Source: Psychroflexus sediminis (GTDB lineage: Bacteria > Bacteroidota > Bacteroidia > Flavobacteriales > Flavobacteriaceae). Taken from it: a stretch of 35,947 bases of DNA. How positions within the stretch are numbered: the first letter of the stretch is position 1; each line of letters begins with the position of its first letter. Position numbers and translations under genes: made by a program. The notes beneath the pieces are model-generated. The model worked only from the letters and a program-made list of their open reading frames with translations, was not told the origin of the DNA and made no database searches. Below are positions 1 through 35,947 of this stretch, piece by piece. The stretch spans positions 1 to 35,947 of the forward strand of contig NZ_FNCW01000015.1 in NCBI RefSeq assembly GCF_900099815.1, written 5' to 3'.

Positions 1-120
1 AATAGATTGTGGGTGATTATCCAGAACACCTCTGTTTTTAACTTGTACATCATTGCTGTTCAAACAGCAATAATCTAAAGTGTCTTTTGAAATGTCAATT
101 CCTGTAACAATATTTTCCAT
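1..120 (-). CDS. IS110-family transposase, N-terminal fragment (cut by window edge)
   Basis: Forty codons read leftwards from an ATG at 120 and run off the window. The start reads MENIVTGIDISKDTLDYCCL. The GIDISKDTLD stretch is the usual first strand of the DEDD/RuvC-like domain of IS110-family transposases, with the first catalytic Asp in GID. The family carries out site-specific transposition through the DEDD domain plus a C-terminal serine domain, guided by an element-encoded bridge RNA. The rest of the gene is missing only because the window ends. A C-terminal piece of the same family lies at the other edge of the window, also on the minus strand. Family assignment from 40 residues is less secure than for that right-hand piece. 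Confidence 0.75.
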   Translation of the reverse strand, partial: MENIVTGIDISKDTLDYCCLNSNDVQVKNRGVLDNHPQSI

Positions 121-223
121 AACTTTGAATTAGCTATTAAAAACCTGAAGAACCAATAGGTCTGAGTACTAACGCTATTAATAAGCCTAAAAGCTTTACA
201 TTCTAAATGGTACCAAAACCTAA

Positions 224-295
224 AGAGGGTGCAAGGACTAATGCTCGATATGAAGCTTAAATTTCAAGAGTCGAGATAGTTCACCTTGCTCCTCT
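224..295 (-). ncRNA. Candidate IS110 bridge RNA, main stem-loop
   Basis: Upstream of the IS110 transposase start, the minus strand folds into one long interrupted hairpin. AGAGG and GCAAGG (plus-strand 224-228 and 231-236) pair with CCTTGC and CCTCT (284-289 and 291-295). Inside it ACTA/TAGT (237-240 with 277-280), CTCGA/TCGAG (244-248 with 271-275) and TGAA/TTCA (251-254 with 263-266) also pair, leaving internal loops. In IS110-group elements the region between the left end and the transposase start encodes a bridge RNA of about 150-200 nt with looped stems that read target and donor DNA. Position and fold fit. Ends, expression and loop specificity are inferred, and the full RNA would extend beyond this stem towards position 121. 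Confidence 0.38.
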
Positions 296-394
296 GGTTT
301 TTCAGAAATTTAATATGATTAAACTTCTTATAAATATAAAATGTAAAACTAATAGCGCAGTCGAGACCTCGTTTTTCACCCCCCTTGACGGCCT

Positions 395-431
395 CTCGAC
401 TTCGCTCGAGCCTGCCTGCCGGCAAGGCAGG
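395..431. repeat. REP-like palindromes
   Basis: Two adjacent inverted repeats. CTCGA and TCGAG (395-399, 406-410) enclose six bases. CCTGCC and GGCAGG (411-416, 426-431) enclose the perfect palindrome TGCCGGCA (417-424). The CCTGCC...GGCAGG arms match the arms of the tandem repeat at 16407-16478, so these are probably members of one dispersed palindromic family. Confidence 0.6.
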
Positions 432-522
432 GCGGCATTCCTATTCTGCTTTAGTTTATCCTGAGAAAATACAATGAAATATACGTGAGAGCCTATTAGG
501 ACTGATTGTATAGTTTTAATTT

Positions 523-1227
523 TTAACCGAAAGTGATCAGCTTCGACTCGATTAAGACCTTATTGAAATCAAAGTTTTCAGCAATAAACCTCAGGGTTTT
601 TGGCGTGTAAAAAAAGACATGGGTGGGGTCGTTGTTATACCACCAGTCTTTAAACTCATTTTTGCCGATGTTATCCTTCAATATACTGGTTTTGCAAAAA
701 AGCTTTCCCGAAGTTCTGAGTAAATTTCTTAGTCTTGAGAATTCTTCTTTGGGCTGAAAAAAATGTTCCATGACTTCGCAGCAAATGATAAAATCGTATT
801 TTTTTGTCAGAGGTTTTGTCTCAGGAAAAAAAAACGGATCGTATAAAGCTATTTTTTTAAAACCATTCTCTTCCAGAACTACCGAGGCTACTGGTCCGGT
901 TCCGCAGCCGTAATCTAGTCCGTCTGCAGTTTTTGGAAACTGAGCTTCTACAGCATCGGTAATTGGATTAACAAATTTTTTATATCTGGGGTCTTTTACA
1001 TCGTTGTTATGTTCTTCATACCTGGATTTTTCCGAAGAATAGTCTATGTATTTTCTGGGGTGAAGAAAAACGGCATGGCAGGTAGAACACGTGTAGTAAT
1101 CTCTGCCTTTTTTACCTATCGAACAAAAATAATCCGCTATACTTTCGCATAGCGGACATGGATGATTCAATTCTGGGTTTTGAGCTTTCACTAAAGTTCT
1201 TTTATTTTCTTCAATTTGGTTTTCCAC
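523..1227 (-). CDS. Zinc-ribbon class I SAM-dependent methyltransferase
   Basis: A 234-residue protein. Near the N-terminus four cysteines in two pairs, C24-x2-C27 and C47-x2-C50, look like a zinc ribbon. The Rossmann methyltransferase core follows, with motif I GLDYGCGTGP at about 103-112, an acidic strand end (ALYDP) and the post-motif FIICCEVMEHF. This arrangement is common in orphan methyltransferases of the Methyltransf_11/23 type. The substrate is unknown; surface glycans are one possibility. The start lies inside the 3' end of the DUF349 gene, overlapping it by 37 bases, so the two are probably co-transcribed and translationally coupled. A GTG 12 codons further in is an alternative start and would remove the overlap. 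No sugar or capsule genes flank it here to suggest a pathway. Confidence 0.8.
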   Translation of the reverse strand: MENQIEENKRTLVKAQNPELNHPCPLCESIADYFCSIGKKGRDYYTCSTCHAVFLHPRKYIDYSSEKSRYEEHNNDVKDPRYKKFVNPITDAVEAQFPKTADGLDYGCGTGPVASVVLEENGFKKIALYDPFFFPETKPLTKKYDFIICCEVMEHFFQPKEEFSRLRNLLRTSGKLFCKTSILKDNIGKNEFKDWWYNNDPTHVFFYTPKTLRFIAENFDFNKVLIESKLITFG

Positions 1228-3410
1228 ATCTCAAGGTCTTCTTTCAGTTTATCCATGTTGTTATAAACTTCTTTCACCAGTGGGTTATCACGATTCGCAT
1301 CAGAGAAAAACTGAAGATTATTTTCCAGCTGCTGCAACTCGGCTTTGGTTTCCTCTATTTTCTTTCTTAAGAAGGTCTGCTCTTTATAGATGCGTTGAGA
1401 ATCGTCTGCTTCCTCCAGGTTTTGAAGTCTGTTTTGATATTTAATCAGTTCTGCATCTGTTTTGCTAATGTCGATTTGTTTAAAAATCTGATCCAAAGCC
1501 TTGTTGAATTTATTTTCAACATAGCGTTTATTAGCAGGGACCATACCAGCCGCATTCCATTTTGAAATATAAGACTTCACCAGTTTGATAGTGCTTTCTT
1601 CATCACTGCCTATTTGTTCATCTTTGAGCTTTTGAATAAGCTCTCTTTTTTGATTGAAAGCTTTCATCTCTTCGTTACTCTCATCGTTTTTATTGGCGTG
1701 AAATCTGTCGAAATAATGATTACAGGCTGCTTTGAATTGTTTCCAGATTTTATCGGAATCCTTTCTAGGTACATGACCTATTTTTTTCCAATCGTTTTGG
1801 ATCTTTTTCATAAGAGGTGTTGTGGTTTTAAAATCCTCACTATCCTTATGTTCCTCAGCAATCTTAATAAGTTCTTTCTTTTTCTCAAGATTGGCATATT
1901 GCTCAGCCTTTAATTCCTTGTAGAAATCATTTTTGTTTTTATTGAATTCTCGTGTGGCCTTTCTGAAGGCATCCCAGGTCTGGTCCTGCTTTTGTCTTGG
2001 TACACTACCAGCTCTGAAAAACAGATCACGAAGCTTATTCACATGCTTGATGCGCTCCTGGGCGTCTCTGTGCTGCGTGATTTTGCTTTCGGCCAATTTT
2101 TCAATTTGCTCTATGATGTCGAGTTTTACTTTTAGATGTTCCTCGCGTTTTTCATCGAGTTTTTCAAAATAAGCCTGACGTTTATCATGAATCAATTTGG
2201 TAGCTTCACTGAATTTCTCCCAAATCTCATCTCTAAATTCTCTGGATACCGGGCCCAGTTCTTCTTTCCACATTTTATGGAGCAATTGCAATTCACGAAA
2301 TGCTCTATTGACATCTTCCTGCTGAGCTAGCTCTTCCGCACGATTTATGATTTTGAGCTTTTGATCCAAATTATATTTAAAGTCCATGTCTCTAAATTCG
2401 CGATCAAGATGCAAGAAATCATAAAATCGCTCCACATGGTGATGGTAATTATTCCAAACCGTGTTATAGTCATTCTTAGGGACAGAACCCGCATTTTTCC
2501 AGCGCTCCTGAAGCTCCTTAAACTGCTTAAAACTGGTATTCATACTCTCGCCAGAGCCGATCATATTTTTAAGTTCCTCTATGATTCCAAGTCTGGTTTT
2601 TAGATTGGTGTTGAGGTTTTTCTTAAGCTGAGAATAGTACTGGTCTCTCTTTTCACGATAATCAAAATAGATGGTATTGAAGTTTTTCTTCACAGGGGAG
2701 GAGTAGTGAAAATCTATAATATTGCCACCTTCAGCAATAAATTCCTCCTTTTTTTCCTCGATGACATCATTGAATTTCTTATCGAACTCAATTTTGATAT
2801 TATTGACATGGTCCTTGATGGATTGAACCTTTTCTTTTTTTACCAGGCTTTCCAGCTCAAATACAAGCTCATCCAGAGACATAGCGTGGTAATCCTTCAT
2901 TTCTATCTCATGCCTTCTTCCTACATCCTGATCTTCGCTGTCTTCAGCATTAGCTTCATCGACATCCTGATCCTTGGATTTTTGATCATCATCATCATCT
3001 GAAGTTTCTTCAGATTTAATTGAGTCTTTTTCCTTTTCAGGTGTGCCTGAAGCTGGTTTTGAAACATCCTCTTCAGGGTTTTCTTCTGGAGTTTTAGAAC
3101 TGTTCTCTTCAGGCTTCTCTGCCGCTGGTTTTGAATCCTCCTCCTCATCAGGGTTTTCTACAGAAGTTTTCGATGCCTCTTCCTTTTTAGAAGTTTCATC
3201 AGTTGTAGGTTTATCTGGTTCTGAGAGGTTTTCTTTTTTCTCTTTTTCTTCTGAACCTGGCCGTCCAAGACTCGCAGGCGAGTTTGCTACAGATTCATCA
3301 GATGCTTTTTCATCTTGAGTAGATTCAGTAGTTGTGTTTTCAGAGGTGTCTTCAGCGGGTTTAGAGACGTTTTCTTCGTTTATATCCTTGGGATCATTCT
3401 GTTCTGACAT
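1191..3410 (-). CDS. DUF349 repeat protein with acidic N-terminal extension
   Basis: 739 residues from the ATG at 3410. The open frame extends to a TTG three codons earlier, but ATG is preferred. Residues 1 to about 165 are low-complexity and very rich in Glu, Asp, Lys, Ser and Pro, with recurring ExPEE/SKPA-type units, so they are probably disordered. The rest is a helical array of about five or six DUF349 units, each with a core like WKxxGxVPRxxxDxxWxxF followed by a basic helix; clear cores include RAGSVPRQKQDQTW and KIGHVPRKDSDKIW. Charged coiled-coil segments link the units. DUF349 proteins are widespread in Bacteroidota and Actinobacteria and their biochemical role is unsettled. The methyltransferase gene overlaps its 3' end. 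There is no signal peptide, so it is probably cytoplasmic. Confidence 0.9.
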   Translation of the reverse strand: MSEQNDPKDINEENVSKPAEDTSENTTTESTQDEKASDESVANSPASLGRPGSEEKEKKENLSEPDKPTTDETSKKEEASKTSVENPDEEEDSKPAAEKPEENSSKTPEENPEEDVSKPASGTPEKEKDSIKSEETSDDDDDQKSKDQDVDEANAEDSEDQDVGRRHEIEMKDYHAMSLDELVFELESLVKKEKVQSIKDHVNNIKIEFDKKFNDVIEEKKEEFIAEGGNIIDFHYSSPVKKNFNTIYFDYREKRDQYYSQLKKNLNTNLKTRLGIIEELKNMIGSGESMNTSFKQFKELQERWKNAGSVPKNDYNTVWNNYHHHVERFYDFLHLDREFRDMDFKYNLDQKLKIINRAEELAQQEDVNRAFRELQLLHKMWKEELGPVSREFRDEIWEKFSEATKLIHDKRQAYFEKLDEKREEHLKVKLDIIEQIEKLAESKITQHRDAQERIKHVNKLRDLFFRAGSVPRQKQDQTWDAFRKATREFNKNKNDFYKELKAEQYANLEKKKELIKIAEEHKDSEDFKTTTPLMKKIQNDWKKIGHVPRKDSDKIWKQFKAACNHYFDRFHANKNDESNEEMKAFNQKRELIQKLKDEQIGSDEESTIKLVKSYISKWNAAGMVPANKRYVENKFNKALDQIFKQIDISKTDAELIKYQNRLQNLEEADDSQRIYKEQTFLRKKIEETKAELQQLENNLQFFSDANRDNPLVKEVYNNMDKLKEDLEMWKTKLKKIKEL

Positions 3411-3549
3411 GTCTTTCAATGTTAAGGTTCGTAAATTCGTTGAAATATAACAACAACCAAGTTACCTCACAAAAAAATGACTGAATTTCCTTGACAAATC
3501 AGTCGTTTAAACTGTTAACTCAACTTTAACGACAACCGATTAAACCGAA

Positions 3550-3557
3550 TAGGTTTG
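3550..3557 (+). promoter_or_regulatory. Putative -7 element of the beta-barrel receptor gene
   Basis: TAGGTTTG matches the Bacteroidota -7 consensus TAnnTTTG, about 37 bases before the GTG start at 3595. No clear -33 TTG is seen at the usual distance, so support is moderate. Confidence 0.42.
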
Positions 3558-3594
3558 TTGAAGTCTTAATAATGAACTTTAAACAAAAAATGTA

Positions 3595-6036
3595 GTGTAT
3601 AAAAAGATATTGATCATACTTGCGTTTCTTCCTATTGTAGGATTTGCACAGAAATATGAGTTAAGCGGGAAAGTAATAGATAAGACTATGGATTATCCAT
3701 TGGAATATGCCTCTATTTCAGCAAAAAGCCTTGAGGATGGGTCTATCGTAAATGGTGGTGTCACCAACCGTCAGGGTGAATTCTCCATCATGTTAGAAAA
3801 GGGAACCTATGATCTTGAGATAGAATACATTTCTTTTGAAGTTAAGAAAATCAATAATTTTACCATAACCGAAGATACTGATCTTGGAACCATTAAACTT
3901 GGCGCCAAAACAGATAGTCTGGATGAAGTTACTGTAGTAGCTGAAACGACTCAGGTAGAAGTCAGGCTGGATAAAAAAATCTATAATGTGGGGAAAGACC
4001 TGACGACCTCGGGTGGTACTGTAAGTGATGCACTTGGGAATGTACCCTCTGTTACTGTAGATATAGATGGAGCCATCAGTTTACGGGGAAATTCAAATGT
4101 AAGAATACTGATTAATGGTAAACCGTCCTCTATTGCGGGTTTTGGAGATCAGGATGTGTTTCAGCAACTTCCAGCAAATGCTATTGAATCTGTGGAAGTC
4201 ATCACGAGTCCTTCAGCCAGATACGATGCTGAGGGTACGGCGGGTATAATCAATATTATCTTAAAAAGAGAAAAAACATTGGGATTTAATGGTTCTATTC
4301 GAGGAACTCTCGGAGATCCTAAAAACTCTGGTGCTTTTGCAGATTTAAACTTAAGAACTGACAATTTCAATGTGTTTACAAGTCTTGGCTTTACCGATAG
4401 AGTGAGTCCCGGGAATTCATTTTCTGATATAAGATATACAGGTAATTCTAATTTTGATAGAATTATAGAAAACAGGGAGTTTGACAGAACTGGTCAAAAC
4501 TTTAATGTAAATGCGGGTGTAGAATATTTCATTGATGAGATGTCTTCCATTACAGCTAGTTTTTTTACCAGACTTGGTGATGATAGAGATGTCTCAACCA
4601 ATATCAACAGAAGATTTGATGACGGAGTAGAGAATAGTACTACTGAAAGAATAGAGGAAGAGCTTGAGGAAGATGAGCGTTATCAATATGCATTAAACTA
4701 TGAAAAGAGGTTTGATAAGGAGAATCGAGATCATAAACTTACAGCAGACTTGCAATATTCCAACTCTGATGAAACCAAAACCGCTATTATCAATGAAAAT
4801 CAAACCATTCCTGTAGATTCCCTGGTGGCCTTTCAGGATAATCTCGAAACAGAATTCGAAGAGGGTTTTCTGATTCAGGCAGATTACGTTCTACCTATAG
4901 GAGATGCTCAGTTTGAAGCAGGATTTAGAGGGGATTATGAAGACCAGACGCAAGGATTCCTGGTTCAAAGAAGAAATCTTGAAACCGGGGAACTTGTTAC
5001 AGATGAGTTCGTTTCCAGTGATTTTAATTTTACGCAGAATGTGACTGCCGTGTATACGCAGTTTGGTGACAAGATGGGTAAGTTTTCTTATCTCTTAGGT
5101 TTGAGGTATGAAAACACCCAACTGAAAGGAAACACCATACCACTGGTTCCTGAAAATTTTGACAGAAGTTTTGATTTTGATAAGAATTTTGATGGTCTTT
5201 TTCCAACCGTCAATTTAGTTTACGAACTTGGAGAGGATGAGAATGTAACTTTAGGATATAACAGACGAATTAATAGACCCAGGAGCTGGTATTTAAATCC
5301 TTTTCCATCGCAATCCAGTAGGATTAATGTGTTTCAGGGTAATCCAGATCTTAATCCCTCATTCGCCAATGCCTTTGATTTGGGCTATTTAAAACGTTGG
5401 GAGAAACTGACTTTAACAAGTTCTATGTATTATCAAAGAGAAACGGATGCTTTTGAGCGCGTTGAAAGAGATACAGGAAGACTTACGGAAGAAGATGGCA
5501 TTCCTATTATTGAAAATATCCCCATTAACCTTTCCACTGAAGAGCGTTATGGTGCTGAAGTAGGTGTCTTGTACAATCCGGTGAAGTGGTTAAGAACTAA
5601 TTTGAGTTTCAATTACTTTAAATTTGAAACAGAAGGAAGTTTTGAAGGTATAAGTTATGGAGCTACCAATGAAAGTTATTTTGGTAGATTTAGTTCCAAT
5701 ATAATTCTTCCTGGTAAAATCCAATGGCAAACCAATGCGTTTTACAGAGGGCCGAGACAAAATGCTCAAACAGAAACTGACCCTATTGCTTCAGTCGATT
5801 TGGGTTTTAGCAAAGACTTTTTGAAAGAAGAAAATTTGACCGTATCATTGAATGTTAGAGATTTATTTAACTCTAGGAAACGAGATCAATTTACAGTGAC
5901 AGAAAATTTCACTTCTACCACTTCCTCACAGTGGAGAGTTAGACAAGTTACAGCTACAGTGGTGTACAGGTTTAACCAGCAAAAGAAAGACCAGAGAAGA
6001 GGTGGTGGCGAAGATTACGATGAAAGCGAGTTCTAG
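3595..6036 (+). CDS. Outer-membrane beta-barrel (TonB-dependent receptor-like) protein
   Basis: An 813-residue protein starting at GTG; the nearest upstream ATG (3590) meets a stop at once. Residues 1-18 form a Sec signal ending in VGFAQ. Residues 20 to about 108 are a carboxypeptidase-regulatory-like beta-sandwich (SGKVIDKTMDYPLEYASI). Residues about 120-225 form a plug domain with the typical LRGNSNVRILINGKPS and ESVEVITSPSARYDAEGTAG segments. The remainder is a transmembrane barrel of the OMP_b-brl_3 kind, ending in a charged RRGGGEDYDESEF tail rather than a terminal aromatic strand. Such proteins act in the outer membrane in uptake of large or chelated substrates. There is no neighbouring SusD, sigma/anti-sigma pair or siderophore gene, so the substrate is unknown. 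A strong terminator follows. Confidence 0.9.
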   Translation: MYKKILIILAFLPIVGFAQKYELSGKVIDKTMDYPLEYASISAKSLEDGSIVNGGVTNRQGEFSIMLEKGTYDLEIEYISFEVKKINNFTITEDTDLGTIKLGAKTDSLDEVTVVAETTQVEVRLDKKIYNVGKDLTTSGGTVSDALGNVPSVTVDIDGAISLRGNSNVRILINGKPSSIAGFGDQDVFQQLPANAIESVEVITSPSARYDAEGTAGIINIILKREKTLGFNGSIRGTLGDPKNSGAFADLNLRTDNFNVFTSLGFTDRVSPGNSFSDIRYTGNSNFDRIIENREFDRTGQNFNVNAGVEYFIDEMSSITASFFTRLGDDRDVSTNINRRFDDGVENSTTERIEEELEEDERYQYALNYEKRFDKENRDHKLTADLQYSNSDETKTAIINENQTIPVDSLVAFQDNLETEFEEGFLIQADYVLPIGDAQFEAGFRGDYEDQTQGFLVQRRNLETGELVTDEFVSSDFNFTQNVTAVYTQFGDKMGKFSYLLGLRYENTQLKGNTIPLVPENFDRSFDFDKNFDGLFPTVNLVYELGEDENVTLGYNRRINRPRSWYLNPFPSQSSRINVFQGNPDLNPSFANAFDLGYLKRWEKLTLTSSMYYQRETDAFERVERDTGRLTEEDGIPIIENIPINLSTEERYGAEVGVLYNPVKWLRTNLSFNYFKFETEGSFEGISYGATNESYFGRFSSNIILPGKIQWQTNAFYRGPRQNAQTETDPIASVDLGFSKDFLKEENLTVSLNVRDLFNSRKRDQFTVTENFTSTTSSQWRVRQVTATVVYRFNQQKKDQRRGGGEDYDESEF

Positions 6037-6061
6037 TATCCGAGGATTGTATGACAACCAA

Positions 6062-6090
6062 AAAAGGCAGGAAATCATTTCCTGCCTTTT
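6062..6090. terminator. Bidirectional terminator
   Basis: A 13-bp perfect stem (AAAAGGCAGGAAA with TTTCCTGCCTTTT) and a three-base loop, between the convergent receptor gene and the small membrane protein gene. A/T tracts on both sides allow function in both directions. Confidence 0.8.
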
Positions 6091-6117
6091 CTGTTTTTAT
6101 AAAAAAATATGTTTGAC

Positions 6118-6288
6118 TTAGTCGTCTTTCTTCTTCTTTTTACCTTCTTTGATTTCTTTCAATCTTTCCATTAAAGAACCTCCAATCCAGTAAGGAATGA
6201 TGGCCGTTAAAAATATCATTAACCAAAACCCGATGGTTAAGATGAGTAGAAAAAGTAAAAACCCTAAATATTGATCAAATTCGAACAT
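6118..6288 (-). CDS. Small single-span membrane protein (56 aa)
   Basis: An open frame of 56 codons from ATG at 6288 to TAA at 6118. The first 7 residues are polar (MFEFDQY). Residues 8 to about 35 are strongly hydrophobic (GFLLFLLILTIGFWLMIFL) and form one long membrane helix, or a helix with a re-entrant turn at IPYW. The C-terminus is a basic tail rich in Lys ending KKKKKDD. That pattern, the position just upstream of a terminator in the correct direction, and lack of overlap with other genes support a real gene. I do not recognise a named family. An inner-membrane location with the positive tail in the cytoplasm is inferred. Confidence 0.65.
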   Translation of the reverse strand: MFEFDQYLGFLLFLLILTIGFWLMIFLTAIIPYWIGGSLMERLKEIKEGKKKKKDD

Positions 6289-6400
6289 CAGAATAAATTT
6301 TGTTTTGACAAAGATAAATAAACATTGAATTACAGGCTCATGTTTTTAAAAATAATTATCCTGAAATTGTGTTTTACAATCAACTCCATGTAATATTTCT

Positions 6401-6408
6401 TAAATTTG
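6401..6408 (+). promoter_or_regulatory. Putative -7 element of fumC
   Basis: TAAATTTG fits TAnnTTTG and ends 20 bases before the ATG at 6429, implying a leader of about 15 nt. No good -33 element was found. Confidence 0.45.
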
Positions 6409-6428
6409 ACAAACAAAAAAATCATACC

Positions 6429-7820
6429 ATGTCTTATAGAATAGAGAAAGATACGATAGGCGAAGTTCAGGTGCCAGCAGATAAATTATGGGCTGCTCAA
6501 ACCGAGCGTTCCAGGAATAACTTCAAAATTGGCCCCCAGGCTTCCATGCCTTTAGAAATCATTTATGGTTTTGCTTACTTGAAAAAAGCTGCGGCTTATA
6601 CCAACGCTGAATTAGGGGTTCTTGAAGAAGAAAAAAGAGATCTTATCGCCAAGGTTTGTGATGAGATTCTGGAAGGTCAGCACGATGATCAATTTCCGCT
6701 GGTGATTTGGCAAACAGGTTCCGGAACACAGAGCAATATGAATGTGAATGAGGTGATTTCCAATAGAATTCACCAGTTACAGGGGCACGAGCTTGGAAAA
6801 GGCGATAAATTTGTGTCTCCAAACGATGATGTGAATAAATCCCAGTCTTCCAACGATACTTTTCCAACCGGGATGCATATTGCGATTTATAAGAAAATAA
6901 TGGATGTTACCATTCCAGGTGTTTCTCAATTGAGAGACCAGCTACAAAAGAAGTCTGAAGACTTTAAGGATGTCGTGAAAATCGGGAGGACACATTTCAT
7001 GGATGCAACGCCCTTAACCCTCGGACAAGAGTTCAGCGGCTACGTCTCTCAGCTTAATCATGGCTTAAAAGCTTTGGAAAACACCCTGCCTCACCTGCAG
7101 GAACTCGCACTTGGAGGAACAGCTGTTGGAACCGGCCTCAATACTCCGGAAGGCTATGCTGAAAAGGTGTCGAAGTATATTGCAGATTTCACCGAATTGC
7201 CTTTTGTTTCTGCAGAAAATAAATTTGAAGCGCTTGCGGCTCATGATTCCTTAGTAGAAACCCATGGGGCATTAAAACAACTCGCGGTATCGCTTAATAA
7301 AATCGGAAATGATATCCGAATGCTGTCTTCCGGGCCGCGAAGTGGCATTGGGGAAATCAGCATTCCAGCCAACGAACCAGGATCTTCCATCATGCCGGGA
7401 AAAGTCAATCCTACCCAGTGTGAAGCCCTTACGATGGTTTGTGCCCAGGTGATGGGTAACGATGTTGCCGTAGGCGTAGGGGGTATGCAAGGTCAGTTTG
7501 AGCTTAACGTTTTTAAACCTGTGATGGCTGCCAACGTCCTGCAATCGGCCCAGTTAATCGGGGATGCCTGCGTGTCTTTCGATGAAAATTGTGCTGCTGG
7601 AATCGAACCTAATCAGGAGCGAATCAATGAATTAGTCAATAATTCCTTAATGCTGGTCACAGCCCTTAATACCAAAATCGGCTATTACAAAGCCGCAGAA
7701 ATCGCTAATAAAGCTCATGAAAATGGGACCACTTTAAAAGAAGAAGCGGTTAATTTGGGGTATACCACAGCCGAAGAATTCGATAAGTGGGTAGATCCAA
7801 AAGCGATGACCAATTCTTAA
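6429..7820 (+). CDS. fumC: Class II fumarate hydratase
   Basis: 463 residues from the ATG at 6429, the usual length for FumC. The open frame extends 20 codons upstream, but that part covers the -7 promoter element and does not resemble the family, whereas [16 protein letters not shown] is the typical FumC start. It catalyses the reversible hydration of fumarate to L-malate in the TCA cycle, as a cytoplasmic tetramer without an iron-sulfur cluster. Visible signatures are [32 protein letters not shown], the [14 protein letters not shown] segment and the superfamily signature [11 protein letters not shown]. All catalytic regions are intact. It is monocistronic between two terminators. Argininosuccinate lyase and aspartase share the fold, but the signatures and length favour fumarase. 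Confidence 0.97.
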
Positions 7821-7901
7821 GTGCATGATTTTGGGAGCATCGCTCACAAACCTTACTAAGTAGTTGTATTAAATAAAGGGCAGTGCTCTAATTTTTAAAA
7901 A

Positions 7902-7935
7902 AAAACTGGTTTGAAATAATTTTCAAGCCGGTTTT
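7902..7935. terminator. Bidirectional terminator between fumC and the PCIF1-like gene
   Basis: AAAACTGGTTTGAAA pairs with TTTCAAGCCGGTTTT around a TAAT loop (two G-T-type mismatches), followed by T runs. It separates two convergent genes, and the stop codon of the minus-strand gene lies at its edge. Confidence 0.75.
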
Positions 7936-8916
7936 TTATTTGGAATACCCTCTTAGAATTGCTTCTTCCGAAAAGCCTTCCAGGTTTCCATACCGATGGA
8001 TGCAGACATTGACAGGTAATGCTTTAAGCACACCTTCCAGGCCTTCATAATAATGAATGTCTTTTTTTAATGTTACCGTCTCATCCGGTCTGTTTGCAGG
8101 AGTATGGCTTTCCGGAATGATGAGCAGAACGCATAAATCTGTATAAGTAGCCAGCCAGTCTTTTAAAATAGAATCCACTTTAGTCATTAATTCTGTGGTG
8201 AACGGTGGATCCAAACACCATTGTCCAGGATTTTTTGGTTGATCTAGATTGAAAAAACTACCTGCACTGCCAAAGATTTCATCTGTATCCTTAAAAAGAC
8301 TGTAAAACTGAGCTCCTGGTTTACCGAGTAACCTGGCATTGAATGGAGAAGCAAAGCCTTCATTTCTGATGCCCCAGTCATAAAATAGGTCGTAAACCCG
8401 TTGGGGTGGGCCAATATGTCTGGTTTCAGCATAAATTGAAGCATACCTCAAAGCAGACCTCAACACCGCATTCGCGGCTGTTTCTTCATCCGTTTTTGAC
8501 CTGACAAAATTGAAAGCTTTATCGATGTACTGGTTTCGTTTAAGTTTAAAATCTCCTGCCTCCAATGCATTTGAATTGATTTTTATAATTTCAAGATCAG
8601 TGAAGTTTTCAGAGGTATTGCTGAAGGTGTTTTTGATTAACTTAAGACAAGCCTCTGCTTCTTTGTGGTTCAAACTTACATCGGCGTAACCGAAGCCTGA
8701 GGTTATGGCAGCAGTATCGGCTTTCATAAATAAATCCGCACCAGAAGTCTGCTGACTGAACAGCAGATTCATAAGCGTGTTTTCAAGTCCGGCTTTTACC
8801 TGGGAGCGCTTAGCTTTGGGAGACAGGTAAGCAAAAAATTTATTAAGAACCTTCTGGCTTAAGGCCCAGTGTTGATATTCAGTAATGACTTCTGAGGCTA
8901 CTGTATAGGAATTCAT
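7936..8916 (-). CDS. PCIF1-like N6-adenine methyltransferase
   Basis: A 326-residue protein. The C-terminal half has the layout of the PCIF1 (phosphorylated CTD-interacting factor 1) methyltransferase domain: GFASPFNARL (187-196), an acidic-aromatic stretch FKDTDEIFGS (208-217), then the catalytic tetrapeptide DPPF at 236-239 followed by TTELM, and the strand VLLIIPES (263-270). Human PCIF1 has closely similar FASPLN, NPPFCEELM and FIPEW segments and makes cap-adjacent m6Am. DPPF is a permitted form of the (D/N)PP(Y/F) motif of amino-methyltransferases. The N-terminal 160 residues are helical, with no WW domain. It could methylate adenine in RNA or DNA; nothing here tells which. It lies downstream of prfB and an ArsC-family gene on the same strand, 64 bases after the latter. 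No restriction enzyme gene is nearby. Confidence 0.72.
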   Translation of the reverse strand: MNSYTVASEVITEYQHWALSQKVLNKFFAYLSPKAKRSQVKAGLENTLMNLLFSQQTSGADLFMKADTAAITSGFGYADVSLNHKEAEACLKLIKNTFSNTSENFTDLEIIKINSNALEAGDFKLKRNQYIDKAFNFVRSKTDEETAANAVLRSALRYASIYAETRHIGPPQRVYDLFYDWGIRNEGFASPFNARLLGKPGAQFYSLFKDTDEIFGSAGSFFNLDQPKNPGQWCLDPPFTTELMTKVDSILKDWLATYTDLCVLLIIPESHTPANRPDETVTLKKDIHYYEGLEGVLKALPVNVCIHRYGNLEGFSEEAILRGYSK

Positions 8917-8980
8917 GAATTGGGTTTTATCAGATTTTCGAAAATATAAAGATCTTCAGTGAGAAGACTTTGAATAATCC

Positions 8981-9322
8981 TTAAAAAATTCCTTTAATCT
9001 GTTCCGGAGGTCTTCCAATGGCAGCCTTATAAGCATTCACTACAATTGGCCGTTCTATCAATTTGGGATACTCATGAAGAGCGTCGATAAGCTCTGAATC
9101 ACTCAGGGACCTGCCTTTGAAGTTCTCTTTCCAGATTTTTTCCTGTGTTCTCACAAGTTCTATCGGGGAGATTTTCAGTTTATTGAGGATAGATTTTAGT
9201 TCTTCTTTGGAAGGAACTTCATCCAGGTATTTTATGATTTCAAAATCTTTTCCTGACTCCTCTAGAATAGCTAAGCCTTCCCTGGACTTTTTGCATCGCG
9301 GATTGTGGTATATTTTAATCAT
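8981..9322 (-). CDS. arsC: ArsC/Spx-family thiol reductase (arsenate reductase-like)
   Basis: 113 residues, the normal size for the glutaredoxin-linked ArsC family. The N-terminal thioredoxin-like strand MIKIYHNPRC ends at the catalytic Cys10, followed by KKSREGLAILEE. The later segment KLIERPIVV carries the conserved Arg after a Glu, as in arsenate reductases (TIGR00014/ArsC family). Members reduce arsenate to arsenite using glutathione/glutaredoxin or related thiols. No arsR, arsB or acr3 is nearby, so a general or stress thiol function is equally possible. Its ATG overlaps the prfB stop codon in an ATGA, so it is translationally coupled to prfB. Confidence 0.85.
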   Translation of the reverse strand: MIKIYHNPRCKKSREGLAILEESGKDFEIIKYLDEVPSKEELKSILNKLKISPIELVRTQEKIWKENFKGRSLSDSELIDALHEYPKLIERPIVVNAYKAAIGRPPEQIKGIF

Positions 9323-10426
9323 AAGCTATCGGTTTCTTTTTTCTGTCCGCTACTCATGAGGAAGGTTTTCAAAAAGGAATCGATATGACCATTCATCACA
9401 TCATCTACATTTCCACTTTCATATCCTGTCCTCACATCTTTTACGAGTTTATACGGGTGCATCACATAATTTCGAATTTGCGAGCCCCATTCTATGCTTT
9501 TCTTCTCAGATTCAATTTCGGTTCTGGCCGCCTGTTGTTTTTGAAGTTCAATTTCATAGAGTTGTGATTTTAACATCTTCATGGCTTTTTCTCTGTTTTC
9601 CAGCTGAGATCGAGTTTCAGAATTATGGATTACAATGCCACTGGGATGGTGAGTAAGAATCGCCTTGGTTTCAACTTTATTTACATTTTGACCTCCGGCA
9701 CCGCCAGATCTGGCAAAATCCCAGTTGATGTCCGAAGGATTAATATCGATTTCTATGGTATCATCTACCAACGGATAAACATATACCGAAGCAAAAGAGG
9801 TGTGCCGTTTGGCATTGCTGTCGAAAGGTGAAATTCTCACCAGGCGATGAACACCGTTTTCACCTTTCAGCCAGCCAAAAGCATAATCGCCTTCTATTTC
9901 TAAAGTCACCGTTTTGATTCCTGCAACGTCACCAGACTGGTGGTTGAGCTCTCTTACTTTGAAGCCTTTGCGCTCGGCCCACATCACATACATTCTCATC
10001 AGCATTTCTGCCCAGTCACAGCTTTCAGTACCTCCGGCGCCAGCTGTAATTTGTAATATAGCAGTTAAAGGATCGCTTTCTTCGGAGAGCATGTTCTTGA
10101 ATTCCAGATCTTCGATCAGCTCTAAAGCTTCATCGTGTTTGCTCTGTATTTCTTCTTCTGAAATATCTCCCTCTTCGTAAAATTCAAACAAAACATTCAG
10201 GTCCTCTACTTTTTGTCTGGCTTCATCAAAGCTCCTAATCCATTGCTTTTCATCGTTGATGGCCTGCATCAATTTTTGAGCTTCCTGAGGTCTATCCCAG
10301 AAATCTGGCGCAAATGTTTTTTCTTCTTCGTTGGCAACTTTGATGCGTTTGGCATCTAAGTCAAAGATATTGGTTTAGGGAAGTGATACGCTTATTGATG
10401 GTTTTGATAGACTCGGCATTAATCAT
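9319..10426 (-). CDS. prfB: Peptide chain release factor 2 with programmed +1 frameshift
   Basis: RF2 recognises UGA and UAA stop codons and triggers peptide release. The first frame begins at ATG 10426 and reads MINAESIKTINKRITSLNQYL before an in-frame UGA. Shifting +1 at CTTTGAC continues as LDLDAKRIKVANEEEKTF, matching the usual RF2 region around YLDxDAK. The joined product is 368 residues, normal for RF2. The GGQ peptidyl-release loop is seen in RSGGAGGQNVNKVET and the stop-recognition region follows the family. The 317-residue frame from an internal ATG at 10272 is therefore only the downstream part. The gene is first of a cluster with the ArsC-like gene (4-base overlap) and possibly the PCIF1-like gene. 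A promoter-like element lies just upstream. Confidence 0.96.
10360..10366 (-). promoter_or_regulatory. prfB programmed frameshift site
   Basis: On the minus strand the sequence is TAT CTT TGA C, the classic slippery CUU-UGA-C of prfB, with the UGA at plus positions 10361-10363. RF2 controls its own synthesis: low RF2 lets ribosomes slip +1. The usual Shine-Dalgarno-like AGGGGG just upstream of the site is absent; the preceding codons are CTA AAC CAA. Confidence 0.95.
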
Positions 10427-10440
10427 AACTGAATTTTTGT

Positions 10441-10471
10441 CAAATTTAAAAATTATCCATTGCGTCATCAA
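10441..10471 (-). promoter_or_regulatory. Putative prfB promoter (-33 TTG, -7 TAAATTTG)
   Basis: On the minus strand TTG (10471-10469) is followed after 20 bases by TAAATTTG (10448-10441), a good Bacteroidota promoter. The predicted transcript would start about 9 nt before the ATG, an extremely short leader. Confidence 0.55.
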
Positions 10472-10518
10472 TCTAATTATGTTTATTTTCGAATAAAAAG
10501 TCCTTTGCTGATTTTAAT

Positions 10519-10572
10519 CATCAAAGTTTACACCTGCCCGAGTGCCTCATTCAGGCGGGTGTAACATCAAAG
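10519..10572. repeat. 38-bp palindromic insert flanked by 8-bp direct repeats
   Basis: CATCAAAG occurs at 10519-10526 and 10565-10572. Between them lie 38 bases whose ends, TTTACACCTGCC and GGCGGGTGTAA, are near-perfect inverted repeats. The arrangement resembles a miniature mobile palindrome with target-site duplication. It sits directly upstream of the threonine aldolase start (10591). Confidence 0.55.
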
Positions 10573-10590
10573 CACACTAAACCTACATAC

Positions 10591-11610
10591 ATGAAAATTG
10601 ATTTAAGAAGTGATACCGTGACAAAGCCTACAAAAGACATGCTGGAATACATGATGTCCGCAGAGGTAGGCGATGATGTCTATAAAGAAGATCCGTCTGT
10701 CAATCAGCTCGAGACCTATCTGGCCGATTTATTTGGTATGGATGCCGCCCTTTATTTTCCTACGGGTTCCATGTCCAATCAGGCGGCCATCAAACTACAC
10801 ACGCAACCTGGAGAACAACTCATCTGTGATAAATGGGCGCATGTATATAATTATGAAGGTGGGGGCGTCTCCTTCAACAGTGGAGTCTCCTGTAAACTGG
10901 TGGATGGCGATAAAGGTAAAATCACTGCCGATCTTGTGGAAGAAGCTATCAACCCGCCAGATTTCTACCACAGTCCGTTAACCTCTCTGGTTTGTTTGGA
11001 AAATACCACCAATAAAGGTGGGGGAGCCTGTTATGACCTGGAAACCATTCGATCCATCAGAGCAGTATGTGATAAGCATGGTTTGGGTCTGCACCTGGAT
11101 GGTGCCCGACTTTATAATGCCATTGTGGCCAATAATCACGATCCCAAAGACTTCGGAAAAGAATTCGATACCATATCGCTTTGTTTATCCAAAGGACTGG
11201 GGGCGCCCATGGGAACGGTTTTGATGGGTAATGATGATCTTATGAAACAGGCCATGCGTGTACGTAAAGTGCTGGGGGGTGGCATGAGACAGGTGGGTTA
11301 TATGGCTGCTGGGGCTTATTACGCTTTGCATAATCACGTGGATAGGTTGAAAGTAGATCACGAAAGAGCTACGGATATCGAAGAGGTATTAACCGATCAT
11401 CCCCTGATTGAAGCGGTGGATCACGTGGAGACTAATATTGTTATTTTTTACCTTCAGCCTCATCTCGATGAAATCAAATTCATGCGGGACCTGGAAGAAA
11501 AAGGCATTAGAATCAGCAATATGGGAAATGGTAAAATGCGCCTGGTAACGCATTTAGACTATGACGAAAACCAGCACGAGTACTTCCTGAAAACTTTAAA
11601 GTCCCTTTAG
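10591..11610 (+). CDS. ltaE: Low-specificity L-threonine aldolase
   Basis: 339 residues, the usual size of this fold-type I PLP enzyme. It cleaves L-threonine and L-allo-threonine to glycine and acetaldehyde in the cytoplasm. The N-terminal IDLRSDTVTKPT is the family hallmark. GMDAALYFPTGSMSNQAAI forms the cofactor-binding segment, LGLHLDGARLYNA carries the Asp and Arg contacting PLP, and the PLP-binding lysine is K201 in SLCLSKGLGAPMG. It stands alone, preceded by a palindromic insert and followed by two hairpins. Its product glycine links it functionally to glyA further along, but the two are not adjacent. A close alternative is a beta-eliminating lyase such as phenylserine aldolase; the motif set favours threonine aldolase. 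Confidence 0.94.
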   Translation: MKIDLRSDTVTKPTKDMLEYMMSAEVGDDVYKEDPSVNQLETYLADLFGMDAALYFPTGSMSNQAAIKLHTQPGEQLICDKWAHVYNYEGGGVSFNSGVSCKLVDGDKGKITADLVEEAINPPDFYHSPLTSLVCLENTTNKGGGACYDLETIRSIRAVCDKHGLGLHLDGARLYNAIVANNHDPKDFGKEFDTISLCLSKGLGAPMGTVLMGNDDLMKQAMRVRKVLGGGMRQVGYMAAGAYYALHNHVDRLKVDHERATDIEEVLTDHPLIEAVDHVETNIVIFYLQPHLDEIKFMRDLEEKGIRISNMGNGKMRLVTHLDYDENQHEYFLKTLKSL

Positions 11611-11628
11611 AATTATATTTTGTGGCTT

Positions 11629-11656
11629 ACCCCTCCCCAATGCTTTGGGGAGGGGT
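11629..11656 (+). terminator. GC-rich hairpin after ltaE
   Basis: ACCCCTCCCCAA and TTTGGGGAGGGGT form a 12-bp stem with a short loop. There is no immediate long U tract (GGTCGGGCTTTT follows), so it may be a repeat element acting as a weak terminator. Confidence 0.5.
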
Positions 11657-11701
11657 CGGGCTTTTCGTTGCAATGCTTTAGCCTAAAAGCATAAAACTAA
11701 A

Positions 11702-11737
11702 AAGTCCGGCAAGCTTCTTTGGGCGCTAGCCGGACTT
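11702..11737. terminator. Bidirectional terminator between ltaE and transaldolase
   Basis: AAGTCCGGC and GCCGGACTT form a 9-bp stem, extended by AGC/GCT inside, between two convergent genes. AT tracts lie on both sides (AAAACTAAA and AAGTTTTATAA). Confidence 0.6.
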
Positions 11738-11811
11738 AAGTTTTATAATCTTTTAGTCTTGCAGGATTTTCACTTCAATCCCTAAGCCAAGGCCAAATGA
11801 TGATGAGTACT

Positions 11812-12465
11812 TTAGTTATTCTTGTTGTAATCTGCCAAAAATTTCTCCAAACCACTATCGGTTAAAGGATGTTTCAACAGTCCTTCGATTGAAGATAAAG
11901 GACCTGTCATAACATCGGCACCTATTTTTGCGCAGTCAATAATGTGCATGGTATGTCTTATTGAAGCTGCTAAAATTTGAGTTTCGAACATATAGTTGTC
12001 ATACACCAGTCTGATTTCTTCGATGAGGTTAAGACCATCTGTAGAAATATCATCCAAACGTCCGATAAAAGGGGACACGTAAGTTGCGCCTGCTTTGGCA
12101 GCCAGTAAAGCCTGACCTACAGAAAACACCAACGTACAGTTGGTTCTGATTCCTTTTTCTGAGAAGTATTTAATGGCTTTAATTCCCTCTTTGATCATAG
12201 GAACCTTCACAACGATTTGGTCGTGAAGTTCAGCTAAGGCTTCCCCTTCTTTAACGATGCCTTCAAAATCAGTGGAAATCACTTCGGCACTCACATCGCC
12301 GTCTACAATTTCGCAGATCTTGATGTAGTGATTTTTAATGTTTTCTTCGCCGGTGATGCCTTCTTTAGCCATCAACGAAGGATTGGTGGTTACCCCATCT
12401 AGAATTCCAAGGTCCTGGGCTTCTTTGATCTGGTCGATATTTGCTGTGTCGATAAAAAATTTCAT
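11812..12465 (-). CDS. Transaldolase / fructose-6-phosphate aldolase family (short form)
   Basis: 217 residues, the length of the small TalC/FSA-type transaldolases. These TIM-barrel enzymes use a Schiff-base lysine. Here it is K87 in [10 protein letters not shown]. Other family marks are [13 protein letters not shown] at the start, [13 protein letters not shown] (24-36), [20 protein letters not shown] and [13 protein letters not shown]. The role is transfer of dihydroxyacetone units in the non-oxidative pentose phosphate pathway, or direct fructose-6-phosphate cleavage; sequence by eye cannot separate them. It lies 23 bases downstream of an SDR gene on the same strand but also has its own -7-like element. 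Confidence 0.93.
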
Positions 12466-12483
12466 AAGTATATGTTTTGATTA

Positions 12484-12491
12484 CAAATTTA
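12484..12491 (-). promoter_or_regulatory. Putative -7 element of the transaldolase gene
   Basis: The minus-strand TAAATTTG overlaps the end of the SDR gene and lies about 19 bases before the transaldolase ATG. No matching -33 was found. Confidence 0.4.
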
Positions 12492-13292
12492 CAGTTTATA
12501 GTGTTTAAGCAGCAGTTTTTCAAAAACTTTATCAGGGAGAATGTGTTTCAGGAAAACGGATATCTTCTGAGTAAAATCTCCAACCTTATAATGAATTTTA
12601 GGACTGGACTTTTGCATGATGGCATGTACGCTTTTGGCCATCAGGTTTGGATCCTTACCCTGATCGACATGTTCGTCCATCAGTTTCAAACTTCTTTCAT
12701 AAACGGCCTTGTAGGGAGAGTTTTCCTGAACTGGGGCATGAAATCTTCCTGCAGCGATGTTGGTGGCAAAATCCCCTGGGGCCACATTGGTCATTTTGAT
12801 ACCAAAGGCTTTCAATTCCATGCGGTAGGCTTCCGTGGTTAATTCCAAAGCACCTTTGGTGGCAGAATAAAAGCCGCGAAACGGCAAGCCCATATGGCCT
12901 GCAATAGAAGTGATATTGATGATAAAGCCGGATTGTCTGGCCCTCATGTGAGGCAAAACAGTATTGATGACTTTAAGCGGTCCAAAATAATTGGTTTCGA
13001 AAATTTTTCTCTGTTCCCCGTCGGGGATTTCCTCAAGAGGTCCCGTGATTCCAACGCCTGCATTATTGATGAGAAAATCGATTTGGCCCTCTTTTGCAAT
13101 GAGGGTTTCAATAGCCGTTTTTATGCTTTCCTCCTGAGTCACATCGAGTTGAAGAAAATGAATTCCATGGAGCTCCTTGTGTTTTGGAGTTCTGCTAGTA
13201 CCATAAACTTTGTAATTGAATTTGGCGAGATATTCACCGATTGATTTTCCAATTCCTGATGAAGCTCCGGTAATCAAAACGACGTTTTGCAT
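12489..13292 (-). CDS. Classical SDR-family NAD(P)-dependent oxidoreductase
   Basis: 267 residues with a complete short-chain dehydrogenase pattern: the cofactor loop GASSGIG at 9-15, acidic LDVT at 49-52, NNAGVG at 77-82, catalytic Ser129 in NITSIAG and YSATK with Tyr142 and Lys146. The region after strand beta-2 (GTSRTPKH) has Arg in place of an acidic residue, which suggests NADP preference. The substrate is unknown; relatives act on steroids, acyl chains and various ketones. Its start is 77 bases from the mature SRP RNA, which is transcribed in the same direction, so it may be read from the SRP promoter or an unseen promoter. Transaldolase follows 23 bases downstream. Confidence 0.9.
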   Translation of the reverse strand: MQNVVLITGASSGIGKSIGEYLAKFNYKVYGTSRTPKHKELHGIHFLQLDVTQEESIKTAIETLIAKEGQIDFLINNAGVGITGPLEEIPDGEQRKIFETNYFGPLKVINTVLPHMRARQSGFIINITSIAGHMGLPFRGFYSATKGALELTTEAYRMELKAFGIKMTNVAPGDFATNIAAGRFHAPVQENSPYKAVYERSLKLMDEHVDQGKDPNLMAKSVHAIMQKSSPKIHYKVGDFTQKISVFLKHILPDKVFEKLLLKHYKL

Positions 13293-13369
13293 TGAGGGTT
13301 GAATTTTGGCAAATATCCAACTTATAGGCTTAAGAAAAAAATGATGGAAAGGGCTGGGGAAATAAAAAA

Positions 13370-13466
13370 GGGCAAGCGACCTACATCACACCGCTACGAC
13401 CGTCTACCCTTGCTACGTTCCCGTCCTGGGGGAATTCGACAGGAGCTGGTTGTGTAGGACTTGCCC
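13370..13466 (-). ncRNA. ffs: Signal recognition particle RNA (small bacterial type)
   Basis: The minus strand gives a 97-nt RNA closed by GGGCAAG/CTTGCCC, with further pairing CCTACA/TGTAGG and CTGTC/GACGG up one long hairpin. Its tip is CAGG-ACG-GGAA-CGT-AGCA, the universally conserved SRP domain IV: a GGAA tetraloop on a three-pair stem, with the symmetric loop (CAGG/AGCA) that binds Ffh. It lacks an Alu domain, as in 4.5S RNA. It works with Ffh and FtsY in co-translational membrane targeting. A textbook promoter lies six bases before the 5' end. Confidence 0.93.
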
Positions 13467-13471
13467 GACTG

Positions 13472-13501
13472 CAAATATACAATCTTATTTAAAGTCAACA
13501 A
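13472..13501 (-). promoter_or_regulatory. SRP RNA promoter (TTG-N19-TATATTTG)
   Basis: The minus strand shows TTG (13501-13499), 19 bases, then TATATTTG (13479-13472), matching the Bacteroidota -33/-7 consensus. The -7 element ends six bases before the inferred RNA 5' end, the expected distance. This is the best promoter in the window. Confidence 0.75.
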
Positions 13502-13554
13502 GTTGTTTTCTGGTCAAATTCCCTATTTTTACTTTGTATTTCAAAACTAAACCT

Positions 13555-14601
13555 ATGCGAATTTTTAAGTCCTTGGCAATCATATTTTTAACGCTTGTTT
13601 TGTTTTCCTGTGATGAAGATTTATCTAAAGATTTTAAAATTGTATTCAAAAATGATTCTAAAACGGTAAAGACTACCGAAGTGCTTAGGGGTTCGATCAA
13701 AGCCTTGAAAGATCATGTGGTAAATTCAGTAGAAATTAAATTTCAAAATAAAACTATTGAGGATGTTCAACTTTCAGAAGACTTTTCAATAGGCTTGTCT
13801 CAATTGAAGCTGGGTGATCATGAATTCCAGGTTATTCTGGATATCCAGGGTGAAAAAGTAAAACTTTCGGAAACGATTAAAATTCTGAATACTGAACGTC
13901 CTAAATTATATACTTACGAAATTATAAATACCTATCCGCATGACATGCAGGCTTACACGCAAGGCCTGGAGTTTCATGGAGATACTTTATACGAAAGCAC
14001 AGGGCAACGCGGGGAATCAAGTCTTAGAAAAGTCGATTATACAACAGGAGAGGTGCTCAAAAAAGTAGAATTGGATCCCTTTTATTTTGGAGAAGGTTTG
14101 ACGATACTGCATGGGAAAATCTATCAGCTAACCTGGCAGTCTCAGGAGGGTTTGATTTATGATTTAGAGTCGATGAACTTACTTTCTAAGTTTGCTTATC
14201 ATGAAAGTAAAGAAGGCTGGGGGCTATGTAATGATGGTAGGCAATTGTATAAAAGTGATGGAACAGATAAGATCTGGATACTAAATGCAGAAAGCCTTGA
14301 GGAAGAGTCTTACATACAGCCTACAACCAACAAGGCGGTCTTAAATCAGATGAACGAATTAGAATGGGTAGAGGGAAAAATCTATGCCAATACCTATCAA
14401 AAAGATGGTGTTGTGATCATCAATCCGCAAAATGGGGCAGTAGAAGGTGTGGTAGATTTTAGAGGGCTTCGCGATAAAGTAAAACAGCATTCGACTCTTG
14501 ATGTTTTGAATGGAATTGCATACCACAAAGATTCTCAGCGTCTTTTTGTGACTGGTAAAAACTGGAATAAACTCTTTGAAGTTAAACTTATAGAAAAATA
14601 A
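13555..14601 (+). CDS. Glutaminyl-peptide cyclotransferase (glutamine cyclotransferase family) lipoprotein
   Basis: 348 residues from the ATG at 13555. The open frame runs further upstream into the SRP RNA promoter region, so the longer start is rejected. Residues 1-18 are a lipoprotein signal (FLTLVLFSC), lipidated Cys19, followed by acidic DED, a pattern associated with surface export in Bacteroidota. Residues 20 to about 110 are a beta-sandwich-like region. The remainder matches the bacterial/plant glutamine cyclotransferase beta-propeller family: TYPHDMQAYTQGLEF, STGQRGESSLRKV, FGEGLTILHGKIYQLTW and LNGIAYHKDSQRLFVTGKNW. The family converts N-terminal glutamine to pyroglutamate. Whether this lipoprotein works on secreted proteins is inferred. 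It is followed by a short hairpin and another lipoprotein gene. Confidence 0.88.
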   Translation: MRIFKSLAIIFLTLVLFSCDEDLSKDFKIVFKNDSKTVKTTEVLRGSIKALKDHVVNSVEIKFQNKTIEDVQLSEDFSIGLSQLKLGDHEFQVILDIQGEKVKLSETIKILNTERPKLYTYEIINTYPHDMQAYTQGLEFHGDTLYESTGQRGESSLRKVDYTTGEVLKKVELDPFYFGEGLTILHGKIYQLTWQSQEGLIYDLESMNLLSKFAYHESKEGWGLCNDGRQLYKSDGTDKIWILNAESLEEESYIQPTTNKAVLNQMNELEWVEGKIYANTYQKDGVVIINPQNGAVEGVVDFRGLRDKVKQHSTLDVLNGIAYHKDSQRLFVTGKNWNKLFEVKLIEK

Positions 14602-14629
14602 AACGGCTCTCCAAGCGTTTTATTTTTTA
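14598..14629 (+). terminator. Terminator after the cyclotransferase gene
   Basis: ATAAAACG and CGTTTTAT form an 8-bp stem with a ten-base loop, followed by a T-rich run. It overlaps the stop codon. AT-rich and therefore weak. Confidence 0.5.
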
Positions 14630-14740
14630 TACTATTTACGAAACCGATTCGATAAAAAAAATCCTTAAACACAGGATGTAATGCTTGTTTTAATCATCAA
14701 AACTTGCATATGACCATTAAAAAACAATAAACATAAACCC

Positions 14741-16288
14741 ATGAAACAATGTTTGCTTATTCTTTCTGTCATAGGTTTGATTTCATTGACGTCCTGCAGG
14801 GATGATTTTGAGTTGGAGCCGAGCTTTGGAGCTCTGGAATTTTCAAAAGATACCGTTTATCTGGATACTGTGTTTACTACTACAGGCTCAAGCACCTATA
14901 AGTTTAAGGTGTATAACCGAAGTGATCAGGACATTTTAATTCCGAGCATTCAGTTAAATGAAGGTGAAGAGTCAAATTTTAGGCTGAATGTCGATGGAGT
15001 TGCCGGTAAAATAATTGAGGATATCAATATACTGGCTAAAGACAGCATTTTTGTATTTGTAGAAGTGACGGCAGATATTCAAGAACTCACCCAAAACCAG
15101 CTTTCTTTTTTATATACAGACCAAATTAACTTTGATACCGGACCCGATATGCAGCAGGTTGAACTGGTTACCTTAGTTCAGGACGCTTATTTTTTGTTTC
15201 CGGAACGATTTGAAGACGGTTCTTCAGAAACACTGAGCCTTGGTGTGAATGAGGAAGGACTGGAAATTCAGATCGACGGGTTTATCTTAGAGGATGAGCA
15301 TTTGACTTTTACAAATGAAAAGCCTTATGTCATCTACGGATTTGCTGGAGTTCCTTCCGGCAAAACCTTGTTGATAGAAGCAGGAGCCAGAATCCATTTT
15401 CATGATAACAGTGGAATTATTGTGTCCACTGGTGCCTCTATGCATGCCTTGGGTGAGCTAAGTACGGATCCTGAGCGGATGGAAAACGAAATTATTTTTG
15501 AAGGGGACCGGCTTGAACCGGAATTTGCTGAGGTGCCCGGTCAGTGGGCCGCCATTTGGTTAACACAGGGCAGTACAAATCACAGGTTCGATCATGTGAC
15601 TGTTAAAAATTCCACAGTAGGTATTTTGATGGACTCCAACGACGGGGGGGATCAACCCACGCTGACCATAAAGAATACTCAGATTTACAATTCAGCAAAC
15701 GTAGGATTACTGGCCCGTACTGGATTTATTGATGCAGAAAATCTGGTTATCAATAACAGCGGGCAGGTGTCTCTGAATCTTTCGCTAGGTGGCCGTTATA
15801 ACTTCAGGCATTGCACTTTTACCAATTACTGGCGAAATGGATTCAGGCAATTTCCTGCGGTATTGATCGAGAATAATCTTGAAGCAGGTGAAACTTTGTT
15901 TGTTTCAGATTTGGTAGAAGCCAATTTTAGTAATTGTATCATTTATGGTAATGAATCTATTGAACTGATCTTCAATAAAGTGGATGAAGCTGCATTTAAT
16001 TACAAGTTCGAAAACTGCCTGCTGCGCTTTAACGATACCAATAATCGATTTACTGACAACGGCTTATACGACTTTCAGAATACAGATGTATTCGAAAATA
16101 TCATTCTTAATGAGACCCCTTTATTTTTGAATGCAGAGGACAATCATATGATCATCAGCGATGAATCCCCGGCCGATGGTCTGGGTAATCCGACTACGGC
16201 CAGTCAAGTTCCCTTCGATATCCTCGGAAAAAACAGAACTCAAAATCCAGATTTGGGTGCTTATCAAAGCATTCCGTTTGAAGAATAA
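14741..16288 (+). CDS. Lipoprotein with right-handed beta-helix domain
   Basis: 515 residues. Signal peptide 1-18 ends LISLTSC with lipidated Cys19, then RDDFELE, acidic residues that fit a surface lipoprotein. Residues about 25-140 look like an immunoglobulin-like or ASPM/DUF1573-type beta domain (FGALEFSKDTVYLDTVFTTT, VYNRSDQDILIPSI). From about 190 on, short beta strands with repeated Asn and hydrophobic ladders (VTVKNSTVGILM, LTIKNTQIYNSANVGLL, ENLVINNSGQ) suggest a right-handed parallel beta-helix. The end, NPDLGAYQS, is common in such proteins. No catalytic polysaccharide lyase residues can be identified. It may bind or process a polymer at the cell surface. Function unknown. Confidence 0.8.
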   Translation: MKQCLLILSVIGLISLTSCRDDFELEPSFGALEFSKDTVYLDTVFTTTGSSTYKFKVYNRSDQDILIPSIQLNEGEESNFRLNVDGVAGKIIEDINILAKDSIFVFVEVTADIQELTQNQLSFLYTDQINFDTGPDMQQVELVTLVQDAYFLFPERFEDGSSETLSLGVNEEGLEIQIDGFILEDEHLTFTNEKPYVIYGFAGVPSGKTLLIEAGARIHFHDNSGIIVSTGASMHALGELSTDPERMENEIIFEGDRLEPEFAEVPGQWAAIWLTQGSTNHRFDHVTVKNSTVGILMDSNDGGDQPTLTIKNTQIYNSANVGLLARTGFIDAENLVINNSGQVSLNLSLGGRYNFRHCTFTNYWRNGFRQFPAVLIENNLEAGETLFVSDLVEANFSNCIIYGNESIELIFNKVDEAAFNYKFENCLLRFNDTNNRFTDNGLYDFQNTDVFENIILNETPLFLNAEDNHMIISDESPADGLGNPTTASQVPFDILGKNRTQNPDLGAYQSIPFEE

Positions 16289-16357
16289 AAAAGGGTTTCA
16301 GAATAGTTTTAAATACAAGTCTTTAGTAGGATTTTTCGGTAATTAATTTTATTTTAA

Positions 16358-16406
16358 ACTCACCACTCACCACTCACCACTCACCACTCACCACTCACCA
16401 CTCACC
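16358..16406. repeat. Seven tandem 7-bp units (ACTCACC)
   Basis: Seven perfect head-to-tail copies of ACTCACC. A slippage-prone microsatellite in the intergenic region between two convergent genes. It runs straight into the 36-bp repeats. Confidence 0.97.
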
Positions 16407-16478
16407 ACCTGCCTTTGCCAAGGAAGCGCAGGCAGGCTCACGACCTGCCTTTGCCAAGGAAGCGCAGGCAGGCTCACG
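16407..16478. repeat. Two tandem 36-bp REP-like palindromic units
   Basis: Two identical 36-bp units. Each begins ACCTGCC and has CAGGCAGG near its end (inverted arms CCTGCC/GGCAGG), with TTTGCCAAGGAAGCG in the middle, and closes with CTCACG, which resembles the neighbouring 7-bp unit. The arms match the palindrome at 411-431. Confidence 0.95.
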
Positions 16479-16479
16479 A

Positions 16480-16526
16480 TAAGCAAAAAAAAAATCACCC
16501 TTAAGATAAAGACTAAGAGTGATTTT
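16480..16526 (-). terminator. Terminator of glyA
   Basis: The minus strand AAAATCACTCTTA and TAAGGGTGATTTT form a stem (one G-T-type mismatch), followed by a run of ten T residues. About 50 bases beyond the glyA stop codon. Confidence 0.85.
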
Positions 16527-16574
16527 AATGTGTTGTAAAGCAGAAATCCCGATGTATTTCTTCGGGCTGCTGAC

Positions 16575-17858
16575 TTAACCTTTAACCGTTTCAGCAAACA
16601 AGGGCTTCTGACTCATCATCTCGTGTACCTGTTTTTTGATGGACTTCAGCTGCGGTGTGTTTTCAAAATCAGTGATAACCTCATCGATCAAGTCAACGAT
16701 TTTTTCCATGTCATTTTCCTGTAAACCCCGGGTTGTAATAGCTGGAGTCCCAATTCTGATGCCTGAAGTGACAAATGGTGATTTATCATCAAAGGGAACC
16801 ATGTTCTTATTCACGGTAATGCCTGCAGCTCCAAGCGCTTCTTCGGCCTGTTTTCCTGAAATATTTTTATTTCGAAGGTCGATAAGCATCATGTGATTAT
16901 CTGTACCTCCAGAAATAATGTTATAATCTTTATCTACAAAAGCCTTGGCCATAGCAGAGGCATTTTTAATCACCTGTTTTTGATATTCTACAAATTCTTC
17001 TGAAAGCGCTTCTCCGAAAGCTACCGCTTTAGCAGCGATAATATGCTCAAGTGGACCTCCTTGATTACCTGGAAAAACAGAGCTATCCAGCATGCTGGAC
17101 ATTTTTTTCAGGTTACCGTTTTTGAGTTTTTCGCCAAATGGATTTTCGAAATCCTTACCCATCAAAATGATACCACCACGCGGACCTCGAATGGTCTTGT
17201 GTGTTGTAGAGGTTACAATATGACAATGTTCTACGGGACTTTGTAATAATCCAGCTGCAATAAGACCTGCGGGATGCGCCATATCTGCCAGCAAAACAGC
17301 ATCAACTTCATCTGCTATTTCCCTGAAGGTTTTGTAATCAATTTCTCTGGAATAGGCAGAAGCACCGGCAATAATCATTTTTGGTTTCTCTTTGTGAGCG
17401 ACTTCCCTCACCATATCATAGTCGATAAGGCCTGTTTCTTTATCCACACCATAAAAAACAGGATTGTAAAGCTTTCCAGAAAAATTAACTGGCGAACCAT
17501 GAGTCAAATGCCCCCCATGCGAAAGGTCAAAACCTAAAATGGTGTCCCCAGGTTTCAAACAAATCGAAAACACAGCTGTGTTGGCCTGAGAACCTGAGTG
17601 TGGCTGAACATTTGCGTATTCCGCTCCGAATAACTTTTTCAAACGTTCTCTGGCAAGATCCTCAACTTTATCTACGACTTCACAACCCCCATAATAGCGT
17701 TTGCCGGGATAGCCTTCAGCATATTTGTTGGTAAGCACCGATCCCGCAGCATCCAGTACATCCTGACTTGCGAAATTCTCACTGGCAATCAATTCTAAAC
17801 CGTTGATTTGTCTGTTTTTTTCTTCAAGAATTAATTCTGAAATGACCTTATCTTTCAT
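16575..17858 (-). CDS. glyA: Serine hydroxymethyltransferase
   Basis: 427 residues, normal for bacterial GlyA. This PLP enzyme interconverts serine and glycine with transfer of a one-carbon unit to tetrahydrofolate in the cytoplasm. Signatures: [11 protein letters not shown] near the N-terminus, [38 protein letters not shown] and the PLP lysine K221 in [15 protein letters not shown]. All expected active-site regions are present. The start [10 protein letters not shown] is supported by a -7 element 28 bases upstream. It is transcribed divergently from fahA and ends at a strong terminator. Confidence 0.97.
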
Positions 17859-17885
17859 CCTTATATTTTAAAGTTAAATATGGTC

Positions 17886-17893
17886 CAAATTTA
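17886..17893 (-). promoter_or_regulatory. Putative -7 element of glyA
   Basis: TAAATTTG on the minus strand, ending 27 bases before the glyA ATG, in the 118-bp divergent region shared with fahA. Confidence 0.45.
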
Positions 17894-17925
17894 ACCAATT
17901 TGAATGGTTAATACGGTTAAAATAA

Positions 17926-17933
17926 TATATTTG
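17926..17933 (+). promoter_or_regulatory. Putative -7 element of fahA
   Basis: TATATTTG on the plus strand, about 43 bases before the fahA ATG. A TTTG lies 23 bases upstream (17899-17902) and could be the -33 element. Confidence 0.5.
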
Positions 17934-17976
17934 AACTAAGATTTAAGATTAGTTTCAAATCCTAAAACCTAAACCT

Positions 17977-19257
17977 ATGTCCTTAAAAGCTAATGATCCC
18001 TCAAGAAAAACATGGTTGGATCTCCCCGATAATACAGATTTTCCCATTCAAAATATTCCTTTTGGCGTTTTCTTGACTCGTGATGATATCATCACTATTG
18101 GAACCCGCATTGGTGATTTTGCTATAGATTTAGGCGCCCTGCACCAGCTTGGGTATTTTAAGGATATACCGCTTACCGATGATATTTTTTTACAGGATAG
18201 TCTCAACGATTTTATCGCCGATGGTAGAAAAACGTGGAGGTCTGTAAGAAACAGAGTGGCAGAATTATTCGACGCTAAAAACGATGAGTTAAAATCCAAT
18301 CAAAAAGACAGGGATACCGTTCTTTTCACCTTAGATGAAATAGAAATGCAGATGCCGGTTCAGGTGGGTGATTACACAGATTTTTATTCCAGCAAAGAAC
18401 ACGCAACCAATGTGGGCAAGATGTTCAGGGATGAAGAAAACGCCTTGCTGCCCAACTGGCTTCACGCCCCTATTGGATATCATGGCCGTAGTTCTTCTAT
18501 CGTTCCCAGCGGCATCCCGATTCACAGGCCTCAGGGTCAGAAATTGCCTAAAGGAGCCGATGAACCTATTTTTGGTCCGACCAGGCATCTGGACTTTGAA
18601 CTTGAAATGGCTTTTGTCACCACGGCGAGTAATCATCTGGGCGAACCTATCCCTTCTGAAGATGCTGAAAGTTATATTTTCGGTATGGTTCTTTTCAACG
18701 ATTTGAGCGCAAGGGATTTTCAAAAGTGGGAATACCAGCCTTTGGGACCCTTTTTAGGAAAAAACTTTGGTTCGGCAATTTCACCCTGGATTGTAACTTT
18801 AGATGCCCTGGAGCCTTTCCGTGTGGAAGGACCTAAACCCATTAAGAAACTTTTGCCCTATCTGGAAACTAAAGGCAAAAAGAGCTTTGATATCAGCTTA
18901 TCTGTAGCTATTCAGCCAGATAATGGCGAAGAAACCGTGATAACCAAATCCAATTTTAAATATATGTACTGGAATATGAGTCAGCAGCTGGCTCACCATA
19001 CGGTTAATGGCTGTCCGGTAAACAGTGGAGATATGATGGCAAGCGGAACCATTTCTGGTCCTACGCCAGAATCTTACGGGTCCATGCTAGAATTGTCCTG
19101 GGGCGGTTCAAAACCGGTGAAACTCAAGAACGGTCAGGAGCGACGCTATATTGATGATAATGATACGGTGATTTTACGCGGCTATTGTCAGAATCATGAA
19201 GTGAGAATAGGCTTTGGAGAGGTGTCCACCAAAATTCTTCCCGTGTTTAAGTCTTAA
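17977..19257 (+). CDS. fahA: Fumarylacetoacetase
   Basis: 426 residues, the usual size of full-length fumarylacetoacetase with its SH3-like N-terminal domain (IQNIPFGVFLTRDDIITIGTR). It hydrolyses fumarylacetoacetate to fumarate and acetoacetate, the last step of tyrosine and phenylalanine breakdown. Visible family signatures include DYTDFYSSKEHATNVGKMFR, LPNWLHAPIGYHGRSSSIVPSG (cut here to its core YHGRSSS), LDFELEMAFV with metal-binding Glu residues, LFNDLSARDFQKWEYQPLGP and the C-terminal GSMLELSWGG. No other tyrosine degradation gene (hmgA, hppD) is in the window. It is divergent from glyA and ends at a 15-bp perfect terminator stem. Confidence 0.96.
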   Translation: MSLKANDPSRKTWLDLPDNTDFPIQNIPFGVFLTRDDIITIGTRIGDFAIDLGALHQLGYFKDIPLTDDIFLQDSLNDFIADGRKTWRSVRNRVAELFDAKNDELKSNQKDRDTVLFTLDEIEMQMPVQVGDYTDFYSSKEHATNVGKMFRDEENALLPNWLHAPIGYHGRSSSIVPSGIPIHRPQGQKLPKGADEPIFGPTRHLDFELEMAFVTTASNHLGEPIPSEDAESYIFGMVLFNDLSARDFQKWEYQPLGPFLGKNFGSAISPWIVTLDALEPFRVEGPKPIKKLLPYLETKGKKSFDISLSVAIQPDNGEETVITKSNFKYMYWNMSQQLAHHTVNGCPVNSGDMMASGTISGPTPESYGSMLELSWGGSKPVKLKNGQERRYIDDNDTVILRGYCQNHEVRIGFGEVSTKILPVFKS

Positions 19258-19305
19258 TACGGAAGGCTTTCGTGCTGCTCTCTTTTTAAATAAACCTATG
19301 TCATT

Positions 19306-19349
19306 AAACAACATGCCCCCTATGCTTTTGCATCGGGGGCATGTTGTTT
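19306..19349. terminator. Strong bidirectional terminator
   Basis: AAACAACATGCCCCC and GGGGGCATGTTGTTT form a 15-bp perfect stem with a 14-base loop. It lies between fahA and the convergent DCC gene, whose stop codon abuts the stem. Confidence 0.88.
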
Positions 19350-19765
19350 TAGGTATCTAAGAATTTGGATTGTTCTTCTTCAGACGGCATGGGACAGGTT
19401 TCGGACTTGCCAAACCACTGGTAGCGATGTCGCGCTACAAAATCGTAAATCAAATTTCTAAATCCTTCGGGCAAAACCAAAAACAGGCGTAAGGCCGGAT
19501 AGAGTCCGCTTAAGTCTTTACAGATTTCCAGTGCTGCAGTAGATTTGATATAATAAGCGTTTCCGGGATCGATCAAAATGATAGAATCGATTTCTGAGGT
19601 GTCGATACCCCGTTCACGTGTTAATTTTTGACCAAGATCACTTTGTAAAGAGGCAAACCTGAACTTATCCTTTTTATCTCTTTTGATGATGAATCTCACT
19701 GAAGCATTGCAAAAATTGCAAACGCCATCAAATAACACAATTTTTTTATTTTCGGGTATGTCCAT
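19349..19765 (-). CDS. DCC-family (DUF393) thiol-disulfide oxidoreductase-like protein
   Basis: 138 residues. The thioredoxin-like N-terminus KKIVLFDGVCNFCNASVRFI has the DGxCxxC signature that names the family (Cys16 and Cys19). FRFASLQSDLGQKL and SIILIDPGNAYYIKSTAAL follow the family pattern. The C-terminal part (GLYPALRLFLVLPEGFRNLIYDFVARHRYQWFG, given here by its core IYDFVARHRYQWFG) is typical. Predicted redox activity is by family only. Its ATG overlaps the mutS2 stop codon by one base (TAATG), so the two genes are probably co-translated. Confidence 0.9.
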   Translation of the reverse strand: MDIPENKKIVLFDGVCNFCNASVRFIIKRDKKDKFRFASLQSDLGQKLTRERGIDTSEIDSIILIDPGNAYYIKSTAALEICKDLSGLYPALRLFLVLPEGFRNLIYDFVARHRYQWFGKSETCPMPSEEEQSKFLDT

Positions 19766-21939
19766 TATTTAGCGCGTTTTACAAGTTCAAGTTGCTCTTC
19801 GGATACGCTGGTGGTAAACATACCGTAGTTGACAACTGCTTTTCCTTTTTCAAATTTATCGATGGTTCCCACCGCTCTGCCATCCTGCATTCGTACAGAA
19901 TCCCCTTCTTTTAATTTAGGCTTATCCGGGGTTTTAGAGGCATTTTCTTCGTCCTTAATCTTTTCTTTTTTCTTTTTGGTTCTTATTTTTTCAACCTTCT
20001 CCTGAGCTTCTTCTTTTACCTTTTTTTCTTTTTCTCTCTGGGCTTTTTCCTCCTTGCGGGTTTGCTTGACGCGTTTGGAGTTCTCACGCTCAATGATTTT
20101 CAGGACATTGGTGTACAACAGCTTTTTATTTTTGTTGTTGAAATACTGCAAACCGATTTTATCAATTTTCTCACCAATACCAATCATACGCTGATTGCTA
20201 TCGTAAAGCTCTTGATAGCTTTCTAATTTCTGCTGAATTTTAGAATTGATTTCATCCAGTTTTTCCTGCTCTTTTCTAGTTTCATCGGTTTTTGACTTTA
20301 ATTCTGAATTTGTTTTGGCCAGTTTAGAACGCTCCATCTGTAATTTGGCAATACTCTTATCAAATCTGATTTTACCACGCTCTACTTTTTTCTTGGCCCT
20401 ATTGATTAAGCTGAACGGAATTCCGTTTTTCTGAGCGACTTCAAATGTAAATGAACTACCGGCCTCTCCGAGTTTTAATTCGAATAGTGGTTCCATCGTA
20501 TAACTGTCAAAAGCCATATTTGCATTGACAATTTCAGGATTTTCATTGGCCATCATTTTCAAATTGGCATAATGCGTGGTTATAATGCCGTAAGCTTTCT
20601 TCTCGTGAAAAACTTCGAGAAAAGTTTCCGCTAAAGCACCGCCAAGTTCTGGATCTGAGCCTGTCCCAAATTCGTCAATGAGAAATAAAGTTTTGTCATC
20701 ACAAGCTTTTAAAAAATTTCGCATGTTCTTCAATCGGTAACTATACGTGCTTAAATGGTTTTCAATACTTTGGTTATCTCCAATATCGGTGAGAATTTTA
20801 TCAAAAAAGCAAATTCTGGAATATTCGTGAACAGGAACCAGCATACCTGACTGTAGCATGATCTGAACCAATCCAATGGTTTTTAAGGTAATGCTTTTTC
20901 CTCCCGCATTCGGACCAGAAATTACAATAATTTGTTGCGATTCATTTAAGGTAATATCTTGTGGATAGGTTTTCTTATTTATTTCATTATGGTTGATCAA
21001 AAGCAGTGGATGATAAGCGTCTTTGAGATAAATTTCTTTCTCGGTAGAAATTTTCGGAAGTAGACCATCGTAAAGTTCTGCATACTTCACTTTTGCTGAA
21101 ATCAAATCAATTTCACTTAAATAATTCTGGTATTCTTTTAACAGTTCTGCATAAGGTCTTAGAAAATTGGTCAATGCTTTCAAAATTCTGTTGACTTCCT
21201 CTTTTTCCTCATATTCAGCCTCATCCAATTCTCGTTCAGACTGCTGAGTCTCTTCTGGTTGGATATACACGATGTTACCAGATTTGGAACTCCCCAGCAT
21301 GCTGCCTTTTACCTTTTTTTTGTGCATGGCAGTCACCGCCAAAACGCGTACACTATCGACGACAGATTCCCTTATGTCATCGAGATATCCATAGCTGCTG
21401 TATTTAGATAAAGCTTTAGAAAAACTAGAGTTTATTTTTCCCTTAGCAACATTTATGGCTTTTCGAATTTTGAAAAGTTCTGGTGTGGCATCATTTCTAA
21501 TATCTCCAAACTTATCGAGGATTCGGCGTATCTCGTCTACAATGGCGGTGGTATATTCTATAGGCTGTGTAGATCGATAAAGATTGGGGTATAATTCTTT
21601 GTATTTCTTAAAATAGGTGATGTGAATGTTGACGGTTTCAGAGAGATTCAGAATTTTACGAAATCCATTGAGTTCTAATACAGAACCTTCGATATTCAAT
21701 ATTTTGACAGCTTCATCTACACTTTCGAATCCATGATTGGGAATTGGTTTTTCCTGCAAAGCCGAAGATTTATATTCTTCGGTCTGCTGCAGGTGAAAAT
21801 AAATGGACTTATAACTGGTATAGGGTTTGAGTTTTAGAGCTTTTTCCTGTCCCTTATCTGTAATGCAGTAATGGCCCAACTGAGAGCAAACTGTTGGAAA
21901 TTCTAAATCTATTAAGGCTTTTTCGCTAATTTTTATCAT
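19765..21939 (-). CDS. mutS2: MutS2-type ATPase lacking the Smr nuclease domain
   Basis: 724 residues. The order is a MutS core/lever region (1 to about 300, with a charged helical clamp insertion), an ABC-type ATPase with Walker A GPNAGGKS at 342-349, Walker B FLIDEFGTGSDPELGGAL and the switch histidine in ITTHYANLKMM, then a long basic-acidic coiled coil (about 520-665). It ends in a small beta domain (LKEGDSVRMQDGRAVGTIDK) with no C-terminal Smr domain. MutS2 proteins are not mismatch-repair factors; they act on branched DNA or on stalled, collided ribosomes. The missing Smr means the usual nuclease activity should be absent or supplied elsewhere. It is first in a two-gene unit with the DCC gene and divergent from ung. 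Confidence 0.9.
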   Translation of the reverse strand: MIKISEKALIDLEFPTVCSQLGHYCITDKGQEKALKLKPYTSYKSIYFHLQQTEEYKSSALQEKPIPNHGFESVDEAVKILNIEGSVLELNGFRKILNLSETVNIHITYFKKYKELYPNLYRSTQPIEYTTAIVDEIRRILDKFGDIRNDATPELFKIRKAINVAKGKINSSFSKALSKYSSYGYLDDIRESVVDSVRVLAVTAMHKKKVKGSMLGSSKSGNIVYIQPEETQQSERELDEAEYEEKEEVNRILKALTNFLRPYAELLKEYQNYLSEIDLISAKVKYAELYDGLLPKISTEKEIYLKDAYHPLLLINHNEINKKTYPQDITLNESQQIIVISGPNAGGKSITLKTIGLVQIMLQSGMLVPVHEYSRICFFDKILTDIGDNQSIENHLSTYSYRLKNMRNFLKACDDKTLFLIDEFGTGSDPELGGALAETFLEVFHEKKAYGIITTHYANLKMMANENPEIVNANMAFDSYTMEPLFELKLGEAGSSFTFEVAQKNGIPFSLINRAKKKVERGKIRFDKSIAKLQMERSKLAKTNSELKSKTDETRKEQEKLDEINSKIQQKLESYQELYDSNQRMIGIGEKIDKIGLQYFNNKNKKLLYTNVLKIIERENSKRVKQTRKEEKAQREKEKKVKEEAQEKVEKIRTKKKKEKIKDEENASKTPDKPKLKEGDSVRMQDGRAVGTIDKFEKGKAVVNYGMFTTSVSEEQLELVKRAK

Positions 21940-21965
21940 ACTAAAATTCTACATTCGTAGTTTTA

Positions 21966-21973
21966 CAAAAATA
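21966..21973 (-). promoter_or_regulatory. Putative -7 element of mutS2
   Basis: TATTTTTG on the minus strand in the 44-bp region between mutS2 and ung, ending 26 bases before the mutS2 ATG. Confidence 0.38.
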
Positions 21974-21983
21974 CGCATAATAA

Positions 21984-22649
21984 ATGGAGGTTCAGATTGA
22001 AGAAACTTGGAAAAATATCTTAAAAGATGAATTTGAAAAGCCTTATTTTAAATCGCTTACTGCGTTTGTAAAATCACAATATAAAAACCATACCTGCTAT
22101 CCAAAAGGCTCCGATATATTCAATGCCTTTGAATTCTGTCCTTTTGACAAGACGAAAGTCGTCATACTCGGTCAAGACCCCTATCATGGACCGGGACAAG
22201 CTCATGGACTTTCATTTTCGGTGCCAAAAGGAATTCCGATGCCACCGTCTCTTCTCAATATATATAAAGAATTGAAAGACGATTTAAATATTGCCCTGTC
22301 CCCTAATGGTAATTTGGAAAGCTGGGCTCATCAAGGTGTTCTTTTGCTCAATGCCACACTAACGGTTAGGGCTAATGGGCCTGGAAGTCATCAGAAAAAA
22401 GGCTGGGAAATCTTCACGGATGAAGTGATTAAAAAGCTGTCTAGCGAGAAACAAGGAATCATATTTTTGCTATGGGGAGGTTTTGCTAAAAAGAAAGCCC
22501 AGCTTATCGATGCTTCAAAACATCATATTCTTACTTCAGGTCATCCCTCACCTTTAAGCGCAAATAGAGGCTACTGGTTTGGAAATAAGCATTTTAGTCA
22601 AACAAATAAGATTTTAAAAAAGCAGAACGAAGTACCCATTCTATGGTGA
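21984..22649 (+). CDS. ung: Uracil-DNA glycosylase (family 1)
   Basis: 221 residues, the standard size. It removes uracil from DNA to start base excision repair. The water-activating motif GQDPYHGPGQAHGLSFSV has catalytic Asp65. The C-terminal DNA-intercalation loop GHPSPLSANRGYWFGNKHF has catalytic His187. LLNATLTVRANGPGSHQKKGW is the uracil-binding region (core LLNATLTVR). The protein is complete and all motifs are intact. Only 44 bases separate it from divergent mutS2, so both promoters must lie close together or overlap the genes. Confidence 0.97.
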   Translation: MEVQIEETWKNILKDEFEKPYFKSLTAFVKSQYKNHTCYPKGSDIFNAFEFCPFDKTKVVILGQDPYHGPGQAHGLSFSVPKGIPMPPSLLNIYKELKDDLNIALSPNGNLESWAHQGVLLLNATLTVRANGPGSHQKKGWEIFTDEVIKKLSSEKQGIIFLLWGGFAKKKAQLIDASKHHILTSGHPSPLSANRGYWFGNKHFSQTNKILKKQNEVPILW

Positions 22650-22650
22650 T

Positions 22651-22827
22651 TTATTTATCAGCAAAAATTGGATCTGAATTGGATTCTTGCTGAGACCAAA
22701 TTTTAGGGGTATTGACCTTAAGTTTCTTTCTTGAAATTCTAGTTGTGGAATCTCCGGAATCACAGCTAAATTTGAGTAGTAATAAGTTGATTAAGACTAG
22801 AACTGCGATGATTGGTATTAATATCAT
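22651..22827 (-). CDS. Small membrane-anchored protein (58 aa)
   Basis: An open frame of 58 codons from ATG at 22827 to TAA at 22651, in the gap between ung and the next minus-strand gene. It begins with a 19-residue hydrophobic helix (MILIPIIAVLVLINLLLLKF) followed directly by S-C-D and then a polar basic tail ending in IFADK. The helix plus Cys22 resembles either a signal anchor or a lipoprotein signal with a non-ideal lipobox. The frame has no overlap with other genes and ordinary composition, but no family is recognised and its reality rests on coding pattern alone. Confidence 0.5.
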   Translation of the reverse strand: MILIPIIAVLVLINLLLLKFSCDSGDSTTRISRKKLKVNTPKIWSQQESNSDPIFADK

Positions 22828-22899
22828 GAGTATCGACTTTTAGGATAAAGTAATTTCAGTTATAAGACGCAAAATAAATTGAATGGTTGCGTATTCTTT

Positions 22900-23745
22900 T
22901 TAAAAAATAAATTCAGAATAAGATTTTTCTTGATTTATAAGATTCAGTTCTTTTAGCTTTTTTTGAGTTAAATGAACATCGCGTTCCGAAATTTGCCTTT
23001 GACTCCATTCCGTAATAGAAAGCCAGTTTCTTACATCTTTAGTTTTCAAGTGATAACGTTCAGAAATTCTTTCTTGAATATTATGAAAAGACTTTAGAGT
23101 TTTGCTTTTTTGATTTAGAGGTTCCAGTAAAGCAGTAACCAATTCAGAGTTTGCTTTTAAAAATTCATGTGTTGTTACAATGACGAAACATGGCCAGGGG
23201 GTAGGTTCATCGCCAAGTCTTCTGAAGATACCTTCGTCTACCAGAGGTTTTGTCGTAAAATGCTCCCAAAGAAAGTAGTCTGAAGTTCCATCAGTTAAAG
23301 ATGATTTTGCACCAGCCAGGTTTTGTGTGATTTTAAAATCCAAATGTTCTGTATTCCAATTTTGATTGTGTGCATGCACGTATGTCATCAGATGAGATCC
23401 AGAGCCAAACCGGCTGATAGCTGCAGTTTGATTTTTTAAATCTTCAATTTTATGAAAATCAGAGTCTGCATGGACGTGAATCCCCCACATCAGCGGACTC
23501 TTGATATAAGTCTGGATTATTTTAAAGGGGCTGCCGTCACAGATCTCTTTGATTGAGCCTTCGGTGAGCATCACAGCTATGTCCACTTCTCCAGTTTTCA
23601 GAGCTTCACTCATTTCACCAGTACCCCCATGAAAGTCAATCCAGGACACGTCGATTTTATTTTTTTTAAAATCGCCATTTTCAATGCATAAATGCCAAGG
23701 CAAATTGAAGTGTTCTGGAACTCCGCCGATTTTTAGTTTCCTCAT
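22900..23745 (-). CDS. Cytosolic substrate-binding-protein-like protein (Ca3427/NMT1-THI5-like)
   Basis: 281 residues with the type 2 periplasmic-binding-protein fold of the nitrate/sulfonate/THI5 group: IGGVPEHFNLPWHLCIENG, then DFHGGTGEMSEALKTGEVDIAVMLTEG (core GGTGEMSEALKTGEVDIAV) and ISRFGSGSHLMTYVHA. It has no signal peptide or lipobox and no ABC transporter genes beside it, so it should be cytoplasmic and not a transport component. The PEHFNLPWH start and DYFLWEHFTTKP segment fit the Ca3427-like family, soluble proteins found in fungi and bacteria and suspected of a role in pyrimidine or thiamine-related chemistry. It starts 11 bases after a nucleoside phosphorylase gene ends, so they form one unit. 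Function unproven. Confidence 0.72.
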   Translation of the reverse strand: MRKLKIGGVPEHFNLPWHLCIENGDFKKNKIDVSWIDFHGGTGEMSEALKTGEVDIAVMLTEGSIKEICDGSPFKIIQTYIKSPLMWGIHVHADSDFHKIEDLKNQTAAISRFGSGSHLMTYVHAHNQNWNTEHLDFKITQNLAGAKSSLTDGTSDYFLWEHFTTKPLVDEGIFRRLGDEPTPWPCFVIVTTHEFLKANSELVTALLEPLNQKSKTLKSFHNIQERISERYHLKTKDVRNWLSITEWSQRQISERDVHLTQKKLKELNLINQEKSYSEFIF

Positions 23746-23756
23746 AAATTGATTTT

Positions 23757-24629
23757 CTAAAGTTTAGAAAGTTTATCTAAAGTAAATTGAATAAGGGAGT
23801 CGACCGTCGCCTTTGGGTCTTTGCTGAAGTTTCCTGTGGATCTGTTAGCAATTATCGCATTCATAGACAAAGCCCCGTGTCCAAGGAGTTTAGACAGTGC
23901 ATAGATCGCGCTGGTTTCCATTTCTAAATTGGTGATCGATTTGTCTTGAAATCTAAAATCAACCAATTGATCTATAAAATCAGCATCCTCGGTTTCCAGC
24001 CTCAGTGTTCTCCCCTGCGGGCCGTAAAAACCTAAATTTGTACCTGTATACCCTGGAATCACCTTCTCATCGGTGTTGAAAAGAGTCATCAAATCAGGAT
24101 CTGCATCAACAATATAAGGCTCAGGCTTTTTTGAAGACACCTTCAAATGCGCATGAAGTGCTTTTGTAGCTTCTTTATTGGTAATATCGTTTTTATAATA
24201 GTGCAGTAAGCCGTCAAAACCAACACCAGCTTCACTCATGATGAATTTGTCCAGCTCAGCATGAGGTTGGATTCCACCTGAGGTTCCTATTCTTATGATA
24301 TTAAGTTTATGATGTCTTAGTTTTATTTCCCGGGTTTCAAAATCAATATTGACAAGGGCATCCAATTCGTTAAGGACAATATCGATATTGTCGATCCCAA
24401 TTCCAGTAGAAATAACGGTCATTTTTTTACCCCTGTAGAAACCTGTCTGTGTTTTGAATTCCCGTTTTTGAGTTTCGAAAATGATTTCATCAAAATATGA
24501 AGTCACTTTAGCCACTCTATCCTGATCGCCAACAGTTATAATTATATCAGCAATATTCTCAGGCTTAAGGTTGAGGTGATAAATACTTCCGTCCGGATTT
24601 AAGATTAATTCTGAAGATGCTATAGGCAT
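23757..24629 (-). CDS. Nucleoside phosphorylase (PNP/UDP family, uridine phosphorylase-like)
   Basis: 290 residues. A trimeric/hexameric PNP-UDP phosphorylase fold is indicated by ITVGDQDRVAKVTSYFDE, the phosphate-binding IRIGTSGGIQPHAELDKFI and the ribose-binding LEMETSAIYALSKLLGHGAL. It would cleave a nucleoside with phosphate to base and ribose-1-phosphate for salvage. The GTSGGIQ and EMETSAIY forms are most like uridine phosphorylases, but inosine or methylthioadenosine use cannot be excluded. It is upstream of the Ca3427-like gene with an 11-base gap, hinting that that protein may bind a base, nucleoside or derivative. Confidence 0.88.
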   Translation of the reverse strand: MPIASSELILNPDGSIYHLNLKPENIADIIITVGDQDRVAKVTSYFDEIIFETQKREFKTQTGFYRGKKMTVISTGIGIDNIDIVLNELDALVNIDFETREIKLRHHKLNIIRIGTSGGIQPHAELDKFIMSEAGVGFDGLLHYYKNDITNKEATKALHAHLKVSSKKPEPYIVDADPDLMTLFNTDEKVIPGYTGTNLGFYGPQGRTLRLETEDADFIDQLVDFRFQDKSITNLEMETSAIYALSKLLGHGALSMNAIIANRSTGNFSKDPKATVDSLIQFTLDKLSKL

Positions 24630-24769
24630 GCGTTATAGTTTTGAAGATGGAATTTGAATATCCAGTCTTGTGTTATAGTTTATGAGAGACTCTAATCAAG
24701 ATAAGCTCTTCTGTTGATTTACAAAAAATAAATCATGAACCAGGCTGGTTTACTGAAAAGAAATCTGTC

Positions 24770-25105
24770 TCAACCCCCAACGCGTTTCACGTTAAAACCA
24801 AGATCTTTTAATAAGCTCATGATCTGTTCCCGGTAGTCGCCCTGAATGATGATTTCTTCATTTTTATGACTTCCACCAACGCCAATCTCTTTTTTCAGGT
24901 ATTTGGTCAGGTTCTGAAAATCTTTCTTAGCTCCAGAATAGCCTTTTATCAAGGTATTCGCTTTGCCTTTTCTTTTCGAAAATTCGCAAATTAACGGATC
25001 GGATTGAAGCCAGATATTGAGCTTATCACTTTTTGAAGCTGTTTTTTCTTCTTCCTGAGGTTCGTGATCTGGAAATAAATCTTTCAACTGATCTTTAAGA
25101 TCCAT
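24770..25105 (-). CDS. yciH: SUI1/YciH-family translation initiation factor-like protein
   Basis: 111 residues. After a charged, Glu/Lys-rich N-terminus (1 to about 30), a SUI1/eIF1-like domain follows: FSKRKGKANTLIKGYSGAKKDF, TKYLKKEIGVGGSHKNEEII and IIIQGDYREQIMSLLKDLGF (motif cores KGKANTLIKGYSG and GVGGSHKN). Bacterial YciH proteins resemble eIF1 and affect initiation fidelity or stress translation; the exact role is uncertain. It ends with a Val-Gly-Gly tail. It lies 3 bases downstream of the 2OG-Fe(II) oxygenase gene, so they are probably one transcript. Confidence 0.9.
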   Translation of the reverse strand: MDLKDQLKDLFPDHEPQEEEKTASKSDKLNIWLQSDPLICEFSKRKGKANTLIKGYSGAKKDFQNLTKYLKKEIGVGGSHKNEEIIIQGDYREQIMSLLKDLGFNVKRVGG

Positions 25106-25108
25106 AAT

Positions 25109-26065
25109 TTATTTTTTTATCAGTCCTATTTCTACCAGGCGTTGATGAAGAAATTCTCCTGCAGTAATATCTTCATATTGCTTTGGATTATTCTCATCGA
25201 TACATTCTTCAAGACAGTCTAGGCGCATATCGCTTCTAGGGTGCAAGAAAAAGGGGATAGAATATCTGGGTTTGTCCCACTCTTCTTTAGGAGGGTTTAC
25301 AACCCTGTGAATGGTGGATCTCAATTTATTATTGGTATGTCTTTCTAGCATATCCCCAACGTTGATGACGAGTTCGTCTTCTTTAGGTTTGGCATCAATC
25401 CACTCTCCATCCTTGCGTTTTACCTGCAAACCTCCTGCAGAGGCTCCCATAAGTAAGGTGATGAGGTTAATGTCTCCATGTGCACCTGCTCTCACAGCGC
25501 CTTTGGGTTCAGTTTCAATCGGGGGATAGTGGATTGGTCGCAAAATGGAGTTTCCATTTTTAGCCCAATGGTCAAAATAATATTCGTTGAGACCTATGTA
25601 AAGGGCTAATGCTCTTAGCACATAAATCCCTGTTTTTTCTAGCATGTCGTAGGCTTGCATTCCCACTTCATTGAACTTGGGTAATTCTTTGACTTCAATG
25701 TTTTCTGGATAGTCTTCTTTTAAATCCGCATCCTCATCAGGTTCTTGGCCAAAGTGCCAAAACTCCTTAAGATCTCCCTCTTTTTTTCCTTTGGCATGTT
25801 CTTTACCAAAGGAAACATAGCCGCGCTGTCCCCCCAAATCCTCACGTTCATACTTCTTTTTGGTCTCTTCTGGGAGATTGAAAAAAGCCTGGACCTGAGT
25901 ATATAATTCATCTACCAATTTTTCGTCTAAAAAATGATGATTTAAGGCGACAAAGCCAATTTCTTCGTAGGCTGAACCAATTTCATCGACGAACTTTTGT
26001 TTTCTTTTAGGGTCTTCAGATAAAAAATCTGCAAGATTCACACTAGGAATATTTGTCATGGACAT
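25109..26065 (-). CDS. 2-oxoglutarate/Fe(II)-dependent oxygenase (isopenicillin N synthase-like)
   Basis: 318 residues. The N-terminal DIOX_N region (IPSVNLADFLSEDPKRKQKF, EIGFVALNHHFL) is followed by the Fe(II)/2OG double-stranded beta-helix. Metal ligands are His196-x-Asp198 in RAGAHGDINLITLL and His253 in STIHRVVNP. The 2OG-binding Arg267-x-Ser269 is in PRYSIPFFLHP. Members carry out hydroxylation, desaturation or ring closure on diverse small molecules. There is no beta-lactam or ethylene pathway gene nearby, so the substrate is unknown. The start MSMTNIPS allows a second ATG two codons in. It is first in a pair with the SUI1-like gene. Confidence 0.88.
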   Translation of the reverse strand: MSMTNIPSVNLADFLSEDPKRKQKFVDEIGSAYEEIGFVALNHHFLDEKLVDELYTQVQAFFNLPEETKKKYEREDLGGQRGYVSFGKEHAKGKKEGDLKEFWHFGQEPDEDADLKEDYPENIEVKELPKFNEVGMQAYDMLEKTGIYVLRALALYIGLNEYYFDHWAKNGNSILRPIHYPPIETEPKGAVRAGAHGDINLITLLMGASAGGLQVKRKDGEWIDAKPKEDELVINVGDMLERHTNNKLRSTIHRVVNPPKEEWDKPRYSIPFFLHPRSDMRLDCLEECIDENNPKQYEDITAGEFLHQRLVEIGLIKK

Positions 26066-26084
26066 AAAAAAAAATTTTGAAAGA

Positions 26085-26092
26085 CAAATTTA
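26085..26092 (-). promoter_or_regulatory. Putative -7 element of the 2OG oxygenase gene
   Basis: TAAATTTG on the minus strand, ending 19 bases before the ATG at 26065. Confidence 0.42.
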
Positions 26093-26150
26093 ATGAATTT
26101 TCTTCAACAAGAATTTTAGGAATCTTAATAATTAAAAGTTTTCATTATGA

Positions 26151-26158
26151 TACATTTG
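26151..26158 (+). promoter_or_regulatory. Putative -7 element of the E1 dehydrogenase gene
   Basis: TACATTTG matches TAnnTTTG and ends 23 bases before the chosen ATG at 26182. It lies inside the upstream extension of the open frame, which argues for the later start. Confidence 0.5.
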
Positions 26159-26181
26159 GAAAGCCAGTTAAAATACAGTTT

Positions 26182-28158
26182 ATGAAATTTGAACATCATT
26201 CTATATCCAAAGATCAACACATTGATTTATTTAAAAGCATTTTAAAGCCCCGTCTTATCGAAGAAAAAATGCTAGTGCTTTTACGGCAAGGCAAAATTTC
26301 AAAATGGTTTTCCGGTATTGGTCAGGAGGCTATAGCTGTAGGAGTGACAAAATCTTTATTACCAGATGAATATATTTTACCGATGCACAGGAATCTCGGT
26401 GTCTTTACCGAACGACATATTCCTCTGTATCGTTTGTTTTCTCAATGGCAGGGCAAACTGAATGGATTTACAAAAGGAAGAGATCGAAGTTTTCATTTTG
26501 GGACTCAGGAGTTTAAAATTATCGGTATGATTTCTCATTTAGGGCCACAACTGGGCGTCGCGGATGGCATTGGTCTAGCGCATAAGCTGAAAAATGAAAG
26601 TTCTGTGACCGCTGTTTTTACTGGTGAAGGAGGAACGAGTGAAGGTGATTTTCATGAGGCGCTCAATGTTGCATCGGTATGGCAGCTGCCCCTGTTATTT
26701 TGTGTAGAAAATAACGGCTACGGGCTTTCAACACCAACAAACGAGCAGTTTAATTGTGAACACATTGCAGACAAAGCCGTGGGCTACGGCATGGAATCGC
26801 ACATTATCGATGGAAATAATATCGTAGAGGTGTTTACCAAAGTCAGTGAAATTACAGAACGTATACGACAAAATCCGAAACCTGTACTGCTTGAATTTAA
26901 AACCTTTAGAAGAAGAGGACATGAAGAAGCAAGCGGTACCAAATACGTGCCAGATGAGTTGATGAAACACTGGGAAAAACTAGATCCTGTAGATAATTAT
27001 GAGCTCTTCCTTTTGGAATCCAAATTTTTGACAGAAAGGGAAATTTCTTCAATAAAGTCAGAGTTAAAATCAGAAATCGATGAACACCTCAAGTTAGCCA
27101 ACAAAGAAGTGGAAGTAGAAGCTGATGAAGCTACCGAATTGCAAGATGTTTTTAAGCTATATGAGTTTAATGGGCAACTGCCTTCTCCCCGGAAAACCGA
27201 ACTGCGTTTTATCGATGCTATTTCTGATGGCTTGAAGCAAAGCATGGAAAAATTCGAGGATTTGGTCATTATGGGGCAGGATGTTGCAGAATACGGTGGT
27301 GTCTTTAAAATTACGGAAGGTTTCTTAGAAATGTTTGGAAAAGAAAGAGTTCGAAACACGCCTATTTGTGAGTCGGCTATTATTTCAGCAGCGATGGGGC
27401 TTTCCATAAAAGGAATAAAGTCGGTGGTTGAGATGCAATTTGGTGATTTTGTGACATCTGGATTTAACCCCTTGGTGAACTACCTGGCTAAAGTTCATTA
27501 CCGCTGGGGTCAGAATGCAGATGTGGTGATACGCATGCCTTGTGGAGCAGGAGTAGGTGCAGGACCTTTCCATAGCCAAACCAATGAGGCCTGGTTTACC
27601 AAAACACCAGGATTGAAGGTTGTTTATCCCTCAAGCCCACAAGATGCAAAAGGCTTATTGATAGCAGCTATCCAAGATCCTAATCCGGTTTTGTTTTTTG
27701 AACATAAAGCGCTGTACAGAAGCATTAGAGGGGAAGTTTCAGATGATTATTTCACTATAGAACTTGGAAAAGCCAATAGAGTACAGGAAGGCGATAAACT
27801 TACAGTCATTACTTACGGTGCTGCTGTTCACTGGGCTTTAGATGTTTTAAAGCAGTACCCTGACATTTCTGTAGAACTCATTGATTTAAGAACTTTGTCC
27901 CCTCTGGATGAAGAAGCCATTTTTGCCTCTGTAAAGAAAACAGGAAAAGTCATTATATTTCAGGAAGATTCTTTATTTGGAGGAATAGCTTCAGATATTT
28001 CAGCGCTTATCTCTGAACATTGTTTTGAATATTTGGACGCCCCAATAAAACGCGTAGCAAGCTTATCGACTCCTATTCCTTTTGCTAAAAACCTGGAAAA
28101 TCAATATCTGGGGAAATCAAAATTTGAAGAGGCCTTGATAACATTAAATAAATACTAA
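26182..28158 (+). CDS. 2-oxo acid dehydrogenase E1 component, alpha and beta subunits fused
   Basis: 658 residues from ATG 26182. The frame is open 35 codons earlier, but that part covers a promoter element. Residues 1 to about 320 are an E1-alpha domain with the TPP motif GEGGTSEGDFHEALN ending in the ENN of FCVENNGYGLSTP. Residues about 345-655 are an E1-beta domain: IMGQDVAEYGGVFKITEGF, ICESAIISAAMGLSIKG and FHSQTNEAWFTKTPGLKVVYP (core HSQTNEAWFTKTPGLKVV). The enzyme decarboxylates a 2-oxo acid and passes the acyl group to E2. The fused single-chain form is characteristic of Bacteroidota. Likely substrates are branched-chain 2-oxo acids, so it would supply iso- and anteiso-acyl-CoA primers. 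E2 and E3 genes are not in the window. Confidence 0.92.
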   Translation: MKFEHHSISKDQHIDLFKSILKPRLIEEKMLVLLRQGKISKWFSGIGQEAIAVGVTKSLLPDEYILPMHRNLGVFTERHIPLYRLFSQWQGKLNGFTKGRDRSFHFGTQEFKIIGMISHLGPQLGVADGIGLAHKLKNESSVTAVFTGEGGTSEGDFHEALNVASVWQLPLLFCVENNGYGLSTPTNEQFNCEHIADKAVGYGMESHIIDGNNIVEVFTKVSEITERIRQNPKPVLLEFKTFRRRGHEEASGTKYVPDELMKHWEKLDPVDNYELFLLESKFLTEREISSIKSELKSEIDEHLKLANKEVEVEADEATELQDVFKLYEFNGQLPSPRKTELRFIDAISDGLKQSMEKFEDLVIMGQDVAEYGGVFKITEGFLEMFGKERVRNTPICESAIISAAMGLSIKGIKSVVEMQFGDFVTSGFNPLVNYLAKVHYRWGQNADVVIRMPCGAGVGAGPFHSQTNEAWFTKTPGLKVVYPSSPQDAKGLLIAAIQDPNPVLFFEHKALYRSIRGEVSDDYFTIELGKANRVQEGDKLTVITYGAAVHWALDVLKQYPDISVELIDLRTLSPLDEEAIFASVKKTGKVIIFQEDSLFGGIASDISALISEHCFEYLDAPIKRVASLSTPIPFAKNLENQYLGKSKFEEALITLNKY

Positions 28159-28218
28159 AAAAGCCTTAATCCCGAAATATACATGTAACTTAGAAATTGA
28201 ACCATAAAAAAGATCATT

Positions 28219-28380
28219 ATGATACGATGGATAATTACATTTCTTGTTATCGCATTAGTTGCCGCCGTCTTAGGTTTCGGTGGAATTGCTGAAGGCGCTG
28301 CCGATATAGCTAAAATCATCTTTTACATTTTTATTGTCTTATTTATCATCTCGCTTATCGGAAAACTTTTCAGACGATAG
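28219..28380 (+). CDS. DUF1328 small membrane protein
   Basis: 53 residues with two hydrophobic helices, [19 protein letters not shown] and [19 protein letters not shown], joined by a short segment EGAADIAK and ending in basic RR. The GFGGIAxxAAxIAKI core is the DUF1328/YtjA signature. Stress-inducible small inner-membrane proteins of this family are widespread; their function is unknown. It is a single gene between the E1 dehydrogenase and a hairpin terminator. Confidence 0.88.
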
Positions 28381-28390
28381 ACGATCATAC

Positions 28391-28431
28391 ATCCGTAAGT
28401 TTATTTTTGATATAGATTTACGGATTTTTTA
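28391..28431 (+). terminator. Terminator after the DUF1328 gene
   Basis: ATCCGTAA and TTACGGAT form an 8-bp stem with a 19-base loop, followed by six T residues. Confidence 0.7.
28402..28409 (+). promoter_or_regulatory. Possible -7 element of the lipocalin gene
   Basis: TATTTTTG lies inside the loop of the terminator hairpin, about 44 bases before the lipocalin ATG. Chance is plausible in AT-rich sequence. Confidence 0.3.
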
Positions 28432-28452
28432 TTTTAACTTATTAAATCACTT

Positions 28453-28926
28453 ATGAAATATATTTTAACGATTGTAGTTGCTTTTTTAATCACGTCATGC
28501 GGTCCTGCTTATCTGGCCAATCAAGTGGAGAAAGACTTTAAAGGAGATTGGGTTTTAGAATCCATTTCTTATCCAGATGCTTCAGGCTTATTTGATGTAG
28601 AACTCTTTAATCTTTCCTCAGCCTCTTGTTTTGAGAATTCAGTGTGGAAATTTATTCCAAATAACAGTACAGGGAGTTTTACTTTAGACGGAAACAATTG
28701 CATCAAAACTGAACAGCAGTTTAAATGGTATGTTGATAAAACAACAGCCGAGAATTTCAGTCCCGAGATGTTGTTAAAGATAACGACGGGGCAAAAAGCC
28801 AGAAAGGTTGATACAGGAACTAGGATAAAAATTAAATCTTTGTTAGAAAGTCAAATGGTATGGGAGCAAAACGCTATGTTTAAAGGAGAAGAAATAACAA
28901 TAGAAATGACATTTTCAAAATTATAA
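28453..28926 (+). CDS. Lipocalin-like lipoprotein
   Basis: 157 residues. A lipoprotein signal (VVAFLITSC) gives lipidated Cys16. The mature part begins with FKGDWVLESISYPDASG, the G-x-W motif typical of lipocalin-like barrels, with two Cys (about residues 57 and 78) that may pair. The fold assignment is from the GDW motif and length and is not certain. It is directly followed, two bases later, by an OmpA-family lipoprotein. This pairing recurs in Flavobacteriia by my recollection. It probably sits in the periplasm or at the outer membrane and binds a small hydrophobic ligand. Confidence 0.72.
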   Translation: MKYILTIVVAFLITSCGPAYLANQVEKDFKGDWVLESISYPDASGLFDVELFNLSSASCFENSVWKFIPNNSTGSFTLDGNNCIKTEQQFKWYVDKTTAENFSPEMLLKITTGQKARKVDTGTRIKIKSLLESQMVWEQNAMFKGEEITIEMTFSKL

Positions 28927-28928
28927 TT

Positions 28929-29624
28929 ATGAGAAACTTTAAGAATAAATCATTAATAATATTAGTTGCCTTTGCTTTTTTATTTAGCTCCTGTGAGGCT
29001 ACAAAAAACACCAATAAAACTCAGCGCGGAGGTGCTGTAGGTGCCGCAAGTGGTGCAGTGATTGGCGGTGTTATCGGTAATAATGTAGGGGATGGAGACA
29101 ATACGGTTCTCGGAGCTATTATCGGTGGTGTAGTTGGTGGTGCCGCTGGTGCCTATATTGGCAACAGAATGGATAAACAGGCCAAAGAAATAGAACAAGA
29201 AATTCCGGGAGCAGAAGTAACCAGAGTAGGTGAAGGTATCAACGTTACTTTCGATGAAAATTCTGGTGTTTATTTTGCTACCGATAAAGCAAACATCAGT
29301 GGGAAATCTGAAATTTCACTGTTGAAATTGATTAATATTTTTCAAAAATACCCTAAAACAAATATCATTGTTGAGGGACATACAGACTCTACAGGAAGCG
29401 AAAGTTATAATATGCAGTTGTCGAAGGAACGCGCTCAAGCGGTGACCAATTATTTGATCAGTAATGGAATTGAGGATTCTAGAATCAAAACCAACTGGTA
29501 TGGTGAAGAACAGCCTAAATATGATAATTCAACGGCAGTTGGACGCTCCAAAAACAGAAGAGTTGAACTGGCTATCGTTGCCAGCGAAGAATTGAAGGAA
29601 GAGGCCCGTGAAAAGGCTCAGTAA
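28929..29624 (+). CDS. OmpA-family lipoprotein with glycine zipper
   Basis: 231 residues. The signal LVAFAFLFSSC gives lipidated Cys22. Residues about 33-80 are a glycine zipper (GAVGAASGAVIGGVIG..., then GAIIGGVVGGAAGAYIG). Residues about 105-215 are an OmpA C-terminal peptidoglycan-binding domain with IIVEGHTDSTGSESYNMQLS, SKERAQAVTNYLISNGI and the end GRSKNRRVELAI. It should tie the outer membrane to peptidoglycan. It shares a transcript with the lipocalin gene and ends in a strong terminator. Confidence 0.93.
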   Translation: MRNFKNKSLIILVAFAFLFSSCEATKNTNKTQRGGAVGAASGAVIGGVIGNNVGDGDNTVLGAIIGGVVGGAAGAYIGNRMDKQAKEIEQEIPGAEVTRVGEGINVTFDENSGVYFATDKANISGKSEISLLKLINIFQKYPKTNIIVEGHTDSTGSESYNMQLSKERAQAVTNYLISNGIEDSRIKTNWYGEEQPKYDNSTAVGRSKNRRVELAIVASEELKEEAREKAQ

Positions 29625-29641
29625 TTAAAATAATTGAGAAG

Positions 29642-29672
29642 AAAATCCTAATGCTGCATTAGGATTTTTTTT
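29642..29672 (+). terminator. Terminator after the OmpA gene
   Basis: AAAATCCTAATG and CATTAGGATTTT form a 12-bp perfect stem with a CTG loop, followed by a T tract. It isolates the next gene cluster, which starts 18 bases later. Confidence 0.85.
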
Positions 29673-29689
29673 ATGCCTAAATTTCAACG

Positions 29690-30805
29690 ATGAATATTTA
29701 TGATGTTATAATTATTGGTGGTGGTTTAGCAGGATTAACTTCAGCCATAGATTTATCTATAAATGGGTTTGAAGTTTTACTCATTGAAAAAGATGAATAT
29801 CCTAAACATAAGGTCTGTGGTGAATACGTTTCCAATGAAGTTTTACCTTACTTAAAACGGCTTGGTGTCGACATCAGTAAAACCAAAGCCGATCAAATCC
29901 AGCGCTTAGTCTTAAGCAATCGTAAAGGAAATTCAGTCAGGGTTGAACTTCCTCTTGGTGGATTTGGAATGTCCAGATATGCTTTGGACAATCTCATGTA
30001 TGAGAAAGCGAAATCCAGTGGCGTTGAATTTAAATTTGAAACCGTGACTGATGTTGCTTTTGAAGATCATCACTTTTGCATCAAAACCCATTCAGCTGAA
30101 TTTTACGCTGAACTGGCTATTGGAAGTTTTGGAAAGCGCTCCACCTTAGATAAAAAATTAGACAGGGATTTTATCCATAACAAAACGCCCTGGATTGGTA
30201 TTAAAGCCCATTATCAAAACGATGATTTTCCTGACGGAGAAGTACAGCTTCATAATTTTGAGGGCGGATACTCCGGGCTATCCAAAACTGAAACGGGTGC
30301 GGTCAATTTTTGTTATTTAGCACATTACGATAGCTTCAAACAGGAAAGGTCTGTTGAAGATTTCAATAAAAATATTGTAGCTCAAAATCCTAAACTGAAT
30401 TCCTTCCTCAATAATGCTGACTTGCTTTTTGATAAGCATCTGGCGATTTCACAGGTGTCTTTTCAGAATAAAAATGCGGTTGAAAATCATATGTTGATGG
30501 CCGGAGATTCTGCCGGACTCATTCATCCGCTTTGTGGAAACGGCATGGCCATGGCGATACACTCGGCTAAACTGCTTTCAGATGAAATCAAAAATTATAA
30601 AAATCATCGGAGCAGATATCAGCTAGAAAAAAATTATACACAAATCTGGAAGCAGACTTTTCGCAAAAGACTTATTTTCGGTTCCTTATTTCAGAATATA
30701 CTTTTACAACCAAAACTCACAAACATCGGCATGTTAGCTGTTTCCAAATCGCCTTATTTACTCAAGAAAATGATTCAACAAACCCACGGAAAGCCGATTT
30801 TATGA
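29690..30805 (+). CDS. FAD-dependent oxidoreductase (geranylgeranyl reductase / hydroxylase-like)
   Basis: 371 residues. The dinucleotide-binding motif VIIIGGGLAGLTSAIDLS (Gly10-x-Gly-x2-Gly15) is at the N-terminus, with EKDEYPKHKVCGEYVS after it. The FAD-binding AGDSAGLIHPLCGNGMAMAI is at about residues 270-290. This layout is that of the geranylgeranyl-reductase/PHBH-like flavoproteins that reduce isoprenoids, hydroxylate aromatic rings or saturate enoyl groups. It opens the type III PKS cluster and overlaps the next gene by four bases (ATGA). It probably tailors the polyketide or lipid product; the specific reaction is not determinable. Confidence 0.88.
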   Translation: MNIYDVIIIGGGLAGLTSAIDLSINGFEVLLIEKDEYPKHKVCGEYVSNEVLPYLKRLGVDISKTKADQIQRLVLSNRKGNSVRVELPLGGFGMSRYALDNLMYEKAKSSGVEFKFETVTDVAFEDHHFCIKTHSAEFYAELAIGSFGKRSTLDKKLDRDFIHNKTPWIGIKAHYQNDDFPDGEVQLHNFEGGYSGLSKTETGAVNFCYLAHYDSFKQERSVEDFNKNIVAQNPKLNSFLNNADLLFDKHLAISQVSFQNKNAVENHMLMAGDSAGLIHPLCGNGMAMAIHSAKLLSDEIKNYKNHRSRYQLEKNYTQIWKQTFRKRLIFGSLFQNILLQPKLTNIGMLAVSKSPYLLKKMIQQTHGKPIL

Positions 30806-31512
30806 AACAAATCTCCACCATAACTCGAAGCAAGGAGGCTGAAATCATGGATAAGTTTGATTTTAAGGGGGATGAGCTCAAAAGCGTCCTTGAGACGATC
30901 GATAAGATCAACGCCAAACTCGGTGGACACCGCGTCACCATCAAAGGCATTCAGAAACTTTTAGAAAATCATCCCCGAAAACATCTTGTCATTGCAGATT
31001 TGGGATGTGGAAGCGGAGATGCGTTAAGACAAATATCTAAATGGGCCAAAAAACAAGGTATTAACGTTCAACTCATCGGTATAGATGCCAATCCGCATAC
31101 GATACAGGTGGCCAGAGAGTGGTCCAGAGATTATAAGAATATTTCTTACAGAGTAATCGATGTGTTTAGCGAAGATTTTGATGATTTTGAGGCCGATATT
31201 ATAACCTGTTGTCTGACTCTTCACCATTTTGAAAATAAGTTTATAAAAAAATTAGTACCAATTCTTTCAGATAAAGCTAGTTTGGGTCTGGTTATCAACG
31301 ATTTACACAGAAGCAAAGTAGCCTATAGGTTATTTGAATTATATTGTTCAGTCTTTGTAAATTCAGATATTGCAAGAAAAGATGGTTTAACTTCTATTTT
31401 AAGAGGGTTTACCTCAGAAGATTTAGAAAATTTTGCCAAAGAATTAAATTTAAAGCACCACATCACATGGTATTGGGCATTTCGATACCAGTGGATAATT
31501 TATAGCTCATGA
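30802..31512 (+). CDS. SAM-dependent methyltransferase of the type III PKS cluster
   Basis: 236 residues. The first frame start overlaps the FAD gene by four bases; an internal ATG at 30847 (MDKFDFKGD) is an alternative. Motif I is VIADLGCGSGDALRQIS, the acidic motif II end is IGIDANPHT, and motif post-II is IITCCLTLHHFENKF. The C-terminal part (LVINDLHRSKVAYRLF) is of the type seen in methyltransferases beside bacterial chalcone-synthase genes. It most likely methylates the polyketide ring or a hydroxyl. Its stop overlaps the PKS start by four bases. Confidence 0.88.
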   Translation: MKQISTITRSKEAEIMDKFDFKGDELKSVLETIDKINAKLGGHRVTIKGIQKLLENHPRKHLVIADLGCGSGDALRQISKWAKKQGINVQLIGIDANPHTIQVAREWSRDYKNISYRVIDVFSEDFDDFEADIITCCLTLHHFENKFIKKLVPILSDKASLGLVINDLHRSKVAYRLFELYCSVFVNSDIARKDGLTSILRGFTSEDLENFAKELNLKHHITWYWAFRYQWIIYSS

Positions 31513-32561
31513 GTGTAAAAATAGATACAGTTGCCACACAGACTCCACAGTATTACAAGGAAACCAAGGATATAATTCCATTTGTGGAAATGTGGCTGTC
31601 GAATGAAGATGAAAGGTTCAGGAGAAAAGTTATCAAAATTTATGAAGGGGCCAAGGTCGACAAGCGCTATTCCATCATGGATCCGGAGGAGGTTTTTTCG
31701 GCGACCTCATTTGAAGATAAAAACCGAATTTACACTCGGGAGGCTAAAATCTTGGGGAAAAAGGTTTTAGAAAAAGCATTGCATCAGGCGGGATGGTTAG
31801 GCCAAAGCCTGGATTACATCATCACGGTGAGTTGTACAGGAATAATGATTCCATCTTTAGATGCTTTTCTTATCAATGATTTAGACCTCAGACAGGATAT
31901 CGTTAGGCTTCCGGTGACAGAAATGGGTTGTGCAGCTGGTATTTCGGGTATGATTTACGCCAAGCAATTTCTTCAGGCGAATCCCGGTAAACGAGCAGCT
32001 ATTGTTTCATTTGAAGCCCCTACGGCTACCTTCCAGCTCAATGATAAATCGATGGCAAACATGGTGAGCTCCGCTATTTTTGGGGATGGCGCTGCCTGTG
32101 TGTTGATGAGTTCAGAAGAGGCCTGCAGGGGGCCTAAAGTATTGGGAGAATCCATGTATCATTTTTACAACGATACCCATATGATGGGCTTCGATCTGAC
32201 CAATTCCGGGCTGAAAATGGTACTCGACATCGATGTGCCTGAGAAAATCAGTGAACATTTTCCACAGATAATTCATCCTTTTTTAGAAAACCATCATCTG
32301 AAAATCGAAGATATAGATCATCTTATCTTTCATCCCGGAGGTAAGAAAATTATCAATACCGTGGAGGCTCTTTTTGGGGCTATGGGTAAAAATATAGACG
32401 ATACCAAGGAAGTGCTGAGGCTTTTCGGAAATATGAGTAGCGCAACTGTGCTTTACGTGCTGGAGCGCATGATGAAAAAACCAATCGAGAAAGGGGAGAA
32501 GGGATTGATGCTGAGTTTCGGACCAGGATTCTCAGCTCAGCGCATTCTTTTAGAATGGTAA
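31509..32561 (+). CDS. Type III polyketide synthase (chalcone/stilbene synthase family)
   Basis: 350 residues, the usual size of a bacterial type III PKS. The catalytic triad is complete: Cys141 in VTEMGCAAG, His275 in HLIFHPGGKK and Asn308 in FGNMSSAT. Other marks are SCTGIMIPSLDAFL (109-122), IFGDGAACVLM and the C-terminal SFGPGF loop. The enzyme extends an acyl-CoA or acyl-ACP starter with malonyl-CoA units and cyclises the chain to a pyrone or resorcinol. With FAS-type genes directly downstream, a long-chain starter is a reasonable inference. It begins inside the stop codon of the methyltransferase gene. A 78-base gap with a small hairpin separates it from the next gene. Confidence 0.95.
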   Translation: MSVKIDTVATQTPQYYKETKDIIPFVEMWLSNEDERFRRKVIKIYEGAKVDKRYSIMDPEEVFSATSFEDKNRIYTREAKILGKKVLEKALHQAGWLGQSLDYIITVSCTGIMIPSLDAFLINDLDLRQDIVRLPVTEMGCAAGISGMIYAKQFLQANPGKRAAIVSFEAPTATFQLNDKSMANMVSSAIFGDGAACVLMSSEEACRGPKVLGESMYHFYNDTHMMGFDLTNSGLKMVLDIDVPEKISEHFPQIIHPFLENHHLKIEDIDHLIFHPGGKKIINTVEALFGAMGKNIDDTKEVLRLFGNMSSATVLYVLERMMKKPIEKGEKGLMLSFGPGFSAQRILLEW

Positions 32562-32577
32562 CCTGTTTTCTATATGC

Positions 32578-32599
32578 ATTCCGACCGGTACTTCGGAAT
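32578..32599 (+). other. Small hairpin between the PKS and enoyl reductase genes
   Basis: ATTCCGA and TCGGAAT form a 7-bp stem with an 8-base loop in the longest gap of the cluster. There is no T tract, so it is not a clear terminator; it may adjust expression or processing between the two halves of the operon. Confidence 0.4.
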
Positions 32600-32639
32600 C
32601 TAATACAGATAAGATTAAACATTAAATAATATTTAGCTT

Positions 32640-33422
32640 ATGGCCAACTCATCACTTAAACATTACGCCCTGGTTTTAGGAGGGAGTCAGGGTCTTGGAT
32701 ATGCTTCAGCCTTGAAATTAGCTCAGAAAGGTTGGCACATACTGATCATCCACAGAGATAGAAGAAGTGATTTACCTGAAATTGAAGCTAAATTTGAAGT
32801 CATTAAGCAATGCGGAGTCGATCTCAAAACATTTAATCTGGACGCCACAAATTCAGAAAAAAGAAAGGAATTTGTAAGTCAGCTTCCAGAACTCCTCGGT
32901 GAATCCGGTAAAATTAAACTGCTGCTTCATAGCATCGCCAAAGGAAACCTGAAAGCTATGACAGGCGATTCACCTCTCAATCAAACCGATTTGCAAATCA
33001 CAGTCAATGCCATGGCTTATAGTTTTTACGACTGGTCTAAAGCTATTCTGGAAGCTGGCTGTTTTGCAACCAATACAAGGCTGTTAGCTTTTACAAGCGA
33101 AGGAAATCAACGGGTTTGGAAACATTATGCCGCTGTTTCAGTGGCCAAAACAAGCCTGGAAACCTTGATGAAATATATGGCTACAGAGTTTGCTGAGTAT
33201 GAAATCACAGCCAACTGCATTCAGGCGGGAATGGTGGAAACTCAATCTTTCCAGATGATTCCTGGTCATGAAGAATTGAAAGCAAGTACTGAAAAGCGAA
33301 ATCCCTTTCAGCGATTGACACAAGCTGAAGATGTCGCTAATGTGGTTTATCTGCTGAGCTTAGAAGAAGCTAACTGGATTACCGGGAGTATTATCAAAGC
33401 AGATGGTGGTGAGAGTCTCTAA
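32640..33422 (+). CDS. Enoyl-ACP reductase-like SDR (FabI/FabL type)
   Basis: 260 residues. The cofactor loop GGSQGLG is at 14-20, LLLHSIAKGN at 95-103 replaces the usual NNAG, and the catalytic pair Tyr163 and Lys170 is spaced Y-x6-K. The HSIAxxN and Y-x6-K features are those of enoyl-ACP reductases (FabI, FabL) rather than classical SDRs, which have Y-x3-K. The end IKADGGESL fits. It would reduce the double bond of an enoyl-ACP or a related conjugated chain. It is a second, cluster-specific copy in addition to the housekeeping enzyme expected elsewhere. It is followed after six bases by the dehydratase gene. Confidence 0.85.
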   Translation: MANSSLKHYALVLGGSQGLGYASALKLAQKGWHILIIHRDRRSDLPEIEAKFEVIKQCGVDLKTFNLDATNSEKRKEFVSQLPELLGESGKIKLLLHSIAKGNLKAMTGDSPLNQTDLQITVNAMAYSFYDWSKAILEAGCFATNTRLLAFTSEGNQRVWKHYAAVSVAKTSLETLMKYMATEFAEYEITANCIQAGMVETQSFQMIPGHEELKASTEKRNPFQRLTQAEDVANVVYLLSLEEANWITGSIIKADGGESL

Positions 33423-33428
33423 TAACAT

Positions 33429-33875
33429 ATGATAATGAAATCATCCAAAATTATTTCGAAATTACCATACCAGGAGCCTTTTCTGTATGTAAAAAGCATC
33501 GATAAGATTTCAGAAAATTTTATAAAAGGGAGCTACACCTTTAAGGCTTCTTCCTGGTTTTACAAAGGGCATTTCAAAAATAACCCCATCACTCCAGGCG
33601 TAATTCTTACCGAATGTGCTGCCCAGATCGGCCTGGCCAGTTTTGGACTGTATCTGTTATCCAATCAGGAAAATATAGATTTGGAACAAGTGAAACTGGC
33701 GATGACTTCAACAAATGTTGAGTTTCTTAAACCTGTTTTACCCGGCGAAAAGGTGATTGTGGAAGCTGAAAAAATGTATTTTAGATTCAATAAATTGAAA
33801 TCCTCTGTCAAAATGTATAATTTGTCCGGAGACTTGGTGCTGAGCGGTGAACTTGCAGGTGTTATTTTACCCTAA
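33429..33875 (+). CDS. 3-hydroxyacyl-ACP dehydratase (FabZ-like hotdog)
   Basis: 148 residues; a second ATG two codons in is possible. The hot-dog fold has WFYKGHFKNNPITPGVILTE, with the catalytic His48 in GHF and Glu62 in LTECAAQIG. The family pattern is GHFPxxPxxPGVLxxE, so the match is good. It would dehydrate a 3-hydroxyacyl thioester to the enoyl form, feeding the adjacent enoyl reductase. It stands two bases upstream of the ketosynthase. Confidence 0.88.
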   Translation: MIMKSSKIISKLPYQEPFLYVKSIDKISENFIKGSYTFKASSWFYKGHFKNNPITPGVILTECAAQIGLASFGLYLLSNQENIDLEQVKLAMTSTNVEFLKPVLPGEKVIVEAEKMYFRFNKLKSSVKMYNLSGDLVLSGELAGVILP

Positions 33876-33877
33876 CT

Positions 33878-35152
33878 ATGGATAAAAAAAGAGTGGTCAT
33901 AACAGGAATGGGCGTTGTTGCCCCCAATGCGACAGGACTTTCTCAGTTTGAGGAGGCTATAAAGGCAGGTAAAAGCGGGATTCAATTCCATGAAAAACTG
34001 GAAGAGCTAAAATTCAGCTGTCAGATAGGGGGTGTACCAAAGGTATCTCAGAATGTGATGGATCACTACTTCACCGCTTTAGAGCAGCGCGGGCTTTTGG
34101 CGACGGGTCTGATTTATGGGGGAATCGCAGGTCAAGAAGCCTGGGCCGATGCACAGCTGGAAATCAACGAAGAACTCGATATTGATACTGGAATCATTTT
34201 TGGGACGGGCGTTCTCGGTGTTGAAAAATTGAGAGAAGCTTTTTATAAGATAGATGATAAGCAAGTCAGAAGATTGGGAAGTACCAGTGTTTTGCAAACC
34301 ATGGCCAGTGGGATTAGCGCCTTTTTAGGTGGTAAATTGGGTTGTGGAAACCAGGTCACCTCCAATTCTTCAGCCTGTTCCACGGGAACGGAAGCTTTAT
34401 TGATGGGGTTTGAACGTATTCAGTATGGAAAGGCCAAACGCATGCTGGTTGGGAGTTGTAGTGACTCCGGACCCTACGTATGGGGTGGTTTCGACGCCTT
34501 ACGGATTTTACCACACCAGTACAATGACCGGCCTGAGATAGCCTCCCAGCCCATGTCGGCAACGGCTGCAGGTTTTGTGCCTTCAAGTGGTGCAGGAGCA
34601 CTGGTTTTGGAAAGTCTGGAGTCTGCTTTAGAAAGGGGCGCCAGTATCTATGCAGAAGTTTTAGGAGGACACCTCAACTCTGGCGGTCAACGCGAACAGG
34701 GAAGCATGACGGCTCCCAATTCTGCGGCGGTTATAAGCTGCATATCGGAGGCCTTAAGGCAAGCTGATGTAAATTCAGAAGAAATTGACCTCATCAACGG
34801 ACATCTCACGGCAACGGCCATGGATGCTACCGAAATCAAAAACTGGGCAAAGGCTTTGGGTTTGGAAAGAAAAGATTTTCCTTATATCAATTCTTTGAAA
34901 AGTCATATAGGTCATGCTTTGGCAGCGGCCGGTAGTATAGAACTGGTGAGTTCTGTTTTGGAGCTGTCTCGGGGATTTATTTTTCCAAACCTCAACTGTG
35001 AAACCATTCATCCGAAGATTTTGAAGCTGGTTAAGGAAGATAAAATACCAAGAGAATTACTGGAAAAAAAAGTAAAGCTTTTGGCCAAAGCAAGCTTCGG
35101 ATTTGGGGATGTCAACGCCTGTGTAATTTTAAAATCTTATGACGATGAATAA
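33878..35152 (+). CDS. Beta-ketoacyl-ACP synthase (KAS II-like)
   Basis: 424 residues with the thiolase fold: VVITGMGVVAPN at the start, catalytic Cys167 in SNSSACSTGTEALL, His309 in INGHLTATAMD and His346 in LKSHIGHALAAAG, and the terminal ASFGFGDVNACVI. The triad C-H-H is that of FabF-type condensing enzymes using malonyl-ACP. The first histidine motif is usually HGTST; here it is HLTAT, so Leu replaces the invariant Gly, which may alter substrate choice. With the upstream dehydratase and reductase it makes a partial, cluster-specific FAS cycle. A ketoreductase is missing. Confidence 0.92.
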   Translation: MDKKRVVITGMGVVAPNATGLSQFEEAIKAGKSGIQFHEKLEELKFSCQIGGVPKVSQNVMDHYFTALEQRGLLATGLIYGGIAGQEAWADAQLEINEELDIDTGIIFGTGVLGVEKLREAFYKIDDKQVRRLGSTSVLQTMASGISAFLGGKLGCGNQVTSNSSACSTGTEALLMGFERIQYGKAKRMLVGSCSDSGPYVWGGFDALRILPHQYNDRPEIASQPMSATAAGFVPSSGAGALVLESLESALERGASIYAEVLGGHLNSGGQREQGSMTAPNSAAVISCISEALRQADVNSEEIDLINGHLTATAMDATEIKNWAKALGLERKDFPYINSLKSHIGHALAAAGSIELVSSVLELSRGFIFPNLNCETIHPKILKLVKEDKIPRELLEKKVKLLAKASFGFGDVNACVILKSYDDE

Positions 35153-35372
35153 GCGACAACTCAAAAAACGCTATTGGTTTTTCGGTGGATTAGGCACCGC
35201 AATTCTGGGATTTGGACTTTCTGCTTTGGTAGAAAGTGGTTTTTTAAAACATAGCAATGCTCCAGAATGGCAATGGATTCTGGCTGGAACTCTATCCTTA
35301 ATACTAGTTTTGACCGGGATTAACTTCTTGTTTGAGAGTTTCAGGTGTAAGCAAAAGCTAGGTCTCGACTGA
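35139..35372 (+). CDS. Two-helix membrane protein at the end of the PKS cluster
   Basis: 77 residues, starting 14 bases before the ketosynthase stop; MTMNKRQ offers a second ATG at 35145. A basic N-terminus (MNKRQLKKRYW) is followed by hydrophobic segments of about residues 12-33 (FFGGLGTAILGFGLSAL) and 45-66 (WILAGTLSLILVLTGINFLF) and a basic Lys/Arg end. No family is recognised. The overlap and direction indicate it is the last gene of the operon. It may anchor the pathway to the membrane; that is speculation. Confidence 0.7.
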   Translation: MTMNKRQLKKRYWFFGGLGTAILGFGLSALVESGFLKHSNAPEWQWILAGTLSLILVLTGINFLFESFRCKQKLGLD

Positions 35373-35398
35373 GCCTGTCTTGATGAATAGAAAGGCTT

Positions 35399-35434
35399 GA
35401 CCTGACAAAGATTAACAAGGTTTAGGAATATCAA
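35399..35434. repeat. 36-bp direct repeat, copy 1
   Basis: Begins GACCTGACAAAGATTAACAAG and ends GGAATATCAA. It is the partner of the copy at 35562-35597, with three differences. Both are followed by TCGA-containing sequence. It lies between the PKS cluster and the IS110 fragment in a 250-base gene-free gap. Confidence 0.9.
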
Positions 35435-35561
35435 ATCGAACTTCTGGAAATTTTTGCATCTCATCTAATATAAAGTGACTCTTTTTATTTGTTTTAGCAT
35501 CAAGTACTTCAATACTTCAGTATAAACTCTGTCGAGATGTAGTCGGTTCTCAACTCTTCTC

Positions 35562-35597
35562 GACCTGACAAAGATTAACAAGATTTTGGAATGTCAA
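35562..35597. repeat. 36-bp direct repeat, copy 2
   Basis: Begins GACCTGACAAAGATTAACAAG and ends GGAATGTCAA, 163 bases after copy 1 and about 30 bases before the IS110 transposase stop codon. It could be a dispersed intergenic repeat into which the insertion sequence landed. Confidence 0.9.
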
Positions 35598-35626
35598 CTC
35601 GAGCATTCTAAGTTAAAAACAAATTT

Positions 35627-35947
35627 TTAAGCCGATAATTTCACAAAAGGTTCATCTCTTTTTGCAACAGCAAATATTCTTAAAACGAGTTTATTAGCGA
35701 TGGCGTTTATTACACTCATGTGATGTTTTCCATCTTTAATCTTACGATTGTAATATGCCTTTAGCTGAGGATCATGCTGTGCAGCTGTGATAGCTCCCTT
35801 TGTCAAAATAGATTTTAAAGATTTATCTCTCAGAAAATGAGTCTTGGTTTTTCCTTTAATACTGCTTCCCGACTGGTATGGAAAAGGAGCTAAACCACAG
35901 TGGCAGCTAAATTTTCTTGGATTATCAAACTTATTAAAATTACCTGT
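35627..35947 (-). CDS. IS110-family transposase, C-terminal fragment (cut by window edge)
   Basis: 106 codons in frame with the last base of the window, ending at TAA 35627-35629. The sequence RKFSCHCGLAPFPYQSGSSI, then KGAITAAQHDP, YYNRKIKDGKHHMSVINAIA and ANKLVLRIFAVAKRDEPF is the Transposase_20 (IS116/IS110/IS902) C-terminal domain. The Ser in the PYQSGSS stretch lies where the catalytic serine of the family is expected, and the Y-x-RK-x-x-x-GK pattern is diagnostic. The N-terminus lies outside the window. Together with the left fragment it cannot form one uninterrupted protein by simple circular joining, since about 180 codons would be missing. Confidence 0.9.
   Translation of the reverse strand, partial: TGNFNKFDNPRKFSCHCGLAPFPYQSGSSIKGKTKTHFLRDKSLKSILTKGAITAAQHDPQLKAYYNRKIKDGKHHMSVINAIANKLVLRIFAVAKRDEPFVKLSA

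Follow-up and report, generated by a model that had tools for sequence, protein, structure and literature searches.

A candidate lipid-biosynthesis operon of Bacteroidota in which a type III polyketide synthase stands beside private type II fatty-acid synthesis enzymes

Introduction

Type III polyketide synthase (PKS) clusters make up 10.74% (PMC10734526) or 9% (PMC7440613) of Flavobacteriaceae biosynthetic clusters. In several described systems the PKS is encoded together with a methyltransferase (MT) and an oxidoreductase. The srsABC and pkqABC operons combine these three enzymes, with phenolic lipids and polyketide quinones as products (PMC9927152), and the hierridin genes hidABC and planctomycete operons are likewise tricistronic, with no fatty-acid synthase (FAS) module in the descriptions given in PMC8086630 and PMC10896814. 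Other type III PKSs are fed from a carrier protein. In the Azotobacter ars system a dedicated FAS hands over acyl-ACP, and acyl-ACP use is on record for GCS, SCO7671, ArsB and ArsC (reviewed in PMC6274091). In the cylindrocyclophane (cyl) pathway type I PKSs build the chain from decanoate on the free ACP CylB, and the carrier-bound chain is delivered to the type III PKS CylI (PMC8086630). A Trp at the position of ArsB Trp281 has been reported as a marker of resorcinol formation (PMC5916927).

Here we analyze a locus of Psychroflexus sediminis, contained in a stretch of 35,947 nucleotides (the window), in which a type III PKS is encoded next to FAS-type enzymes. Among CC-licensed PMC papers we found neither a product nor a publication for this operon, an absence that carries little weight.

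Results

Our check of the open reading frames recovered, at the same positions, the seven plus-strand genes listed in an earlier note on this DNA (Table 1). These genes form one operon. Their junctions are, in order, two overlaps of 4 bp, gaps of 78, 6 and 2 bp and an overlap of 14 bp. The earlier account of 4-base overlaps, small gaps and one 78-base gap thus describes the first five junctions and misses the length of the last, where the small ORF could alternatively start 6 bp downstream. The PKS and FAS halves, which had been called fused, are only adjacent. Family searches backed the six enzyme assignments, though with scores below NCBIfam equivalog cut-offs, and gave no match for the small seventh protein in Pfam or NCBIfam. 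As noted earlier, neither a ketoreductase nor an exporter was found among the seven genes with these libraries. We scanned three regions for the Bacteroidetes-type promoter motif: the 78-bp gap, the sequence preceding the FAD gene and the stretch from the insertion to the ACP gene. The best matches were no better than those in shuffled sequences.

Table 1 Features of the locus and of its continuation on contig C25 of the same genome
Feature	Position	Strand	Remarks
FAD-dependent oxidoreductase, PHBH / geranylgeranyl-reductase superfamily, 371 aa	29690..30805	+	ORF, family searches
Class I SAM-dependent methyltransferase (MT), 236 aa	30802..31512	+	NF004851/PRK06202-like, below cut-off; family searches
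Type III PKS, 350 aa	31509..32561	+	Cys141-His275-Asn308; clade-specific Pro171 and Phe228
FabL/FabI-type enoyl-ACP reductase (SDR), 260 aa	32640..33422	+	Y-x6-K; accessory
FabZ-like 3-hydroxyacyl-ACP dehydratase (hotdog), 148 aa	33429..33875	+	Catalytic His and Glu align
FabB/FabF-type ketosynthase (KS), 424 aa	33878..35152	+	Cys-His-His; 35% identity to host FabF
Small protein, 77 aa	35139..35372	+	Two hydrophobic segments by eye
Operon-splitting insertion	35401..35947	-	Short dispersed repeat and C-terminal end of IS110-family transposase gene
ACP	C25, 493-747		Beyond the insertion
PPTase	C25, 744-1265		Beyond the insertion

The contig break 28 bp past the seventh gene is an insertion with an IS110-family element, and the operon picks up again at C25:493 with the gene for an acyl carrier protein (ACP), followed by that for a phosphopantetheinyl transferase (PPTase). 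This ACP has a PF00550 domain and the motif ..NSANLVD.., in which the carrier serine is present. The statement that the cluster lacks an ACP is thus true of the window and wrong for the operon; we rejected it as an edge effect, since the ACP seems to be missing because the insertion breaks the contig after gene 7. In this strain the insertion may uncouple expression of the ACP-PPTase pair. The related proposal that the chain is built on the host ACP does not stand either, as the system has a private ACP, with the PPTase gene adjoining in 54 out of 71 genomes and undetected in the loci of 17. In the genus Psychroflexus the special ACP (52-65% identity) is present in 9/9 genomes in which it does not lie beside the KS gene, each time followed by the PPTase gene. 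Homologues of the small protein adjoin the ACP-PPTase pair in three relatives where this pair sits elsewhere.

The two halves of the operon are closely coupled. Out of 149 relatives, 43 carry both PKS and KS orthologues, none the PKS only, two the KS only (both MAGs, 80% and 52% complete) and 104 neither. Among 395 phylum genomes, with thresholds of E<1e-150 for the PKS and E<1e-160 for the KS, we found 33 orthologues of each, and the two sets of 33 genomes are identical. Across the samples 71 distinct genomes encode a PKS orthologue, and every one of them also has a KS orthologue and the special ACP, including those in which the genes are unlinked; the co-occurrence in relatives on which the earlier note had staked its reading was therefore borne out. 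In G024, a genome 86% complete, an in-frame stop splits the KS gene, and the KS frames of G230 and G085 are intact. The FAD and MT genes flank the PKS gene in 42/42 relatives whose PKS is full-length and in 28/28 further phylum genomes, and FabZ and KS lie within the PKS locus in 37/42 and 28/28, so that the gene order is far beyond chance. The KS/FabZ genes are unlinked from the PKS locus in five genomes (G012, G009, G019, G015 and G002), and PKS, KS and special ACP are jointly missing from three (G003, G010 and G017), where the best match to the ACP is an ACP of 31-33% identity. Upstream surroundings are also conserved, with six gene families recurring in 30-36 of 60 loci. Related FabZ-KS-ACP modules with no linked type III PKS were found in five phylum genomes (KS 46-50% identical); three have the SDR, two have the PPTase, and two adjoin a KAS III-like cluster. 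Each of the five genomes encodes, in addition, a type III PKS that is not an orthologue, from which we draw no conclusion because such a PKS is present in 134 of the 395 sampled genomes and two of the modules lie beside another cluster.

In agreement with the earlier note, the FAS-type enzymes come in addition to those of the host and go together with the PKS triad. The host genome holds separate FabF, LpxC-FabZ, FabG, FabI-like and AcpP proteins, which led us to reject the possibility that the operon encodes the only FAS enzymes of the host. FabF, LpxC-FabZ, FabG and AcpP of the host score above the NCBIfam cut-offs and the operon KS and FabZ-like proteins below them. The type II FAS residues are in place: alignments show Cys-His-His in the KS, His/Glu in the dehydratase (DH) and Y-x6-K in the enoyl reductase (ER), and the ACP has its serine. 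The set has no ketoreductase of its own; a host FabG is encoded on contig C14. The role of the SDR as enoyl reductase is supported by its motif and by its sole PDB match at E<=1e-20, the enoyl-ACP reductase 3oic/3oid. It is not a constant part of the loci, being missing from 4/42 relatives, with a strong adjacent match missing from 20/28 further phylum loci, so chain saturation is not constant in the system.

The PKS scores above the Pfam cut-offs for its N- and C-terminal domains (PF00195 and PF02797) and has the predicted triad Cys141-His275-Asn308, which is shared by 87/87 orthologues (distinct sequences) and by 27/27 other type III PKSs, our own pick from the 134 genomes with a non-orthologous PKS. 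By sequence and structure its best PDB match is Pks11 (4jao/4jap; 182 bits; TM 0.92 and 31% identity by Foldseek), and the second-best structural match is CylI. With its triad, fold and domains this is a type III PKS, and decarboxylative extension with malonyl-CoA is predicted for it. A DpgA-like function was rejected, since the match to NCBIfam DpgA, at 174 bits, falls short of the cut-off (425). Two active-site residues separate the orthologues from the 27 other Bacteroidota enzymes: residue 171 is Pro in 87/87 and Cys in 27/27, and residue 228 is Phe in 87/87 and Trp in 27/27. Position 171 corresponds to PKS18 Cys205; position 228, placed by alignment and from PMC5916927, corresponds to ArsB Trp281 and Pks11 Trp230. 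The earlier note had expected an alkylpyrone, an alkylresorcinol or a quinone-like lipid; because the resorcinol-marker Trp is Phe throughout the clade, the resorcinol or quinone part of this expectation is weakened. Phe228 is no proof of ring type, because the rule is broken by CylI, which has Leu at this position yet is a resorcinol maker according to its structure title, and by Pks11, which has Trp though it is named an alpha-pyrone synthase in the PDB. Because of Phe228 we lean to a non-resorcinol ring of alkyl-pyrone type, for which the chances appear nearly even; a resorcinol or quinone is possible with somewhat less confidence, and some other product is unlikely.

The AlphaFold model of the FAD enzyme (pLDDT 88.1) has as best Foldseek matches the halogenases Bmp2, PltA and ChlB4, 3-hydroxybenzoate 6-hydroxylase and UbiI. 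We do not claim a halogenase, because the last two matches score like the top-ranking halogenases and because W-x-W-x-I-P, presumably the halogenase motif, was not seen by eye in this enzyme. It would rather hydroxylate or oxidise the ring that the PKS makes. The triad of FAD enzyme, MT and type III PKS is of a known kind, and the unusual part is the private type II FAS module.

Discussion

The best explanation of the locus as a whole is probably a nine-gene lipid-biosynthesis operon, with seven genes in the window and the ACP and PPTase genes past the insertion, in which a specialised type III PKS receives acyl-ACP from a source of its own and the ring product is then methylated and oxidised. 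The PPTase would activate the private ACP, on which the private KS and dehydratase, with the enoyl reductase where present, would build or elongate an acyl chain; FabG would be borrowed from the host, which probably also supplies malonyl-ACP. The acyl-ACP would be handed to Cys141 of the PKS, which would add malonyl-CoA units and cyclise the chain before the MT and the FAD enzyme methylate and oxidise the ring. The hand-over, the direction of flow and the ring type are those that we infer, and the PKS may alternatively take acyl-CoA.

Homologous triads with no linked FAS module occur in other Bacteroidota (L211-L214, L221 and L222), and the same three enzyme kinds are adjacent in 70/70 loci of the present type. 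Such triads make polyketide quinones in Streptomyces and Mycobacterium (PMC9927152), alkylresorcinols in Planctomycetota (PMC10896814) and hierridins (PMC8086630). The locus could thus be a Bacteroidota form of the srs/pkq/hid systems, in which the PKS takes acyl-CoA or host acyl-ACP, an alkylresorcinol becomes a quinone or hydroquinone lipid, and the FAS genes tune chain length. We regard this as the strongest rival and still as unlikely, since both the marker Trp and Cys171 are replaced in 87/87 orthologues, and a private ACP that accompanies the PKS even from an unlinked locus is more than chain-length tuning needs.

The flow could also be reversed or parallel, with KS, FabZ and ACP making another acyl chain for attachment to the PKS product (as an ester or C-acyl lipid) or extending that product. 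The direction given above is a proposal, and the five modules without a linked type III PKS indicate that such a set can serve other pathways. In contrast, no acyltransferase or thioesterase family was found among the seven genes with Pfam, and the known partners supply the starter, ArsA to ArsB/C and a type I PKS to CylI (PMC6274091, PMC8086630), which makes this arrangement distinctly improbable. The conserved chromosomal site, with its recurring upstream families, would suit housekeeping lipid genes that lie beside a PKS triad by chance. This is already contradicted by the co-occurrence of unlinked genes (KS/FabZ elsewhere in five genomes, ACP-PPTase in nine); the joint absence of PKS, KS and ACP from three genomes and the separate host FAS copies also speak against it, and we give it hardly any credence.

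Within the acyl-ACP-fed pathway that we favor, a more specific proposal is tentative: a distinct system in which the type III PKS depends on acyl-ACP and has its obligate partner in a private type II mini-FAS made up of KS, dehydratase and ACP, usually with a PPTase and optionally with the enoyl reductase. Pro171 and Phe228 would then reflect loss of a resorcinol-type pocket, and the product would be a ring-lipid not described before, methylated and oxidised, with a membrane or redox role in Flavobacteriaceae and some other Bacteroidota families. The gene set, common to many Bacteroidota, places a ring-forming PKS with private fatty-acid machinery, apparently for a ring-headed lipid. It is a defined unit of nine genes with a private ACP and with two residues by which its clade differs from the 27 other Bacteroidota type III PKSs. 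If the acyl-ACP hand-over is true, it would account for a large class of orphan lipid clusters and would be the type II counterpart of the Azotobacter partnership between a type I FAS and a type III PKS.

Like the srs, pkq and hid systems, the locus has a PKS, an MT and a flavin oxidoreductase in one operon. It differs from srsABC and pkqABC in its order FAD-MT-PKS, in the Phe that stands for the resorcinol-marker Trp and in the private type II FAS genes downstream of the triad, among them those for ACP and PPTase. Its MT is class I SAM-dependent, whereas SrsB/BpsB are of the isoprenylcysteine-methyltransferase type. The tricistronic hid and planctomycete operons are set apart by their description without a FAS module. 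Pks11 has Trp230 and a tunnel Cys where Phe and Pro are found here. The cyl cluster shares the carrier-bound delivery that we propose and differs in building its chain with type I PKSs and in its other tailoring. The locus resembles ars in its dedicated, coupled FAS-type enzymes and carrier protein, with KS and ACP present in 71/71 PKS genomes, and the acyl-ACP hand-over would be alike. ArsA is reportedly a type I FAS; here the multidomain enzyme is replaced by discrete type II KS, DH, ER and ACP proteins, without a ketoreductase.

An operon that probably continues beyond an insertion

We read the ORFs of the window and found all seven where the earlier note had placed them, each on the + strand. 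Their junctions measure, in order, -4, -4, +78, +6, +2 and -14 bp; the 4-base overlaps, short gaps and 78-bp gap that had been described stand, but the last overlap is of 14 bases. NCBIfam scores lie below the equivalog cut-offs, indicating that the operon enzymes are divergent family members, and the 77-aa product of gene 7 matched no family in Pfam or NCBIfam. The Cys-His-His residues of the ketosynthase (KS) align with FabB-type solved structures, and the catalytic His and Glu of the FabZ-like protein with solved enzymes. The Tyr-x6-Lys of the SDR aligns with the enoyl-ACP reductase 3oic, and the Cys-His-Asn triad of the PKS with solved enzymes.

Features of the operon in the window (contig C15) and on C25, another contig of the same genome
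Feature	Position	Strand	Assignment	Source
Gene 1 (FAD)	29690-30805	+	FAD_binding_3/GG-reductase-like flavoprotein	Pfam, NCBIfam
Gene 2 (MT)	30802-31512	+	class I methyltransferase	Pfam, NCBIfam
Gene 3 (PKS)	31509-32561	+	type III PKS	Pfam, NCBIfam
Gene 4 (SDR)	32640-33422	+	SDR enoyl reductase, best match FabL	Pfam, NCBIfam
Gene 5 (FabZ-like)	33429-33875	+	FabA/FabZ hotdog	Pfam, NCBIfam
Gene 6 (KS)	33878-35152	+	FabB/F ketosynthase	Pfam, NCBIfam
Gene 7 (TM2)	35139-35372	+		
Transposase end, last gene fragment of window	35627-35947	-	IS116/IS110/IS902 family	PF02371
ACP	C25:493-747		ACP	PF00550
PPTase	C25:744-1265		PPTase, 4-bp overlap with ACP	PF01648

The window is the entire contig C15 of a 36-contig, 2.97-Mb genome. 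In Psychroflexus aurantiacus (loci L081/L054) the operon continues into an 84-aa ACP and then a 173-aa PPTase, and a DNA search of the P. sediminis genome placed the corresponding stretch at the start of C25. The earlier statement that the cluster lacks an ACP holds for the window but not for the operon, whose ACP and PPTase lie on C25 beyond the insertion. Read by eye, the 40 codons on the - strand with which C25 begins resemble the N-terminal part of an IS110-type transposase; this short fragment had no Pfam match. Aligned one by one with P. aurantiacus, the window matches as far as 35400 and C25 begins to match at base 356; a single base of the relative falls between the two matches. From these alignments the full order would be FAD-MT-PKS-SDR-FabZ-KS-TM2-(insertion)-ACP-PPTase; since other contig ends bear the same IS element, the C15-C25 join is one that we infer. 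About 190 bp that separate the operon from the IS110-family copy (35401-35600) are absent from other strong copies of the element, and a short repeat family seems to adjoin the insertion because about 35428-35556 recurs at eight dispersed genome places with 75-90% identity.

Upstream of the operon, 26077-29624 holds a long two-part dehydrogenase-like ORF (assigned by eye), a 157-aa ORF and an OmpA-family protein with a glycine zipper. Six gene families are represented there, each again next to the operon in 30-36 of 60 loci, so that the chromosomal site is an old one.

The PKS co-occurs with its own KS and ACP

Of 149 relatives, 43 have a PKS orthologue (one cut short by a contig end, the others at least 66% identical) and 45 a KS orthologue, namely the same 43 and two incomplete MAGs. 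In an even sample of 395 genomes of the phylum (cut-offs E<1e-150 for PKS and E<1e-160 for KS), each had an orthologue in 33, and these were the identical 33 genomes. Five genomes are common to both samples, leaving 71 distinct PKS genomes. The FAD enzyme and methyltransferase flank the PKS in 42/42 loci of relatives and 28/28 further phylum loci; the 43rd relative, G018, falls outside this count because its locus breaks off within the PKS, and its KS, ACP and PPTase are on a different contig (L195). The PKS locus also includes FabZ and KS in 37/42 relatives and 28/28 further loci, the five exceptions (G012, G009, G019, G015 and G002) carrying them elsewhere in the genome. ACP is in the PKS locus in 32/42 and 28/28; in the ten other relatives it is on C25 (the window's genome) or elsewhere (nine genomes searched, 52-65% identity), where it is followed by PPTase in 9/9 and preceded by the small membrane-protein gene (TM2) in three. 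By comparison, the best ACP match in three Psychroflexus genomes without PKS and KS orthologues (G003, G010 and G017) was only 31-33% identical. Both halves of the cluster, whose co-occurrence in relatives the earlier note had made a test of its reading, are present in 71/71 PKS genomes, KS and ACP being found in each; these genomes are related, so that the counts are not independent events. The operon is patchy across genera, and its genes are kept even when unlinked.

PPTase was detected in 54/71 genomes (18/42 loci, the ten cases with ACP elsewhere, 25/28 phylum loci and G018), having been looked for in the remaining genomes within the PKS locus only. In 8 loci (e.g. L072:14012-14452) the ACP position is followed by a conserved ORF of about 143 aa; at least four of these loci (L062, L066, L072 and L094) have no detected PPTase. 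The SDR is in 38/42 loci of relatives, with a strong adjacent match in only 8/28 further phylum loci (10/28 in the raw count, two being weak or distant). In the incomplete genome G024 the KS orthologue (G024:C29:14432-15691; L106:11244-12521) is split by one in-frame stop, either a sequencing error or a decaying copy.

The operon's KS, dehydratase and reductase are not the only elongation enzymes of the genome, in line with the specialised part the earlier note had given them. Encoded apart from the operon are a host FabF (605 bits, above cut-off; 35% identical to the operon KS), an LpxC-FabZ fusion (745 bits), FabG (347 bits), AcpP (139 bits against a cut-off of 92), two FabH-like proteins and a FabI-like SDR (141 bits, below cut-off).

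Related modules were seen in other phylum genomes. Loci L196 and L197 (G244 and G527) hold an SDR-FabZ-KS-ACP-PPTase module, with KS 49-50% identical, divergent beside another cluster that in L197 includes a KAS III-like protein, a BtrH-N/DUF4872 protein and a second ketosynthase (Pfam) and in L196 look-alike ORFs (by eye). FabZ-KS-ACP modules in L198, L199 and L200 (G223, G272 and G193) adjoin a GNAT-like gene in L198, a family 2 glycosyltransferase in L199 (both Pfam) and look-alikes of both in L200 (by eye), possibly a glycolipid pathway drawing on the same FAS module.

A clade-specific PKS active site

A FastTree phylogeny of 114 type III PKSs from Bacteroidota took in 87 orthologues (42 from relatives, 28 from further phylum genomes and 17 from named loci, 10 of 27 such loci being dropped because they were repeated or truncated) as well as 27 others hand-picked across families out of the 134 phylum genomes in which a non-orthologous PKS was matched. 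The 87 orthologues, all distinct, group as a single clade with a long stem (support 0.954), and the neighbouring group includes PKSs of FAD-MT-PKS triads without a linked FAS module. Seven alignment columns, of which two are informative, divide the clade from the 27 others at thresholds that we set. At residue 171 the orthologues have Pro (87/87) and the others Cys (27/27); the position aligns with the Cys of Pks11 and, in PKS18, with the Cys replaced by Phe in the C205F structure. Residue 228 is Phe in 87/87 against Trp in 27/27, and aligns with Pks11 Trp230. Passages of PMC5916927 report that resorcinol formation by ArsB requires a Trp at the equivalent position, that FtpA, SrsA, PKS10 and PKS11 share this Trp, and that an enzyme making only triketide pyrones has Tyr instead; passages of PMC9927152 set ArsB Trp281 against Gly in ArsC. 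A simple Trp rule is contradicted, however, by CylI, which has Leu at this position yet makes a resorcinol according to its structure title, and by Pks11, an alpha-pyrone synthase according to its deposition. The structures closest to the AlphaFold model of the window's PKS (pLDDT 84.1) are those of Pks11 and CylI.

Proposed pathway and comparison with known systems

We propose that PPTase, where present, would activate the private ACP, on which KS, dehydratase, the optional enoyl reductase and host FabG would elongate a chain. The PKS would then take this chain and add malonyl-CoA, and the methyltransferase and flavoenzyme would finish the ring. The AlphaFold model of the FAD enzyme (pLDDT 88.1) most resembles flavin halogenases and aromatic hydroxylases, and the enzyme's step may be ring hydroxylation. 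Since the SDR varies across loci, lineage differences in chain saturation are predicted. Hand-over from an ACP to a type III PKS has been described for GCS, SCO7671 and ArsA-ArsB/C in a review (PMC6274091), and for CylI in passages of PMC8086630.

The triad itself is known, from passages of the respective papers, in actinobacteria (PMC9927152), cyanobacteria (PMC8086630) and planctomycetes (PMC10896814). In Azotobacter the FAS dedicated to a type III PKS is a type I enzyme, whereas the module described here is a discrete type II system. The portions of the CC-licensed PMC literature searched gave no description of a discrete private type II module, with KS and ACP in every PKS genome, together with a clade-specific PKS active site.
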